Source: Acidimicrobiaceae bacterium (lineage in GTDB: Bacteria > Actinomycetota > Acidimicrobiia > Acidimicrobiales > RAAP-2). Taken from it: DNA of 64,000 nt. The notes beneath the pieces are model-generated. The model worked only from the letters and a program-made list of their open reading frames with translations, had not been told where the DNA came from and searched no databases. Shown here piece by piece: positions 1 to 64,000 of this stretch. The translations under genes were made by a program, and so were the position numbers. Each line of letters begins with the position of its first letter. The first letter of the stretch is position 1. The stretch covers positions 36,173 to 100,172 of the forward strand of contig PKWW01000070.1 in assembly GCA_003132165.1 (NCBI GenBank), read 5' to 3'.

Positions 1-356
1 TTGGGCGCTGAATAGTCGATGACGACGTTCCTGGGAGTGGCCGTAGGACTGATCCCCAGTCGGGCGTCACCGAGCAGGGTCCGCAATTGCGTGTCGAGGA
101 ACCCCTCGTCGAGGGTGAGGTTGAGGAACCCCGGACCGGCGATCTCCACTGCGGCGACACCCTCCAGGTCCAGGTGTTCGACGATTTCCTGAGCGACGTC
201 ACGGGGTGGACGGCCCAGCCGTTTGGCGACGCCCATGACGCCATTGGCCTGATAATCGCCGCGGTCGGACTGGCGCAGTACGGGGTCCGCGCCGGTCGTC
301 ATGTGGTCAAATGCGGCCTGTAGTCGTCCGAGCAGCACGTCATACGTCGAGTTCAT
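1..356 (-). CDS. argS: Arginyl-tRNA synthetase, N-terminal part (runs off the left edge)
   Basis: Charges tRNA-Arg with arginine in the cytoplasm. The gene is absent from the ORF track because it is cut by the window edge; I translated the reverse strand from the ATG at 354-356. About 118 residues are visible. They form the ArgS N-terminal additional domain (including GPGFLNLTLD) and end at NVVIDYSAP, the conserved segment just before the HIGH-type motif of the catalytic core. It is divergent from aconitase across about 80 bp. The identification is firm; the catalytic domain and anticodon-binding region lie outside the window. Confidence 0.9.
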   Translation of the reverse strand, partial: MNSTYDVLLGRLQAAFDHMTTGADPVLRQSDRGDYQANGVMGVAKRLGRPPRDVAQEIVEHLDLEGVAAVEIAGPGFLNLTLDEGFLDTQLRTLLGDARLGISPTATPRNVVIDYSAP

Positions 357-372
357 AGGGCCAGTCTCCCAC

Positions 373-385
373 TTACGCGGCGTAA
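373..385. promoter_or_regulatory. Perfect short palindrome between argS and acnA
   Basis: TTACGC-G-GCGTAA is a perfect inverted repeat with 6-bp arms and one central base, in the 81-bp divergent interval between argS and aconitase. The position suits an operator, but the site is short and the regulator is unknown. Confidence 0.3.
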
Positions 386-437
386 ACAGGGATTTAGGCC
401 CGTCCCAGGGTGCTGACGGAGGGGGCAGAATAGAGGG

Positions 438-3118
<2,681 letters not shown>

Positions 3119-3122
<4 letters not shown>

Positions 3123-4819
3123 CTGAGCGCGTCGTTCGCCGCGGCGTCGACGCTCTCGAACATCTTGAGATGGCGCGTCGCCTTGTCCGGTGACGTCAAC
3201 AGTTTCCTCTTGACCTCGTTGTTCGCTCGCGCGAAAGCAATTGAGATGTGGTCTCGGGTGAGGTCTTCGACGAGTTGGTTGAGTCCGACGAGTGCGGTGT
3301 AGTCGATGGTCGCGATGGCGACCGCGTCGATGATGACGTGCTTGGTCGAAGGGTACTTCTTCAGCATGTCGTGCATCTCACGCCGAAAGACGCCGGCGTT
3401 GGCGAAGAACATGTCCTGGTCGAACAGCACGGCGAGAATGTGGTCCACACGGTTGACGTCGTGCGCGTCGTAAGGCTCCCAGCTGGTGGTGCCCTTTCGC
3501 CGACCCATCTCCACCATCCGGGGCCGGGCCGACAGCCACGTCTGGTCGAGGATCGCCAGACCAACCGCCACCGCAAGCCCGGTCTCGACGCCCAGTAGCA
3601 CGACGCCCAGCAGTGTGACGATGGCGAGCGCAAACTCGACACGACTGGTTCGAAGCACCGACCTGATCTGACCGATCTTGATGAGGCGCCCGGCGACGAA
3701 CAGCAGCACGCCCGCCAGGGCCGCGAGCGGGATCGCGTGGGCGTAGGTGGCGAGGGGTGACAGCAAGAGAGCGCCGACGCCGGCGACGAGACCCACCATC
3801 TTCGTTCGTCCTCCGGCGAGGCGCGCGACCGTCGTGCGCGCCGGACTTGCATTCACGGGAAGCGAGCCGAGCATCCCCGAGGCGATGTTCGCGATTCCGA
3901 TGCCCACGAAGTCGCGGCTGATGTTGTCGGCCACACCGAGTTCGTCGGCGGACGTGCGCAGCGTGGCGGCACTTTGGCTCATCACCACGATTAGCAGCGT
4001 GATCGCCGTGGTGATGACGACGCTCCATTCGTGAACACTGAACCAGTGGAGCCGCCAGGTGGGTGCGCCGACGATCACCGCGCCGAGGTCTTGGACGCCG
4101 TGCGACGTCAGCGAGAGCACGCCCACGAGCACCGAGCCGATCAGGACGGCGGCAAGCGCCCAGGGGAGACGGGGATTGATCCGCTCGCCGATGATCATTA
4201 TCGCGAGCGTTCCAAGGGCGAGCACGACCGACCACCCGTTGATGCTTCCGAGATGGTGCGACAGAGCTTCAAGACGCTGGATGACCGAATCGCCCCCCGA
4301 CGACACTCCGAGCACACGCGGTAACTGGTGCACGATGATGATGATCCCAATGCCGCTCATGAAACCACGCACGATCGGCAACGAGAGGAAGTCCGCGAGC
4401 CAACCCAACTTCAAGAGCCCGACGCCGAGCACGAGCAGGCCGGTCACGACAGCGGTCGCGGCGACCAATGCGTAGTACTGCGACGAGCTCGGCAGTGCGA
4501 TCTTCAAGAGCGCCACCGTGAACAGCGGTGCGATCGTCGAGTCGACGCCAATGGACGTGATCGGGTTCGAACCCATGACGACGAAGATGAGCGTGGCCGC
4601 GATGAAGGCGATCATCGCGGTAAATGCGGGCACGCCCGCGAGCTGGGAAGTGGCCAACTGTTCGGGGATGGCGATGGCGAGCAACGTGACCCCCGCAAGG
4701 ATCTGGCCCGCGAGATTCACCCTGGTGAGACCGGCGAAAGTTCCTCGCAGGCCGTCGGTCACGACGCGCTGCCCTATCGGAGTGCGGGTCGCCTCGTGCT
4801 TCTTCGAATCGTGGCCCAT
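3119..4819 (-). CDS. SulP-family anion transporter with STAS domain
   Basis: Membrane transporter of the SLC26/SulP family, probably carrying sulfate or another small anion such as bicarbonate; the substrate cannot be read from sequence. The 566 residues comprise a hydrophobic transport core (about residues 30-420, 10 or more helices) and a cytoplasmic STAS domain from about residue 440, with the typical [17 protein letters not shown] strand-helix segment. It lies 35 bp after the PIG-L gene on the same strand and is probably the last gene of a helicase/PIG-L/SulP unit. The start is the ATG at 4817-4819. Confidence 0.85.
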
Positions 4820-4854
4820 GGGACCACCCTAGAACTGTCGCTCGCGCGACGACC

Positions 4855-5598
4855 TCAACTGGTCGCGACGACCCGGAAGCCCTCGGCGAGATGGGCCTTG
4901 CCGAGACCGGCATTCTTCGCGGTGGTGCGAGCCCAGATCTTCAACATCTTCTCGAGGTCCTCACGGTGTCCGACCTGGCTCTCGTGCTTGGTGAGTGCGG
5001 CGTGCTTGGCCTTGAAGGACTTGGTGATGTCAACCACCATCGTGGGCTGAGCGCTCGAGAGCCAAACCACCGGCACCGTGTGTGGTTCGAAACCCTCACG
5101 GAGCAGTTCGGGGAAGGCGTGGGGATTACGCGCGTCGGGATACACGGCGCGCATCGTGGCTTCACCCGTCGCCAAATGATCGGGGTGGCTCGCGAAGATG
5201 CGCTCCCAGTTTCGCTCGGGGCTCTGGGTGATGACGAGGTCCGGCTTGTGGCTGCGAATGACGCGTGAAATCTCTCGTCGTAGCAGCAGCGTGGGCTCGA
5301 CTTGGCCGTCGGGCCAGCGAAGGAACGTTATCTTGGTCACGCCGACCTCGAGGGCTGCGGCGGTCTGTTCGGCCTCGCGGATGGCGGAGCGCTCCTCTCT
5401 GGTGTGCGTCGACCCGTCACCGCCGGCGTCACCCGAGGTCACGAGGCAGTATGCGACGTCGACGCCGTGGCCGGTCAATGTCGCGATGGTGCCCGCCGAC
5501 CCGAAGTCGATGTCGTCGGGGTGCGCCACGACGACCAGCGCCCGCTTGATCGAGTCGTCGTACTTAAAGACAGGCAGCGCCTTGCTGGGCTTGCTCAC
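4855..5598 (-). CDS. PIG-L/LmbE family N-deacetylase
   Basis: Zinc-dependent deacetylase of the PIG-L family, which includes MshB and Mca of mycothiol metabolism and GlcNAc-PI deacetylase. AHPDDIDFGSAGT near residue 22 supplies the metal-binding His and Asp and the catalytic Asp; SHPDH around residue 135 supplies further ligands. The 247 residues are typical. The ATG overlaps the stop of the upstream helicase by 4 bp (ATGA), so translation is probably coupled. The substrate is not determined; MshB or Mca identity is possible but unproven because the family is broad in actinobacteria. Confidence 0.85.
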   Translation of the reverse strand: MSKPSKALPVFKYDDSIKRALVVVAHPDDIDFGSAGTIATLTGHGVDVAYCLVTSGDAGGDGSTHTREERSAIREAEQTAAALEVGVTKITFLRWPDGQVEPTLLLRREISRVIRSHKPDLVITQSPERNWERIFASHPDHLATGEATMRAVYPDARNPHAFPELLREGFEPHTVPVVWLSSAQPTMVVDITKSFKAKHAALTKHESQVGHREDLEKMLKIWARTTAKNAGLGKAHLAEGFRVVATS

Positions 5599-6845
5599 AG
5601 TACCGATTCCTCCTTGGTGGGATCCCAGTTGGCGAGATCCTTCAGGTGCGGATCGTTCGAGAACACCTCCACGATCGGTCGCTTGAGGGCGAGTCGTCGC
5701 ATGATGACCTCGGCTTCGATGATCTGGTTGTACAGCAGGAGCGAGACGACGACGCCCGTGGAACCGGCGCGCGCCGTCCGTCCCGAGCGGTGCAGGTACG
5801 CCTTGTGGTCCTCTGGGGGATCGAAGTGCATCACGCAGTCGACACCGTCGATGTGCAGACCTCGTGCCGCAACGTCAGTCGCCACCAATACCGAGAGCTT
5901 GTCGGCGCCGAAATCGGCCAACGCCTTCTCGCGCTGGCTCTGGCGAAGGTCACCGTGGATGGCGGCGGCATCGACGCCTTCCTTCTGCAGCTGCTCGACC
6001 AGACGGTCGGCGCCACGTTTGGTACGACAGAAGATGATCGTCTTGTCAAAGGACTTGCAGATGGTGGCCGCCACCTTGATCCGGTCCATCTGGTGCACGT
6101 TCAAGAAGTGGTGCACCATGAGCGACACCGTCTGGGTGTCGCTCGCGACCTCGTGGAACACGGGATCGGTCAGATAGCGCTTGACCAACCGGTCGACGGC
6201 GCCGTCCAGCGTCGCCGAGAACAACAGGGTCTGGTGCGGGTGCTCGGCGATGCGGCGAAGGACCCATTCGACCTGGGGCATGAAGCCCATGTCAGCCATC
6301 CGGTCGGCCTCGTCCAGCACGAGCACGTCGAGGTCCTCGACCTTGAGCTCACCGCGGTCACCGAGGTCGATGAGACGCCCGGGAGTAGCGATGATGACGT
6401 CACAACCCTTGCGCAGCGACTTCACCTGGCGCTCGATGTCGGCGCCGCCGTAGACGGCGTTCACGTGCAGACCGAGGGCCTTACCGAGCGGCTCGAGCAC
6501 TTCGTGCACCTGCATCGCGAGTTCACGGGTGGGCAACAGCACCAGTCCGCGCGGACGCGCGGGACCGGCCTCGCTCGAGTTGAAGGACTGACCGGCGGCG
6601 ACACGTTGGAGCATCGGAAGTCCGAAGCCCAGGGTCTTGCCGGATCCGGTCTTCGCCTTGCCGCAGATGTCGCGTCCGGCGAGGGCGTCATGGATGGTCA
6701 TGGCCTGGATCGGGAAGGCGGTGGTGATGCCTTGTTTCGCCAATACCTGGCACAGTTCATCTTGGACGCCCAATTCGGCGAACGTCTTATTGGTGGCGTA
6801 CGAGTCCTGTGACGACGTCACGGACTCTGAGATTTCACTACTCAC
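5595..6845 (-). CDS. DEAD-box ATP-dependent RNA helicase
   Basis: RNA-unwinding enzyme of the RhlE/DeaD type, 416 residues. All core motifs are present in order: a Q motif (PIQAMT), Walker A AKTGSGKT near residues 64-71, PTRELA, TPGRLID, the DEAD motif in VLDEADRMADMGF, SAT, FCRTKRGADRLV, ATDVAARGLHIDGV and HRSGRTARAG. There is no long basic or RNA-binding C-terminal extension, so this is a compact helicase. It is the first gene of a reverse-strand unit with PIG-L and SulP. Its start is 131 bp from the divergent peroxiredoxin gene. Confidence 0.93.
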   Translation of the reverse strand: MSSEISESVTSSQDSYATNKTFAELGVQDELCQVLAKQGITTAFPIQAMTIHDALAGRDICGKAKTGSGKTLGFGLPMLQRVAAGQSFNSSEAGPARPRGLVLLPTRELAMQVHEVLEPLGKALGLHVNAVYGGADIERQVKSLRKGCDVIIATPGRLIDLGDRGELKVEDLDVLVLDEADRMADMGFMPQVEWVLRRIAEHPHQTLLFSATLDGAVDRLVKRYLTDPVFHEVASDTQTVSLMVHHFLNVHQMDRIKVAATICKSFDKTIIFCRTKRGADRLVEQLQKEGVDAAAIHGDLRQSQREKALADFGADKLSVLVATDVAARGLHIDGVDCVMHFDPPEDHKAYLHRSGRTARAGSTGVVVSLLLYNQIIEAEVIMRRLALKRPIVEVFSNDPHLKDLANWDPTKEESVL

Positions 6846-6976
6846 GGGACAACGGTCTTTTCTCGGTTGGACCCGGAACCGGCGTTCGAAAGTGTGGGCC
6901 CAAGCTCAATTCGTAGAGCTTCGCTCCTAGTCTACGTGAGAGATCTCTATTCTCAGCAAATACTTGGAGGAGCACC

Positions 6977-7441
6977 ATGGCACGACTAGAAGTTGGAGCG
7001 AAGGCCCCCGCCTTCACATTGGAGAACCAGAACGGCGCGAAAGTCGCCCTGAAGGACTTGGCCGGCGAGCGCATCGTTCTCTACTTCTATCCGGCCGACG
7101 ACACCCCCGGGTGCACGAAAGAAGCGTGCCAGTTCAACGACGAGTTGAGCCGGTTCGAGGCACTGGACGTCAAGGTGTTCGGCGTCTCTCCCGACGGCGC
7201 TGAGCAGCACGTCACGTTTCGAAAGAAGTACGGTCTCACCTTCGATCTGCTGAGCGACCCCGAGAAGAAGGTCATGGAGAAATACGGCGCCTTCGGCGAG
7301 AAGATGATGTACGGCAAGAAGGTCATCGGCGTGATCCGCTCGACGTTCGTCATCGGACCGACGGGCAAGATCGAACAGGCGTGGTACGGCGTGCGCACCG
7401 ACGGACACGCCGCCAAGGTGCTGGGTTCGCTCGAGGATTAA
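6977..7441 (+). CDS. bcp: Thioredoxin-dependent peroxiredoxin, Bcp/PrxQ type
   Basis: Reduces hydrogen peroxide and organic hydroperoxides with electrons from thioredoxin. PADDTPGCTKEACQF carries the peroxidatic cysteine and a second cysteine five residues later, the PrxQ/Bcp arrangement. The 154 residues are full length. A strong GGAGGA lies 5-6 bases before the ATG at 6977. The stop codon overlaps the convergent DedA gene stop. The upstream interval contains AGAGATCTCT, a self-complementary decamer that could be part of a promoter or operator. Confidence 0.93.
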   Translation: MARLEVGAKAPAFTLENQNGAKVALKDLAGERIVLYFYPADDTPGCTKEACQFNDELSRFEALDVKVFGVSPDGAEQHVTFRKKYGLTFDLLSDPEKKVMEKYGAFGEKMMYGKKVIGVIRSTFVIGPTGKIEQAWYGVRTDGHAAKVLGSLED

Positions 7442-8046
7442 CTCGCGTTGTGGCGACGCACCGTACGGATGCGGTGCCAGAGGCCGGCGACGAGTAACAA
7501 CACGATCACGATGATGATCGGATACTCGGCGACGTGGAAGTCCTTGCTCACGTGCTGCCAGTTCTTGCCCGCGGCGTAACCGAGGCCCGCGAGTAGCGCC
7601 ACCCACACCGCCGAGCCGATCGTCGTGAGCACGGCGAACCGGCCACGCTTCATCTCGGCGAGTCCCGCGGGTACCGAGATGAAACTGCGCACCACCGGTA
7701 GTACGCGTCCGACCAGCACCGAGGCGGCGCCGTACTTCTCGAACCACCGCTCGGCGGCGTCGAGGTCATGGTGGGTGAGCAACAACCACTTACCCCAGCG
7801 ATCGACGATCGTGCGTCCCGCCGAGCGTCCAACTTCGTAGGCAATCACCGCGCCGACGAGTGAGCCAATGGTCCCCACCGCGATCACGCCCCAGATGGAG
7901 AACTGTGCGTGCGCGGTCAGGGCCGTGGTGCAGAGCGCACCCGCGAAACCGTAGGCGACCTCCGACGGGATCGGGAGGCACGCCGACGAAAGAACGGAGA
8001 GGCCGAAGAGGCCGAAGTAGCCGTAGTGATTGATGAATGACTGCAT
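7438..8046 (-). CDS. DedA-family integral membrane protein
   Basis: Member of the DedA/VTT (SNARE-associated) family, whose bacterial members act as undecaprenyl-phosphate or phospholipid flippases or scramblases. The track ORF starts at 8283 but would run into the divergent kinase gene; the ATG at 8044-8046 (MQSFINHYGYFGLFGLSVLS) gives a family-like N-terminus and a 202-residue protein. Visible signatures are CLPIPSEV, IAYEVGRSAGR and RSFISVPAGLAEM, plus several hydrophobic helices and a basic C-terminus. It is convergent with bcp, overlapping at the stop codons. Confidence 0.87.
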   Translation of the reverse strand: MQSFINHYGYFGLFGLSVLSSACLPIPSEVAYGFAGALCTTALTAHAQFSIWGVIAVGTIGSLVGAVIAYEVGRSAGRTIVDRWGKWLLLTHHDLDAAERWFEKYGAASVLVGRVLPVVRSFISVPAGLAEMKRGRFAVLTTIGSAVWVALLAGLGYAAGKNWQHVSKDFHVAEYPIIIVIVLLLVAGLWHRIRTVRRHNAS

Positions 8047-8121
8047 CCACCCATTCTGCCGGATTTCTCGAAGCTCGCCGGACCACGAACTTTCGACAAG
8101 ACTGCGCAAGGGGGATACAAA

Positions 8122-9180
8122 ATGGGGGCAATTCCAGGTATAGACGACGTCGAGCTCGAGTGGCTCGCCGCACAACTCGGTATCGACGCTGACGGCGAGC
8201 TGCGGGTACAGCCCGTTGGCTCGGGCCAGGTGGCAAATTGTCACCGACTCACGATGACGGCATCTGACGGGACCCACGTGCACGTCATCGCAAAATCTCC
8301 GTCACTCGACGAGGTCAGCCGTTCGACCGCGGCGATGCAGCATCTGTACCTGCGCGAGACTTCCTTCTACCGAGAGCTCGCGGACTCGATCACGACGCGA
8401 ACGCCCGAATGTTTCTTCGTCGAGCGTAACGAGGATGATGACTTCCTCATCCTGCTCGAGGACATGTCGCCAGCGCGCGACGTCGACCAGTTCGACGGGC
8501 TCGATCTCGAGATGGCCAGGCGCGGTCTGGAACAACTCGCGGGGCTGCACGGACCCACCACCGGACGCGCCGACGTACACAACGCGGCGTGGCTCGGCGG
8601 AGTCGCGCAGAACCTGAAGCCCCTCTACGACGCGGTGCTACCGGCATTGTTCCAGAGCTTTCTCGAACGCTACGTCGACGACATTGATCAGGCGACGACC
8701 GATTTCGTGGCCTACCTCGGCGAGCATCTTGGCGCGTTCACCAACTACGAGGTATATGCGCCGTGCGTCACACACGGTGATTTCCGCACGGACAACCTTC
8801 TCTTCGACGCGAAAGGGGGCGAGGTGCCACTCTGCGTGGTCGACTGGCAGACCATCGGTGTCGGTAGCCAGATGCTCGACGTCGCGTACTTTCTCACCAC
8901 CAGCCTCACCACCGACGAGCGAGAGCGGCACGAGGACGAACTGCTCGACTACTACCTCGAGCGACTTTCGACGCACGGGGTGGAGTTGCCGCGCGACGTT
9001 GCGAGAAGCGAGTTCGCCCGCTACACACTCCAGCCGGTCATCATGCTGGTGTGCGCTGCGGTGCTCGTCGAACGCACCGAGCGTGGCGACCGGATGTTCT
9101 TGTCGATGATCGAACGCGGCATCGCGGCGGCGACCAAGTGGAATGCTTTTGCGGAAATGTCGACGCATGCTCCTGCCTGA
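8122..9180 (+). CDS. Aminoglycoside/EcKinase-like phosphotransferase
   Basis: Protein-kinase-like small-molecule phosphotransferase of 352 residues, resembling the EcKinase/CHK-like group. The catalytic loop and metal-binding pair are seen as VTHGDFRTDNLLFD, followed by VVDWQTIGVG, near residues 215-245. The N-terminus has the lobe that recognises small substrates (VANCHRLTM). The substrate is unknown; actinobacterial relatives are often found with lipid or steroid genes. It overlaps the next gene by about 14 bp and is probably co-transcribed with it. It is divergent from dedA across 75 bp. Confidence 0.8.
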   Translation: MGAIPGIDDVELEWLAAQLGIDADGELRVQPVGSGQVANCHRLTMTASDGTHVHVIAKSPSLDEVSRSTAAMQHLYLRETSFYRELADSITTRTPECFFVERNEDDDFLILLEDMSPARDVDQFDGLDLEMARRGLEQLAGLHGPTTGRADVHNAAWLGGVAQNLKPLYDAVLPALFQSFLERYVDDIDQATTDFVAYLGEHLGAFTNYEVYAPCVTHGDFRTDNLLFDAKGGEVPLCVVDWQTIGVGSQMLDVAYFLTTSLTTDERERHEDELLDYYLERLSTHGVELPRDVARSEFARYTLQPVIMLVCAAVLVERTERGDRMFLSMIERGIAAATKWNAFAEMSTHAPA

Positions 9181-10225
9181 GGACGACTACCCCATCCACC
9201 AGACCGCGCTGCCCCTCGCGCACGTGATGGATGGGCATCCCAACGCCTACGACCGCTTCTGGTTCAACGGCTACGACGAGTCGACGTACTTCGCGGTCGC
9301 CCTCGGGCTCTATCCCAATCGCGGCGTCATCGACGGGGCGTTCTCGGTCGTGCAGGGTAACCAGCAGTACTCGGTCTTCGCGAGCGATGCACTGGTCGGG
9401 CGTCCCACCAACGTTGGCGCAATCTCGATCGAGATCGTCGAACCGCTGCGCGTGAACCGAATCCGCATCGACGCCCCCGCACAAGGGCTCTTCGCCGATC
9501 TCGTCTACACCCAACGGACCGCGACCGTCGAGGAACCGCGCCAGACCATGCACGACGGCCCGCGGATCTTCATGGACGCGACGCGCGCGACCCAACTCGG
9601 TACGTGGTCGGGCTGGCTGGAGACGCCCCAGGGCAGGACCGAGCTCGGCGCGTCGTTCGTAGGTACCAAAGACCGCTCGTGGGGCGTTCGTCCCGTGGGT
9701 GAGCCGCTGCCCGGCGCTCCGGGCACGCGAGCACCCCAACTGTGCTTCTTCTGGGCGCCGATCAACTTCGACACCCGTGGCGTGCACTTCATGACCTTCA
9801 ACGACAGTGACGGTGTCGCCACCAGTGAGTCGGCGTCACTGCTCGCGCTGGCGGGCAACGGCGTCGCGGTCCCGACGCGCGCGACCCTCGACTACGAGGC
9901 GGCAGCGGGCACACGGTGGCTCCAGCGCGCGGTCCTCACGATTGATGGCGAGGCCATAGAGCTCACGCCGCTCTATCGCTTTCAAATGCGTGGCGCGGGT
10001 TACTCGCACCCACAGTTCAGCCACGGTCGGTGGCACGGCGGCGCCGTGCAGGAGGGCGAGGTCCTCGATCTCGACCAATTGGATCCGCTCGAGTACTCGA
10101 ACATCCACGTGCAGCACGTCGTTCGAGCGACAGGACCGAGCGGCACGGGCATTGGCGTGCTCGAACAGTTGATCATCGGCCCCTACCGGCCGGCCGGTCT
10201 CAACGGTCTGCTGGACGGTGGCTAA
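9167..10225 (+). CDS. Conserved hypothetical, lipocalin-like (DUF7064/7065 or AttH-like)
   Basis: A protein of about 352 residues with no catalytic motif I can name. The second ATG of the track ORF (9167) is preferred because it shortens the overlap with the upstream kinase to 14 bp. The sequence is rich in beta-strand patterns with repeated W/F/Y and His (FWFNGYDESTYFAVALGLYP, RSWGVRP, FFWAPINFD), like the two-domain lipocalin-like proteins common in actinobacteria beside phosphotransferase genes. The family name is from memory of similar sequences and is uncertain. The stop overlaps the convergent glycosylase gene by 4 bp. Confidence 0.6.
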   Translation: MLLPEDDYPIHQTALPLAHVMDGHPNAYDRFWFNGYDESTYFAVALGLYPNRGVIDGAFSVVQGNQQYSVFASDALVGRPTNVGAISIEIVEPLRVNRIRIDAPAQGLFADLVYTQRTATVEEPRQTMHDGPRIFMDATRATQLGTWSGWLETPQGRTELGASFVGTKDRSWGVRPVGEPLPGAPGTRAPQLCFFWAPINFDTRGVHFMTFNDSDGVATSESASLLALAGNGVAVPTRATLDYEAAAGTRWLQRAVLTIDGEAIELTPLYRFQMRGAGYSHPQFSHGRWHGGAVQEGEVLDLDQLDPLEYSNIHVQHVVRATGPSGTGIGVLEQLIIGPYRPAGLNGLLDGG

Positions 10226-11007
10226 TGCTGATGCACTGAGCACCAGTAGGTCGTTCGCCCGCCAATCGTGGCGGTGAGCATCGCTCCCCCGTCAATCGGG
10301 CAATACCCTCCGGGAAACCGTCCCTCCATGTGGTTACCCAGGTGCGACCCTCCGCGGCGCTGCAGCGAGCGCATGGTCTGGGTGAACGCCTTGTAGAGAC
10401 GATTACGGTCATCGGTCGAGAGGAGGCCGGTCGGCGTACGCGGATCGATGCCTGCGCGAAAGAGCATCTCGTCACCCAGCAGGTTGCCCACCCCGGCGAC
10501 GGCCGATTGATCGAGGAGCCTCGCCTTGATGGCGGGACCTTCTCCTCGCGCCACGTGCACCATCTGCTCGAACTGGCGACGGGTCAACGACAACGCGTCG
10601 GGACCGAGATCGCTGAGGTCGGGGTCGATCTCGCAACGGGCCAGACGCCGCGGATCGTGCAGGATCAACTTGCGCCCGTCGCCGAACTCGAGGCCGGCTC
10701 GGATCCATTCCTCTTTGTAGGTATGGGGCCCGTAGAAGAGACCGCCAATTGCGGCGTCCTCGTCGATCAAGAGCACGCCGGTCATGCCGAAGCGCATGCC
10801 GAGCGTGACGCCACTCGTCTCGAGGAGCATGAGTTTGCCGCGCCTCGAGGTCCCAGTGATCGTGAGACCCTTCACCGCTCTCGCCCACGCCGAGGGCGAG
10901 GACAACTTCTTCGCGGCATAAGCGTCGGCCCAGCCTCGCAGGATCGTCGCGCCGACGACCTGTTCGGCCAGTTGGCGGTAGGTCTCGACTTCCAAAACTT
11001 CGGGCAC
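10222..11007 (-). CDS. Formamidopyrimidine-DNA glycosylase / endonuclease VIII family
   Basis: Base-excision repair glycosylase of the Fpg/Nei family, 261 residues. MPEVLEVET supplies the N-terminal catalytic proline and glutamate; the helix-two-turn-helix segment has LLDQSAVAGVGNLLGDEMLFRAGIDPRTP. The C-terminal zinc finger is atypical: the usual CxxC...CxxC reads CPID...CSVH, so two of four cysteines are Asp and His. The intercalating arginine in GGRTTYWC is kept. Whether it acts like Fpg (oxidised purines) or Nei (pyrimidines) is not clear from sequence. It is divergent from the FrhB-like gene. Confidence 0.85.
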   Translation of the reverse strand: MPEVLEVETYRQLAEQVVGATILRGWADAYAAKKLSSPSAWARAVKGLTITGTSRRGKLMLLETSGVTLGMRFGMTGVLLIDEDAAIGGLFYGPHTYKEEWIRAGLEFGDGRKLILHDPRRLARCEIDPDLSDLGPDALSLTRRQFEQMVHVARGEGPAIKARLLDQSAVAGVGNLLGDEMLFRAGIDPRTPTGLLSTDDRNRLYKAFTQTMRSLQRRGGSHLGNHMEGRFPGGYCPIDGGAMLTATIGGRTTYWCSVHQH

Positions 11008-11060
11008 GGGGGCAGCGTATCGCCGACCGGACTCGGAGCCATCCTCGGTAAGGTTGCATC

Positions 11061-12185
11061 ATGGCTCTAGAGAAACCGCAATGGAAAGAACTCTTCAGCG
11101 AAGTCGTCACTTCGGGGCTTTGCACCGGGTGCGCCGCCTGTGTCATTGCCTGCCCCCACGACGTCCTCGAGTACGAATCGAACGACGGGATCTACAAACC
11201 GTGGCACCTCGACATCGATGGCGGCCGCGAGGATTGCACCCACGGCGTGAAGGGCTGCACGATGTGCACACGAGCCTGTCCCCGCTTTCGCAACTGGGAG
11301 AGCGAGATCGACAACCACCGCTTCGCACGCGAGCGCACCGACGACGAGGTCTGGGGCATCGGCGACGTCTTCCTCGCGCGATCGAGCAACCCCGCCATCG
11401 TCGAGAACGGCCAAGACGGCGGCCTCGTATCGACACTGCTCATCTACGCGCTGGAAAATGACATCATCGACGCCGCGCTCGTCAGCGGGCTCGAAGGCGA
11501 CGGGTCGACCTGGCGGGCCCAGCCCCGCGTGGTGAAGACCCGCGACGAGGTGCTCGACACCGCAAAGTCCCGTTACACCTACAGTGCCAACCTGTTGGCC
11601 TACCCCGAAGCCGTCGACGGTGGCGCCGAGCGGATCGCCCTCGTCGGGATGGGCTGCATGGCGTCGGCCACCGGAGCGATGCAGGTCCGCAAGGCCGGAA
11701 AGATCGCTCGACGGCTGAGCCTCACCATCGGACTGCTCTGCTCCAAGACCTTCGACGACTCGATTTTTGAAGAGTTGTTCGAGAAGAAGTACAACGTCAA
11801 ACGCGCCGACATCTCCAAGATGAACATCAAGGGCGTCTTCCAGATCTGGACCGAAGACGGCGGTTACCTCGAAGTGCCACTCAAGGAGGCGCACGCGTAC
11901 ACCCGAGAGGGCTGCAAGCAATGTCCCGACTTCGCCGCGGAGCACGCCGACATCTCGACGGGAGGCATTGGCGAGTTCGGCGACTGGACGCTCGTGATTG
12001 TGCGTACCGATCAGGGCCGCGAACTGATGAACGCGATGAAGGAGCACGGGCTCATCGAGACGCGCCCCGGCGATGACGACCCCGGGGCCGTCGCGCTCCT
12101 GCACAGGCTCGCCCAGGTCTCTCGAAAGCGCTGGCCCGCCGACGCCAACCCCGGACCCCGACGCATTCCACTGATCCAGGGCTGA
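11061..12185 (+). CDS. FrhB-family coenzyme F420 hydrogenase/dehydrogenase beta subunit-like protein
   Basis: Cytoplasmic flavin/Fe-S protein of 374 residues related to the F420-reducing hydrogenase and dehydrogenase beta subunit. The N-terminus has two ferredoxin-type cysteine clusters, CTGCAACVIACP (residues 22-33) and CTMCTRACPRF (about 71-81). The middle carries the FrhB N and C domains, with a further cysteine cluster in REGCKQCPDFAAEHADISTGGIG. No hydrogenase large subunit or partner lies nearby, so it probably acts as a stand-alone F420- or ferredoxin-linked oxidoreductase. It precedes the phosphomutase-like gene by 4 bp. Confidence 0.85.
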   Translation: MALEKPQWKELFSEVVTSGLCTGCAACVIACPHDVLEYESNDGIYKPWHLDIDGGREDCTHGVKGCTMCTRACPRFRNWESEIDNHRFARERTDDEVWGIGDVFLARSSNPAIVENGQDGGLVSTLLIYALENDIIDAALVSGLEGDGSTWRAQPRVVKTRDEVLDTAKSRYTYSANLLAYPEAVDGGAERIALVGMGCMASATGAMQVRKAGKIARRLSLTIGLLCSKTFDDSIFEELFEKKYNVKRADISKMNIKGVFQIWTEDGGYLEVPLKEAHAYTREGCKQCPDFAAEHADISTGGIGEFGDWTLVIVRTDQGRELMNAMKEHGLIETRPGDDDPGAVALLHRLAQVSRKRWPADANPGPRRIPLIQG

Positions 12186-12189
12186 GGCC

Positions 12190-12828
12190 ATGGCGACTTC
12201 TGCAACCTTCACGACGATCCTGCTGGTTCGCCACGGCGCCACCGCCACCACGGGTACGATCCTGCCCGGTCGTGCGAGCGGCTTGCACCTGTCCGAGCGC
12301 GGCGTCGCCCAGGCCGAGCGCGTCGCCGAGCGCGTCGGCGAACTGGCGAAGAAACCCGTCGCCCTCTACGTCTCGCCACTCGAGCGCGCCCGCGAGACCG
12401 CCGCCCCCATCGCTGTCGCGCTGAAGCTGCGCCCGGCGATCGATCGGGGACTGTTCGAATGCGACTTCGGCACCTGGACCGGCAAGAAGTTGGGGCTGCT
12501 CGCGAAGAAGCCCGAGTGGCGCGCGGTGCAAAACGCGCCGAGCACGTTCCGCTTCCCCGAAGGGGAGTCCTTCACCGAGATGCAACTGCGCATCTGGACG
12601 ACGCTCGAGAAACTGGCGGCGAGACACCGTAACCGCACCATCGTGGTCGTGAGTCACGCCGATCCGATCAAGGCCGCGGTGACCTACGCCCAAGGGGTGC
12701 CACTCGACCTCTTCCAGCGCACCGTCATCTCGACCTGCTCGGTCAGCGCGGTCGCCTTCACCAACTCGACCCCCATCGTGTTGTGCGTCAACAACACCGG
12801 ATCGCTCAAGGAGCTCGCGCCCTCATGA
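12190..12828 (+). CDS. Histidine phosphatase (MSMEG_4193 family)
   Basis: Phosphoglycerate-mutase-like histidine phosphatase of 212 residues. The phospho-accepting histidine is in LLVRHGATATTG at residue 16; the second catalytic histidine is in VVVSHADPIKAA. It is the first of three genes that recur together in actinobacteria: this phosphatase, a DUF3090 protein and a SCO1664-type kinase-fold protein. It overlaps the DUF3090 start by 4 bp (ATGA), so translation is probably coupled. The physiological substrate is unknown. Confidence 0.87.
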   Translation: MATSATFTTILLVRHGATATTGTILPGRASGLHLSERGVAQAERVAERVGELAKKPVALYVSPLERARETAAPIAVALKLRPAIDRGLFECDFGTWTGKKLGLLAKKPEWRAVQNAPSTFRFPEGESFTEMQLRIWTTLEKLAARHRNRTIVVVSHADPIKAAVTYAQGVPLDLFQRTVISTCSVSAVAFTNSTPIVLCVNNTGSLKELAPS

Positions 12829-13304
12829 ACTACGTCTTCGACGCTCCCGACAAGGTGATGGTGGGAGTTCGCGGGGAGGTCGGCAACCGGCTCTTCTTGC
12901 TGCAGGCCCGTCAGGGTCGCCGGTTGGTCATCGTCAAGTGCGAGAAGATCCAACTGAGCGCCCTCGCCGAGTGGCTCGGCCAGGTCATTGGCGACCTCGG
13001 CCGACCCGGCCATCTGCCCGACGACTTTGCGCTCGAGCCCGAGTACGAGGCCGATTTCGCCGTCGGAGATATCGCCATCGCCATCGACGAGGACGCCCAG
13101 ACCATCGAGGTCACGCTCGAATCCGTGGAAGAGGACGACTCGCTCGAGCTCACTCTCACCAAGGAGTGGGCCGGCGGACTCGCCATCGCCATCACCCGAC
13201 TGGTCGAAGCGGGTCGCCCGCCGTGCCCGCTCTGTGGCGGGCCCCTCGACCCCAAGGGTCACGACTGCCCCCGCACCAACGGGCACCGACCTCCGATCCG
13301 CTAG
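12825..13304 (+). CDS. DUF3090 family protein
   Basis: Actinobacterial protein of unknown function, 159 residues. The track begins at a TTG at 12783, but the ATG at 12825 overlaps the preceding stop as ATGA and gives the family N-terminus MNYVFDAPDKVMVG. The C-terminus ends in a small zinc-ribbon-like segment, CPLCGGPLDPKGHDCPR, with three cysteines and a histidine as possible ligands. It is the middle gene of the conserved trio, five bases before the next start. A structural or adaptor role is possible; nothing in the sequence shows catalysis. Confidence 0.85.
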   Translation: MNYVFDAPDKVMVGVRGEVGNRLFLLQARQGRRLVIVKCEKIQLSALAEWLGQVIGDLGRPGHLPDDFALEPEYEADFAVGDIAIAIDEDAQTIEVTLESVEEDDSLELTLTKEWAGGLAIAITRLVEAGRPPCPLCGGPLDPKGHDCPRTNGHRPPIR

Positions 13305-13308
13305 ACGA

Positions 13309-14016
13309 ATGGACCGCGACGAACAGCGCTTGCTGTTGACCAACGGCTCACTCGAAGTCGAAGGGCGGGTCGTCGGTTCGTCGAACCAGGCCTTGCTCGT
13401 GAACGTCACGCTCGACGGCGTCACCGCGAAAGCCTGTTACAAGGCCGAGGCTGGTGAGCGCCCTCTCTGGGACTTCCCCGACGGGCTCTGGCGCCGCGAG
13501 GTCGCGGCCTACGAACTTGACGTGGCACTCGCCACCGACCTCGTGCCCACCACGGTCGCGCGCGAGGACGCCCCGTTCGGAGCCGGATCGCTCCAGTGGT
13601 GGGTGGACGACACGCTCGAGGATCATTACTTCACGCTGCGCGAGCGCCCCGAGTTCTACGACTGGTTCGCCTCGCTCGCGGCCTTTGACGTGGTGGCGAA
13701 CAACGCCGACCGCAAGGCCGGGCACGTGCTCTTCGACGGCGTGCGCTGCTGGGCGATCGACAACGGACTCTGCTTCCACGAGGAGGAGAAGTTGCGCACG
13801 GTCATCTGGGAGTTCGCCGGACTCGACGTGGATCCGGACCTGCTCGAGCGAATCGACCGATTCGCGAAGGGGGCGACGGGAAAACTCGGGGACTTCCTCA
13901 ATCCCCACGAACTGGCCTTCGCCCAGATGCGCGCGCACAACCTCGTCGAGAACGCGAATTACCCGGTGCCCGACGAGGACCGCGACTGGCCGCCCTACCC
14001 CTGGCCGTTGATCTAA
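13309..14016 (+). CDS. SCO1664-type protein with phosphatidylinositol-kinase-like fold
   Basis: A 235-residue protein of the actinobacterial SCO1664 family, distantly similar to PI3/PI4-kinase catalytic domains. FDVVANNADRKAGHVL and CWAIDNGLCF match the catalytic-loop (N..D) and metal-binding (DNG) positions of that fold. The track ORF begins far upstream in the DUF3090 gene; the ATG at 13309, five bases after the DUF3090 stop, is the natural start. It closes the trio. Its phosphate acceptor is unknown. It is convergent with the MFS gene, overlapping by 4 bp. Confidence 0.8.
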   Translation: MDRDEQRLLLTNGSLEVEGRVVGSSNQALLVNVTLDGVTAKACYKAEAGERPLWDFPDGLWRREVAAYELDVALATDLVPTTVAREDAPFGAGSLQWWVDDTLEDHYFTLRERPEFYDWFASLAAFDVVANNADRKAGHVLFDGVRCWAIDNGLCFHEEEKLRTVIWEFAGLDVDPDLLERIDRFAKGATGKLGDFLNPHELAFAQMRAHNLVENANYPVPDEDRDWPPYPWPLI

Positions 14017-15491
14017 AGCAGCGGAACCAGGTCGCTTTCGAATTCGGGCACGCCCGACTCGAGCATGAAGAAGGTGATCACCGCGCCGACGCCGAAGAAA
14101 CCTGCGGCCCACCAGAACGCGACCGCGTAGCCGTGCAACGTCGCGGCAGTCGCCAACGTCTTGGAAGACAGTCTCGACGGGCTTTTCAAATGTTGCATCG
14201 CGTGCAGCGACACCGACACCGCGATCGTGTTCAACAGCGCCGTGCCCATCGAGCCGCCGACCTGCTGGGTCGTGTTCACGAGTGCCGACGCGGCACCGGC
14301 GTCGCGGTGTTGGATGGCGGCGGTGGCACTCGCGGTCGCCGGAGCGAAGATGAGCCCGAGGCCCATACCGAGCACTACCAATCCGGGCAGCACGTGGTCA
14401 ACGTAGTCCGAGTTCGCCGGCAACCTCGTGAACAGGATCATGCCCATCATCCCGAGCACCATGCCCACTGGTATCAAGGGACGCGGTCCGACCTTCGCGA
14501 GTAACCGCGCACTGGCGATCGTGGCGGTGAACGCGATCGCCGCCACGAGCGGCAGAAAAGCGATGCCGGTGCGCATGGGTGAAAAACCGAGCGTCGACTG
14601 CAGGTAGTAGGCGAGGAACAAGGAAACGCCGAACATCCCCACACTGGTGATGAAGAGCGCAATGAGTGATCCGCTGCGTGTGCGGTCGAGCAGCAACCGC
14701 AGTGGAAGCAGGGGGTGCTTGGAGCGTTGCTGCCAGAGAATGAACAGTGCCAGTAGTGCCACGCCCACGACGAGACTCGACCAGGTGTAGTTGTTCGACC
14801 AACTCGTCGTAACGGCGTGACCGAGCCCGTAGACGACGAAGAAGAGCCCACCACTGGCGAGCGCGGTCCCGAGCACGTCGAGGCGGGTCCGGTGATGGCC
14901 CTTGTCCCCGTTGACGAAGAGTGCCACGCCCACCAGCGCTGCGGCGGCGAAGAACAGGTTGATGAACAGACACCAGCGCCACGACGCCCATTGGGTCAAC
15001 GCACCGCCCAGCAGGAGCCCGATTGCGGCACCCGAGCCCCCGATTGCGCCGTAGATGGCGAAGGCCTTGGCGCGCTCCTTCGGCTCGGTGAAGGTCACGG
15101 TCAGCGCCGCGAGTGCGGCGGGCGCGAGCAGGGCCCCGAAGACTCCCTGCACCGCCCTGGCCGTCACCAGCATCGAGAAACTGTGCGCCGTGCCCCCTAG
15201 CGCCGAGGCGAGTGCGAATCCGGCGAGCCCGACGAACAGCGAGTTACGCCGCCCCCACAGATCGCTCAAGCGACCCCCGAGCAGCAGCAACGAGCCGAAG
15301 GCCAAGGCGTAGGCAGTGATCAACCATTGTCGATTCCCGGTGGAAAAGTGGAGTGACAACTGCGCACGTGGCAGCGCAATGTTGATGACCGTCGCATCGA
15401 GCGCCACCATAAGTTGCGCGATGCTCAACACCGCCAGCGCCCACCAACGACGGGCGTGCGAAGAGACGTGAGTAGTGGACATAACTTTCAT
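14013..15491 (-). CDS. MFS drug exporter, DHA2 (EmrB/QacA) family
   Basis: Proton-driven efflux protein of 492 residues with about 14 hydrophobic helices. The family signature ALDATVINIALPRA lies in the first helix, and GGRLSDLWGRRN is the loop 2-3 motif typical of the major facilitator superfamily. The substrate is unknown but probably lipophilic drugs or antiseptics. It stands alone between convergent SCO1664 and the end of the etfBA operon. An internal ATG at 15482 is an equally plausible start (MSTTHVSSHARR). Confidence 0.9.
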   Translation of the reverse strand: MKVMSTTHVSSHARRWWALAVLSIAQLMVALDATVINIALPRAQLSLHFSTGNRQWLITAYALAFGSLLLLGGRLSDLWGRRNSLFVGLAGFALASALGGTAHSFSMLVTARAVQGVFGALLAPAALAALTVTFTEPKERAKAFAIYGAIGGSGAAIGLLLGGALTQWASWRWCLFINLFFAAAALVGVALFVNGDKGHHRTRLDVLGTALASGGLFFVVYGLGHAVTTSWSNNYTWSSLVVGVALLALFILWQQRSKHPLLPLRLLLDRTRSGSLIALFITSVGMFGVSLFLAYYLQSTLGFSPMRTGIAFLPLVAAIAFTATIASARLLAKVGPRPLIPVGMVLGMMGMILFTRLPANSDYVDHVLPGLVVLGMGLGLIFAPATASATAAIQHRDAGAASALVNTTQQVGGSMGTALLNTIAVSVSLHAMQHLKSPSRLSSKTLATAATLHGYAVAFWWAAGFFGVGAVITFFMLESGVPEFESDLVPLL

Positions 15492-15533
15492 CCCAGCCTA
15501 AAGAATCGAATGATAAAAGTGGCGCATTAAGCG

Positions 15534-15562
15534 CGAATCCCCGGCCATCGGCCGGGGATTCG
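15534..15562 (-). terminator. Hairpin terminator after etfA
   Basis: A perfect 13-bp inverted repeat (CGAATCCCCGGCC / GGCCGGGGATTCG, loop ATC) lies 22 bp after the etfA stop on the reverse strand and before the MFS start. The following reverse-strand sequence is only weakly T-rich. Confidence 0.75.
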
Positions 15563-15584
15563 AACGCAGAAAACCTTCGTGAAA

Positions 15585-16553
15585 CTAGCCGCGAGCCTTC
15601 AGCGCTTCGATCAGGGCGGGCAGTACCTTGTGCACGTCACCCACGATGCCGAAGTCGGCAATCTGGAAGATCGGTGCATCGGGATCCTTGTTGATCGCAA
15701 CGATGTTCTTGGAACCCTTCATGCCGACCATGTGCTGGGTCGCGCCCGAGATGCCGCACGCGATGTACACGGTGGGCTTCACGGTCTTGCCGGTTTGGCC
15801 AACCTGGTGCGAGTACGGAACCCATCCGGCGTCGACGATTGCTCGGCTCGCGCCCGGTGCGCCGTGGAGTAGCTTCGCCACTTCCTCGACGAGGGCGTAC
15901 TTGTCGGCTTCGCCGAGTCCGCGACCACCCGCGACGACCACGGCCGCTTCCTCGAGCTTCGGACCGGTGCGCTCTTCGACGTGACTGGTCACAATCGTGG
16001 CGGTGCCGGCGGTGCCGGTGTCACCAGCCGAGATGCTGACCACCGAGGCGGCGAGGCCTTCGGAGGACTCGACGACGAACGACTTCGCGCGCACGACGAC
16101 GATGCCGGGGCCCTCGCCGGTGAAGTGCGCCTTCACCGTCTGGGTGCCACCGAAGACGGGGTGCTCGGTGACGAGTCCGCCTTCGTCGGAGAGTCCGGTG
16201 ACGTTGGTCAGCACGGGGCGGTCGAGGCGCGCCGACAGACGGCCCGCGATGTCGCGACCGTCGTAGCTCGACGGGACGAGAATCACGTCAGGTGCGCCGT
16301 TACTCGCCACGAGTGCCGTGATCGCCGAAGCGACCGGCACACCGGGCAGCGCGCCCGCGAGGTCGCCGACCTCATAGAGCGTGGTCGCACCGAACTCGCC
16401 GGCTTCCGCGGCGAGGGCAGCGGCGTTGTCGCCCCACGTGATTGCCGAGACCGTCGCGCCAAAGTTACGCGCGTGGCTCAGCAGTTCGAGTGATGTTGTC
16501 GTGAGCGAACCGTTCGAAGGCTCGACGACGACCCAGATGTTTGAAAGTGCCAT
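15585..16553 (-). CDS. etfA: Electron transfer flavoprotein alpha subunit
   Basis: FAD-binding subunit of the ETF heterodimer, which takes electrons from acyl-CoA dehydrogenases and passes them to ETF:quinone oxidoreductase. The 322 residues match the family. The C-terminal FAD domain shows [40 protein letters not shown] and [19 protein letters not shown]. It lies 12 bp after etfB in one operon. The acyl-CoA dehydrogenase at 45 kb is a likely electron donor. Confidence 0.96.
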
Positions 16554-16564
16554 GACCGTATCTC

Positions 16565-17338
16565 CTACAGAACTTTGATTGATTCGAGGAACGCCACGAT
16601 CTTCTCAGCGCCGTCACCCTCGTCGACGTACTTCTCTCCGCCCGTGCGCGATTCCGCGACAACGACGTCGGTGATCTCCTGGCGCGCGCCGGCGGGGCCG
16701 ACGGCACCGCTCAGTCCGAGGTCAGCGACCGACAGCACCTCAACTGGCTTGGACTTGGCGGCCATGATGCCCTTGAAGGACGCGTAGCGCGGCTCGACGA
16801 CACCGGCGGTGACGGTGACGACCGCGGGCAGCGGTGCGGTGACCTCGTCGTAACCGGACTCGGTCTGACGATCGACCTTCACGGTCGAACCATCGATCGT
16901 GACCGACTTGGCGAAGGTGATCGACGGCAGGCCGAGCAGTTCGGCGAGCTGTACCGGCGTCGTGCCGGTGTAGCCGTCGCTCGACTCGGTCGCGCACAGG
17001 ATCAGGTCGGGGACATCGCGACGAATTACGGCAGCGAGCACTTTGGCGGTGCCGAGCGCGTCCGTGCCTCGAATCGAATCGTCACTCACGATCACGGCCT
17101 TCGCGGCACCCATGGCGAGCGCGTTGCGCAGTCCGGCGACGTCAGCGGCCGATCCCATCGAGACGACGGTCACTTCACCGCTGCCGGCCTTGTCAACCAG
17201 CTGCAGCGCCATTTCGACACCGTAGGTGTCGGCCTCGTCAAGAATCAATTTGCCCGAACGATCCAGATTGTGCGACGAGTCAAACGACTGTGGCGCAGCG
17301 GGGTCCGGGATTTGCTTTACACATACGACAACGTTCAT
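16565..17338 (-). CDS. etfB: Electron transfer flavoprotein beta subunit
   Basis: AMP-binding partner of EtfA, 257 residues. The N-terminus MNVVVCVKQIPDPAAPQSF is typical, as are LDEADTYGVEMAL and the ETF-beta signature region VEPRYASFKGIMAAKSKPVE. The AMP-loop area is VILCATESSDGYTGTTPVQLAELLGLP-like. The ATG at 17336-17338 is well placed; the gene is first in the etfBA operon. Its upstream region (17339-17384) is short and AT-rich, consistent with a promoter. Confidence 0.96.
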   Translation of the reverse strand: MNVVVCVKQIPDPAAPQSFDSSHNLDRSGKLILDEADTYGVEMALQLVDKAGSGEVTVVSMGSAADVAGLRNALAMGAAKAVIVSDDSIRGTDALGTAKVLAAVIRRDVPDLILCATESSDGYTGTTPVQLAELLGLPSITFAKSVTIDGSTVKVDRQTESGYDEVTAPLPAVVTVTAGVVEPRYASFKGIMAAKSKPVEVLSVADLGLSGAVGPAGARQEITDVVVAESRTGGEKYVDEGDGAEKIVAFLESIKVL

Positions 17339-17384
17339 ACCCTTTAATCTATTGCATTACTGACCAGTAGGAAAAAGCGACCGG

Positions 17385-18104
17385 TCAGCGGACGAGCGCC
17401 ATCGCCGTCTTGGGATCGTCGGTGATGATACTGGCGACCCCGAGTGCAGCCATTGCCGTGATATCCGTTGGATTATTGACCGTCCAGACGTTCACGCTGA
17501 GCTCGAGTTCACCGGCGAGCGACATCGCCTCGGGGGTCACGGTCGAGAAATAGGGGTTGACCGCGTCAAGCCCGAGCACGTGGGCCTGGGTCATCGCACT
17601 CGTGATCTCCACGTCCCAGATCAGCCAGCCAATCGGGATCACCGGGTCAATGGACCGCACGACCGCACAGGTCGCGAGGTCGAATGAGGAAATCATCACT
17701 GAATCCGCCCAGTTCCAATCGTGCAGGGAACCAACAACCTGCCGGGCGAAGTCACCGGTCGGGTCGTAGGTGGGCTCGCTCGGGTGCTGGATGTTCTTGA
17801 TCTCAACGTTCACACGAATTCCACGGCACGCGTCCATAGCCTGCTCCAAGGAGGGTACGTGGTCCGGTAACTCTCGGCGCGTGCACCGGGCGATCACCGA
17901 TTCGCCAATGACGGGGTCGTGGTGGACGACGAGTTCGCCATCGCTGGTTCGCCGTACATCGAGTTCGACGCCGTCGACACCGAGTTCCTTCGCCGCGAGG
18001 AACGCCGAAACGGTGTTCTCCCTCTCACTCGTGTGGAGCCCTCGATGGGCGTAAATCGCTGGCACGAACACGAGTTTGGCAGGTCCGGGGTCCCGACGAC
18101 GCAC
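17385..18104 (-). CDS. Glycerophosphodiester phosphodiesterase
   Basis: Hydrolyses glycerophosphodiesters to glycerol-3-phosphate and an alcohol. It has the GDPD signature: YAHRGLHTSERENT near residue 18 (metal-binding His and Arg), GVDGVELDVRRTSDGELVVHHDP (Glu, Asp and catalytic His) and VNVEIKN. At 239 residues it is a compact cytoplasmic form without a signal peptide. The longest start is a GTG at 18104; GTG codons 11 and 13 residues further in are alternatives, still ahead of the first motif. It is divergent from whiB. Confidence 0.9.
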   Translation of the reverse strand: MRRRDPGPAKLVFVPAIYAHRGLHTSERENTVSAFLAAKELGVDGVELDVRRTSDGELVVHHDPVIGESVIARCTRRELPDHVPSLEQAMDACRGIRVNVEIKNIQHPSEPTYDPTGDFARQVVGSLHDWNWADSVMISSFDLATCAVVRSIDPVIPIGWLIWDVEITSAMTQAHVLGLDAVNPYFSTVTPEAMSLAGELELSVNVWTVNNPTDITAMAALGVASIITDDPKTAMALVR

Positions 18105-18226
18105 GCTGGAGCGAGAGAAAAGCCAAATAACCCTTGTATTTCCTCACCTACTTAAGTAAAATTTCATTCCCCGCCGTAATAGCTTTCTCAGGAAAGTCAT
18201 GCGGTTTAGCCAATAAAGGATTTGTC

Positions 18227-18523
18227 ATGTCGTTGATCTGGAACCGAACTCATGCATGGGATGACGCCGACTGGCGTTCAGACGCAGCCTGCCGCGACAC
18301 TGAGCCCGAGCTCTTCTTCCCGGTGGGAACCACCGGCATGGCGACTGACCAGATCGAGTCCGCGAAGCGCGTGTGCGACAACTGTGACGCCCAGAAGGCG
18401 TGTCTCGAGTTCGCCCTCGCGACCAACCAGGAATCCGGTGTCTGGGGTGGCACGACCGAGGACGAGCGTCGCAAGCTGCGCAAGCAGTGGCTCGCCGCGC
18501 GACGTCGCTCCATCGCTAACTAA
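18227..18523 (+). CDS. whiB1: WhiB-family Fe-S transcriptional regulator, WhiB1-like
   Basis: Small DNA-binding regulator carrying a [4Fe-4S] cluster that senses nitric oxide or redox state. The track start at 18134 is too early; the ATG at 18227 has AAAGGA six bases upstream and yields 98 residues with the WhiB1-type start WRSDAACRDTEPELFFPVG. Four cysteines (C in AACRD, CDNC, and ACLEF) are in WhiB spacing, followed by the GVWGG turn and a basic C-terminus. The adjacent pdtaS-like gene matches the whiB1-pdtaS neighbourhood in Mycobacterium, which supports the WhiB1 assignment. Confidence 0.92.
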   Translation: MSLIWNRTHAWDDADWRSDAACRDTEPELFFPVGTTGMATDQIESAKRVCDNCDAQKACLEFALATNQESGVWGGTTEDERRKLRKQWLAARRRSIAN

Positions 18524-20007
18524 AGTCGGGCGGTCGTAGGCACGACCACCCGTACGAACGTCCCTCCGCCCTCGGCGTTGGGAACACTCTTCATCTCGAT
18601 CGTCCCGTGGAGTTGCGTGCGAACGAGGTCGCGCACGATCGAAAGTCCGAGGCTCGTCGGCACTTCGAGCGAGAAATCTTCGCCGAGCCCTCGGCCGTTG
18701 TCACGAATCTCGGCGACTGCGCTGCCGCCCTCTTGGAAGAGGTTGAGCGTCACGACACCGACCTGCTCGTTGTCGTTGTCGCCGAAGTCGACGAACGCGT
18801 GCTCGACGGCGTTGGTGAGCAGCTCGGCGAGCGCGACCGCGAGCGGCGTCGCCAGATCGGTCGACAGGGTGCCGAGCTCGCCGTTCACGATGATCTCGAC
18901 GGGATGCAGTGCGAGCACCGTGTCCTCGACGAGCAATACGAGCGAGCGGACGATCTCGTCGAACACCACTTCCTCGCCCGGCTCTCGCGAGAGCACCTCG
19001 TGCACGACCGCGATTGATCGGATCCGACGTTCGGCCTCCTGCAGCGCGTTTCGCGTCTCGACCTCGTCGCTTCGCCGGGCCTGGAGTCGGAGCAATGATG
19101 AAATCGTCTGGAGGTTGTTCTTCACACGGTGGTGGACCTCCCTGACCGCCGCCTCCTTGTTGAGCACGACCCGGTTCAGTTGGCGCAGGTCCGAGACATC
19201 GCGCACGAGCACGATGACGCCGGTGGCGATGTTGTGGTCGATGAGCGGCACGCAGTGGAACATGATCGCCACGTCCTGGCCGCGGTCGATCTCCTCCATT
19301 GCGGGAATGGCGAACTCCAGCGAGCGCTCGACCACGCGCACACGAAGTCCCATCTCGCGAAGCGTATGCCCTTCGGCTGAAGCGTAGATACCCAGTCGGT
19401 GCAGCGCGTTCGTGGCGTTGGGGGTCGCGAACTCGACCTCACCGAGACCATCGATCAGGATGATGCCGTCGCCGACCCGTGGCATGCCGGGTCCGGCCAC
19501 GTCCTCCTCGCGGTAGGGAAAGGTGGCGTTCGCCACCATGGAGCAGAGACGCTCGAAGATCGACAGATAGGCCTGCTCGTAGAGCGAGGCTGGCCCGCGC
19601 AGCGGTCCCTGGAGACGGACCATCACCGCGACGATCCTCGTCCCGAAACGCACCGGCACGCACCACACGGGCACCACCTCGTCAACCTTGTCGATCTTCA
19701 CCTCGCCGACGTTCATGGTTCCGCTCTCGAATGCCAGGCGGACGAGCGGCCACGCGTCGGCGCGTTGCGTCGTGCCGACGAGGTCATCGTTCAACAACGT
19801 GGAGCGATTGTTCGGACGCATCTGACCGAGCACGACGAAGTTCTCGGCCCCGCGGTTCGAAGGTTCGTCGACCTTGGCCATGAGCAGCATGTCCGAGAAG
19901 GAGAGGTCCGACAGCAGTGACCACGACGCCGTGAGACGAAGGAGATGGTCAATGGAATGCTCGTCCAGATCCGTTCGCAGCGAGGCGAGTTCGGCGAGCG
20001 TCGCCAT
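18520..20007 (-). CDS. pdtaS: PdtaS-like sensor histidine kinase (HisKA_2/HWE type)
   Basis: Cytosolic sensor kinase of 495 residues. The N-terminal GAF-like region (about 1-150) and a PAS-like region (about 160-280) precede the phosphorylation site REVHHRVKNNLQTISSLLRLQ near residue 300. The ATPase domain shows ELLTNAVEHAF (N box) and IRDNGRGLG (G box). In mycobacteria PdtaS phosphorylates the ANTAR RNA-binding regulator PdtaR and responds to metals or NO; no pdtaR is seen here. It overlaps the upstream PHP gene by 1 bp (TGATG) and is convergent with whiB. Confidence 0.9.
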   Translation of the reverse strand: MATLAELASLRTDLDEHSIDHLLRLTASWSLLSDLSFSDMLLMAKVDEPSNRGAENFVVLGQMRPNNRSTLLNDDLVGTTQRADAWPLVRLAFESGTMNVGEVKIDKVDEVVPVWCVPVRFGTRIVAVMVRLQGPLRGPASLYEQAYLSIFERLCSMVANATFPYREEDVAGPGMPRVGDGIILIDGLGEVEFATPNATNALHRLGIYASAEGHTLREMGLRVRVVERSLEFAIPAMEEIDRGQDVAIMFHCVPLIDHNIATGVIVLVRDVSDLRQLNRVVLNKEAAVREVHHRVKNNLQTISSLLRLQARRSDEVETRNALQEAERRIRSIAVVHEVLSREPGEEVVFDEIVRSLVLLVEDTVLALHPVEIIVNGELGTLSTDLATPLAVALAELLTNAVEHAFVDFGDNDNEQVGVVTLNLFQEGGSAVAEIRDNGRGLGEDFSLEVPTSLGLSIVRDLVRTQLHGTIEMKSVPNAEGGGTFVRVVVPTTARL

Positions 20008-20882
20008 CAGCTGGCCCGAATCGGCACGAGCTGACGCTGACGTTGGGTGTAACTCGCGAGCTGGTGCACACCCCTCGCCTCCAGGAGATCAGCCAGGTCA
20101 CCCGAGCGCTCGCCCACCCGCTCGAGGCGGTGCGCGTCGCTCGCGGTGGTGAACGTGAGGCCCTTGGCGACCAGGCGATCGAGAAAACCTTGAGCCGGAT
20201 ACTGCTCGCCGATCGGCTTCACCCAGCCGGCCGACGAACACTCGATTGATACGTCCGCGCGCTGCGCCGATTCGGCCATGCGGTCCCAGAACTCCGCGGG
20301 ATCCGACGAGTAGTGCCCGGCGACCTTGATGAGGTCGGGATGAGCGAGCACGTCGACCGAGTTCGAGGATGCCAATTCGTCCAGCGCCTCGGCGTAGTCA
20401 GACCAGCATCGCTCGACGTCGCGAACCTTCCACTCGTGCATCTGCACATCGTTGTCGATGTCATCGAACTGCCACGTTCCGAGCCAGTGCACCGAACCGA
20501 TCAGGACGTCGAAGGGGTACTGGGCGAGCAGGGACGAGACGTCGTCCATCTGACCGCGGTAGAAATCCACCTCTAGACCGATCTTGACGGGAAGTCCCTG
20601 ATCCTTCGCCGCCTGGGCCAGGTTGACGTACTGTTCGAGCGAGTTCCTCGCGTGAAAGTCGAAGTACTCGGCCATGATCGGGCTCGTGGGCTCGTGGCCG
20701 AGTTTCTCCCAGAACGGCCCGACGGTCGCCATCACATCGACGAAGCGGTTGGCGTGCTCGGTGAGCGCGAGTTCGGTGACGCCGTGCGCGGCGGCTTCGT
20801 CACAGTACGCGGCGATCTGATCCAACTTGAACCACACCGACGACTCCGAATGGGGCCAGAGATGAAGGTGATAGTCAATCAC
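20007..20882 (-). CDS. PHP-domain histidinol-phosphatase-like protein
   Basis: Metal-dependent phosphoesterase of the PHP family, 291 residues, most like HisJ-type histidinol phosphatases. Metal-site motifs are in order: MIDYHLHLWPHSES at the N-terminus, LALTEHANRF, DVLIGSVHWLG, VDVLAHPDLIKV and TTASDAHRLERVG. It sits directly upstream of the PdtaS-like gene with 1-bp overlap, so the two are probably translated together. No other his genes are near, so a role in histidine synthesis is plausible but not shown. Confidence 0.85.
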   Translation of the reverse strand: MIDYHLHLWPHSESSVWFKLDQIAAYCDEAAAHGVTELALTEHANRFVDVMATVGPFWEKLGHEPTSPIMAEYFDFHARNSLEQYVNLAQAAKDQGLPVKIGLEVDFYRGQMDDVSSLLAQYPFDVLIGSVHWLGTWQFDDIDNDVQMHEWKVRDVERCWSDYAEALDELASSNSVDVLAHPDLIKVAGHYSSDPAEFWDRMAESAQRADVSIECSSAGWVKPIGEQYPAQGFLDRLVAKGLTFTTASDAHRLERVGERSGDLADLLEARGVHQLASYTQRQRQLVPIRAS

Positions 20883-20900
20883 GTCAGGTCAACCAGGAGA

Positions 20901-21134
20901 TCAGGCGTTGCCGAAGCCGACGACGCGCTCGCTCGCCGACGTCGCGAACTCAACGTAGGCAATGCGCGAGGCGGGAACGCCGACGCGGCGGCCCTTGCGG
21001 TCGGTGAGCCAGAGAACCTTGTCCCCATTGAGAGCCTCCTCGACTTCCTTCATGATCTTCTCTCGCTTGGCGTCCTCGGGGAGTTCGACCTCAAGTTCCT
21101 TCATTGACTGCACGATGCCGATGCGAATATCCAT
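20901..21134 (-). CDS. DUF3107 family protein
   Basis: Small actinobacterial protein of unknown function, 77 residues. The start MDIRIGIVQSMKELEVELP and the middle segment RKGRRVGVPASRIAYVEF match the family (the mycobacterial homologue is the TB9.4-type antigen). It is acidic to neutral with alternating strand and helix and no membrane segment. The gene lies 18 bp upstream of the PHP gene and probably leads that operon. Confidence 0.88.
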   Translation of the reverse strand: MDIRIGIVQSMKELEVELPEDAKREKIMKEVEEALNGDKVLWLTDRKGRRVGVPASRIAYVEFATSASERVVGFGNA

Positions 21135-21152
21135 TACGACTCCTCTGTCACG

Positions 21153-22352
21153 GTGGCGACTTCCCCCATGTTACGGCGCTGGGGCATGATGAGAGGCGTG
21201 AGTGGTGAATCAGTCTCGGACCGCAACCGGCGTTGGGCGGCGACGATGGGGGGCTACGACGGCGGTGCGAATGACGTGACCGTGGCCCACCATGACTCCA
21301 CGGCGACGATTGACGTCACGAACTCGGCGGGTGCGGACGTCAATGGAAATCTCCTCGAGCGCGAACAGCAATTGGACCTTCTCCTCGCTTCGGGCGCTAC
21401 TCGTTCGAGCGGTGCAGGCCATCGCGTACGAGCTGAAGAGCCCGACGCGTTCCGGACCTGCTTCGAGAGGGACCGCGACCGCATCCTTCACTCGACCGCG
21501 TTCCGCCGCCTCGCGGGAAAGACTCAGGTCTTCGTCTTCCCGGACGATCACATGCGCACCCGTCTCACGCACGCTCTCGAAGTGGCCCAGGTCGCCACCG
21601 GTGTTGCGCGCGCCACCGGGCTCAACGTCGCGTTGACCGAGGCGATTGCCCTCGGACACGACTGCGGGCACGGACCCGGCGGGCACGCAAGTGAAGAGGC
21701 GCTCGACCCGTACGTCAACGGCGGATTCGACCACGCCACGTGGGGAGCCAACGTTTCGCTGCTCCCCCTCAATCTGTGCCTCGAGACGCTCGACGGCGTA
21801 CGCAACCACTCGTGGTCGCGACCGGCACCTTCGACGCCCGAAGGCGAAGTCGTCAGCTGGGCCGACCGGATCGCCTACGTCTGTCACGACTTCGAGGATG
21901 CGGTATCGGCGGCCATCGTCGATCCCAACGAGTTACCGGCGCTCGTGCGCGAACGTTGCGGCGAGCGACGGGGCCAGCAACTCGGCTCATTCATCAACGC
22001 AATGATCCGCACCATCAGAAGTACCGGCGTCATTGGCATGGACGCCCGTCACGCCGAGGCGCTCGCCGCGTTTCGGTTCTTCAACTACGAGTCCATCTAC
22101 CTGCGCGGTGCGTCGCGCCAACAGGCGTCAGCGGTCGTGGGAATGCTTCGCGCGCTCGTCGAGCACTTCGCCGCGCACCCGCACCAGATCCCCGACGTCG
22201 CCGAACGAGGCGGCGACGTCACGAGTCCGGCGCACGCACTCGAAGAGGCGGTCGCCTACGTCGCGGGGATGACCGACCGTTTCGCCTGTCGCAGCGCGGT
22301 GACCCTGCTCGACTGGCCCATTGACCAACTGCCGAATGGAATCGACCGTTAG
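21153..22352 (+). CDS. dGTPase-like HD-domain triphosphohydrolase
   Basis: Deoxynucleoside triphosphate triphosphohydrolase-like protein, up to 399 residues. The HD metal site is clear: TRLTHALEVAQVA supplies the first His and IALGHDCGHGPGGHASEEAL the His-Asp pair, with RILHSTAFRRLAGKTQVF ahead of it as in dGTPases. The true start is unclear: GTG at 21153, ATG at 21186/21189 and GTG at 21198 are all possible and the first 60 residues look poorly conserved. It is convergent with the SDR gene, overlapping by 4 bp. Confidence 0.87.
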   Translation: MATSPMLRRWGMMRGVSGESVSDRNRRWAATMGGYDGGANDVTVAHHDSTATIDVTNSAGADVNGNLLEREQQLDLLLASGATRSSGAGHRVRAEEPDAFRTCFERDRDRILHSTAFRRLAGKTQVFVFPDDHMRTRLTHALEVAQVATGVARATGLNVALTEAIALGHDCGHGPGGHASEEALDPYVNGGFDHATWGANVSLLPLNLCLETLDGVRNHSWSRPAPSTPEGEVVSWADRIAYVCHDFEDAVSAAIVDPNELPALVRERCGERRGQQLGSFINAMIRTIRSTGVIGMDARHAEALAAFRFFNYESIYLRGASRQQASAVVGMLRALVEHFAAHPHQIPDVAERGGDVTSPAHALEEAVAYVAGMTDRFACRSAVTLLDWPIDQLPNGIDR

Positions 22353-23194
22353 CCCTTCGTCGCGCGGCTGAGGTCGATGCCCGGAGGCGGGCCGCCCTGC
22401 ATCCACGCGGCGCGCTGCTCCGTCGTGCGGATCGCCGAGTGTTCGTGCGTGAGGATCCAGAATGTATTGGTACGAATGGCGTTCTCCACGGCGATGGCGA
22501 CCTCGGTGACGTCGATGCCGCTGTTCACCGCCTTCGCCGCGAAATCCGAAATCGCCTTCGTGGTCGGAGTCTCGTTGTAGCTCTTCAGTTCGTCGGGCAT
22601 GTTGCGGTGCGACTCGTGAATACGCGTACGCACGAAACCCGGGCAGAGGGCCGAGACCCCGACGTTCTTTCCACTCAGCAACAGCTCGTGAAAGAGGCAC
22701 TCCGAGATCCCCACCACCGCAAACTTGCTGGCGCAGTAGGCGCCCATGCCGGGTACACCGCCGAGGCCCGCGAGTGAACCGGTGTTCACCACGTGGCCCT
22801 CGTTCTGCTCGAGGAACATCGGCACGAACGCGTTGATGCCGTTGATGACCCCATCGACGTTGACGCCCATCACCCAGTCCCACACCTTCTTCGGCGTGCC
22901 GATTGCCGGACCCGCGCCGACTCCCGCATTGTTGAAGACAATGTGGGCGGTGCCGAATTCGCTGACGGCCGCGTCGCGCAACGCGAACACATCCGCTTCC
23001 TTCGCGACGTCGCCGAGCAGCCCGATCACGTTGGCCCCGCTCGCGCGAAGGCTCTCGACCGCTTCGTGCAGCGGCGCCGCCTCAATGTCGCCGAGCACCA
23101 GGTTCACGCCCGATGTTGCCAATTGTCGCGCGGTGGCGAGTCCGATACCGCTCGCTCCACCGGTGATTACCGCCGTCTTTCCTTGCAGTTCCAC
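22349..23194 (-). CDS. Short-chain dehydrogenase/reductase
   Basis: NAD(P)-dependent oxidoreductase of the classical SDR family, 281 residues. The cofactor loop is TGGASGIGLATAR, NNAGVG follows, and the catalytic Tyr-Lys pair is in YCASKFAVVG with the Ser in VNTGSLAG. The substrate is unknown. The extended C-terminus (about 30 residues past the core) is typical of SDRs that act on larger alcohols or ketones. It lies 23 bp after mrp on the same strand and could be co-transcribed with it. Confidence 0.9.
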   Translation of the reverse strand: MELQGKTAVITGGASGIGLATARQLATSGVNLVLGDIEAAPLHEAVESLRASGANVIGLLGDVAKEADVFALRDAAVSEFGTAHIVFNNAGVGAGPAIGTPKKVWDWVMGVNVDGVINGINAFVPMFLEQNEGHVVNTGSLAGLGGVPGMGAYCASKFAVVGISECLFHELLLSGKNVGVSALCPGFVRTRIHESHRNMPDELKSYNETPTTKAISDFAAKAVNSGIDVTEVAIAVENAIRTNTFWILTHEHSAIRTTEQRAAWMQGGPPPGIDLSRATKG

Positions 23195-23217
23195 TGCCGC
23201 CCCCTCGTTGCGCTGAT

Positions 23218-24330
23218 CTACATCAACCTGAGTTCTTGACGATAGACGCGCGCGGGACCCTGCTGGGCGACATTCTTCGCCAGAGCGGCAAAAGCCAAGG
23301 CCACTTCGCTTTGCGGGGCCGAGACCACGATGGGTTCACCGTTGTCGCCACCCTCGCGCAACTGGGTTTCGAGGGGGATCTGGCCGAGCAACGCGATACC
23401 GAGTTCGCTCGCCAGCTTCTCGCCGCCACCACTTCCGAAGATCTCGTAGCGCTTGCCGTCGTCGCCCGTGAACCAACTCATGTTCTCGATGACCCCGCGC
23501 ACGGCCAACTTCAACTTGCGCGCCGCGTACGCGGAACGCTGGGCCACGCGCTGGGCCGCCGCCTGGGGCGTCGTGACGACGTACATCTCTATGCGCGGCA
23601 GCACCTCGGACAAGGTGAGCGCGACGTCGCCGGTACCGGGGGGCATGTCGATGAGCAAGAAGTCAGGCTCGTCCCACCACGCCTCGGTCACCAACTGCTC
23701 GATCGCCTTGTGCAACATTGGTCCGCGCCAGATCACCGGCTGCTCGTCGGGGACGAAGTACCCCATCGACACGCAGCGCACGCCGTGGGCCAGCGTCGGG
23801 ATGACCGTGTCGCCGAGCACGATCGGATCGTTCACCGCGCCCAGCATCTTCGGGAGCGAGAAGCCGTAGACGTCGGCATCGAGGACGCCGACCGAGTGGC
23901 CCAACTGGGCGAGCGAGATCGCGAGGTTGATCGTCACCGACGACTTGCCCACGCCACCCTTGCCCGACGAGATTCCGAGGATTCGGGTCTTGGAGAGCTT
24001 GTCCATGAAGCGGGGCTGGGGATCACCGTGGTCGTGTTGACCCGGACCCTTCTCGCCCGCCATCGCCCCGCGCAGGAAGTTTCGAAGCGCGAAACGCTCG
24101 TCCTCGTCCATCGCGCGCACGATGACGGTCGCCCCCGGTGCCTTCTCCAGCACCGCGGCCTCGAGAGCATCGAGATTCGGCCACTGGGTCACGGGCAGGA
24201 CGAGTTCGACTCGAACCGATCCGTTCACCTCGCCAATGGCGCCGAGGAATCCCAGTTCGCCCAGCGTGCGTACGAGTTGCGGCTCGATGATGGCCGAGAG
24301 TTCGCTGTGAAGTTCGGGTTCGTTGGTCAA
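23218..24330 (-). CDS. mrp: Mrp/ApbC-type Fe-S cluster carrier ATPase
   Basis: P-loop ATPase of the Mrp/NBP35 family that carries and transfers Fe-S clusters. The N-terminal about 90 residues resemble the MIP18 (DUF59) domain; the deviant Walker A GKGGVGKSS is near residue 125, and DADVYGFSLPKMLG and DMPPGTGDVALTL follow. The usual CxxC cluster site is not evident, as in several actinobacterial Mrp proteins. The start is a TTG at 24328-24330 with AAAGGA about seven bases upstream. It is divergent from a cysteine-bearing regulator that may sense clusters. Confidence 0.9.
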   Translation of the reverse strand: MTNEPELHSELSAIIEPQLVRTLGELGFLGAIGEVNGSVRVELVLPVTQWPNLDALEAAVLEKAPGATVIVRAMDEDERFALRNFLRGAMAGEKGPGQHDHGDPQPRFMDKLSKTRILGISSGKGGVGKSSVTINLAISLAQLGHSVGVLDADVYGFSLPKMLGAVNDPIVLGDTVIPTLAHGVRCVSMGYFVPDEQPVIWRGPMLHKAIEQLVTEAWWDEPDFLLIDMPPGTGDVALTLSEVLPRIEMYVVTTPQAAAQRVAQRSAYAARKLKLAVRGVIENMSWFTGDDGKRYEIFGSGGGEKLASELGIALLGQIPLETQLREGGDNGEPIVVSAPQSEVALAFAALAKNVAQQGPARVYRQELRLM

Positions 24331-24399
24331 GATTTTTCCTTTTAAGCGGTTCTTTGAGGTTACCGTCGCGGACGGCGGTTGGACTCATAGACTTCCAAC

Positions 24400-25113
24400 G
24401 TGTCCACTACGCCCGTCGAGAACGAACTCGATTCGTCGCTCTTTACGGCCACGGTCACGAGCCTCACGCATTCCTTCGGCGACAACACCCGACGCAAGAT
24501 CTACTTCTATCTTCGCGACAATCCCGGAGCGACCGCCGCCGAGTTGGGCCGGCACTGCCAGGTCCACGCCAATGTCGTGCGTCACCACCTCGAGCGGCTG
24601 ACCGAGGGTGGCTACGTCACCTTCGACAACGTGCGAAAGACCACCGTCGGGCGTCCGGCGAAGGGCTATCGGGTGATCGACGACAGCGTCGTCATGGACG
24701 GCTCCATGCGACGTGACGCCCTGCTCGTCGCACTGCTCGAGATGGCGCTCGAACGGCTCGGACCCGACGCGTCCGAAGCCATGGCCCACGACGTGGGTGT
24801 CGAATACGGCCGCACGCTCGGCGCCGCGGTGACCCCAACCGACTCCAGCCGGTCGGTGAAGACCGCGATGGCCTCGATCGCCGGACTGCTCACGGCCCAC
24901 GGTTTCGCCGCCCGCGCCGAAGAGCACGACTCCGAACAGTCGGTCGTGTCCGAGAACTGCCCCTTCGGGTCCGCGGCGACGCACCACCCCGTGCTCTGCG
25001 CAGTCGACCGTGGCCTGATCGCGGGCATGCTCGAGGGTCTCGGCGCCAAGCGCACGAGCGTCACCCTGACCTCGCGCGCGAGGGGCGACGACACCTGTCG
25101 CGTCACCGCCTAG
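24400..25113 (+). CDS. ArsR/SufR-like winged-helix regulator with conserved cysteines
   Basis: DNA-binding regulator of 237 residues. The winged helix occupies about residues 25-90 (NTRRKIYFYLRDNPGATAAE then HANVVRHHLERLTEGGYV). The C-terminal part has cysteines in ENCPF, PVLCAVDR and DDTCRV; the first two are spaced C-x12-C, as in SufR, which binds an Fe-S cluster. The third SufR cysteine is missing, so cluster binding is inference. It is divergent from mrp across 69 bp, which fits control of Fe-S assembly. It is followed closely by chrA. Confidence 0.8.
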   Translation: MSTTPVENELDSSLFTATVTSLTHSFGDNTRRKIYFYLRDNPGATAAELGRHCQVHANVVRHHLERLTEGGYVTFDNVRKTTVGRPAKGYRVIDDSVVMDGSMRRDALLVALLEMALERLGPDASEAMAHDVGVEYGRTLGAAVTPTDSSRSVKTAMASIAGLLTAHGFAARAEEHDSEQSVVSENCPFGSAATHHPVLCAVDRGLIAGMLEGLGAKRTSVTLTSRARGDDTCRVTA

Positions 25114-25123
25114 GGGTCGAACC

Positions 25124-26311
25124 ATCACCGACTCCGCACGATCAGGCGGAGCCAGTCCTTCGCACCGGACATCGCTCGCAACGATCGCTCGCGAGTGGTC
25201 GAGACTCGGGCTGATTGGTTTCGGGGGCCCGCCCGCGCACATCGCGTTGCTTCGCGCACTCTGCGTCGAGAAGAACCAGTGGATTGACGCCGACGAGTTC
25301 GAGCACGCCATCACCGCGACGAACCTCCTGCCCGGTCCCGCGTCCACGCAACTCGCCATCTACTGCGCGTGGCGACTGCGCGGGCGACTCGGAGGCTTCG
25401 TCGGCGGGCTCTGCTTCATCGCGCCGGGCCTCGTCTTCATCCTCGCGCTCGGCGCGCTCTTCTTGTCGTCGCACCCGCCGCTGTGGATACTCGGGCTCGC
25501 CATGGGGGCGGGTGCCGCGGTGCCGGTGGTGGCGTTACGCACCGCCGTCCAGTTGGGACTGCCCAGTTGGCGGCGCGCGAGCGCGGAGAATTCGGTCCGC
25601 CCGCGCTGGATCTTCTACGCGGCGCTCGGGGCGGCGTGCGCCGCGGCGTTCGCCCCGTATCTCGTGCTGGTGATCCTCGGCGCTGGTCTGCTCGAGACCG
25701 CCTGGCGTGTCAAAGCGCACGACGCGAAGTCGCGCGCGGGCGCGCTGGTGCCGTCGGCCCTCGCCCACGTTGGCATCGGCGGCGGCGTCGGCGCGCTCGC
25801 CTGGGTGTCGCTCAAGGTGGGCGCCCTCTCCTACGGTGGCGGACTGGTCATCGTGCCCCTGATGGAGCACGACGTCGTCACCACCTACCACTGGATGACC
25901 GGTGCCCAGTTCCTCAACGCCGTCGCGCTCGGTCAGGTGACGCCCGGTCCGGTCGTTCTCACGGTGGCGGTCGTTGGTTACGCGGCGAAGGGTCTCGTGG
26001 GCGCATTGCTCGGCGCGGGCATCGTCTTTGCGCCGTCGTTCCTCTTCGTGCTCGTGGGCGCCCCACGTTTCGAGCGCCTGCGCAGCAATCGCACGGCCAC
26101 CTCATTCCTGGCGGGTGCGGGGCCCTGTGTGATCGGCGCGATCGCCGGCTCATCACTACCGCTCGCCCTGCTGCTGAGTCGCCTCTGGCAGCTTCCGGTG
26201 CTGCTCGGCGCCCTCGTCTGGCTCTTCGTCGCTCGAAGGAACGTCGTGGGTGGGCTGCTCCTCGCCGCCGCGGCGGGCGCGATCATCGTGCTGGCGCGCG
26301 GGCACGTCTAG
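25124..26311 (+). CDS. ChrA-family chromate/anion transporter (non-canonical start)
   Basis: Membrane protein of the CHR family (chromate efflux), with the two homologous halves expected of long ChrA proteins. The track starts at a TTG (25247), but the conserved N-terminal segment LGLIGFGGPPAHIALL lies upstream of it. That frame is open back to a stop at 25067-25069 and contains no ATG, GTG or TTG. The best-placed initiator is the ATC at 25124, eight bases after AGGGG, giving about 395 residues. A mutated ATG, a CTG start at 25211, or a sequence error are alternatives. Confidence 0.8.
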   Translation: MTDSARSGGASPSHRTSLATIAREWSRLGLIGFGGPPAHIALLRALCVEKNQWIDADEFEHAITATNLLPGPASTQLAIYCAWRLRGRLGGFVGGLCFIAPGLVFILALGALFLSSHPPLWILGLAMGAGAAVPVVALRTAVQLGLPSWRRASAENSVRPRWIFYAALGAACAAAFAPYLVLVILGAGLLETAWRVKAHDAKSRAGALVPSALAHVGIGGGVGALAWVSLKVGALSYGGGLVIVPLMEHDVVTTYHWMTGAQFLNAVALGQVTPGPVVLTVAVVGYAAKGLVGALLGAGIVFAPSFLFVLVGAPRFERLRSNRTATSFLAGAGPCVIGAIAGSSLPLALLLSRLWQLPVLLGALVWLFVARRNVVGGLLLAAAAGAIIVLARGHV

Positions 26312-27039
26312 GACGCTCGTAGTCCCAGTTTCTTGAGGAACGGGCGGGCGATTGCCAGCTGGCCCGCCGAGGGCTTCAGGGCGAGGAACTCCTCGAACTG
26401 GGCCTTCGCGACTGCTTCATTGCCCGGCGTCGAGTCCGCGACGATCGCGTAGTACAGCCGCGGTGCGGGGTTGCGCGGGGCGAGAAGAATCGCTTGGCGA
26501 AGGTCATTGACGCCGACCTTCATGATCGCGAGGTCCTGATCCGAGCTCCCGGCCGAGAAATCGAGCCAACCCACCTGGGTGAGCGCCTGGACGTTCTTCG
26601 GGTCCAGTCCCAAGACGTTCTGGTACGCGTCGAGCGCGGTCACGACGTTGCCGTTGGCGACGTCGGCCTCGGCCTCGGTGAGGTACTGCTGGACCTTTTG
26701 GGCGTTGCTGAGTGCGATCGAGCCGGTGATGGAGTTGCCCGCCTGGCGAGGGGCCAGCGCGGACCACAAGAGGACTCCCAGCGCGAGGGCGAAACACACC
26801 ACTCCGATCACGAGCAATCGGGTTCGTCGCACTCTCGGACGCGACACTTGGGTCGACGTGTTGGCGAGCAGGACCTCCAGGTCATGGCCCGCGCGCTCGA
26901 GCGCCGCCTCCTCGCGGCGTTCGATCGTCAGGAACTCGGCCTCGGACAGTTCGCCCGCGAGGACCTCGCGTCGCGCGTCGTCGAGTGACGCCCGGCGAAG
27001 CGTCATCTCGTCACGCACTTGCTGCTCGCGGCGGCTCAT
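26308..27039 (-). CDS. ccmI: CcmI-like TPR membrane protein
   Basis: Cytochrome c maturation chaperone that holds apocytochrome for haem ligation. The 243 residues start with a helical, charged segment (residues 1-70), followed by one membrane helix (LLVIGVVCFALALGVLLWSAL, about 74-95) and tetratricopeptide-like repeats (YLTEAEADVANGNVVTALDAY, AQFEEFLALKPS). The position as the last ccm gene, overlapping ccmH by 4 bp (ATGA), supports the call more than sequence alone. It is convergent with chrA. Confidence 0.82.
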   Translation of the reverse strand: MSRREQQVRDEMTLRRASLDDARREVLAGELSEAEFLTIERREEAALERAGHDLEVLLANTSTQVSRPRVRRTRLLVIGVVCFALALGVLLWSALAPRQAGNSITGSIALSNAQKVQQYLTEAEADVANGNVVTALDAYQNVLGLDPKNVQALTQVGWLDFSAGSSDQDLAIMKVGVNDLRQAILLAPRNPAPRLYYAIVADSTPGNEAVAKAQFEEFLALKPSAGQLAIARPFLKKLGLRAS

Positions 27040-27422
27040 CGTCGTCGCCTCGCGAGTCGAATCGCGACCGCGACGATGAACACCAGCACCAAGAGCGGAA
27101 CGAGCCAGAGAATCGCGCCGAGCCCCGACGTCGACGGACTGAGCAGGATGGAAGTCCCGTAGGCGGCCTCGAGCGACGTGAGGATGTGGTTGTCCGACTC
27201 GCCCTCGTGCACCTTCTGGGCGATCTCGTTGCGCACCGCAACCGCGGACGTGGCGTTGCTCTGGGCGACCGAAAGGTCCTCACACGACGGACACTTCACC
27301 AGCGACTCGAGGTGGGCAATGCGCGCCGTCGAGCTCGGGACGCTCGGGGCGCTCGCGAGGGCCAGCGCGACCACGACGACCAACGCCGCACACCACAGCG
27401 CGAACGAGCGCAGGACCTTCAT
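27036..27422 (-). CDS. ccmH: CcmH-type apocytochrome thiol-reductase subunit
   Basis: Membrane-anchored thiol oxidoreductase that keeps the CxxCH cysteines of apocytochrome c reduced. The track ORF starts too far upstream; the ATG at 27420-27422, overlapping ccmG by 4 bp, gives 128 residues: a signal anchor (FALWCAALVVVVALALASA), the redox motif LVKCPSCEDLS near residue 44 (the RCxxC site of CcmH) and a C-terminal membrane helix with RLARRRR. The CcmI moiety is encoded separately. Confidence 0.9.
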   Translation of the reverse strand: MKVLRSFALWCAALVVVVALALASAPSVPSSTARIAHLESLVKCPSCEDLSVAQSNATSAVAVRNEIAQKVHEGESDNHILTSLEAAYGTSILLSPSTSGLGAILWLVPLLVLVFIVAVAIRLARRRR

Positions 27423-27949
27423 CGTTCCACTCGCTTGACGACGCGCTCCAATTGGGCGACGCTCACGGCGCCGAGCAGCGTCACCTCGACGCGGCCCTTG
27501 GCGTCGATGACGTAGGTCGTCGGCGGCGACGTGACGCCGTAACGATTGGCGATCGCGCCGCCGGGGTCCACGACCGAGGGGTAGAGCGATCCGTAGTGGG
27601 TGGCGAACGCGCTCGCCGCGGACACCGTGTCGTTGAACACCACACCCACGACCGCGACACCCTTGTTGCGCTCTTGCCACGCGAACGTTGAGAGGTTCGG
27701 CGCCTCGACGACGCACGGCTCGCACCACGAGGCCCAGAAGTTGAGCACGACGACCTTGCCGCGCTCGCTCTTCAACGAGAAGGTTCCCCCGCCGATCTTC
27801 TCGGCCTTCACGGCGGGCGCCATCTTGCCGAGCAGCGGGCTCGGCGCGTTCGTCGCCTCGGTGATCGGATGGCGGGTGCCGAGGAAGATCGAAAACGCCA
27901 CGACCACCACGAGTGCGCAGAGCGACGTCACCATGATCGTGCGCTTCAC
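27419..27949 (-). CDS. ccmG: CcmG/DsbE-type thioredoxin-like protein
   Basis: Extracytoplasmic thioredoxin that supplies reducing power to CcmH and apocytochrome. One N-terminal membrane helix (IMVTSLCALVVVVAFSIFLG) tethers a thioredoxin fold with the active site NFWASWCEPCVVEAPNL near residue 75. At 176 residues it is typical for CcmG/ResA. It overlaps ccmF and ccmH by 4 bp each, so the operon is tightly coupled. Confidence 0.92.
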   Translation of the reverse strand: MKRTIMVTSLCALVVVVAFSIFLGTRHPITEATNAPSPLLGKMAPAVKAEKIGGGTFSLKSERGKVVVLNFWASWCEPCVVEAPNLSTFAWQERNKGVAVVGVVFNDTVSAASAFATHYGSLYPSVVDPGGAIANRYGVTSPPTTYVIDAKGRVEVTLLGAVSVAQLERVVKRVER

Positions 27950-29907
27950 GTTGCCGCCTCGTCGTTGTAGCGGCGTCGTTTGAACGAGATCACGCTACCC
28001 AACCCGACGATCACGCCCCCGAGCCACAACCACGCCAGCAACGGCTCGACGGTGACCCCGAGGACCACCGAGCCAGCCGGGAGATTGCCCTGGACCTGGG
28101 CACCCGACGTCGCGCCGTTGCCCCCGATCGCGTCAAAGGTGACGTACACGTCGCGCAGGAGATTCGAATCGATCGCCGGGGTGCCGACGGTCTGGCCCGA
28201 GCGCCCGTTGAACGTCGTCACCGCCGGACGAAGTCCGTGACCGTCGACGGTCACGACGAGTTGGGTCGCGGACTCGAGCGAGTCCTTCACCTGGTGGAAA
28301 CCGTAGAAGGTCACGTACTGACCATCGACGATCGTGCTCTGGCCGTGGGCGAGGGTCACCTCGGCGCGCGTCGTGTACGACGTCGACACCACGATGCCCA
28401 TCGCCAACACCACGACGCCCAGGTGCACGATCATGCCGCCCGTCGAGGGTGCGGAGAAGGCGCTGCGCAACAGTCCTCGACGATGGGCCGCGACGACGGC
28501 CCCCTTCAGGGTGCGAAAGGCCGCCCCGGCGGCGAGCGTGGCGAGCAGCGCCGCGAGGAGCACGGCGAGGTGACGAACGTGGCACGAGACGAGTACCGCC
28601 GCGACCGCCAGCGAGCACCACGCCGCGACGCGCGAACGGTTCCACAGCACGCCAGCGTCGAGCGTGCGCCAACTCACGAGCGGCGCGACCGCCATGAGTG
28701 CGAGCAGGAGAACGCTGAGCGGTGCGGCGACGGTGGCGAAGTACGGCGTGCCGACCGTGACCTGGGAGCCGTTGACGGCCTCGTAGAGCAGCGGGAAGAC
28801 CGTGCCGAGCAGCACGACGATCGCGAAGCCCACGAACAGGATGTTGTTCGCGATGAACAGGCCCTCGCGAGAGAGGGGATGGTCGACGCCGACCGGGGAC
28901 CGCAGTGAATCCCCGCGCCACGCGAGCAGCGCCACGCCGAGCACCACGGTGAAGAGGAACAGACCAATGAGCAGTGGCCCGAGCGTGCTCGACGAGAAGG
29001 AGTGGACGCTCTGCAATACGCCCGACCTCGTGAAGAAGGTGCCGAGCACCGTCAGTGAGAACGTGGCGATGGCGAGCGAGAGGTTCCACACCCGAAAGAG
29101 CCCGCGACGGTCCTGGACGATGACCGAGTGGATGTAGGCGGTCGCCGTCAGCCACGGCAGCAGCGCCGCATTCTCGACCGGATCCCAGCCCCAGAATCCA
29201 CCCCAACCGAGCACCTGGTAGCTCCACCACGCGCCGAGGATGATCCCGACCGACAACGAGCCCCACGCGAGCACCGTCCAGCGGCGCTGCTCGAGCGGCC
29301 AACGGTCCTGCACGCGTCCGGTGATCAGCATCGCGATCGCGAACGCGAAGGGCACGCTGAAGCCAACGAAGCCCGCGTAGAGCAGCGGCGGGTGCACCGC
29401 GACGAGCGGATTGTCCTGGAGCAGCGCGTTCGGTCCGGCACCCTGGAGCACGTGCGCGGGATTGTGCAGGAAGGGATCCGCCGGTCCCATCATCAAGAAG
29501 GTGAAGAACGCGCCGATCCCGAAGAGCACGGTCGTCGCCCAGGCGACCACCGAGTCGGTCGCTTCGCGGCGGTAGTACACGATGACCCCGAGGGTCAGCC
29601 CGGCGAGCAGCAGCGCCCACAACAGCAGGGAACCCTCGAGGGCCGACCACATGCCGGTGATCGAGTAGAGCAGCGGCGTGAACGTGGCGTTGTTCTCGGC
29701 GACGTAGGCGAGCGAGAAGTTGTGCGTGATGAGCGCGAACTGCATCACCGCGACCGCAGCCGCGACACCGAAGAGCGCGAGGGCCGCCCAGCGCACCGCG
29801 TAGGCCGGCTTCTTCGTGCGCAGCGCACGCAGTTGACCGAGCGCGCCGCCGAGGGCGCCGAGGAAAGCGAGGTACAGCGCGATGCGACCCAGCCACGTCA
29901 GGGTCAT
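27946..29907 (-). CDS. ccmF: CcmF haem lyase subunit
   Basis: Large membrane protein of 653 residues that ligates haem to apocytochrome c in the System I pathway. The tryptophan-rich haem-handling motif WGGFWGWDPVENAALLPWL lies near residue 230, with NPLVAVHPPLLYAGF ahead of it and a conserved FFTRSGVLQSVHSF segment after it. It has about 14-15 hydrophobic helices and a periplasmic C-terminal loop. It overlaps ccmG and ccmE by 4 bp each. The match in length and motif order makes this certain as a CcmF/CycK protein. Confidence 0.96.
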   Translation of the reverse strand: MTLTWLGRIALYLAFLGALGGALGQLRALRTKKPAYAVRWAALALFGVAAAVAVMQFALITHNFSLAYVAENNATFTPLLYSITGMWSALEGSLLLWALLLAGLTLGVIVYYRREATDSVVAWATTVLFGIGAFFTFLMMGPADPFLHNPAHVLQGAGPNALLQDNPLVAVHPPLLYAGFVGFSVPFAFAIAMLITGRVQDRWPLEQRRWTVLAWGSLSVGIILGAWWSYQVLGWGGFWGWDPVENAALLPWLTATAYIHSVIVQDRRGLFRVWNLSLAIATFSLTVLGTFFTRSGVLQSVHSFSSSTLGPLLIGLFLFTVVLGVALLAWRGDSLRSPVGVDHPLSREGLFIANNILFVGFAIVVLLGTVFPLLYEAVNGSQVTVGTPYFATVAAPLSVLLLALMAVAPLVSWRTLDAGVLWNRSRVAAWCSLAVAAVLVSCHVRHLAVLLAALLATLAAGAAFRTLKGAVVAAHRRGLLRSAFSAPSTGGMIVHLGVVVLAMGIVVSTSYTTRAEVTLAHGQSTIVDGQYVTFYGFHQVKDSLESATQLVVTVDGHGLRPAVTTFNGRSGQTVGTPAIDSNLLRDVYVTFDAIGGNGATSGAQVQGNLPAGSVVLGVTVEPLLAWLWLGGVIVGLGSVISFKRRRYNDEAAT

Positions 29908-30389
29908 CGCGAGGTTCCGTTCGGTGCCTTCACGCGCGTGGGGTGCGCCGCGATATAGGTCGCGGTGTGTTTCACCATGATCTGGGTTCCGTCAAATTTG
30001 AGCGACGAGCGCGACGCGAAGTGCCCAACGACCACGACCGGGATGTTCGCCTGGAAGAGTTGCGGCGGTGAGCCGTGGGCGTCGACGAAGACCTTGTGGT
30101 CTTTCGAACCGTCCAGTGTGAACGAGGCACCATTGCTCGTGCGGTCGATCGAGCCGCGCTGGACGACGCCCTCGAGCCGGATGACCTTGGTACCGAGCAC
30201 CGTGCGCTGGGCCAGTGCCTGGTCGACCGTCTCGAAATAGTTGAGCGAATGGAGGATGCCCTGGCTCAACAGCAGCAGAATCGCGAGCACGAGCACCACC
30301 AACACGCCAATGGAGCGCCGTCGACCTCGACTCTTGGAGACGGGTGGGGCGACCGGCGTCAGGTCAAGCGACGAGTCAGCGTGGTCCAC
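29904..30389 (-). CDS. ccmE: CcmE haem chaperone
   Basis: Periplasm-facing haem chaperone that binds haem covalently before handing it to CcmF. The track start (30458) is inside ccmC; the GTG at 30387-30389 is preferred, overlapping ccmD by 14 bp and giving 161 residues. There is a membrane anchor (IGVLVVLVLAILLLLSQGI) and an OB-fold domain. The haem-binding site is VKHTATY, the HxxxY motif of CcmE, near the C-terminus. The CxxxY variant of some archaea is not used here. Confidence 0.92.
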   Translation of the reverse strand: MDHADSSLDLTPVAPPVSKSRGRRRSIGVLVVLVLAILLLLSQGILHSLNYFETVDQALAQRTVLGTKVIRLEGVVQRGSIDRTSNGASFTLDGSKDHKVFVDAHGSPPQLFQANIPVVVVGHFASRSSLKFDGTQIMVKHTATYIAAHPTRVKAPNGTSR

Positions 30390-30471
30390 GACGTCCCCGC
30401 CACCAGATCGACAGCGCGTACAGCGCCAGCCCCCCAAAGGCGAACGCGTAGCCCGCAACGACGTAGTTCAT
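30376..30471 (-). CDS. ccmD: CcmD small membrane protein
   Basis: Only 31 residues and therefore absent from the ORF track as its own entry: MNYVVAGYAFAFGGLALYAL followed by a basic tail (RGRRGPR). One membrane helix and a positively charged cytoplasmic end are exactly the CcmD pattern; CcmD helps release holo-CcmE from CcmABC. The position between ccmC (1-bp overlap, TGATG) and ccmE matches the canonical ccmABCDE order. Confidence 0.88.
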   Translation of the reverse strand: MNYVVAGYAFAFGGLALYALSIWWRGRRGPR

Positions 30472-31193
30472 CAGAATGCGCCTTCGCTGCGACGCTGGGC
30501 GAGCGCCTCGTCGAGCGTCGCGTGGCCGTGCAACTCGCGAGCGACCTCGAGGCGGTAGCGCGCGCGCAGCAGCCAGAAGAACAACATCGTGAACGCGATG
30601 AAACTGATCAGCAGCGTCCAGGCCATCGAGCCGTGAATGAGCAGCGTCCGATTCGACGTGAACACCGTCGCCCCCTGGTGCAGGGTCTTCCACCACTGCA
30701 CCGAGAAGTGGATGATGGGCACGTTGATCGCCGAGAGGATCGCGAAGACCGCGCTGCGGCGCGCACGAAGCGCGGGATCGTCGTTCGCGCGACGAAGCGC
30801 GAGGTACCCGAGCGCGAGGACCCCGAGGATGGCCGTCGTCGTGAGACGCGCGTCCCAGGCCCACCACACTCCCCAGGTCGGACGACCCCAGATTGACCCG
30901 GTGATGAGCGTGAGCACGATGAAGACAACGCTCACCTCCATGGCGCAGTGGGCAATGCGGTCCATGACCATCGAGCGCGTCCGCTTCCACAGGTAGAGCG
31001 CGCTCGCGATGGTCGCCGTGCCGAAGGAGACGTAGAGCGCCACCCAGGCGACCGCCGGGTGGACGTAGACGAGACGAACGAGGTTCCCCTGGACCTTGTC
31101 GGGCGGCGTGATCCAGAGTCCGAGCCAGAACGTGAGCGCGAGCAACACGAGCGTGACGGGTCCAAGAAGGCGTTGGGAGAGCGTTTTCATCAT
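30471..31193 (-). CDS. ccmC: CcmC haem exporter/loader
   Basis: Membrane protein that presents haem to CcmE. The ATG at 31191-31193 (a second ATG follows directly; AGGA lies just upstream) gives 240 residues with six hydrophobic helices. The haem-handling motif WGVWWAWDARLTTT lies near residue 108 and two conserved histidines flank it (VYVHPAVAW, LLIHGSM). The first half of the long track ORF upstream is a shadow of ccmB. It overlaps ccmB by 4 bp and ccmD by 1 bp. Confidence 0.95.
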   Translation of the reverse strand: MMKTLSQRLLGPVTLVLLALTFWLGLWITPPDKVQGNLVRLVYVHPAVAWVALYVSFGTATIASALYLWKRTRSMVMDRIAHCAMEVSVVFIVLTLITGSIWGRPTWGVWWAWDARLTTTAILGVLALGYLALRRANDDPALRARRSAVFAILSAINVPIIHFSVQWWKTLHQGATVFTSNRTLLIHGSMAWTLLISFIAFTMLFFWLLRARYRLEVARELHGHATLDEALAQRRSEGAF

Positions 31194-31849
31194 GATTCCT
31201 CCAGAACACCGTAAAGGAGAATGCCGACCGCCAGATACGCCACCAGCGCCACCAGCACGATTACCCACCATTCCCAGAGCGACCCCCCGTGCAGGGCGGC
31301 GCTGAACGAACGTTCGCCCGCAATCAACAGAGGGGCGAACGCCGGCAGGGTCAGCACGGGAAGCAGTGTCGCCGCCCCGTCGCCCCCGGCGGTCAGAGCG
31401 CCATAGAGGGTCCCCGCCGCGGCCATCGCGGCCAGGGTCACCAAGATGCTCGGCAGGGCCAACAAGGCCCCGTGCAGGGCCGTATGGAGGACCAAAACCG
31501 CGCCGCCGAGCAGCACGATGCCGGTTACCCAGAGTTCGATGGCGAGCGCCAGTGACTTGCCGAGGAAGATGCCCGCGGGGTCGAGGCCCAGGGTCGCAAT
31601 CGACGCCTTCGTGCCCGGCGTGCTCTCGATGCCCTGGGACCGGTTGATCATGAGTAGCGCCACGAAGAGCGACACCAGGTAGAACAGGCCCGGGCCCGCC
31701 GACGAGTTGCCGGCGTGGGCCGGCCCGAGGGCCAGACCACTCAAGAGCAGGGCCATGACCCCAAAGGGCACGACCTGCCACAGGAGCACCCGGCTCCGCA
31801 GTTCGATGCGCAGGTCCTTCGCGCAGACGAGCATCGCGGTTCGAATCAT
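31190..31849 (-). CDS. ccmB: CcmB ABC-transporter membrane subunit
   Basis: Membrane partner of the CcmA ATPase in the CcmABCD complex that releases haem-loaded CcmE. The ATG at 31847-31849 gives 219 residues with six hydrophobic helices, starting MIRTAMLVCAKDLRIELRSR as in other CcmB proteins. The track ORF extends upstream into ccmA in another frame and is too long. It overlaps ccmA and ccmC by 4 bp each. Confidence 0.92.
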   Translation of the reverse strand: MIRTAMLVCAKDLRIELRSRVLLWQVVPFGVMALLLSGLALGPAHAGNSSAGPGLFYLVSLFVALLMINRSQGIESTPGTKASIATLGLDPAGIFLGKSLALAIELWVTGIVLLGGAVLVLHTALHGALLALPSILVTLAAMAAAGTLYGALTAGGDGAATLLPVLTLPAFAPLLIAGERSFSAALHGGSLWEWWVIVLVALVAYLAVGILLYGVLEES

Positions 31850-32499
31850 GCGACGTCCACTATCCGCCCACCCGCCAGCGTGAACGTGCGCGGGTGCAGG
31901 GCACTGCTTCGAAGGGGGTCGTGGGCGCTCACGACAACGGTCGCACCGCCCGCGACGACGTCGCCGAGCAGCCCGTCGAAGAACGTGCGACCGGCGTCGT
32001 CGAGCGACGCGTAGGGCTCGTCGAGCAGCCAGAGCTCGGGTCGACGCAGTAACAGCCACGCCAGACCGAGCCGACGTCGCTGCCCCGCGCTCAGCTGTCT
32101 GGTCGTCGTGTCGATGCGGTGGTCCAGTCCGACCGAGTGGACGACGTCGTCGATCTCGCCGAGCGGTCGGGCGAGCGCGCGCGCGCAGAACACCAGGTTC
32201 TCGCGCACGCTGAGGTCACCGTAGAAGGAACCTTCGTGACCAAGCCATCCGACGCGACGGCGTAGTTGGCGAAGGTCTCCCTCGACGAGGTCGACGCCCG
32301 CGACGGTGCCGCTGCCCGTGGTGAGCGGCACGAGTCCCGCGAGCAGGCGCAAGAGACTCGTCTTGCCCGCACCGTTGGCGCCCGTCACGACACTCAGCGT
32401 GCCCGGGGCCAACTCGAGGTCGACGCCACTCAAGAGCGGGAAGCCACCAGAGAGCACCACGGCATCACTGAGACGAACAACGTGAGCGTCGCCGGACAT
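31846..32499 (-). CDS. ccmA: CcmA ABC-transporter ATPase
   Basis: ATP-binding subunit of CcmABCD, 217 residues from the ATG at 32497-32499 (the track uses a TTG one codon earlier). Walker A is GANGAGKTS, the signature LSAGQRRRLGLA and Walker B LWLLDEPYASLD. It is the first ccm gene and starts about 9 bp after gmd, so transcription may come from the gmd promoter as well. Confidence 0.94.
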   Translation of the reverse strand: MSGDAHVVRLSDAVVLSGGFPLLSGVDLELAPGTLSVVTGANGAGKTSLLRLLAGLVPLTTGSGTVAGVDLVEGDLRQLRRRVGWLGHEGSFYGDLSVRENLVFCARALARPLGEIDDVVHSVGLDHRIDTTTRQLSAGQRRRLGLAWLLLRRPELWLLDEPYASLDDAGRTFFDGLLGDVVAGGATVVVSAHDPLRSSALHPRTFTLAGGRIVDVA

Positions 32500-32508
32500 C
32501 AAGCGGGG

Positions 32509-34595
<2,087 letters not shown>

Positions 34596-34616
34596 CTGGG
34601 AACTAGTGTTTCAGCG

Positions 34617-35228
34617 ATGGTAATCAATGAGGTCCGGCCACAATCCGGCGAACGTCGGGAACTCCTGCTGAAGGTCGCACGAAAGATCTTCGCGGACCGG
34701 GGATTCCAGGCGACGACCATGGATGACATCGCGAAAGAGGCCGGTTTCACCAAGCCGATCCTGTACCAGTTCTTCGAATCCAAGACCGACCTGTACCGCG
34801 AAATCGTCGCGGGCACCGCCCAGAGCCTCATTTCGACGCTGGCGAGTTCCGTGCCCCAAGCCGAAACCCCGCGCGCCAAGATCGAGGTCGCCTTCAGCGT
34901 GTACTTCGACATGGTCATCAGCCAACCGGACGCCTTTCGTATCCTGTTCATTCACAGCCACGAAGCGGAGATCCTGAGCCAGTTGCGTCGTGTTGAGCTC
35001 ACGCTGGTGTCGTTCATCGAACCGTTCATCGACGTGTCGATCAGCGACGAACACCGCATCCAACTCGCCGCAGGCGTCGTAGGGATCGCCGAAGGCGCCG
35101 CCGTAGCGTGGTTGGTGCAACAAAAGGCATCGGGCTGGCCGCCGCCGCTGCCCGATGAGGCGAAACGCCTCGCACAGCGAATCTCAACACTGGCGTGGGG
35201 TGGACTGCGCGCCGTCCAGCGCGACTAA
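34617..35228 (+). CDS. TetR-family transcriptional regulator
   Basis: Repressor-type regulator of 203 residues. The N-terminal helix-turn-helix is ATTMDDIAKEAGFTKPILYQ followed by FFESKTDLYREIV, the conserved TetR pattern; the C-terminal part is an all-helical ligand domain. Before insertion of the neighbouring accessory segment it may have stood next to the acyl-CoA dehydrogenase now at 45 kb, which would suggest control of fatty-acid breakdown (inference from the direct repeat). Confidence 0.88.
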   Translation: MVINEVRPQSGERRELLLKVARKIFADRGFQATTMDDIAKEAGFTKPILYQFFESKTDLYREIVAGTAQSLISTLASSVPQAETPRAKIEVAFSVYFDMVISQPDAFRILFIHSHEAEILSQLRRVELTLVSFIEPFIDVSISDEHRIQLAAGVVGIAEGAAVAWLVQQKASGWPPPLPDEAKRLAQRISTLAWGGLRAVQRD

Positions 35229-35322
35229 TTGACCCGCGCTGAGAAACGTCGCGAACACCGGCCCTCATTGCATTCCTGCACGTACTCACGCAGCGGCTCG
35301 ATCAGTGGGCGGTTTCAATCGG

Positions 35323-35358
35323 TCAGACGAGTCGCTGGATCTCGGAAATTCCTTCGAA
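35323..35358 (-). pseudogene. Remnant of an acyl-CoA dehydrogenase 3' end (left copy of direct repeat)
   Basis: The reverse strand reads FEGISEIQRLV and then stop, matching the FEGTSEIQRLV tail of the intact acyl-CoA dehydrogenase at 45 kb. Bases 35326-35358 match 45179-45211 at 30 of 33 positions in the same orientation. Nothing upstream or downstream of these 11 codons matches. It marks the left border of the accessory segment and may be an attachment-site copy. Confidence 0.6.
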
Positions 35359-35423
35359 CAAGAGTGATGAAGTCAACTGGATTCACTGATGGGCTACCTC
35401 GAAAGAGTGTCAGCGACCGAGTC

Positions 35424-36707
35424 TTACTTGGGCCGCGCCCGCTTCGTGCGCTTGGCGAATTGGTCCAGCGCTTCGATGACGTCCGTCGCCACCCATCGCC
35501 GGTTCCGACGACTCGCGGACGCTGTCACCAAGATACCCGCCTCGACCAATCGTCCGATTGCTACATCGGCCGCTTGCTGCGACACGCCGAAGCGGCTTTG
35601 CACCAGTGCCGAGTCAACCGCCGGCTGGCGCATGACAAAATCAGTCAAGCCCTCCGCCGTGGAGCCAGCGCGCGCCCTCAGCCTTTCCTTCCACTCCGAC
35701 TGGACCGATCGCAGTTCGCCGGCGAGTTGACGTCCGTTCTCAACAGCTCGATACGCGGCGACGGACATGAGGCTCACGATCGGCGCTGGGTTGCCGTCGC
35801 GGTAGTCGGTCAACGTCTGGAAGTATTGGTCGGGGTCGGTCAGAATGCCTGCCGACACTGGCACCGTGACATTGCGAGTGAGACCCGCGTGTCGATACAT
35901 CGCATGGATGAGTGCCCTACCCACGCGTCCGTTACCGTCGGGGAACGGATGGATCGTCTCGAACTGGGCGTGGGCCACCGCGGCGTGCACGAATGTCGCG
36001 ATGTCGGTGCGCTGGACGAATCTGACGAGGTCCACCATGGCCGCCGGTACTCGGTCTTGATGCGGGGGTACGAAGCTCGCGTCGTGTACGGAGTATCCAC
36101 CAATGCGAACTTGTTCCTTGCGCCAGTGCCCCGTCCACTCCGGGTGGCTCCCGGCCAGGAGAACCGCGTGCATGGCGATGATCGAGTCTTCGTCGATGTG
36201 ATCGGCTAACTCAAGGGCCCTGTCCATCGCCGCAGCGTTGGCAACGATCAACGATGCGTTCTTTCCCACGCGATCGTCGCCGATGCCAGCGAGAGCGACG
36301 GACTTCGCGCCCGCTGTTAGGTTCTCGATCTCAGAGGACGACGCCGACTCAGATCGTAAGAGTATCGCCGCGAAACTGGCGAACTCCCCGCTCAATTCGG
36401 CGTCGAACCGGGCGATTTCAGCTGCGGCCTCAGACGCGTCAGCTAACACGTCACTGGGCACGTCGACAGTCGTAACGTCGGCGATTTCTGGAACAACGGC
36501 CGCGTAGTACGGCTCTCTCTCCGGGTGGCGCTTGCCTCGTGGGACGAAGCCGTCGACTTCGTCCTCATCGAGATAGCGTTCCTCGTAGGTGATCGCCGGC
36601 CAGTCCCTAGACGACTCCGGCGCCAACGGTATGTGGGACTCTTGATTAGCATCGTTGGCGAATTGACCGCCTTGATTGCTGCTCCTTGGTTCACGGTTCC
36701 TGTTCAC
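35424..36707 (-). CDS. Fic-family protein, probable AMP-transferase with N-terminal inhibitory helix
   Basis: About 427 residues from the GTG at 36705-36707; the track ATG at 36764 falls inside an operator-like repeat and is doubted. The Fic active site is HPFPDGNGRVGRALIH (about residue 260). An SxxxEN motif in SSEIENL, ahead of the Fic core, matches the inhibitory-helix signature of class II Fic proteins, so the enzyme is probably self-inhibited. A winged-helix-like domain ends the protein (VSQQAADVAIGRLVEAGIL). Fic enzymes usually AMPylate target proteins; the target is unknown. It is the first gene inside the accessory segment. Confidence 0.9.
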   Translation of the reverse strand: MNRNREPRSSNQGGQFANDANQESHIPLAPESSRDWPAITYEERYLDEDEVDGFVPRGKRHPEREPYYAAVVPEIADVTTVDVPSDVLADASEAAAEIARFDAELSGEFASFAAILLRSESASSSEIENLTAGAKSVALAGIGDDRVGKNASLIVANAAAMDRALELADHIDEDSIIAMHAVLLAGSHPEWTGHWRKEQVRIGGYSVHDASFVPPHQDRVPAAMVDLVRFVQRTDIATFVHAAVAHAQFETIHPFPDGNGRVGRALIHAMYRHAGLTRNVTVPVSAGILTDPDQYFQTLTDYRDGNPAPIVSLMSVAAYRAVENGRQLAGELRSVQSEWKERLRARAGSTAEGLTDFVMRQPAVDSALVQSRFGVSQQAADVAIGRLVEAGILVTASASRRNRRWVATDVIEALDQFAKRTKRARPK

Positions 36708-36735
36708 GGATTCATCATACACAAGATTGTTATAT

Positions 36736-36769
36736 TTTCCTTGTGTATGGATACTGGAACACAAGGAAA
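36736..36769. promoter_or_regulatory. Operator-like inverted repeat upstream of fic
   Basis: TTTCCTTGTGT and ACACAAGGAAA form a perfect 11-bp inverted repeat with a 12-base spacer. On the reverse strand a third half-site (CTTGTGT) follows, and TATAAC between them resembles a -10 element. The arrangement suggests an autoregulated fic promoter and supports a fic start downstream of it, at the GTG at 36707. Confidence 0.6.
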
Positions 36770-36964
36770 TCTGAAGACCGCCGCCTGATCTCGATCTTCG
36801 TGACCACCGCTCCCTGGCCGGAAAGTCCCTAATCAGGCTTGCTGTACCGAACCCGATTGAAGAAGGCGTCCGAAATCTCCCACAGCCGGTACTGACCCTC
36901 TTCGCCGAAATGTGGATCTTCCTCAGCGCGTTTCAGTAGTAACTAGGTGCGAGTTCACATCACG

Positions 36965-36996
36965 GGCCCGACGCAACAGATCTAATGGGTCTGGAC
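36965..36996 (+). repeat. Dispersed intergenic repeat, copy A
   Basis: GGCCCGACGCAACAGA followed by TCTAATGGG, 3' of vapC. The 13-mer GGCCCGACGCAAC recurs at 37744 and 42094 only, always in gene-free DNA of the accessory segment; ATCTAATGGG recurs in copy D. Confidence 0.6.
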
Positions 36997-37028
36997 AGCG
37001 AATGGATTGCGGCCTCGATCAACTGATT

Positions 37029-37406
37029 TCAGTAGGGCTTCCTCAGGTCAGCGAACATCGGAAAGTGCTTGACGTTGCAGGTCAGAAGTTGGCTTCCGAT
37101 GACCATCGCAGTGGCGGCGATTGCCAAGTCGGCGCCATCGATCGAACGATGACTCGGTAGCCACCTTCGACCCAGTTCACCAGCCCGCTCAGCGATTAGG
37201 GCATCGACTGGGTGCCAATTGAAAATGGAGAGGAGCGCTCGCGTGCCGCCCTCTTCGTTCGACCTCATGCCGGCGAGAACTTCGAGACGCGTCATCTCAC
37301 TTGCGTGCAGAGGCGAATTCAACCTGGCGCTTTCTAGAGCCTCCTCGGCGCCATGGTGACCTCGGAGAAAGTCGACGATGACCGACGTGTCAACCAGGAC
37401 AGTCAT
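37029..37406 (-). CDS. vapC: VapC-type PIN-domain toxin
   Basis: Ribonuclease toxin of 125 residues. PIN-domain acidic residues are visible in LVDTSVIVDFL (first Asp), RLEVLAGM (Glu) and DGADLAIAATAM (Asp). VapC toxins cleave tRNA or rRNA when the antitoxin is lost. The ATG at 37404-37406 overlaps the antitoxin stop by 1 bp (TGATG); the track uses a GTG one codon earlier. The antitoxin-first order is standard for vapBC. Confidence 0.92.
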   Translation of the reverse strand: MTVLVDTSVIVDFLRGHHGAEEALESARLNSPLHASEMTRLEVLAGMRSNEEGGTRALLSIFNWHPVDALIAERAGELGRRWLPSHRSIDGADLAIAATAMVIGSQLLTCNVKHFPMFADLRKPY

Positions 37407-37657
37407 CACTCAGCGCGCGAGAGGCGCGATCCCGTGCGAAGTCTCTCGACCATTGCGGCGCCGTCTTCCTCACGATCAGTCCACGTGCCGAAAGCCTGAC
37501 GCATCAGATCAAGGTCATCGGCGCTGGACCGTGACACTCCGTAGACCCGCTCGACCGCGTCTCTGATGAGCGCCGAGAGCGACTTGCCAGTACGCACAGT
37601 CTCGGCGTCGAGCGCCCGGCGCTCCTCGGCCGTGAGCGAAATCTGCGTTCTTTGCAT
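37406..37657 (-). CDS. vapB: VapB-type ribbon-helix-helix antitoxin
   Basis: Antitoxin of 83 residues; the ATG at 37655-37657 is preferred because MQRTQISLTAEERRALDAE is the typical ribbon-helix-helix beginning. The ribbon strand and SLSALIRDAVERVYG helix should form the DNA-binding dimer, and the C-terminus (about 45-83) should wrap the toxin. An 8-bp inverted repeat covers the start codon and is a likely self-binding operator. Confidence 0.88.
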   Translation of the reverse strand: MQRTQISLTAEERRALDAETVRTGKSLSALIRDAVERVYGVSRSSADDLDLMRQAFGTWTDREEDGAAMVERLRTGSRLSRAE

Positions 37658-37675
37658 GATGTAAGTATACATCAT
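37656..37675. promoter_or_regulatory. Operator palindrome at the vapB start
   Basis: ATGATGTA-AGTA-TACATCAT is a perfect 8-bp inverted repeat with a 4-base spacer overlapping the vapB start codon. Ribbon-helix-helix antitoxins autorepress by binding such sites. Confidence 0.65.
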
Positions 37676-37743
37676 CCTAGTTGGACGTGTTCTTAAATCA
37701 CCGATTTCTGAGTTCATCCCGAACCCCCTCTACCACTGTTGGT

Positions 37744-37806
37744 GGCCCGACGCAACGGACGCCCTTGGCACTGACGGCTCGGCCCGGCGAAATTCTGATC
37801 GGTGTC
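37744..37806 (+). repeat. Dispersed intergenic repeat, copy B
   Basis: Begins with the shared GGCCCGACGCAAC and ends in ATCGGTGTC. GACGCC and GGTGTC within it can pair (one G-U). Copies B and C agree at both ends over about 60 bases. It lies upstream of vapB, so vapBC sits between copies A and B in direct orientation. Confidence 0.55.
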
Positions 37807-37925
37807 GGAAGTGCCAACGAAGGCAAAAACCTACGTGCGATTCAAGGCTCCCGATTCGTTACGGCAAAGCAAGGGGACATCGGTCGACGGTTTTCGTCTT
37901 GGGACATGGCCGGCGGCCACGCCCC

Positions 37926-38543
37926 CTACGCCAGGGGCACGGAGCGACCCTCGACGGGGGTGACTTCGAATCTCCGCCCTACTGCGCAGACGTCGATGCT
38001 TACGGCGAACTCTTCCGAGAACAAGTGCGAGAGGCGCGCGGGAAGGCGGAAGTCGATGAACTTGGCGAGACAAGTCGCGGCTTCGGTACTTGGTGGTACT
38101 GCATCGCTGGTGTTGTAACTGATGCCAAAGGACGCGACGCCACCGGGGCGCAGCACCACTCGCTGGGCTTTGGGCTGCGCGTACAACGTTGTTCGTTGGT
38201 GCGAGATCGAGACCTTCAGGCTCTCGCCGCCCTTGGTGGAGAAGATGATCTCATAGGGGTAGCCACGCAGCTCGCATGATTTGGGACCCGTGTTGACGAT
38301 CAAGAACGTGTATCCATGCGCGTAGTGAGCCTGCAAGCCGCCGCCTTGCTCGATGGCGGTCTGTAACTGTGCCTGCATGCATTCCCCAACGCTGGAAGTG
38401 GAATGGGATGGTCTGCTCGACTTGGTGATCGACCACGTCACAATCGCCGAAGCCGTCGCGACAATGATCAACACAAGTAAGGCTATTCCGAAGCGTTCCT
38501 TGGTCGTCACGTTGGCAACGTTAGGCCTTTGTTGGAGGTTCAT
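37926..38543 (-). CDS. Membrane-anchored DUF4232 protein
   Basis: A 205-residue protein with one N-terminal membrane helix (FGIALLVLIIVATASAIVTW) and an extracytoplasmic DUF4232-like domain (LQAHYAHGYTFLIVNTGPKSCELRGYP, then LRPGGVASFGISY). DUF4232 domains are common in actinobacterial lipoproteins and secreted proteins; their function is not known. Four cysteines in the domain could form two disulfides. The neighbour at 38724 contains the same domain type on the opposite strand, and the two starts face each other. Confidence 0.75.
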   Translation of the reverse strand: MNLQQRPNVANVTTKERFGIALLVLIIVATASAIVTWSITKSSRPSHSTSSVGECMQAQLQTAIEQGGGLQAHYAHGYTFLIVNTGPKSCELRGYPYEIIFSTKGGESLKVSISHQRTTLYAQPKAQRVVLRPGGVASFGISYNTSDAVPPSTEAATCLAKFIDFRLPARLSHLFSEEFAVSIDVCAVGRRFEVTPVEGRSVPLA

Positions 38544-38723
38544 CCGTTTCGATCTTGGTGCAGACGCTGGGAATCAAGTGGGGAGGCTCAACGCCGACCC
38601 TCAGAGACCAGCAGTCGTACGGCGAAAGGATTTTCGCAAGCCTCCCGAATTGAAGCCGGGGGCTGTAAACGCGAGCTCGCGTGCAAGCATGAAAGGAGGC
38701 TCGCTGAAATGAAGGAGATCTCA

Positions 38724-40868
38724 ATGAAGAAGTGGTCAGCGGTAATCGTCACCGTGAGCTTCGTTGCGTCGCTGTTTGTTGCACCGACAGCGACAGTTGC
38801 GTCGGCGACCACGGCCCCGGCCTGCGCGCCGAAGCAGCTCACGGTCACTGCGGGAGCCTGGGCGTACAACCCGAGCACTGCGGGAACGGTGTTCCAGACG
38901 CTGCCCATCTCCATTACCAATGAGGGCGGCACTTGCGTCGTTGGTGGGTTCCCAAAGTTAATCCCGACCGGCATCAAGGTCACCCACAAGACCAGCGGCG
39001 AAGCGGTCGACGCACTCGTCGAAGGTGCGGCCATCAGCGCAACGAAATACAAGATGCTGACGCTCTCGCACGGTAAGGCGGCCTACACCTACCTGAACCT
39101 CGTGTACCCCATTGGAGATGCCAGCACGGTGAAGAAGTGGACCAACTCCTGCCAGCCCGCTGGCGCCACGGGCTTCACCATCAGCATCGTCCCAGCTAAG
39201 AAGCTCTTGAACCGTCACGTCAAAGCGACGATCCCCAAGGTCTGCACAACTGGCAACGCGAACGACCTAAGTACCGGGCCGCTGAGCTCGACGTCAAACG
39301 TCGCTCACGTGACGCGCAGTACCCCGCTCACGGACACGACTCTCGGTGCCGGAACGCAGATTGACGTGATTGACATGCTGTCGTCGGCGCTCGGCTACGC
39401 GGTCGCGTCTGGCTCGGGAAAGGGACCAGCTCTCTACTATCTAGTTCGTACCACCAACGTCGGCAACTCCTGGACGGTGCTGGGCGCACTCCCACTCGCC
39501 GCATTCACGGCAGCGTCAGCCAACGGCCGGTGGACCGTGCCGTCGATCCACTTCGTCAATGCGAAGGTCGGCTACGTCTCGGTGACGGACGGACCGCTCT
39601 TCGTAACCGACGACGGCGGCACCACGTGGTCCAAGGTCAAGACGCCCGGAATCTGGCCGACCTACGAGATATCAGCCAACACGATGTTCGTCGCGAGTGA
39701 CGTCTGCACCGCGAATCTACCGGCCTACGGTCCGCTCCAATGCCCGAGCTATCTCTCGCAGTACCGCGTCGGGACGACCACGCCTACAAAGATCTCGATC
39801 ATTCCCGGCGTCGGCGTCGGCAAGTGGCGCGCGGCCGTTGTCCTGGACGCGCTGTCGTCGACCACGGCGGTGGTCGTCGAAGGTGGTACCGAAGGATCTC
39901 GGTCGTCACTGCTCGCCACCGACAACGGTGGCGCCAGTTGGCGCCAGTTGAGCGATCCTTGCGAGGGACTGATGGTGGATCAATTGCTCACCCACGACCC
40001 CGGTCGATGGCTCCTCTACTGCTACATGGGCGGCGGCATGAATCAAGGGTCGAGCGAGCTCTGGCGGTCGAGCGACGGTGGCCACTCATGGTCGATCGTC
40101 GCGAAGAGCACCGAGGGCGGGATCAACATCGGTGGCATCGGCGACGTGTCGAACATGCTCTATTTCAACAACGAAGGAACGATCTACGGAGCGCTGGGCG
40201 GTGCCGCGGGAGGACTTGAGTACAGCAGCGATCTAGGAGCGCACTGGACTCGAACCAATATCACGACCAACATCTACGGCGGCGCGCCCGAGTACGTATC
40301 AGTGTTCGACGCCGCGGGCGCGATCTTCGGGATTGAGGACGGCCCGCAGTACCGGACCAGCAACGGCACGAAGTGGAGCGAATTGCCGGAACTGCCCGCC
40401 GGCAAGTACAAGGGACACTCAATCTGCACGTCGAAGCGTGGCACCACGGTACTTCTCCACAAGGCCGTGACCAGTATCCCGGCGGGCACTCTCGACTACC
40501 CGGTCGATTTCACCAACGATGGCGACGTCGCCTGCTATCTCAACGGCATTCCCATCGCGCAACCCGTCGCCGGCCCCGACCGGCGTCCGATCGGGCAAGC
40601 GGCGTACCCGGCCGGGTCCAGCGGCCGAGGAGGCTTGGTGATTCTGAAGGCTCACACTGGGGTCGCGAGCATCGTCCTCGAGAGTGACGCCGCTAGCGGC
40701 TATCCGCGCAGTTACTGCATTCCTAAGACCATGACGGGCCTGGTAGTTCGCTTCAACCCACCGGCCACGTTTTATCTGTCAATGCCCAGACGAATGGTCT
40801 GCTCGGGCGTGTCCACCGTCCGCAATAGTGGCGTGGTCGTCGGCGTGTCCACGTGGCTCGGCGAGTAG
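38724..40868 (+). CDS. Secreted protein: DUF4232 - YCF48/BNR-like propeller - DUF4232
   Basis: Exported protein of about 714 residues. The ATG at 38724 has GGAG about seven bases upstream and is followed by a signal peptide (KKWSAVIVTVSFVASLFVAPTA, cleavage near ASA). Residues about 30-175 resemble DUF4232 (TLPISITNEGGTCVVGGFP). The middle (about 190-580) has repeated SxDxGxTW-type motifs (VTDDGGTTWSKV, ATDNGGASWRQL, SSDGGHSWSIV) of a YCF48/BNR beta-propeller. The C-terminus is a second DUF4232-like domain (YPVDFTNDGDVACYLNGIP). It may bind cell-surface glycans or peptides; no catalytic site is evident. Confidence 0.8.
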   Translation: MKKWSAVIVTVSFVASLFVAPTATVASATTAPACAPKQLTVTAGAWAYNPSTAGTVFQTLPISITNEGGTCVVGGFPKLIPTGIKVTHKTSGEAVDALVEGAAISATKYKMLTLSHGKAAYTYLNLVYPIGDASTVKKWTNSCQPAGATGFTISIVPAKKLLNRHVKATIPKVCTTGNANDLSTGPLSSTSNVAHVTRSTPLTDTTLGAGTQIDVIDMLSSALGYAVASGSGKGPALYYLVRTTNVGNSWTVLGALPLAAFTAASANGRWTVPSIHFVNAKVGYVSVTDGPLFVTDDGGTTWSKVKTPGIWPTYEISANTMFVASDVCTANLPAYGPLQCPSYLSQYRVGTTTPTKISIIPGVGVGKWRAAVVLDALSSTTAVVVEGGTEGSRSSLLATDNGGASWRQLSDPCEGLMVDQLLTHDPGRWLLYCYMGGGMNQGSSELWRSSDGGHSWSIVAKSTEGGINIGGIGDVSNMLYFNNEGTIYGALGGAAGGLEYSSDLGAHWTRTNITTNIYGGAPEYVSVFDAAGAIFGIEDGPQYRTSNGTKWSELPELPAGKYKGHSICTSKRGTTVLLHKAVTSIPAGTLDYPVDFTNDGDVACYLNGIPIAQPVAGPDRRPIGQAAYPAGSSGRGGLVILKAHTGVASIVLESDAASGYPRSYCIPKTMTGLVVRFNPPATFYLSMPRRMVCSGVSTVRNSGVVVGVSTWLGE

Positions 40869-41105
40869 ATGGAAACGATCATCGGCCACCGTCCCCGAAT
40901 TGGCGGCAGTAGCCACCTGCAGACGAAACTTCGATGGGTCCCCGCAGCCCAAGAATAGGCCTCATTTCGGACCGCCAAACTCTATGGTGGGATCGAGTCA
41001 GAAAGTCTGCGCGCGTTGGAAATGAATTGGTGACCTGCGCTGGGTTTTGTTACCCAATTGGTCTCCAAGAAACCCGGCGCGATTCACTAAGCCATTATTA
41101 TTTAC

Positions 41106-41792
41106 ATGATCATGACCACACCACCGACGTCGCTGATACTAATTCACGGCTTCGCATCATCGTTTGAACATAATTGGCGGCGCACTGGGTGGGTTGATAT
41201 TTTGGCTGACTTCGGTTGCGATGTCCCGGCCATAGATTTGCCAGGTCACGGCTCGTCAATTCGTTCGTCGAGCCCAGACGCGTACGAGGACGTTGAAGGT
41301 CAACTATTCGACATGATTCCGAGATCGCCAGCGATTTGTGCCGTTGGATTCTCGGTAGGGGCGAATCTGCTGTTACGCATGGCAATCGCTCATCCCGACG
41401 CTTTTGCGAAGATTGCGCTACTGGGGATTGGCGACATGATTTTTGAAAGTGACGATCCGAGCCGAATGGTTCAGGCGTTGATCGGTCCCGAGGAGCCCGA
41501 GGACATCCAGGCACGCCTGTTTCGTGGGATGGCGTCATCATCGGGAAATGATCCCTATGCGCTGGCTGCATTTCTTCAAAGGAGCCAACACCCTCTGCAA
41601 GAAGATCAATTGTCAAAGGTGAAGTGTCCTGTCCTCGTGGTTCTTGGGGACCGAGACATGTCGAAGAGCGCCGACCGACTCGTCGCCGCATTGCCTTCGG
41701 CGACCTTCACGAGCCTGGCTGGAGTCGATCACTTTGCGACCACATCTGATTTTGCTGCCATCGACGCCGTTATGAGGTTCTTTGAATTTTAA
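41106..41792 (+). CDS. Alpha/beta hydrolase
   Basis: Serine hydrolase of 228 residues. The oxyanion segment is LIHGFASSFEHNW, the nucleophile elbow GFSVGANLL (Ser near residue 78), the acid in VLGDRDMS and the base in GVDHFATT. The size and lid-poor architecture suit esterases or C-C bond hydrolases; the substrate is unknown. The start may be the ATG at 41106 or 41112. AT content is visibly higher than in the flanking core genes, fitting its place in the accessory segment. Confidence 0.85.
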   Translation: MIMTTPPTSLILIHGFASSFEHNWRRTGWVDILADFGCDVPAIDLPGHGSSIRSSSPDAYEDVEGQLFDMIPRSPAICAVGFSVGANLLLRMAIAHPDAFAKIALLGIGDMIFESDDPSRMVQALIGPEEPEDIQARLFRGMASSSGNDPYALAAFLQRSQHPLQEDQLSKVKCPVLVVLGDRDMSKSADRLVAALPSATFTSLAGVDHFATTSDFAAIDAVMRFFEF

Positions 41793-41948
41793 ATGAACTT
41801 GCGCATGTCATCGCAAGCCTCACACGCGTACCTATGAACGGTGTTAGGCATCTCCATTTAACCAGAGGAATCTAGATCAGCAATCCGCCAGGGGCGGTCC
41901 GTCGGCGGGCGGCCCAGGCTGGGCGGATGACCTCTCGTCCGGGGTGGA

Positions 41949-42065
41949 ATGAGCGATACCTTCCGTGGTCGGCGGCTTGCGACTACGTGGAATCACGTCG
42001 GCATGGTCCTCAACTTTGTTGGCCTGGGCGTCCTTGTGTTCTGGCTCCCGCGTAAGAGGGATTAA
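41949..42065 (+). CDS. Possible small single-pass membrane protein (38 aa)
   Basis: Too short for the ORF track. It begins MSDTFRGRR, with a hydrophobic stretch VGMVLNFVGLGVLVFWLP and a basic end PRKRD, a plausible membrane microprotein. Only a weak GGGGTGGA precedes the ATG, and no homologue is recalled. Confidence 0.28.
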   Translation: MSDTFRGRRLATTWNHVGMVLNFVGLGVLVFWLPRKRD

Positions 42066-42093
42066 CGACTGCTTAGAATGCGTAGCCCTCGCT

Positions 42094-42158
42094 GGCCCGA
42101 CGCAACAGACACCTTCCACTGGCTTAACCCGGCCAAGACCTGCTCGGTGTCGCGGGCC
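42094..42158 (+). repeat. Dispersed intergenic repeat, copy C (hairpin-forming)
   Basis: Starts GGCCCGACGCAACAGACACC and ends GGTGTCGCGGGCC. Outer arms GGCCCG/CGGGCC and inner arms GACACC/GGTGTC pair perfectly, with an 8-base bulge on one side and a loop of about 32 bases. It is the clearest hairpin in the family. Confidence 0.55.
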
Positions 42159-42638
42159 GACGCCACAGAAAGGCAGCCAGCACTGGAGACTTCGTCTGCT
42201 CGACGCCGAGCCTTACGCGAGCGAAGCGAGAACAGTGCCGCCCATTCTGGGGTGAGGTGATTTCCAACGCCTAGTGAAAGGGGAAAACTGCCTCGATGCG
42301 AGAGCCATCGCTCGACCAGACGACCTTGCAGGGATGGTGACCCGGCGCCGCCAAGCGAAAGCGGATCCCCTCCGCGGTTGTGAGCGCGCTCGAGCGCGAT
42401 TGAGCCTGGGCGGAGTGAGCGAGCACAAACTCAGAGACGTCAAGCAGCGCATCGTAGAGGTCGGAGCCCCGACGTGACTCTCAGATGCCACTTGTTCGTA
42501 AATGCCACCTCACACTGGCGACACATTGATTGGAGTAGCACGCGCTGAGAGAGTTCCGTAGCGTCCACGACCAATATGAATCTCGGCCAGCAGTGCCGTC
42601 TTGGTCGAGAAGTGCGCTCCCCATCACACGGTGAGAAT

Positions 42639-43934
42639 CTACGCCAGCGGCCTCCTCAATGGATTCTGAACTACCAGCAGAGCGGTCGAAACGGGCCGCT
42701 CGTTCCCGTGAGAGGAGCTATCAAACACGTGCCCCTTCGCATAGAGAGTTGTGGACTCGCCGCCATCAAGGTCAAGAGCGGTCACTACGTTGAGAGACTG
42801 GAGCAGGTTGACGAGCTGGCGGGCGGTGGCGCCGGATTTGCCATCCTTGCCGGCGACAGTCATGAGGACCATCTCGCCCGACGCCGTCCAACCGATGACG
42901 GTCCGTGCATAAGGCTTGGCCATGGTGGTGTCTGCGGGAGAAATTGGTTCAACTGAGCCATGATCGAGCAGGATTGGGTGGCCTCCAATACTGTCGCAGC
43001 CGGCGGTGGAAGTCGTTGCCATGTTCACGATGTCGCCAGTCTGCAAGGTTGCGAGCGCTGATCTCGTATACGCGGAGATGTCGACCTGTCCGGTGATTAC
43101 CTTCACTGCCCGCGTCGTCTCGGCCACCAATTCGAGTCCGGTCGTCGTATTGATTGTCGTTGGACTGACGGAGGTATCGACTTGAGCGAATTCGTACGTG
43201 ACCCGCCCCGACGCGGACGGGATTTGCAATGCGTAGGGAGGGGTGTAGAGCAGGGTCCCCGCCAATGGGAGATGGAACTTCACGTTCGACATCGGTAGTT
43301 CGAGATTGATGGCGGTGATCGGTACGCTGACGCCGTTGACGTCGACGGTGCTACTCCAGTTGAGGCCCTCGCTGACGGACTGTGCATCGAGATTGGCCTG
43401 CTGGTGCGCGATCTCCGGGGTATGAAGAATGACGCAGTTCTGAATGATCCCGCCCACCTCGTCGCCGGGGTCGGGCACACCACGGTTCGTCACGTCAAAA
43501 TAGTCACCGTTGACGGCCGCCACACAACCAACTGTGACCTTGCACATGGTGCTGGGAGTCTGACGACCTCCGTCGATGGATTGGTTGGCGATGTCAATCT
43601 TCGTCGTGTACTGAGACCCATTGAACTTCAGGACGTGAATTGCGGTGGACACGCCATACCGGCGGCCGTTCATTGCCACTACGTGGAGCCCATTCGTACT
43701 GGTCCTGCCCGAAGAAGTCGGGGTGACCGCTGCTGCTGCGGTGACGATGGAAAGCGGTGCTTCGGTAACCGGTGCCACGCCCATCATTGCGACAAGAACA
43801 GCGGCGACGGCCGCCGTGCGCCAACAGCGACCACCAGTCGCCTTTCGCGAATCTCCATGTGGCGGCGAAGACCCGCGAAAGAATGGCGTCCTTGGAGTGA
43901 GACTCACGTCCTCACGATAGGTCGGCGTTGACAT
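42639..43934 (-). CDS. Secreted phosphodiester glycosidase family protein (NAGPA/DUF2233)
   Basis: Protein of about 431 residues from the ATG at 43932-43934 (the track start is 13 codons earlier). It has an N-terminal export segment (RTAAVAAVLVAMMGVAPVTEA) and the NAGPA/DUF2233 domain: VGCVAAVNGDYFDVTNRGVP, then VIGWTASGEMVLMTVAGKDG and VTALDLDGGESTTLYAKG, all hallmarks. Relatives remove GlcNAc from phosphodiesters in animals and act on cell-wall polymers such as teichoic acids in bacteria. The substrate here is unknown. Confidence 0.85.
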   Translation of the reverse strand: MSTPTYREDVSLTPRTPFFRGSSPPHGDSRKATGGRCWRTAAVAAVLVAMMGVAPVTEAPLSIVTAAAAVTPTSSGRTSTNGLHVVAMNGRRYGVSTAIHVLKFNGSQYTTKIDIANQSIDGGRQTPSTMCKVTVGCVAAVNGDYFDVTNRGVPDPGDEVGGIIQNCVILHTPEIAHQQANLDAQSVSEGLNWSSTVDVNGVSVPITAINLELPMSNVKFHLPLAGTLLYTPPYALQIPSASGRVTYEFAQVDTSVSPTTINTTTGLELVAETTRAVKVITGQVDISAYTRSALATLQTGDIVNMATTSTAGCDSIGGHPILLDHGSVEPISPADTTMAKPYARTVIGWTASGEMVLMTVAGKDGKSGATARQLVNLLQSLNVVTALDLDGGESTTLYAKGHVFDSSSHGNERPVSTALLVVQNPLRRPLA

Positions 43935-44099
43935 GTCGTCAGCATCACAAGACTCGCGAACTTTACCTATCAATGTGGTGGCGGCGCCGAGTGAAAGTAA
44001 TGGTTTTCATCGGTCAGGTGTCTCGGAGTATCAGGGGGCCGATGTCCACAACCTCATACCGGAGACTGGCGGTATGGTCAGTTTGAGTAGGTTGGATTG

Positions 44100-44267
44100 A
44101 TGGGAACAAGGGCAGCCGTCGTGCTTTACGTGATCGCGCTGGTAGCCGTCGTGGTCACCGTGGACGTCCTGTTCTTCCGCCACCACATCTTGGAGCGACT
44201 GATGGCAAACGTCGGAATTGTCCTGGTGTTCGCGGCGTTCTATTTGACGTTCCTGAAGCGTCCATGA
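44100..44267 (+). CDS. Small two-helix membrane protein (55 aa)
   Basis: Below the ORF-track cutoff. The 55 residues start MGTRAAVVLYVIALVAVVVT and continue with a short basic loop (FFRHHILERL) and a second helix (VGIVLVFAAFYLTFL), ending KRP. The pattern resembles small actinobacterial membrane proteins with an RH..ERL loop between two helices; the function is unknown. The ribosome-binding site is weak (GGATTG). Confidence 0.6.
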   Translation: MGTRAAVVLYVIALVAVVVTVDVLFFRHHILERLMANVGIVLVFAAFYLTFLKRP

Positions 44268-44406
44268 GCGCAGTCACAAGAATGCGGCTCATCTAGCTCC
44301 TCGGCGATGCTAAACCAACGCTCGTCAGGCGTAACAACTGTTTCCTCTCAGGAAACGTAAAGAACCCGTAGACGCGTACCGGCATGCCTGCAAAAACGGC
44401 AATGGC

Positions 44407-44438
44407 GGCCCGACGTGCACAATCTAATGGGAGGACTC
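44407..44438 (+). repeat. Dispersed intergenic repeat, copy D (partial)
   Basis: GGCCCGACGTGCACAATCTAATGGG shares GGCCCGACG with copies A-C and ATCTAATGGG with copy A; it is diverged between them. Confidence 0.4.
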
Positions 44439-44512
44439 TGGAGCAGATACCGTTGACAACTCGCGCTGAACGGCGCGTGCCAATTGGTTGTTTCTCGCCC
44501 TACGATGAAGCC

Positions 44513-44794
44513 ATGAGCTCATCGGAGAAGCCAGCAGAAGATTCAACCACACCACCGGTTGAGGCTTTTCTCGCACAGCCCGCCTACCACGCAAGCGAGG
44601 ACTCTGCTCGCGAACCTTTGGCACCGAAGCCAAACTACGTTGTCGTGGGGAGTTTCTGGCAGCGCTTCCGGCATCGATTTACTCACTTCATGTTTGAGAA
44701 GGAACCGGGACAGTCGTCGTCAATCTCTCCGCGAACCTCCGATGGCAAGAGAACCAAGATTTTCTTCTTCAACGGTAACGGTCGTGGCCGATAG
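44513..44794 (+). CDS. Hypothetical small protein (93 aa)
   Basis: The ATG at 44513 (MSSSEKPAEDSTTPP) is more natural than the track start at 44384. It has an acidic, Ser/Pro-rich N-terminus, then FWQRFRHRFTHFMFEKEPG, an amphipathic aromatic-basic helix, and a Lys-rich end with IFFFNGNGRGR. No signal peptide or known domain. It lies near the right edge of the accessory segment. It could be a real lineage-specific gene; evidence is only moderate. Confidence 0.4.
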   Translation: MSSSEKPAEDSTTPPVEAFLAQPAYHASEDSAREPLAPKPNYVVVGSFWQRFRHRFTHFMFEKEPGQSSSISPRTSDGKRTKIFFFNGNGRGR

Positions 44795-45142
44795 GTTCGG
44801 AGTTCCTGGAAGCTAGCGATCTGTCAAGACAGTTAGTCTCCGAAACTGAATGCGAGCGTGATCGATCACGGTTCACGACTTGATCGATGTCGAAGACCCG
44901 ACGTGAACCCGCACTCTTTGGTTTCGGGTTCACTCTGTGGGCGCGACCGAAAAAGTGGGCCTCGAGCTTACTAACCGAGGACAGACGTCACCGGACCGAT
45001 CGCGCTCGTTCGACTTGTGAGGTTGACTCGTAAGCCGCCTCACAAACTCAATTACTTGGGCGAGTCAGCGCAGCCACAATGGGAGCCGCCAGAGAAATCA
45101 GCATTGTCTGAGTTAACGAAAAGCTAGTGACTATTGGCTTCG
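44795..45142. other. Gene-free interval at the right edge of the accessory segment
   Basis: About 350 bp with no ORF I can support. It contains a 14-bp perfect palindrome at 44857-44870, which chance alone could produce in 64 kb. Confidence 0.55.
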
Positions 45143-46357
45143 CTACTGGATACGAATCCCCGAGATCGCTCGGCTGATGACGAGTCGCTGAATCTCGGAA
45201 GTCCCTTCGAAGATCGTGTAGATCTTCGAGTCGCGGTGCCAGCGCTCGACGGGGTAGTCGCGCACGTAGCCGTAGCCGCCGAGGATCTGAATCGCCTCTT
45301 CGGTGACCTTGACCGCGGTCTCACCGGCGTAGAGCTTGGACATCGAACCCTCACCGTTCAGGAATGGCTTGCGGGTCGCGGCCATCCACGATGCACGCCA
45401 CACCAACAGGCGGGCGGCGTCGATGTGCATCTTCATGTCGGCGAGCTTGAACGCGATTGCCTGGTTTTCGATGATGGCCTTGCCGAACTGCTTGCGCTCT
45501 TTGGCGTACTCGAGCGAGTACTCATAGGCGGCACGTGCGATGCCGAGCGCCTGGGCGCCGACGGCCGGACGGGTCGCCTCGAAGGTGGCCATGGCCGCCT
45601 GACCCGACGCCTTCTTGCCCTCGCGCACACGCGCCAGCTTCTCGTCGAGCTTGTCCTTGCCACCGAGCAGACAGGCACCCGGGACACGACAGTCCTCGAG
45701 GATGACTTCCGCGGTGTGCGAGGCACGGATGCCCATCTTCTGGAACTTCTGTCCCATTCGGATTCCCTTGGTGCCTTCGGGCACGATGAACGACGCCTGC
45801 CCACGGCTGCCGAGTTCGGGGGCGACCGAGGCGACGATGACGTGCACGTCGGCGATACCGCCATTGGTGATCCAGGTCTTCGTACCGTTCAGCACCCACT
45901 CGTCGGTCGCCTCGTCGTAGACGGCGCGCGTGCGAAGCGATGAGACGTCGCTACCGGCGTCGGGCTCGGAGACACCGAACGCGGCGAGCTTGATGTCGTC
46001 GGGCGTCCCGAAGCATCGCGGCACCCACTCCATCTGCTGCTCGGGGGTGCCGTTGGCCATGATCGCCGCGACGCCGAGGGTCGTACCCATGAGTGCCATG
46101 CAGATACCCGCATCGCCCCAGGCGAGCTCTTCGAGCGCGATCATCATGGAAAGGCCGGTCTTGTCGGCGAAGGCGTTGGCCATGAAGTCCAGGCCGTAGA
46201 TGCCGATCTTCGCGGCCTCTTCGATGATGGGCCACGGCGTCTCTTCGCGCTCGTCCCATTCGTGCGCGGCGGGGCGCATCACATTGGCGGCGAAACCGTG
46301 CACCCATTCCTGCAGTGTCTTCTGGTCGTCGTTTAGTTCCATTGAGAATTCGGTCAT
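45143..46357 (-). CDS. Acyl-CoA dehydrogenase
   Basis: FAD-dependent enzyme that oxidises acyl-CoA and passes electrons to ETF. The 404 residues are full length. Visible features are GVSEPDAGSDVSSLRTRAV (FAD/substrate region), WITNGGIADVHVIVA, and the C-terminal signature GGYGYVRDYPVERWHRDSKI followed by FEGTSEIQRLVISRAISG. The ATG has GGGGGA just upstream. The last 33 bases of the signature are repeated at 35326-35358. Chain-length specificity is not determinable. Confidence 0.94.
   Translation of the reverse strand: MTEFSMELNDDQKTLQEWVHGFAANVMRPAAHEWDEREETPWPIIEEAAKIGIYGLDFMANAFADKTGLSMMIALEELAWGDAGICMALMGTTLGVAAIMANGTPEQQMEWVPRCFGTPDDIKLAAFGVSEPDAGSDVSSLRTRAVYDEATDEWVLNGTKTWITNGGIADVHVIVASVAPELGSRGQASFIVPEGTKGIRMGQKFQKMGIRASHTAEVILEDCRVPGACLLGGKDKLDEKLARVREGKKASGQAAMATFEATRPAVGAQALGIARAAYEYSLEYAKERKQFGKAIIENQAIAFKLADMKMHIDAARLLVWRASWMAATRKPFLNGEGSMSKLYAGETAVKVTEEAIQILGGYGYVRDYPVERWHRDSKIYTIFEGTSEIQRLVISRAISGIRIQ
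45179..45211 (-). repeat. Right copy of the 33-bp direct repeat bordering the accessory segment
   Basis: Lies inside the acyl-CoA dehydrogenase 3' coding region (FEGTSEIQRLV). It matches 35326-35358 in the same orientation with three mismatches, 9.85 kb apart. Confidence 0.7.
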
Positions 46358-46436
46358 AAATCCCCCTTCAAGATCAGAGTGTGGTTACCCGTGAGTAACC
46401 CAACCACTCTAGGTGGATTCTCGACCCTAAAAAGCA

Positions 46437-46462
46437 CAACCGCCGCCCGGAGGCGGCGGTTG
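46437..46462 (-). terminator. Rho-independent terminator after the cold-shock gene
   Basis: An 11-bp stem built on AACCGCCGCC / GGCGGCGGTT (loop CGGA) is followed on the reverse strand by GTGCTTTTTAGGG, giving a U-tract. It is 20 bp past the csp stop. Confidence 0.9.
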
Positions 46463-46481
46463 GTACTACTAAATGATTTGG

Positions 46482-46682
46482 TTAGTTCAGGATGACGCGC
46501 TTCGCGAGCGGGCCACGATCGCCCGGCTCGATGTCAAACTCAACGGTCTGACCCTCAACGAGGGTCTTACGACCTTCACCCTGAATCTCCGAGTAGTGAA
46601 CAAAGACGTCAGGCTGGCCATCGACAGCGATGAAACCCCAACCCTTCTCGTCATTGAACCACTTAACGGTTCCTACAGCCAC
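46482..46682 (-). CDS. Cold-shock-domain protein
   Basis: Single-stranded nucleic-acid binding chaperone of the CspA family, 66 residues. The GTG at 46680-46682 has AAGGAGG about six bases upstream; the longer track ORF is rejected. RNP1 is KGWGFIAV and RNP2 is VFVHYSEI, both intact; the start [16 protein letters not shown] is canonical. It is monocistronic with its own terminator. Confidence 0.95.
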
Positions 46683-46793
46683 TGTGGGCCTCCTTGTTTC
46701 TTTGGAATCGACTTGCGTCGGTTCCGGAGGGAACCACAACGGCAACCTCAAGGGAATAGGCTACTTGGTCAAGGGACTTAAGACCAATTTTTT

Positions 46794-48185
46794 TTACGGC
46801 TTGCGGATCGTGGTTCCCGACGCGGAGTCCTCCACGACCCAGCCCAACTTCACCAGTTCGTCGCGCAAGCGGTCGGCTTCGGCCCAGTTTTTCGTGAATC
46901 GCGCCTCATCACGCTCGGCGACGAGTGTCGCGCTGAGATCGTCCATATGGTGGCTACTGCTCAGTAACTGAAGCCCGAGGGCACCGAACAGCGCGTTGAC
47001 GGCGAGCGCGAGTTCTTTTCCCCGCGCGTCCTCGCCCTTGTCAGCCGCAGTATTGGCAGTGCTCACGGCCTCGAAGAGCGCCGCCACCGCGAGCGGCGTA
47101 TCGAGATCGTTGTCCAGGTAGGCGCCCACCTTCTCGCAGAGCTTCCCGGTCTCCTCGGTCCAGGTGAAGTCCGTCGCCACCTCGAGGGCGTTCCCCGCGA
47201 GTGCCGCCAGGTCGAACCGGCGCGCCAAGGTGTCGAGTCGTAGAAGAGCCCTCTCAGCGTCAGCGATGGTGGCGGGCGTCACCTCGATGGGCGAGCGGTA
47301 GTGCGAGCGAAGCACCAGCAAGCGGTAGGCGCGCGCGTCGGTCTTCTCCAGCAGGTCGGTGAGCGACGTGAAGTTCCCGAGCGACTTGCTCATCTTCTCG
47401 GACCCCACCATCACCCATCCGCTGTGGGACCAGTGCTGCGCGAAGTCGCGGCCCTGGGAAACGGCTTGGGCCCGCTCGTTCTCGTGGTGGGGGAACTTGA
47501 GGTCGAAGCCCCCGACGTGCAGGTCGAAGCCGTCCCCGAGCAGTGCGAGCGACATGACCACACACTCGGTGTGCCAACCGGGTCGGCCGTCACCGAACGG
47601 TGCGGGCCACGAGGGCTCGCCGGGTTTGGCGAACTTCCAGAGTGCGAAGTCGAGTGGCGAGCGCTTCTCGTCGTTCGCCTCGACGCGCGCACCGGCGCGC
47701 AGCGACTCGAGCGGCTGTCCCGCGAGCAGCCCGTAGTCCTTCACCCGGCTCACGTCGAAGTAGACGCCGTCGCTCGTCAGGTACCCGACGCCGCTCTCGA
47801 GGAACGAGGCGATCAGCTCGGTCATCTCGGCGACGAACTTCGTGGCGTGGGGCGTGTCGTCGGGTCGCGCGACGCCAATGAGATCCATGGCGGCCCACCA
47901 CTGGTGCTCGTAGGTGCGCGCGATGTCGGTCTCGGTCGTGTCGTCGCGCAGGGCCCGGTTGATGATGTTGTCGTCGATATCGGTGATATTGGAGACGAAT
48001 CGCACGTCGAGCCCCCGGAAGGTGAACCAGCGCCTCGCCACGTCCCAGACGAGCGTGTAGCGACCGTGGCCCAGGTGGGGCAGGTCGTAGACGGTGGGAC
48101 CACAGGCGTACATCGACACGCGACCGGGGTCGCGTAGCCGGAGTTCGCAGATCTCACCGCGGGCCGAGTCAAAGAGGCGAATCAC
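46794..48185 (-). CDS. cysS: Cysteinyl-tRNA synthetase
   Basis: Charges tRNA-Cys. 463 residues from a GTG at 48185. The first zinc ligand and signature are in MYACGPTVYDLPHLGHGR (HLGH is the HIGH motif), other zinc ligands in WHTECVV and KFPHHENE, and KMSKS in GSEKMSKSLGNF. The C-terminal helical domain ends in AEADRLRDELVKLGWVVEDSASGT. The mycothiol ligase MshC is a paralogue, but length and tail favour CysS. It is divergent from valS with only 20 bp between starts. Confidence 0.93.
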   Translation of the reverse strand: MIRLFDSARGEICELRLRDPGRVSMYACGPTVYDLPHLGHGRYTLVWDVARRWFTFRGLDVRFVSNITDIDDNIINRALRDDTTETDIARTYEHQWWAAMDLIGVARPDDTPHATKFVAEMTELIASFLESGVGYLTSDGVYFDVSRVKDYGLLAGQPLESLRAGARVEANDEKRSPLDFALWKFAKPGEPSWPAPFGDGRPGWHTECVVMSLALLGDGFDLHVGGFDLKFPHHENERAQAVSQGRDFAQHWSHSGWVMVGSEKMSKSLGNFTSLTDLLEKTDARAYRLLVLRSHYRSPIEVTPATIADAERALLRLDTLARRFDLAALAGNALEVATDFTWTEETGKLCEKVGAYLDNDLDTPLAVAALFEAVSTANTAADKGEDARGKELALAVNALFGALGLQLLSSSHHMDDLSATLVAERDEARFTKNWAEADRLRDELVKLGWVVEDSASGTTIRKP

Positions 48186-48205
48186 TGTTCTAAACTACGC
48201 CAACC

Positions 48206-50773
48206 ATGCCAGACGCTCTCGCCCCCCACCTCCATACGCTCCCCGAAAAACCCACCATCGACGGGCTCGAGGGGGCGTGGATGGCGCGCTGGGACCTCGA
48301 AGAGACCTACCGCTTCGACCGCGAGGCCCCGCGCGAGCGGGTCTTCTCCATCGACACCCCCCCGCCCACGGTCTCGGGCTCGTTGCACATTGGCCACGTC
48401 TTCAGCTACACCCAGGCCGACGTCATCGCGCGCTATCAGCGCATGAACGGAAAGAGCGTCTTTTACCCCATGGGCTGGGACGACAACGGCCTGCCGACCG
48501 AGCGCCGGGTCGAGAACTTCTTCGGGGTGCGCTGTGACCCTTCGTTGCCGTACGACCCGGGTTACGAACCCCCCGAGAAGCCTGGCGAGAAGAAGCTCTC
48601 GGTCTCGAGGAAGAACTTCGTCGAGCTGTGCCACCGCCTCACCGCCGCCGACGAGGAGGTCTTCAAGAACCTCTGGCGCCACCTCGGCATCAGCATCGAC
48701 TGGAGTCTCGAGTATTCGACGATCTCGAGCCACGCCCAGGCCATCTCCCAGCGTGGCTTCCTCGAGATGATGCGCCGCGGCGAGGTCTACTCGAGCGAAG
48801 CCCCGACGCTCTGGGACGTGGACTTTCGAACCGCCGTCTCCCAGGCGGAGCTCGAGGACCGCGAGCGCCCCGCGAACTACCACCGCATCGCGTTCGAAAA
48901 GGCCGACGGCTCGGGCACCATCGAGATCGAGACCACTCGTCCCGAGTTGCTCGCCTCGTGCGTCGCGCTCGTCGCGCACCCCGACGACGAGCGTTTCAAG
49001 CCCCTCTTTGGGACGCTGGTCGTGACGCCGCTGTTCGGCGTCGAGGTGCCCGTCCTCGCGCACGAACTCGCCGACCCCGAGAAGGGATCGGGCATCGCGA
49101 TGATCTGCACCTTCGGCGACACGACCGACGTCACGTGGTGGCGCGAGCTCTCACTGGCGACCCGGGCACTCATTGGTCGCGACGGACGATTCCTGGCCTG
49201 CGAGTTCGGGTCGGAGAACTACCCGTCGCGCGACGTCAAAAAGGCCCAGTCGCTCTACGCGCAACTCGAGGGACGCACCGTCAATCAGGTCCGTGCCGCG
49301 GTCGTCGACGCGCTGCGCGAGAGCGGCGAGTTGATCGGTGAACCGCGCCCCATCACCCACCCCGTCAAGTTCTACGAGAAGGGCGAGCGCCCACTCGAGA
49401 TCGTGACCTCGCGCCAGTGGTTCGTCTCGACACTCGAGCACCGCGCCGAGCTCTTGGCCCGCGGCGAGCAGCTGCACTGGCACCCCGATTTCATGAAGCA
49501 CCGCTACAAGTCGTGGGTCGAGGGACTCAACGTCGACTGGAACATCTCGCGCCAGCGCTTCTTCGGCGTGCCCTTCCCGGTCTGGTACCCGACCGACGCC
49601 CAGGGCGAGATCGACTTCGACACGCCGATCATCCCCGACATCGCCGAGTTGCCGGTCGACCCGTCGAGTGACGTGCCCCGCGGCTACGAGGAGTCCCAGC
49701 GCAACGCACCCAACGGTTTCGCGGGCGATCCCGACGTCATGGACACCTGGGCGACCAGCTCGCTCTCGCCCCAGATCGCGGGACACTGGGGTACCGACCT
49801 GTTCGAGCGGGTCTTTCCCATGGACCTGCGTCCCCAGGCCCACGAGATCATCCGGACCTGGCTGTTCTCCACGGTCGTGCGCAGCCATTTCCAGCACGAC
49901 AGCCTCCCCTTCACCGACGCGCTGATCTCGGGCTGGGTGCTCGATCCCGACCGCAAGAAGATGAGCAAGTCCGTGGGCAACGTCGTCACCCCGATGCCGC
50001 TCTTGGAGAACCACGGCGCCGACGCGCTGCGCTACTGGGCCGCCTCGGGTCGACCCGGCACCGACACCGCCATCGACGAGGCGCAGATGAAGATCGGTCG
50101 TCGTCTCGCCATCAAGGTGCTGAACGCATCCAAGTTCGTCCTCGGGCGCCTCGAAGGGACGCGCGCCACGAGCATCTCCGACGTGAGTGAGCCCCTCGAC
50201 CTCGATCTGCTCGCCCTGCTCGCCAACCTCATTGGCGACGCGACCAAGGCCTTCGACGAGTACGACTACGCGCGCGCGCTCGAACGCACCGAGGCGTTCT
50301 TCTGGTCCTTCTGCGACGACTACCTCGAATTGGTGAAGATCCGCGCCTACGGCGACGCCGACGACGCGCCCACCCGCTCGGCCAAGGCCACCCTCGCCAT
50401 CGCGCTCTCGGTCCTGCAGCGCCTGCTGGCGCCGTTCATCCCCTTCGTGAGCGAAGAGGTGTGGCGCTGGTGGCACGACGGGTCCGTGCACGTCGCTGCG
50501 TGGCCCGCACTGGACGAGCTGCGCACCGCACCGGTCGCCGGTTCGGTCTTTGCGACGCTGCGCGAGGTGCTCGAAGCCGTACGGCGCGAGAAGAGCACCG
50601 CGAAGGTCTCCCAGCGCGCCGAGGTCGAATTCGTGACCATCAGCGCACCCGCCGAGTTCCTCGACGACGTGCGAGCCGGCCAGGGCGACCTGAAGGACGC
50701 CGGCGCGATACGCGAGCTCGAACTCATCGAGGCCGCCGACGTCGCGTTCAGCGTCTCGCTGGTCCAGGCCTAA
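48206..50773 (+). CDS. valS: Valyl-tRNA synthetase
   Basis: Charges tRNA-Val; class I enzyme of 855 residues. PPPTVSGSLHIGHVFSYTQAD carries HIGH, the editing (CP1) domain lies at about residues 220-370, DVMDTWATSSLSPQI is a conserved ValS block, and KKMSKSVGNVVTP carries KMSKS near residue 590. A helical anticodon-binding domain follows; the long C-terminal coiled coil of E. coli ValS is shortened. The start is the ATG at 48206, 20 bp from cysS. Confidence 0.95.
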   Translation: MPDALAPHLHTLPEKPTIDGLEGAWMARWDLEETYRFDREAPRERVFSIDTPPPTVSGSLHIGHVFSYTQADVIARYQRMNGKSVFYPMGWDDNGLPTERRVENFFGVRCDPSLPYDPGYEPPEKPGEKKLSVSRKNFVELCHRLTAADEEVFKNLWRHLGISIDWSLEYSTISSHAQAISQRGFLEMMRRGEVYSSEAPTLWDVDFRTAVSQAELEDRERPANYHRIAFEKADGSGTIEIETTRPELLASCVALVAHPDDERFKPLFGTLVVTPLFGVEVPVLAHELADPEKGSGIAMICTFGDTTDVTWWRELSLATRALIGRDGRFLACEFGSENYPSRDVKKAQSLYAQLEGRTVNQVRAAVVDALRESGELIGEPRPITHPVKFYEKGERPLEIVTSRQWFVSTLEHRAELLARGEQLHWHPDFMKHRYKSWVEGLNVDWNISRQRFFGVPFPVWYPTDAQGEIDFDTPIIPDIAELPVDPSSDVPRGYEESQRNAPNGFAGDPDVMDTWATSSLSPQIAGHWGTDLFERVFPMDLRPQAHEIIRTWLFSTVVRSHFQHDSLPFTDALISGWVLDPDRKKMSKSVGNVVTPMPLLENHGADALRYWAASGRPGTDTAIDEAQMKIGRRLAIKVLNASKFVLGRLEGTRATSISDVSEPLDLDLLALLANLIGDATKAFDEYDYARALERTEAFFWSFCDDYLELVKIRAYGDADDAPTRSAKATLAIALSVLQRLLAPFIPFVSEEVWRWWHDGSVHVAAWPALDELRTAPVAGSVFATLREVLEAVRREKSTAKVSQRAEVEFVTISAPAEFLDDVRAGQGDLKDAGAIRELELIEAADVAFSVSLVQA

Positions 50774-52419
50774 TCGATCGCGCTGGCGTCGAAGCTCGAG
50801 AGCACGCGCACACCATCCGGCGTGACGTCGTAGAACGCGAATTGATCGAACGTGCGCGCCAAGGTGCGCGCGAAGTCCGCGCTCACGTCGAACACCGCGA
50901 ATCCCATCTCAACGGGCCACTGACCTGCCGGGTCGCTCGCGACGCTGGGACGAACATCGGCGCCACGGCTTCGCAACACGTACTCGAGCTCATCGCGGCG
51001 CGCCGTATTCTCGGCGTCGCTGAGCACCTGCGAGTAGGGATTATCGCTGGTCACGACGAAGAACGATCCGAGCTCGCGCGCCGCGTCGCACCCGTCCACC
51101 CACGCACCGGTGGCGTCGTGCACCCTCAGTTCGGTCGGGGGCACCTGGTACGAGACGCCGAGCGCGGGCGCGAACACCGGTCGCGCTGTGACGACCGACT
51201 CGGCGAAGGCCACGGCCGCTCTCGTCGTCGCCGAGGTGCGGGGACTCGCCGTCACGTCAAAGGCGTGCTGGGTGAACGGCAACTCCACGTAGTAGATACG
51301 CGCGAGCGCGACGCGCCGGAACTTCTCGACGAAGTTTCGCGCGACCTGCACGTCGACGAGCGTGTCATTGCCGCCCTGGATCACGAGGAATGGTGGCGCA
51401 TCGCACGTGATGCGGTGATGCGGTGACATCTGCTCGTAGAGCTCGCGATGGTCGTCAAAGCCTCGCTGCACGACGCGACCCTCGAGGAGGATCCGCAGGC
51501 CCTTGCCCAGCCCGCGCCAGTGTTCGTCGTCGCCCGTCATCTCGAGGACCCCGTAGAGGGAGATACACCCGCGCACCGTCCAGTCCGTGATCCCCTCGAC
51601 GTCGCGTGGTCGCCACGTCGGGTCCTGCGAGCTCAGCGCCAACAGTGCCGCCAGGTGCCCGCCCGCCGAGCCGCCCGCGACGACGAGGCGATCGGGGTCC
51701 CCTCCGTAGCTCGCGATGTTCTTCTTGATCCAGAGAAGCGTGCGCGCCACGTCCTCGATCTGCGCGGGCCAGGGATTCTTCGGTGCGAGCCGGTAATTGC
51801 ACGCCACCACCACCCACCCGCGCGCGACGAACTCGTGCAGCATCGGTCGCCCCTGCTCGCGTTTGTCACCGAAGGTCCAGGCACCACCGTGGATGAAGAA
51901 GATGACCGGCGCGCCCTTGGGGGTTTGGGACGTGCGCCAGATATCGAGGCGATGGCGCTGCTCGGGACCATAGGGAACGTTGCGGATCAACTGCATCCCA
52001 CGCGGGTGCAGCGGAATCTTCAGCATCGTTCGCCACCACGCACCGAACAGGTCATCCTTGGGGTACTGCATCTCGAGCGGCGCGCGGGGGCTCTCGAGCA
52101 GCGCGCGGCGCACGATGCCGCGCGAATAGAACTGGATGAAGACGAGCACCAGGTTCTCCAGCACCACAAAGGTCGCCAGCGCGAGTACCAGGTCGCTCAA
52201 CCACTCGGTGTGGGGCCAGCCCCACCACCAGAGCAGGCCCACGAGGGCCGCCTCGGCGACGATCGCCTGGTCGGGGAGCTCACCCGCGGCCCAGCCCACC
52301 GGATACGCGAGGGCCGCAAAGATCCCACGGCGCCCCGGGCGCAACGCGGTCAAGGCCGAGAACAGCAACCACGCGGAGATTGCCGCTACGAAGAAGGCCA
52401 TGCTCCATTGTGGTCGCAC
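50770..52419 (-). CDS. Membrane-anchored alpha/beta hydrolase (HSL/acetyl-esterase type)
   Basis: Esterase-like protein of 549 residues. Four hydrophobic segments (about residues 5-120) precede a catalytic domain with IFFIHGGAWTFGD (oxyanion HGG), GGSAGGHLAALLALS (nucleophile Ser), VIQGGNDTLVDV (acid) and LPFTQHAFDV (His), the layout of LipQ-like acetyl esterases. About 150 extra residues follow the catalytic domain. The 3' end overlaps valS by 4 bp. The substrate is unknown. Confidence 0.85.
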   Translation of the reverse strand: MRPQWSMAFFVAAISAWLLFSALTALRPGRRGIFAALAYPVGWAAGELPDQAIVAEAALVGLLWWWGWPHTEWLSDLVLALATFVVLENLVLVFIQFYSRGIVRRALLESPRAPLEMQYPKDDLFGAWWRTMLKIPLHPRGMQLIRNVPYGPEQRHRLDIWRTSQTPKGAPVIFFIHGGAWTFGDKREQGRPMLHEFVARGWVVVACNYRLAPKNPWPAQIEDVARTLLWIKKNIASYGGDPDRLVVAGGSAGGHLAALLALSSQDPTWRPRDVEGITDWTVRGCISLYGVLEMTGDDEHWRGLGKGLRILLEGRVVQRGFDDHRELYEQMSPHHRITCDAPPFLVIQGGNDTLVDVQVARNFVEKFRRVALARIYYVELPFTQHAFDVTASPRTSATTRAAVAFAESVVTARPVFAPALGVSYQVPPTELRVHDATGAWVDGCDAARELGSFFVVTSDNPYSQVLSDAENTARRDELEYVLRSRGADVRPSVASDPAGQWPVEMGFAVFDVSADFARTLARTFDQFAFYDVTPDGVRVLSSFDASAID

Positions 52420-52456
52420 TTGTGCACGACGGGCAAACCGTCTCTAGTCTGGGGTT

Positions 52457-53362
52457 ATGAACGAATGGCCATCATCACTGGAGAGACTGCGCGGCACCGT
52501 TGGGATCTGGACGAGCACCCACGAGACGCTGCCCGCGGGCCAGAGCGGCAACGTCGCCCTCGAGGTCGAGAATCTCGGGTACTCGGCGATGTGGATCCCC
52601 GAGGCGTGGGGCCGCGAGTCCTTCACCAGCTCGAGTCTCTTGTTGTCGGCGACCTCGACGCTCACCATCGCGACCGGTATCGCCAACATCTGGGGTCGTG
52701 ACGCGGTAAGCGCCGCGAACGCCGCCAAGACCCTGAACGCCGCCTACACCGACCGCTTCGTGCTCGGGCTCGGTGTGAGTCACCAACCCCTCGTCGAACG
52801 GCTTCGCGGCCACGACTACCAGTCGCCGCTCGAGGTGATGAGGGAGTACCTGACCGCCATGGACGCGGCCCCGATGTTGGCACCCGAGGGCCAGCACACC
52901 TACGCGCGCGTCGTCGCGGCCCTCGGCCCCAAGATGCTCAAACTCGGCGCCACGCTCGCCAATGGCGTGCACACCTACCTGGTCACCCCCGAACACACGG
53001 CCATCGCGCGCGACATCGTCGGTGACCACTTCATCGGCGTCGAACAGGCCGTGGTGCTGGGAGAGAGTCGCGAGGAGTTCCTCCGTCGCGCCCACGCCTA
53101 CCTCGAGATCTACACCGGGCTCGAGAACTACCGCAACAACTGGCGCCGGCTCGGGTTCAGTGACCCCGACTTCGTGCGCGGTGGTTCCGATCGGCTCTGT
53201 GACGTGATGGTCGTGCACGGCAACGAGCACGCGGTCTTGGCGGCGGTGAACGAGCATCGCGACGCCGGGGCCGATCACGTCTGCCTCCAGGTGCTCGGCG
53301 AGGACATGACGACGCCGCCCCTGCACGAGTGGCGCCTCATCGCCGCAGCGCTCGAACAGTAG
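52457..53362 (+). CDS. LLM-class (probable F420-dependent) oxidoreductase
   Basis: Luciferase-like monooxygenase-fold protein of 301 residues. Typical pieces are GTVGIWTSTHETLPAG at the start, VENLGYSAMWIPEAWGRESF, LTIATGIANIWGRDAV and FVLGLGVSHQPLVERLRGHDYQSPLEVMREYL. Many actinobacterial LLM proteins of this kind use F420, and an FrhB-type protein is in the window, but FMN use cannot be excluded. It overlaps the SRPBCC gene by 1 bp. Confidence 0.87.
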   Translation: MNEWPSSLERLRGTVGIWTSTHETLPAGQSGNVALEVENLGYSAMWIPEAWGRESFTSSSLLLSATSTLTIATGIANIWGRDAVSAANAAKTLNAAYTDRFVLGLGVSHQPLVERLRGHDYQSPLEVMREYLTAMDAAPMLAPEGQHTYARVVAALGPKMLKLGATLANGVHTYLVTPEHTAIARDIVGDHFIGVEQAVVLGESREEFLRRAHAYLEIYTGLENYRNNWRRLGFSDPDFVRGGSDRLCDVMVVHGNEHAVLAAVNEHRDAGADHVCLQVLGEDMTTPPLHEWRLIAAALEQ

Positions 53363-53808
53363 TGGCGACGATTTCGATCTCCCAAGATTTCCCCGTAACA
53401 CCTGACGCTCTGTGGGAGGAACTTCGTCACATCGAGCGCCACGTACGTTGGATGCACGACGCGGTCGCCATCACCTTCCACGACGAACAACGAGAAGGCG
53501 TCGGAACCCGGTTCTCCTGCACGACCAAGGTCGGGCCCTTCGTCACGCAGGACGTGATGGTCGTCAACGAATGGTCCGAGAACGAAGTCATGGGCGTCGA
53601 ACACCGTGGTCTCGTGCGCGGTACCGGCACCTTTCGCCTCGAACCACACGCTGGGGGCACGGCACTGACCTGGCGCGAGACGTTGCACTTCCCGTGGTGG
53701 ATGGCCGGAACCCTGGGGGCGGTCGCCGCCTCACCGGTTCTTCGTGCACTTTGGCGCTCGAACCTTCGTGCGCTCAGCCGAGAGGTCACAGCGCAGAAAC
53801 GACGATGA
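53362..53808 (+). CDS. SRPBCC-family (START-like) protein
   Basis: Ligand-binding protein of 148 residues. The GTG at 53362 overlaps the upstream stop by 1 bp and gives MATISISQDFPVTPDALWEEL, the usual SRPBCC/polyketide-cyclase beginning. A curved-sheet pattern (VGTRFSCTTKVGPFVTQDVMVVNEW, GTGTFRLEPHAGGTALTW) and a C-terminal helix follow. It may bind a hydrophobic substrate of the upstream oxidoreductase; this is inference from gene order. Confidence 0.82.
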   Translation: MATISISQDFPVTPDALWEELRHIERHVRWMHDAVAITFHDEQREGVGTRFSCTTKVGPFVTQDVMVVNEWSENEVMGVEHRGLVRGTGTFRLEPHAGGTALTWRETLHFPWWMAGTLGAVAASPVLRALWRSNLRALSREVTAQKRR

Positions 53809-53855
53809 CCAGTTGTGACGATCCTGGGCGGCATCTTGATCCCCGAGTTGGGGTT

Positions 53856-54296
53856 TTAGCCCAGGTTTCTATCGGGATCGATGATCACCACATCGGGGCT
53901 ACGCGGACCGCCGCGGACCGCTCGCACGAGCATCGCGACCATCCCTAGCCACACGAATTCGACCAGGCCAATGCCAATCCAACCGAACGTGATCGTCAAG
54001 AGACCGACCAGAAAACCCTTCAATATCCCAAAGTGGATCATGCACGCGACTTCCATGGGAAACCAGGCGAAAAGCCAACTGAGAAACGGAGCCAGCATCA
54101 CCGCCGCCAAGCGGCGTTGCCAGCCTAGGTAGATCCCCAACACCGCAGTGACGGCGAACCCCCACGTGGTCACCGCAGCCGAAGGCGCCACCACCTCCAT
54201 GAAGAGCACGACCGTCATGGCGAGCGCCCACAGCACCAGAGGGGCCGACACGTTGCCCTTCGCACGGTCGCCGAACCGAATGACCACGTTGCTCAC
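53856..54296 (-). CDS. Hypothetical integral membrane protein
   Basis: A 146-residue protein with four hydrophobic segments (APLVLWALAMTVVLFMEVVA, TTWGFAVTAVLGIYLGW, AAVMLAPFLSWLFAWF, FGWIGIGLVEFVWLGMVAML) and a short charged end. No family recognised. It stands alone between the SRPBCC gene and the S51-like gene. Confidence 0.65.
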   Translation of the reverse strand: MSNVVIRFGDRAKGNVSAPLVLWALAMTVVLFMEVVAPSAAVTTWGFAVTAVLGIYLGWQRRLAAVMLAPFLSWLFAWFPMEVACMIHFGILKGFLVGLLTITFGWIGIGLVEFVWLGMVAMLVRAVRGGPRSPDVVIIDPDRNLG

Positions 54297-54355
54297 TCCC
54301 CCAACTTAGTCATTTCACTGGCGGAGCTTCACACCACTCGCAGTACGCTGAGCCA

Positions 54356-55453
54356 ATGGCCAAAGGCGTGATTGCTCTCCTCGGATCTGGCGAGACCGCT
54401 CCAGGGATGACGAAAGTGCACCGCGAGATCCTCGCGCCTCTCCAGCCACTGCGGGCGGTGAATCTGGACACCACGTACGGCTTCCAGGAGAATGTTCCAC
54501 AGATGAGCAAGAAGCTCGAGGATTATTTCTCCACTTCGCTCAACGTCATCCTCGAGACGCTTCACTTTCCCTCTTTTGACAACGCCAGTGAATTAGACCG
54601 GGCACGTTTCAAATTGAAGGTGAAGGCATCGAACTACGTCTTCGCCGGGCCCGGTAGTCCCACCTACGCCCTGGCCCAGTGGTCGCCCTTGAACCTCGAG
54701 AACGACCTGATGAACGTCCTTGATAATGGTGGCACGGTCTGTTTCGCTTCGGCTGCGGCGCTGACCCTCGGCGCGTTCACTGCGCCGATCTATGAGATCT
54801 ACAAGGTCGGAGCAAAGCTCCACTGGGTTGATGGGCTCAACGTACTCGGTGCGATAGGTCTTGAGTGCGCGGTAATTCCCCACTACGACAACAACGAAGG
54901 TGGTAACTACGACACCAGATTCTGTTACCTCGGCGAACGCAGACTACGGCTCCTCGAGGACCTCCTCCCGGATGATGCAGCGGTACTTGGTATAGATGAA
55001 CACACCGCTTTGATCCTGGATTTAGCGGCGGACACCCTCACAGTGCGCGGCCGAGGTAACGCTTACTGGCGGGTGCAGAATACTGAAAGGGTCCTGACCA
55101 AGGGGAAGGCCGTGCCTCTAGCCGAACTTCGCGCCGTAACGGAATCCCATCGACCATTGCGACAAGAGGTTTCCAGCGCGGTCTCCACCAACAGCTTGAC
55201 GGACCTCGCTGATCGCGTACTTGCGGCTGGACCAACCTCCCATGAGGCGCTGGCACAATTGATCGAAATGGCAGCGAGCGGCGGCGAGGGCCACGTTGAT
55301 CCGACATCCTTGATCGAGGGGATCCTTCGGGTCCGACGCGTGGCTCGCGAGCAGGGCCACTACGACTTGGCTGATCTCCTCAGACAAGCTCTCATTGAAG
55401 CCAAGGTCGAAGTTCAGGATGGTCCCGATGGTTCTACTTGGTCACTTCACTAG
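54356..55453 (+). CDS. Peptidase S51/cyanophycinase-like protein with CysS-type C-terminal domain
   Basis: A 365-residue protein. Residues 1-230 look like the class I glutamine-amidotransferase-like fold of S51 peptidases: VIALLGSGETAPG at the start, VFAGPGSPTYALAQ, the nucleophile-loop position VCFASAAALTLG, and CAVIPHYDNNEGG. Residues about 310-365 (REQGHYDLADLLRQALIEAK then VQDGPDGSTWSLH) resemble the C-terminal domain of cysteinyl-tRNA synthetases, including the CysS at 46.8 kb. Catalysis is unproven because the usual GxSAGA elbow is altered to FASAAA. The function is unknown. Confidence 0.7.
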   Translation: MAKGVIALLGSGETAPGMTKVHREILAPLQPLRAVNLDTTYGFQENVPQMSKKLEDYFSTSLNVILETLHFPSFDNASELDRARFKLKVKASNYVFAGPGSPTYALAQWSPLNLENDLMNVLDNGGTVCFASAAALTLGAFTAPIYEIYKVGAKLHWVDGLNVLGAIGLECAVIPHYDNNEGGNYDTRFCYLGERRLRLLEDLLPDDAAVLGIDEHTALILDLAADTLTVRGRGNAYWRVQNTERVLTKGKAVPLAELRAVTESHRPLRQEVSSAVSTNSLTDLADRVLAAGPTSHEALAQLIEMAASGGEGHVDPTSLIEGILRVRRVAREQGHYDLADLLRQALIEAKVEVQDGPDGSTWSLH

Positions 55454-55679
55454 TGGTCTTTCGTGCATTTCTAGAAACCCTTAAGCCCACCGGCCTCTAA
55501 AGCAGAGCGCCAACTGGGACAGGTCGCTTCCGACGATTTCGCAAACAGTAGTCATAGCCGAACGCTCATCAGTACCCGTCAACGGACAAGGAATCTCTTG
55601 GCAGCATTCCTTCATCGCTCCTCATTGGTTCTTCAACCATCCCTCTCCCCCAATTGACGCCACCGATAAACCACAAAGC

Positions 55680-55711
55680 GGAAGGCCCCCCTCTCACGAG
55701 GGGGGCCTTCC
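55680..55711 (-). terminator. Hairpin terminator of the 1,099-residue repeat protein
   Basis: A perfect 14-bp stem (GGAAGGCCCCCCTC / GAGGGGGGCCTTCC) with loop TCAC lies 27 bp past the stop on the reverse strand, then GCTTTGTGGTTT. The same CCACAAAGC flank and a near-identical stem occur at 63286. Confidence 0.85.
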
Positions 55712-55737
55712 GAAGAACAACTACTGCAATCTAATTC

Positions 55738-58700
55738 CTACACCGTGCGGTAGTTCACCTTCGCCGACTTGCCGTTGGCAAGAGTGATGGTAAACGTGTG
55801 CATTCCACGAGCACTCGCAGAAGTCACGGTTACTCGGACAGTCAACAACGAACCACTGTCGTGCGACACAGAAGCCCTGGTACCAGCAGCCGTCGAGGTC
55901 AACCTTGGCTGACCGTAGAAGCCACCACCAGAGATGGTGATCGTCACTGTCTTACCAACAACTGCCGTACCGTGCGCACCCGTGGTGAAGATGTGGGGAC
56001 GACCCGTAACAACCGGAGGAGGCGTCGTACCCGTTGTCGTAGCCGAGGCAGTCGCAACAGGCGACGTACCGATGGCATTCACCGCTGCGACAGTCACCGC
56101 GTAAGCAGTTGAAGCAGCGAGTCCACTAATAGTGCATGTCGTCGCAGTCGCGGCGACCGTTCCACAAGTAGTCGTCGTGTTACCAGCCGTAGCCGTCACT
56201 ACGTAACCCGTGATGGGGCTACCACCTGTGTTAGCAGGAGCAGTCCACGTCACAACAACCGAGTTCGTGCCACCCGTCGCTGTCGCAGCAGGCGCTGCAG
56301 GAGCAACCGCGGCAACCGCTACATAAGCAGCTGACTCAGGAGACTGCAACGAGGTAGTCGAGTTCCCACTAGGTACAACATGGAAGGTGTACGACGTACC
56401 AAGGGTTAGACCACTAACCGTGCAGTGCTGCGCGCCAGTCGGGGCAGTCGTGCTGTTGATCACGGTGCAGGAGAAGCCACCAGGAGTTGACGTCACGACG
56501 TAGGTGGAAGCAACACCGTCAGCCGCGAACGACACCAAAGCAGATCCACTAGCTGCGTAAGCAACTGTAGGCGTAGCTAGGAAGTTCACACCGGCCTCGA
56601 CCGAGTTGGACGATGCCGAAACCGTTGACGTCGTGCTGTTACCAGTAGGTGTCACCGTGAAGGTGTAGAACACACCGTTCGTCAGGCCACTCACGGTGCA
56701 GTTCTGCGCACCAGTGGGGGCCGTCGTGCTGTTGGCAACGACGCAAGTGGAGCTGCCAGGCGTCGACGTCACCGTGTACGTGGAAGCCACGCCGTCAGCG
56801 ACAAACGAAACCTTGATGGCACCAGTGGTTCCAGCATTAACAGCTACTGGAGTCGCTATTGCCGATGAGGCAACAAGCGCGGCAGAAGCAGCAGAAATTG
56901 TTGAAGCCGTGCTGTTACCAGTAGGCGTCACCGTGAAGGTGTACGACGTGGTGTTCGTGAGGCCAGTTACCTTGCAACTCTGCGCACCAGTAGGAGCGGT
57001 AGTCGTGTTAGCAACGACACAGTGGAAGCTACCTGGGGTCGACGTCACCGTGTACGTGGAAGCCACGCCATCAGCAACAAACGAGACCGTCGCGGCAGCC
57101 GAACCAGCAGTGACAGCGGTAGGCGTAGCAAGAGCTGCGCCTGGAATCGCTGCGGCCGAAGCAGCTGAGACGACCGAAGTGGTGCCTCCACCGCTAGGCG
57201 TAACCGTGAAGGTGTACGACGTGCCGTTCGTGAGACCAGTTACCGTGCAGTTCTGCGAACCGGTCGGAACAGTGGTCGTGTTCACTACCGTGCAGGTCGC
57301 GTTACCGGGCGTTGAAGTCACCGTGTAGGTAGTGGCGACACTGTCAGCTGTGAAGATGACGTTGACTGATCCATTACCAGCGGTTCCAAGGGTCGGTGTT
57401 CCGATAGGAGCAACCGTCGTGATCGCAGTTGACGCGGCCGATACTCCGGACGACGTGCTGTTACCAGTAGGTGTAACCGTGAAGGTGTACGAGGTATTGC
57501 TCGCCAGTCCAGTCACCTTGCAACTCTGAGCACCAGTTGGTGCCGTAGTCGTGTTGGCAACAACGCAGGTGAAGCTGCCGGGTGTTGAGGTGACCGTGTA
57601 GGTCGAGGCAACGCCGTCAGCGACAAACGAGACCGTCGCTGCGCCAGAACCGGCAGTTACAGCCGTTGGCGTAGCCAAGGCTCCACTTGCGACAAGCGCA
57701 GATGAAGCAGCCGAAACTGTCGACGTAGTGCCACCACCGCTGGGGGTCACCGTGAAGGTGTAGGACTGAGTGTTCGTCAACCCAAGCACCGTGCAACTCT
57801 GGAAGCCGGTTGGCGGCGTGGCGTTCGCAACGGTGCAAGTAAGGCTGCCCGGCGATGACGTCACGGCGTACGAGGTAGCAACACCGTCAGCGTAGAAGGT
57901 TGCCTTGATTGCCTGACTACCAGCCAAAACTAGGGTCGGAGGACTCAGGGCAGCTCCCGTTGTGATCGAGTTGGACGCAACCGACACAGAAGATGGTGTG
58001 CTGTTACCACTTGGCGTCACCGTGAAGGTGTACGCCGTCGTGGCAGCAAGACCAGTCACTGTGCAGTTCTGGGCGCCCGTAGGTGCGGTAGTCGTGTTAA
58101 CGACTGTGCACGTGAAGCTACCCGGGTTTGACGTCACCGTGTAAGTCGAGGCGACACCGTCAGCAACAAAGGCAACGTTAACTGCAGTGGCACCGGCTTC
58201 TACAACTGTCGGCTTCGCGATTGCAGCACCCGGAATAAAGGCGGATGAAGCAAGTGACGTGGTGTTCGTGTCAGAGTTGCCACTTGGTACAACCTTGAAG
58301 GTGTACGAAGTGCCGTTCGTCAATCCACCGATGTTGCAAGTCTGCGCACCAACTGGCGCGGTGCCGATGTTAGAAACGACGCAGGTGAAACTACCGGGCG
58401 TTGACGTCACCGTGTAGGTCGAGGCAATGCTGTCAGCCGTGAAGCTCACGGTAGCAATACCGGATCCGGCACGCGTAATCGTCGGAGTCGTCAAGGCACC
58501 AGTGATTGTCACACCCGTTGTCGAGGCAAGCACGGTGTCAAGCGACGTTACAACCGTGAAGACAGTATTGGCGAATGGCTGAGCACCAGGATTGGTAATG
58601 CCAGCGATCGTGAAGGTCGCTGCGGTACCTGCGCCGAGGGTACAGGCCGTAGGAATCGTCACAACAACGGTGTTAACCGTCGTGGCGGTGTTCGCGGCTG

Positions 58701-59037
58701 AAACTGCTGTGCACGTACCGGCAAAACCAGTAACCGTCGCAACAGTTGGCACCGCCGGCACTGTGAAGGCCAAAGGCAGCACAACCGTTACGGTACCGCC
58801 AGCAGTGAATGCCGAAGCCGGCGTGAAACCGACCGTCCAGGTAGAAGTGGCGTTCCCGACAGCTGAGGCGGGTGCGACAGAGACCGCGCTGACCGCAGCT
58901 GCTCCAGCCAAAGTAGTTACACCAAGAAGAGCGATGGACATGACCATAAATACGGCCGCCAACCTCTTCACTTGCTTGATGGGATTGAAACGCGATGTCG
59001 CGTCCCGCCCAAGTGTTGAATAGACGCTGCGTGGCAT
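55738..59037 (-). CDS. Large secreted repeat protein with FN3-like domains and shared C-terminal domain
   Basis: Exported protein of 1,099 residues. The ATG at 59035-59037 has AAGGAGAGAG just upstream. A signal peptide (RLAAVFMVMSIALLGVTTLA, cleavage near ASA) precedes a beta-rich N-domain, then eight repeats of about 90 residues (consensus FVADGVASTYTVTSTPGS ... CTVTGLTNGTSYTFTVTP), each with two cysteines. A more typical FN3 domain and a C-terminal domain (VGKTVTITISGGGFYGQP, SHDSGSLLTV, HTFTITLANG) close it. No LPXTG motif or membrane tail is seen, so it may be released or bound non-covalently. Confidence 0.88.
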   Translation of the reverse strand: MPRSVYSTLGRDATSRFNPIKQVKRLAAVFMVMSIALLGVTTLAGAAAVSAVSVAPASAVGNATSTWTVGFTPASAFTAGGTVTVVLPLAFTVPAVPTVATVTGFAGTCTAVSAANTATTVNTVVVTIPTACTLGAGTAATFTIAGITNPGAQPFANTVFTVVTSLDTVLASTTGVTITGALTTPTITRAGSGIATVSFTADSIASTYTVTSTPGSFTCVVSNIGTAPVGAQTCNIGGLTNGTSYTFKVVPSGNSDTNTTSLASSAFIPGAAIAKPTVVEAGATAVNVAFVADGVASTYTVTSNPGSFTCTVVNTTTAPTGAQNCTVTGLAATTAYTFTVTPSGNSTPSSVSVASNSITTGAALSPPTLVLAGSQAIKATFYADGVATSYAVTSSPGSLTCTVANATPPTGFQSCTVLGLTNTQSYTFTVTPSGGGTTSTVSAASSALVASGALATPTAVTAGSGAATVSFVADGVASTYTVTSTPGSFTCVVANTTTAPTGAQSCKVTGLASNTSYTFTVTPTGNSTSSGVSAASTAITTVAPIGTPTLGTAGNGSVNVIFTADSVATTYTVTSTPGNATCTVVNTTTVPTGSQNCTVTGLTNGTSYTFTVTPSGGGTTSVVSAASAAAIPGAALATPTAVTAGSAAATVSFVADGVASTYTVTSTPGSFHCVVANTTTAPTGAQSCKVTGLTNTTSYTFTVTPTGNSTASTISAASAALVASSAIATPVAVNAGTTGAIKVSFVADGVASTYTVTSTPGSSTCVVANSTTAPTGAQNCTVSGLTNGVFYTFTVTPTGNSTTSTVSASSNSVEAGVNFLATPTVAYAASGSALVSFAADGVASTYVVTSTPGGFSCTVINSTTAPTGAQHCTVSGLTLGTSYTFHVVPSGNSTTSLQSPESAAYVAVAAVAPAAPAATATGGTNSVVVTWTAPANTGGSPITGYVVTATAGNTTTTCGTVAATATTCTISGLAASTAYAVTVAAVNAIGTSPVATASATTTGTTPPPVVTGRPHIFTTGAHGTAVVGKTVTITISGGGFYGQPRLTSTAAGTRASVSHDSGSLLTVRVTVTSASARGMHTFTITLANGKSAKVNYRTV
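56310..58488 (-). repeat. Eight tandem ~270-bp coding repeats
   Basis: DNA-level counterpart of the eight FN3-like repeats, spaced about 270-276 bp. Several (for example the fourth and sixth) are nearly identical in protein sequence, suggesting recent duplication or conversion. Confidence 0.8.
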
Positions 59038-59967
59038 CTCTCTCCTTAAGTCGTAGGAACTGCTGATTACTCCAATAACTATAACCATAGAAATCCCGAC
59101 TGGCCAGTGATTATGGCTCGTTCCACCGTTTTATTTTTCTGTAATCACCAGTGTTTGCAAGGATTTTGGCTTGCTGTCCGAGTTTCTCAGACAATTATCA
59201 CCGAACTGTAAAGATCCAATCAGGCAGTTCGAGGCCGATGCTGGCCTTTTGTGAGCCCGAGAATTCACGGCTTTTCGCTTTTAGAAAATGGGTAATTCGA
59301 TGAGGTCCCTTCGAGTGGAGCACGACTGACCTATTGGGAACGCCACGTCTGTCACGACGTCTCACCTGCTTCAATCAACGTGGCCGTAGTCAGTACGTAA
59401 ATTTCACCGCCGATCTCCCTAAAGAGACGCGCGAGGGTGCGGATCCCCAAGGCATCGGCTTCAGCCATCTCGGCAGAGGTCCGACTCACTTCGTTCTTGG
59501 AGTTTGCTCCCTGTCGCAAAGAATGCCCGGCGGACTCGGCCGTCCTCGGGTCCCCCTCAAGGCGCCCCATCATGGTGGTACCGAGGGCCTGGTCAACCCG
59601 GCGGTGGCGCGAGAACGATCGGAAAGAACGTGCGCAATTCCGGTTCTCCACTTCAAAGCCGTCAGTTCTCGTCGTGAACCAACGCCCGCGGATGCCAATT
59701 CGTCTCATCGACCTCGTATCGAACCGCTCGTGGTCCTCGACGTCGCAGCCATAGCCACAGTGAATCCTTCGCGGGGGTAGTGGGCAACTTTCAGAACAGT
59801 TCGAGATTGGGAAGTTCGTGAAGCACATGGAAGAGCCCCGGCAGGTCACGCTCGTGGGTGGGGGATTTCCATTCGCCGGACTCGCAGGGAACGCTCTCGC
59901 AGTCCGATTCTTCGCGGACTGCTCGGTTACGCGACCTCAGGGGATGACACTCGTCCAGCTCTATTGA
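59038..59967. other. Gene-free interval upstream of the repeat protein
   Basis: About 930 bp. The AT-rich part (59050-59330) is a plausible promoter region. At 59334-59850 both strands are open (track ORFs of 148 and 165 residues), but neither shows a known domain, a clear ribosome-binding site or natural composition, so I call no gene. A decayed gene is possible. Confidence 0.5.
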
Positions 59968-61068
59968 TTACGCCACCGCGCACCGATTGGGACCCAACTC
60001 CAACTCCGTGTCCTCACCACTTAACTCCTTGCGACCAGCGTTCACCAGCACTATCGACTGATAGTTCGGCGGTCGATCCTTCACGTTCTCTATCGCCCAA
60101 CGAACGAAGTCATCCTCGCCGAGCGCCAGTGCCGGCAGCGAGTGACGGAGTTCACCCAATGGTCGTGCGACGAATTCATCCGAATGGACCTCGACACCAG
60201 CGCCGTAGTGAGCGGGGAACACGGTTATGTCGTCGCTGAGTGGCAATACGCGCTCGTGAAGGCTGTGAAAGAGATTGTGGGCGAAGGATTCCGCCTGTTC
60301 GGCCAGGTCAGGTCGCCCCACACTCTCTAAGAATAAGGTGTCGCCCGTGAAGATGGCGTACTCACCCAGCTGGTACATGGTGGAACCCTCGGTGTGACCC
60401 GGGACACTGACCGAGGCGACCGTGAGCTCGATCCCCGGCGTCAGCTCGATGGCCCGTCCGTCGACCAGAGGCTCGAAGGCGAAGCTGAACGGATCCGCCG
60501 GGTTCAGCCAGAGAGCCGCGCCCGTTCGCGCCACCAGGCTTCGCGCGCCGCTGATGTGGTCAGCGTGCAGGTGGGTGTCCAAGACGTGGGTGATCGTCCA
60601 GTGGTGCTCGGTGGCGATTCGTACGTACTGGTCGACCTCGAGCGAAGGGTCGATCACGACTGCGGTCTCGCCCGCCCCGATGACGTAGGAGAGACAACCT
60701 TTACCGCGTCGGCGCACCTGGACGACCGTCGCCCCGCCGTAGCCACCCGTGACCACGTCATAGGTTGAAGCCCACGCCCTCATCCCGCCCACGAGGACCG
60801 AGCTGGAGATACCGTGCGACGCCAGAATCTGCGCGCCCTGCTGTGCGCGGGTTCCCGCGGCGCAAATCACGACGAGGTGGCCGTCGCGAGGAAACTCGTC
60901 GACGCTCGACTCGAGCAACGCCAAGGGAACGTTGTGGACTCCGGGAATCTGCCAGTCCGCGACCTCGTCGGGTTCACGCACGTCAATCATGTAGAGATTC
61001 TGGTCACTGTCCAGTAGCGGCACGAGATCGGTCGTGCTTATCGTCGAGATCAGTTCAGAGGAGGCCAC
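59968..61068 (-). CDS. Rhodanese/metallo-beta-lactamase fusion (persulfide dioxygenase-like)
   Basis: A 366-residue fusion. The rhodanese domain (about 10-105) has MIDVREPDEVADWQIPG and the active-site loop VICAAGTRAQQ. The metallo-beta-lactamase domain (about 115-330) has THLHADHISGA, PGHTEGSTMY and GDTLFLESVGRPDL, closest to ETHE1/persulfide dioxygenases, which oxidise glutathione-type persulfides. The order is reversed from many known fusions, which carry the MBL domain first. It is divergent from another rhodanese gene. Sulfide or thiol detoxification is likely. Confidence 0.87.
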   Translation of the reverse strand: MASSELISTISTTDLVPLLDSDQNLYMIDVREPDEVADWQIPGVHNVPLALLESSVDEFPRDGHLVVICAAGTRAQQGAQILASHGISSSVLVGGMRAWASTYDVVTGGYGGATVVQVRRRGKGCLSYVIGAGETAVVIDPSLEVDQYVRIATEHHWTITHVLDTHLHADHISGARSLVARTGAALWLNPADPFSFAFEPLVDGRAIELTPGIELTVASVSVPGHTEGSTMYQLGEYAIFTGDTLFLESVGRPDLAEQAESFAHNLFHSLHERVLPLSDDITVFPAHYGAGVEVHSDEFVARPLGELRHSLPALALGEDDFVRWAIENVKDRPPNYQSIVLVNAGRKELSGEDTELELGPNRCAVA

Positions 61069-61134
61069 GCCAAAAGTTTAGGAGTAGATTCGGTCTGCTC
61101 GTCGATCGTCGAATCCCCCTCGAAAGGCCCTTTG

Positions 61135-61470
61135 ATGCCAACAGTGAAGAACGTCAGCGTTGATCAGGCCTGTGAACTGCTCGAGGGTGGGGCGCTGCTG
61201 CTCGACGTTCGAGAAGAATCCGAGTGGGCGCTCGGACGTGCGCCCCAGGCGCTGCACATTGCGCTCGGTGACGTGCCCGACCACCTCGACGACCTGGAGA
61301 GAGAACGGCTCATTGTCTGCGTCTGTCGCTCCGGCGGACGCTCGGCGCGGGCCGGGCAGTTCCTCATTGACCAGGGCTTCGACGCGGTCAACCTCGACGG
61401 CGGGATGACCGCGTGGGCCGAGCAGAAGAAGCCACTGGTCGCCGACGGCGGCGAACCAACCATTGGCTGA
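61135..61470 (+). CDS. Single-domain rhodanese
   Basis: Sulfurtransferase of 111 residues from the ATG at 61135 (GAAAGG upstream; the track starts at a TTG one codon earlier). LLLDVREESEWALGRAPQ and the active-site loop VCVCRSGGRSARAGQF, with the catalytic cysteine before RSGGRS, are intact; DGGMTAWAEQKKPL ends the domain. It is divergent from the rhodanese-MBL gene across 66 bp and probably shares its regulation. The amidase follows after 7 bp. Confidence 0.9.
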   Translation: MPTVKNVSVDQACELLEGGALLLDVREESEWALGRAPQALHIALGDVPDHLDDLERERLIVCVCRSGGRSARAGQFLIDQGFDAVNLDGGMTAWAEQKKPLVADGGEPTIG

Positions 61471-61477
61471 GTGACGC

Positions 61478-62905
61478 GTGGCGAAGGAACCCGGCCCCCT
61501 CACTCGACTCAGCAAAGCGGTACGCGAGCGTCGACTCAGCGCCACCACCCTCGTCACCGAATCCCTTCGTCGCCTCGAAGCCGCGCAGCCATCGCTCAAC
61601 GTCGCCGCCGAGCTCTCCTTCGACGAAGCTCTCGAAACGGCCAGTCGGGTGGACCGGAGCGAAGAGCGAGTTGGGCCGCTGCTCGGCGCCCCGACGTTGA
61701 TAAAAGACCTCGAGGACTGGCGGGGCCACCCCACGCGAAAGGGGTCAGTGGCACTGCGCGACGCGCCCGCGGCCCTCGCCAACGGGACTGTGCCGGGTCG
61801 GCTCGTCAGTGCCGGCGCGATTCCGGTGGGCAAATCGACGCTGCCCGAGTTCGCCATCGAGGGGTACACCGCCAATCTGTTGACGGGCGTGACGAGAAAT
61901 CCCTGGAATCTCGAGTACTCGCCGGGGGGATCGAGCGGGGGGTCCGCCGCCGCGATCGCCGCGGGTCTCGTGCTCATCGGTACGGCCACCGACGGCGGCG
62001 GATCGGTGCGAATCCCCGCATCGCTCTGCGGACTGGTCGGCTTGAAGCCCACCAACGGCATGATCGGACGATGGCCAACGCCGGACTGGATTGACTATTC
62101 CACCGACGGCCCGCTCGCCAGCTCGGTGGACGACCTTCGACTGCTCTATGGCGTCATGGTGGGACCCGTTGCGGGCGACCCCTCAACCCCACCGCTCGCC
62201 ATGACGAGTCAAATGACCAAAGATGACGGACTGCCGCTGATCGTGTTCGCCGCCGAACGCACCTCCCCGCTTGGGCCTCTGCCCACCGCGGTCGCGACGG
62301 CCTTTCGAGGAGCGGTCGATATGTTCGCCGACCTGTTCAGTTTGAAGGTCATCTGGAAAGAGCCGGAGGGCTTCTTCACCGACGGCGATCCCGACCTCGA
62401 CTGGTTCACCGTGTGCGCGGCCGAGCACGTCGCCGCGCTGGGGCGTGCCTGGGTTGAAGAGCACATGAGTGAGTTCCACCTGGCGACCCAGGAGTTCCTC
62501 GGCACCGGGCTCGATGTGTCCATTGACACCTATCTGGAATCCCGTCGCCGCCGGTTCCTCTACGTTCGCACCATGGATCAGTTGCTCGGGCAGAATGGCC
62601 TACTGCTCACCCCGAGCGTGGCGAGCGAGGGCTGGCTCGCCGACGGTCGCCTCGACGCCGACGCGCAGGTCCACGGACTTCCACCCCACGTCTACTCGAC
62701 GGCCATGCAGAACATCACCGGCAACCCCGCCGTCAGCGTTCCCATGGGCCGTCTCTCGACGGGCCTGCCCTTCGGGCTCCAGATCACCGCCCCGCACTTT
62801 CACGATTACCGACTGCTCGACTTCGCGGACCAGATCGAGAGCGCCTACCCGTGGCCGCGCACGGCGCCGGGCTACGAATCACTGGAATCGGTCCTGTTTT
62901 CCTGA
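61478..62905 (+). CDS. Amidase-signature family hydrolase
   Basis: Ser-cisSer-Lys amidohydrolase of 475 residues from a GTG at 61478. The catalytic Lys is in GAPTLIKDLED, and GGSSGGSAAAIAAGLV then TDGGGSVRIPASLCGLVGLKP carries the cis-Ser and the nucleophile Ser. The family includes GatA, but no gatB/gatC is near and the sequence lacks GatA-like neighbours, so a free amidase (aliphatic or aryl amide) is likely. It is seven bases after the rhodanese gene and probably co-transcribed with it. Confidence 0.9.
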   Translation: MAKEPGPLTRLSKAVRERRLSATTLVTESLRRLEAAQPSLNVAAELSFDEALETASRVDRSEERVGPLLGAPTLIKDLEDWRGHPTRKGSVALRDAPAALANGTVPGRLVSAGAIPVGKSTLPEFAIEGYTANLLTGVTRNPWNLEYSPGGSSGGSAAAIAAGLVLIGTATDGGGSVRIPASLCGLVGLKPTNGMIGRWPTPDWIDYSTDGPLASSVDDLRLLYGVMVGPVAGDPSTPPLAMTSQMTKDDGLPLIVFAAERTSPLGPLPTAVATAFRGAVDMFADLFSLKVIWKEPEGFFTDGDPDLDWFTVCAAEHVAALGRAWVEEHMSEFHLATQEFLGTGLDVSIDTYLESRRRRFLYVRTMDQLLGQNGLLLTPSVASEGWLADGRLDADAQVHGLPPHVYSTAMQNITGNPAVSVPMGRLSTGLPFGLQITAPHFHDYRLLDFADQIESAYPWPRTAPGYESLESVLFS

Positions 62906-62975
62906 CCCGTCGCGAGACGTTCACGAATCAACTACTCAGCGTCAGCGTCAAGCACAAATTGACCTTGACCCCAAA

Positions 62976-63000
62976 TGGCAGTCCCAACGGGATTCGAACC
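62976..63000 (-). other. tRNA 3'-end-like remnant
   Basis: The reverse strand reads GGTTCGAATCC (T-loop) then CGTTGGGACTGCCA, i.e. an acceptor-like strand, a discriminator G and an encoded CCA. One G is missing from the T-stem, no matching 5' acceptor (AGTCCCA) is found upstream on that strand, and the would-be anticodon loop lacks T33. It is a fragment, not a functional tRNA. Confidence 0.35.
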
Positions 63001-63285
63001 GTGCCTCCACTTTGAGAGGGTAAGAGCTTCTCATCGTTGTTCGAAGTAACAGTACTGGTCACGTGGTATTTCTGACAGCCAGTATTTGGTTTTCTGTTGG
63101 CTTCGGCATTACATGGGCGCTTAGTCTTCGCTTTTCTTACCGCATAGGCCATGATGTGGGCCGTTCTAGGAGGCACTTATGAGCGATCCGACCCACCTGG
63201 ATAGATCACAGCGATCGAACGAGTGAAATGTGGTGTGCAAGTGCCTTGACGCTTGCTCTGACAGTAAAGGACACCAAACCACAAA

Positions 63286-63319
63286 GCACTGGCCCCCCTC
63301 GAACGAGGGGGGCCAGTGC
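63286..63319 (-). terminator. Hairpin terminator of the second surface-protein gene
   Basis: A perfect 15-bp stem (GCACTGGCCCCCCTC / GAGGGGGGCCAGTGC) with loop GAAC lies 22 bp past the stop at 63342, flanked by CCACAAAGC as in the terminator at 55680. Confidence 0.85.
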
Positions 63320-63341
63320 AACCACCTTTAGGGGACTAGGG

Positions 63342-64000
63342 CTACTTCACCGAGTAGTTGACCTTGCACGACCTGCCATTGGCCAGGCGGATGGTGAAGG
63401 TGTGCTCACCCTTACGGGATCCAGCCCTAACCGTTACCCCGACGGTGAGCGACTTGCCACTGTCGTGAGTGACGATGGCCTTTGTTCCCGCCTCGTTGCT
63501 CGTGATCTTCGGCGCTCCGTAGAAGCCGGTGCCCGTGATTGTTAACGTCACGGTCCTACCCACCACGGCCGAACCATTTACCCTCGTGGCGTGCAGGGCA
63601 ACGGGAACCACTTCGGCGACGAACGTTACCGTCGTGGCCGAGGAACTAGCCACGAGGTAGGTAGAGTCCGCGGCCTTGGTTGCGGTGACGAGGCACGTGC
63701 CCGCGCTCGCGACGGTGAGTGAACTGCCGTTGATCGTGCAACCAGTCGCCGTGCCATTGGTGACGGTGAAACTCACCACACCGGTGCCCGCACCACCGCT
63801 CGTCACGAGGTTAAGCGCGGTACCCACCGTGCTCGACAGCGTGGTGATGGTGAGCGCCAACTGGGCGACCAGAGTCTTCTGAGTGACAAGGAACGTCGGG
63901 TCACTCGAGAACGTGATGGTCACTGTTCCGTTCGCCGTGGCCGTGCCCACCGCCACGAGACCAGCGGAGGTCACCTCGTAGATCGTGTCACCGGCCACGA
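63342..64000 (-). CDS. Secreted repeat protein, C-terminal part (runs off the right edge)
   Basis: At least 219 residues of a larger protein; the track start at 63998 is only the window edge. Ig- or FN3-like strands (TVTITFSSDP, VTNGTATGCTINGSSLTVASAGTCLVTATK) precede a C-terminal domain (VVGRTVTLTITGTGFYGAP, THDSGKSLTV, HTFTIRLANGRSCKVNYSVK) that closely matches the end of the 1,099-residue protein at 55.7 kb. Two cysteines in the Ig-like part may pair. It is a paralogue by C-terminus, with a different repeat type. Confidence 0.8.
   Translation of the reverse strand, partial: VAGDTIYEVTSAGLVAVGTATANGTVTITFSSDPTFLVTQKTLVAQLALTITTLSSTVGTALNLVTSGGAGTGVVSFTVTNGTATGCTINGSSLTVASAGTCLVTATKAADSTYLVASSSATTVTFVAEVVPVALHATRVNGSAVVGRTVTLTITGTGFYGAPKITSNEAGTKAIVTHDSGKSLTVGVTVRAGSRKGEHTFTIRLANGRSCKVNYSVK

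What the first reader, a model, noticed from the sequence alone, without database searches (positions are those of the whole stretch)
36965..44438. Dispersed intergenic repeat family (GGCCCGACGCAAC) confined to the accessory segment and flanking vapBC
A 13-mer occurs three times (36965, 37744, 42094), plus a diverged copy at 44407, always on the same strand and always in gene-free DNA. Copies B and C agree at both ends over about 60 bases and copy C folds into an imperfect hairpin with arms GGCCCG/CGGGCC and GACACC/GGTGTC. Copies A and B bracket the vapBC module 0.8 kb apart. Hairpin repeats separating small accessory genes resemble cassette recombination sites in logic, although the attC core motif (GTTRRRY) is not visible. 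This could be an undescribed cassette-type or mobile repeat.
Basis: partly seen in the sequence, partly recalled or inferred. Interest (0 to 1): 0.62.

Follow-up and report, generated by a model that had tools for sequence, protein, structure and literature searches.

The report
Gene-cassette arrays anchored at a tRNA
The short repeat is the joining site of a mobile gene-cassette system in peat-bog Acidimicrobiaceae: like an integron it strings single accessory genes into arrays and swaps them between species, but its site is not an integron site, its main arrays start at a leucine tRNA gene, and the recombining enzyme is still unknown.

Summary
The repeat is real and part of a large family. 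The 13-mer is the core of a discrete ~53-bp site with 28 strong copies in this MAG and up to 71 per genome in its genus (uncultured peat Acidimicrobiaceae); it is almost absent elsewhere. Sites form same-orientation arrays (6 of 322 off-strand), spaced ~0.7-0.9 kb, usually holding one accessory gene (GNAT, APH, methyltransferase, toxin-antitoxin). In 13 of 13 checked genomes with sites near tRNA-Leu(GAG), the array lies downstream of its 3' end in one orientation, and one end of the site matches that tRNA end (GCCTCCGACACCA). Homologous blocks between species end at sites (48% of ends against 13% by chance). Sixteen are exactly one cassette; several are 90-93% identical where the core is 68-78%. 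Breakpoints map to the tRNA-like 13 bp. So these are mobile gene cassettes with a dedicated recombination site, integron-like in logic, but attC motifs, an integron integrase and a conserved hairpin were sought and not found. tRNA-anchored additive islands are already described, so this is a new variant. The recombinase is unidentified. The window's copies lie in a second hotspot, at the 3' end of an acyl-CoA dehydrogenase gene.

The parts
36960..36989 (+). Site A, short variant (GGCCCGACGCAACAGATCTAATGGG); bounds the vapBC cassette
   Evidence: (E 0.015)
37029..37717 (-). Cassette cargo: PIN toxin (37029-37409) and RHH antitoxin (37406-37717), VapBC-type
   Evidence: Pfam PF01850 E 2e-12 and PF01402 E 5e-5
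37735..37785 (+). Site B, full 53-bp site; followed by a truncated second unit up to ~37811
   Evidence: E 8e-8
37926..41792 (.). Cargo between B and C: DUF4232 gene (37926-38543 -), BNR/DUF4232 gene (38709-40868 +), alpha/beta hydrolase (41106-41792 +)
42089..42123 (+). Site C, first unit of a tandem pair
   Evidence: E 5e-6
42146..42195 (+). Second unit of the tandem pair behind site C
   Evidence: E 3e-8
42459..42522 (+). Site split by a ~20-nt insertion; bounds the NAGPA cassette
42639..43973 (-). Cargo: phosphodiester glycosidase (NAGPA) gene; the segment 42512-44065 is shared with species G029 (83%) and G005 (78%), in G005 as one segment between two sites
44407..44431 (+). Site D, short variant (GGCCCGACGTGCACAATCTAATGGGA)
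44886..44906 (+). Weak site fragment (GATGTCGAAGACCCGACGTGA)
   Evidence: E 0.06; may be chance
35326..35358 (.). Duplicate (33 bp, 91%) of the 3'-end region of the acyl-CoA dehydrogenase gene: far border of the accessory segment
   Evidence: (D18)
45143..46357 (-). Acyl-CoA dehydrogenase (ACAD) gene whose 3' end borders the hotspot holding the window's sites
   Evidence: slot is 33 bp wide in G079

Best explanation
The repeat is the recombination site of a mobile gene-cassette system. Each cassette is one 53-bp site plus usually one accessory gene; a site without a gene is an 'empty' unit of about 69 bp. Cassettes insert by site-specific recombination within the 13 bp GTCGGGCCTCCGA (tRNA sense), which the site shares with the 3' end of tRNA-Leu(GAG). 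Insertion beside that tRNA leaves the tRNA intact and pushes older cassettes outward, which builds same-orientation arrays; cassettes also move singly between species. Shown here: the family, its arrays, the tRNA anchoring, the single-cassette exchange and the position of the breakpoints. Inferred: circular intermediates, insertion at the tRNA-proximal end, and a tyrosine recombinase acting in trans (an integrase of the satellite type found at tRNA-Leu in G029, G075 and G009, or the housekeeping Xer pair), because arrays carry no recombinase of their own. The window's copies are a small, decayed array inside an island in a second hotspot, between a TetR gene and the 3' end of an acyl-CoA dehydrogenase gene.
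For: Discrete conserved block of 53 bp with sharp edges. 28 strong copies in G000; 42 of 61 genus genomes, up to 71 copies. Same strand within 54 loci except 6 of 322 sites; gaps of 16-34 bp between tandem units and a median of 731 bp overall; 102 of 175 inter-site segments hold exactly one called gene; one site lies inside a called gene. tRNA-Leu(GAG) heads the array in 13 of 13 genomes with sites downstream of it, always in one orientation; in G017 and G066 a 69-bp-type unit follows the tRNA directly. The 13-nt tRNA end matches at >=11 positions in 141 of 227 sites, 0 in shuffles. 48% of ends of interspecies homologous blocks lie within 60 bp of a site against 13% at random; 16 blocks are exactly one cassette and none spans two. 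Identities such as 93.2% (G000/G017) or 91.3% (G000/G012) against 75% and 68% for core DNA beside the tRNA. Homology flips from one side of the site to the other across positions -8 to +5 (right side 9 of 9 non-tied pairs). Cassette contents (GNAT, APH, methyltransferase, glyoxalase, NUDIX; 112 Pfam families among 150 ORFs) resemble integron cargo.
Against: Gene orientation is nearly random (103:87). The left-side breakpoint test alone is weak (7 of 10 pairs). The inner 38 bp is not significantly tRNA-like (p 0.18). Array genomes are fragmented MAGs, one per species. No excised circle was looked for.
Confidence: 0.75

Rival explanations
1. It is an integron that lost its integrase (CALIN): the sites are divergent attC sites mobilised by an IntI elsewhere.
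For: Array layout, uniform site orientation, single-gene cassettes and cargo types are integron-like.
Against: RYYYAAC...GTTRRRY occurs in 3 of 227 sites, as in shuffles. No conserved fold or covariation. No integrase above the IntI cut-off in 22 genomes, and none at E<1e-40 in 99 genus genomes (no positive control in the latter). Cargo genes point both ways. The site matches a tRNA end instead.
Confidence: 0.06
2. The arrays are remnants of repeated insertion of ordinary satellites or islands at tRNA-Leu(GAG) (accretion); the repeats are displaced tRNA 3' ends and the cargo is what is left after deletion. No dedicated cassette system exists.
For: Satellite-like elements with integrase, AlpA-like, DUF3631 and terminase genes do sit at tRNA-Leu in G029 and G075 (and beside a partial tRNA copy in G009), leaving displaced tRNA 3' halves. 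Such accretion at ssrA is described in Dehalococcoides (PMC3146451).
Against: True displaced tRNA halves here are 58-68 nt copies of the tRNA, whereas the 322 sites share a 38-bp part that is not tRNA and has its own consensus. Cassettes are exchanged one at a time at this site. Sites and arrays also occur away from tRNA-Leu.
Confidence: 0.15
3. The segments spread by homologous recombination between repeats or flanks after DNA uptake; the repeat itself is a passive element such as a terminator, REP or MITE.
For: Sites lie between genes and contain a GTCGG/CCGAC palindrome.
Against: Sites agree only ~60-80% over 53 bp, poor substrates for RecA; neighbouring DNA outside the cassette is not homologous; site strand is uniform while gene strand is not, so sites do not follow transcription; no T-run and no conserved fold.
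Confidence: 0.04

Closest known systems
Additive flexible genomic islands built from gene cassettes inserted at tRNA genes ('Ca. Actinomarinales', PMC7771536; 'Ca. Methylopumilus' fGI-2, PMC10872708)
   Same: Cassettes added next to a tRNA; a repeat of the tRNA 3' end marks each insertion; evidence of cassette transfer between genera in Actinomarinales.
   Different: There the repeat is described as part of the tRNA itself. Here the tRNA part is ~13 nt inside a 53-bp site with its own 38-bp consensus, copy number reaches ~70, cassettes are mostly single genes, empty units exist, and arrays also lie away from the tRNA.
Mobile and chromosomal integrons, and CALINs (attC cassette arrays)
   Same: Arrays of single-gene cassettes separated by like-oriented recombination sites; similar cargo; TA modules; exchange of single cassettes.
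   Different: No attC motifs or fold, no IntI, no strand bias of genes, a tRNA 3' end in place of attI.
ssrA-specific islands of Dehalococcoides (PMC3146451)
   Same: Tandem elements downstream of a tRNA-like gene, each bounded by a repeat of its 3' end with an extra conserved motif beside it; some elements lack an integrase.
   Different: Those islands are multi-gene and many carry a serine recombinase module; here units are ~0.7-0.9 kb and no module was found.
Tycheposons
   Same: tRNA-anchored cargo elements that differ between related strains.
   Different: Described as 4-200 kb elements with a tyrosine recombinase (PMC10872708, citing the original work); here one-gene units without one.

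Membership tests
Integron / CALIN | attC site with RYYYAAC ... GTTRRRY | tested here: not met
   3 of 227 sites on either strand, shuffled 1.6-1.9
Integron / CALIN | attC folds into a conserved imperfect hairpin | tested here: not met
   RNAalifold predicts 0 pairs; the 5-bp palindrome has no two-sided changes
Integron / CALIN | Integron integrase IntI (dispensable for a CALIN) | tested here: not met
   TIGR02249: none over cut-off in 22 genomes, only Xer-like and phage-type hits; none at 1e-40 in 99 (no control rang)
Integron / CALIN | Array of like-oriented sites separated by small cassettes | tested here: met
   6 of 322 sites off-strand; most segments hold one gene
Integron / CALIN | Cassette genes mostly in one orientation | tested here: not met
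   103 against 87
tRNA-anchored additive cassette island | Anchoring at a tRNA gene with a repeat of its 3' end at each unit | tested here: met
   13 of 13 genomes with sites near tRNA-Leu; 13-nt end, >=11 matches in 141 of 227 sites
tRNA-anchored additive cassette island | Units gained and lost between relatives | tested here: met
   tRNA-Leu 3' flank differs between species; single cassettes shared at different positions
Tycheposon | Tyrosine recombinase encoded in the element | tested here: inconclusive
   None consistently within arrays; G083:C222 has one ~0.7 kb from a site, at a contig end
REP element with RAYT | Conserved palindrome | tested here: not met
REP element with RAYT | RAYT transposase in the genome | not tested
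CRISPR array | Repeats with constant short spacing | tested here: not met
   Gaps from 16 bp to over 3 kb, median 731 bp

The most novel reading that the evidence does not exclude
A non-integron cassette platform: a lineage-specific 53-bp site and an unidentified recombinase use the 3' end of tRNA-Leu(GAG) as the fixed insertion point (the counterpart of attI) and build and shuffle arrays of tens of single-gene cassettes, a separate evolutionary solution to what integrons do.
Probability: 0.35. Interest if true: 0.85.

Novelty: new variant of a known kind. Interest (0 to 1): 0.7.

Why it matters
Integrons are the standard model for storing and shuffling single genes as cassettes. Arrays of the same logic, with a different site, no recognisable integrase and a tRNA as the anchor, would show that cassette capture arose more than once, and would explain much of the accessory gene content of an uncultured peat lineage (site number rises with genome size, rho 0.75). 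The defined site makes the recombinase a searchable, testable unknown.

Tried and rejected
Protein-coding origin: one reading frame of the site is open and reads LVSEARRNRSATLHWRL with more synonymous change than expected (p 0.01 in 1 of 6 frames). Not adopted: the p-value is marginal over six frames, flanks are not coding, and the tandem neighbours reading 'SEAGLEP' proved to be antisense tRNA. Site as a degenerate tRNA 3' half: alignment beyond the shared end is not significant (p 0.18). Integron integrase, phage-type tyrosine integrases linked to sites (one exception, L193) and serine recombinases gave no consistent candidate. Viral contigs: no exact match to two site patterns and no relative of the tRNA-Leu integrase. 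Two of the off-taxon pattern hits (Planctomycetaceae L139, Variovorax L172) match only the pattern and are taken as chance. The 'Acidobacteria' contig L133 matches a contig of genome G097 of this genus by coordinates, so its name is probably wrong. Literature searches with integron and tRNA-cassette terms found no description of this site.
Full report
Observation. The 13-mer GGCCCGACGCAAC is at 36965, 37744 and 42094 on the + strand with a diverged copy at 44407, all between genes. The 13-mer with mismatches is not above chance in the window, but it is the core of a longer family. In the window's genome (G000, a 2.3-Mb MAG of 71 contigs) exact copies are clustered, and a profile from them shows a ~50-bp element, TTGGTGTCGGAGGCCCGACGYRACAGNNNTGCMACCTTGCAYTGGCGRCTT, recurring every ~1 kb on one strand. 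Information content is confined to about -17 to +35 around CCGACG, with no conserved flank.

What the window's copies are. B (37735-37785) is a full site followed by a truncated second unit. C is two tandem units (42089-42123 and 42146-42195). A further site at 42459-42522 is split by ~20 nt. A and D are a short variant found in other arrays as well (L020:3355, L066:6463, L075:10400). The hairpin noted for C pairs the beginnings of two neighbouring units. No structure is conserved in the family.

Distribution. G000 has 28 strong copies. 42 of 61 genomes of the genus have sites, up to 71; 24 genomes of other families in the order have none. In a family-wide sample, sites were found in two of 21 genera, the second with one genome. 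Named records are mostly Acidimicrobiaceae MAGs labelled palsa, bog or fen; that these come from Stordalen Mire is my own recollection of those labels. Viral contigs have no exact match to two site patterns.

Arrays. In 54 array loci, 322 sites are nearly all on one strand within a locus (6 exceptions). Gaps have a median of 731 bp, and 48 of 268 are under 40 bp, nearly all 16-34 bp (tandem units of ~69 bp). Of 175 segments of 150-3000 bp, 102 hold one called gene, 38 none and 35 more than one. Genes point both ways (103:87). One site lies within a called gene. My gene caller is simple and codon-usage based, so these counts are approximate. Cargo is diverse: GNAT acetyltransferases, DUF4232, APH phosphotransferases, methyltransferases, glyoxalases, NUDIX and others, and TA pairs such as the window's VapBC-type pair and a Phd-type antitoxin gene directly after the tRNA in G000.

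Anchor. tRNA-Leu(GAG) heads arrays: in 13 genomes where sites lie downstream of it on the same contig (G000, G012, G014, G017, G018, G021, G023, G034, G036, G066, G072, G074, G081) all are in the same orientation relative to it. The tRNA ends in GCCTCCGACACCA, and in tRNA sense the site ends in GTCGGGCCTCCGACACCA; 141 of 227 sites match the 13-nt end at 11 or more positions, 0 in shuffles. In G017 and G066 a unit with the site follows the tRNA directly. The inner 38 bp is not demonstrably tRNA-derived.

Movement. Blastn between arrays of different species gives blocks that start and stop at sites: 48% of ends within 60 bp of a site against 13% at random. Sixteen blocks are exactly one cassette in both genomes and none covers two. 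Several pairs are far more similar than core DNA: G000/G017 93% against 75%, G000/G012 91% against 68%, G000/G029 89% against 72%, G017/G029 91% against 78%. One high pair, G029/G075 at 98.7%, is between close species (95%) and is not evidence of transfer by itself. For ten full-length shared cassettes in different contexts, homology lies to the right of the first site and to the left of the second, and switches within -8 to +5, TCGGAGGCCCGAC (9 of 9 non-tied pairs on the right, 7 of 10 on the left). This places the exchange point in the stretch shared with the tRNA end.

Mechanism. Shown: a site, arrays, an anchor and unit-wise exchange at one point of the site. Inferred: site-specific recombination of excised cassettes, with insertion at the tRNA. 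The enzyme is unknown. There is no integron integrase above the model's cut-off (one search agrees but had no positive control). Nearly all genomes have a Xer-like pair; phage-type integrases are present but sit mostly at other tRNAs. Satellite-like elements with integrases of one family (P0001, P0002) sit at tRNA-Leu in G029 and G075, and in G009 beside a partial tRNA copy. They are the best candidates to act in trans: the family is more frequent in site-rich genomes (12 of 18 against 5 of 19, p 0.016), but genome size is a confounder. In G083 one such integrase lies ~0.7 kb from a site.

The window locus. The accessory segment lies between a TetR gene and an acyl-CoA dehydrogenase gene. In G079 these are 33 bp apart; in other species the slot holds up to ~14 kb, with sites in G063 (5), G075 (2) and G023 (1). 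The 3' end of the dehydrogenase gene is duplicated at the far side in several genomes, in the window at 35326-35358. So this is a second insertion hotspot, at the 3' end of a protein gene, which carries a small, diverged cassette array.

Comparison. Gene cassettes added at tRNA genes and marked by a tRNA repeat are known as additive flexible islands, including in 'Ca. Actinomarinales' (PMC7771536) and in 'Ca. Methylopumilus' (PMC10872708); tandem ssrA islands with repeats are known in Dehalococcoides (PMC3146451). Against these, the dedicated 53-bp site, the single-gene units, the empty units and the integron-like array size are the new points. It works like an integron but fails the attC, fold and integrase tests. 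I therefore file it as a new variant of tRNA-anchored cassette islands.

Limits. The data are fragmented MAGs with one genome per species, so gain and loss within a species was not seen; no circular intermediate was tested; the breakpoint map rests on ten pairs.

Noticed in passing
window 35229-45142; L297-L311: The slot between a TetR gene and the 3' end of an acyl-CoA dehydrogenase gene is an insertion hotspot across the genus (33 bp in G079, up to ~14 kb elsewhere), with copies of the gene's 3' end at the far side.
   Followed up: partly
L226 (G029), L227 (G075), L229 (G009): Satellite-like elements at tRNA-Leu(GAG) or beside a partial copy of it: integrase, plus in some AlpA-like, DUF3631 and terminase small-subunit genes; in G029 and G075 a displaced tRNA 3' half lies ~9 kb away.
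   Followed up: partly
G000:C68:101426-101863: A fragment of the same integrase family lies on the window's contig just beyond the window's end.
   Followed up: no
G025:C40:61603-62046: A large serine recombinase lies ~1 kb from tRNA-Leu(GAG) in a genome without sites.
   Followed up: no
L022:614-2730 (G000): A two-gene pair that looks like IS21 istA/istB (by reading, not searched) has interrupted a cassette whose intact relative is in G012 (L071:6079-7870).
   Followed up: no
Antisense tRNA sequence reads as 'SEAGLEPTRP', and the site reads as 'SEARRNRSATLHWRL' in the same frame; automated annotation could produce spurious short proteins from these sites.
   Followed up: no
L136 (CAJCJA010000055.1): A contig labelled Saccharibacteria carries at least three genuine sites; probably a misnamed Acidimicrobiaceae bin, but its taxonomy was not checked.
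   Followed up: no
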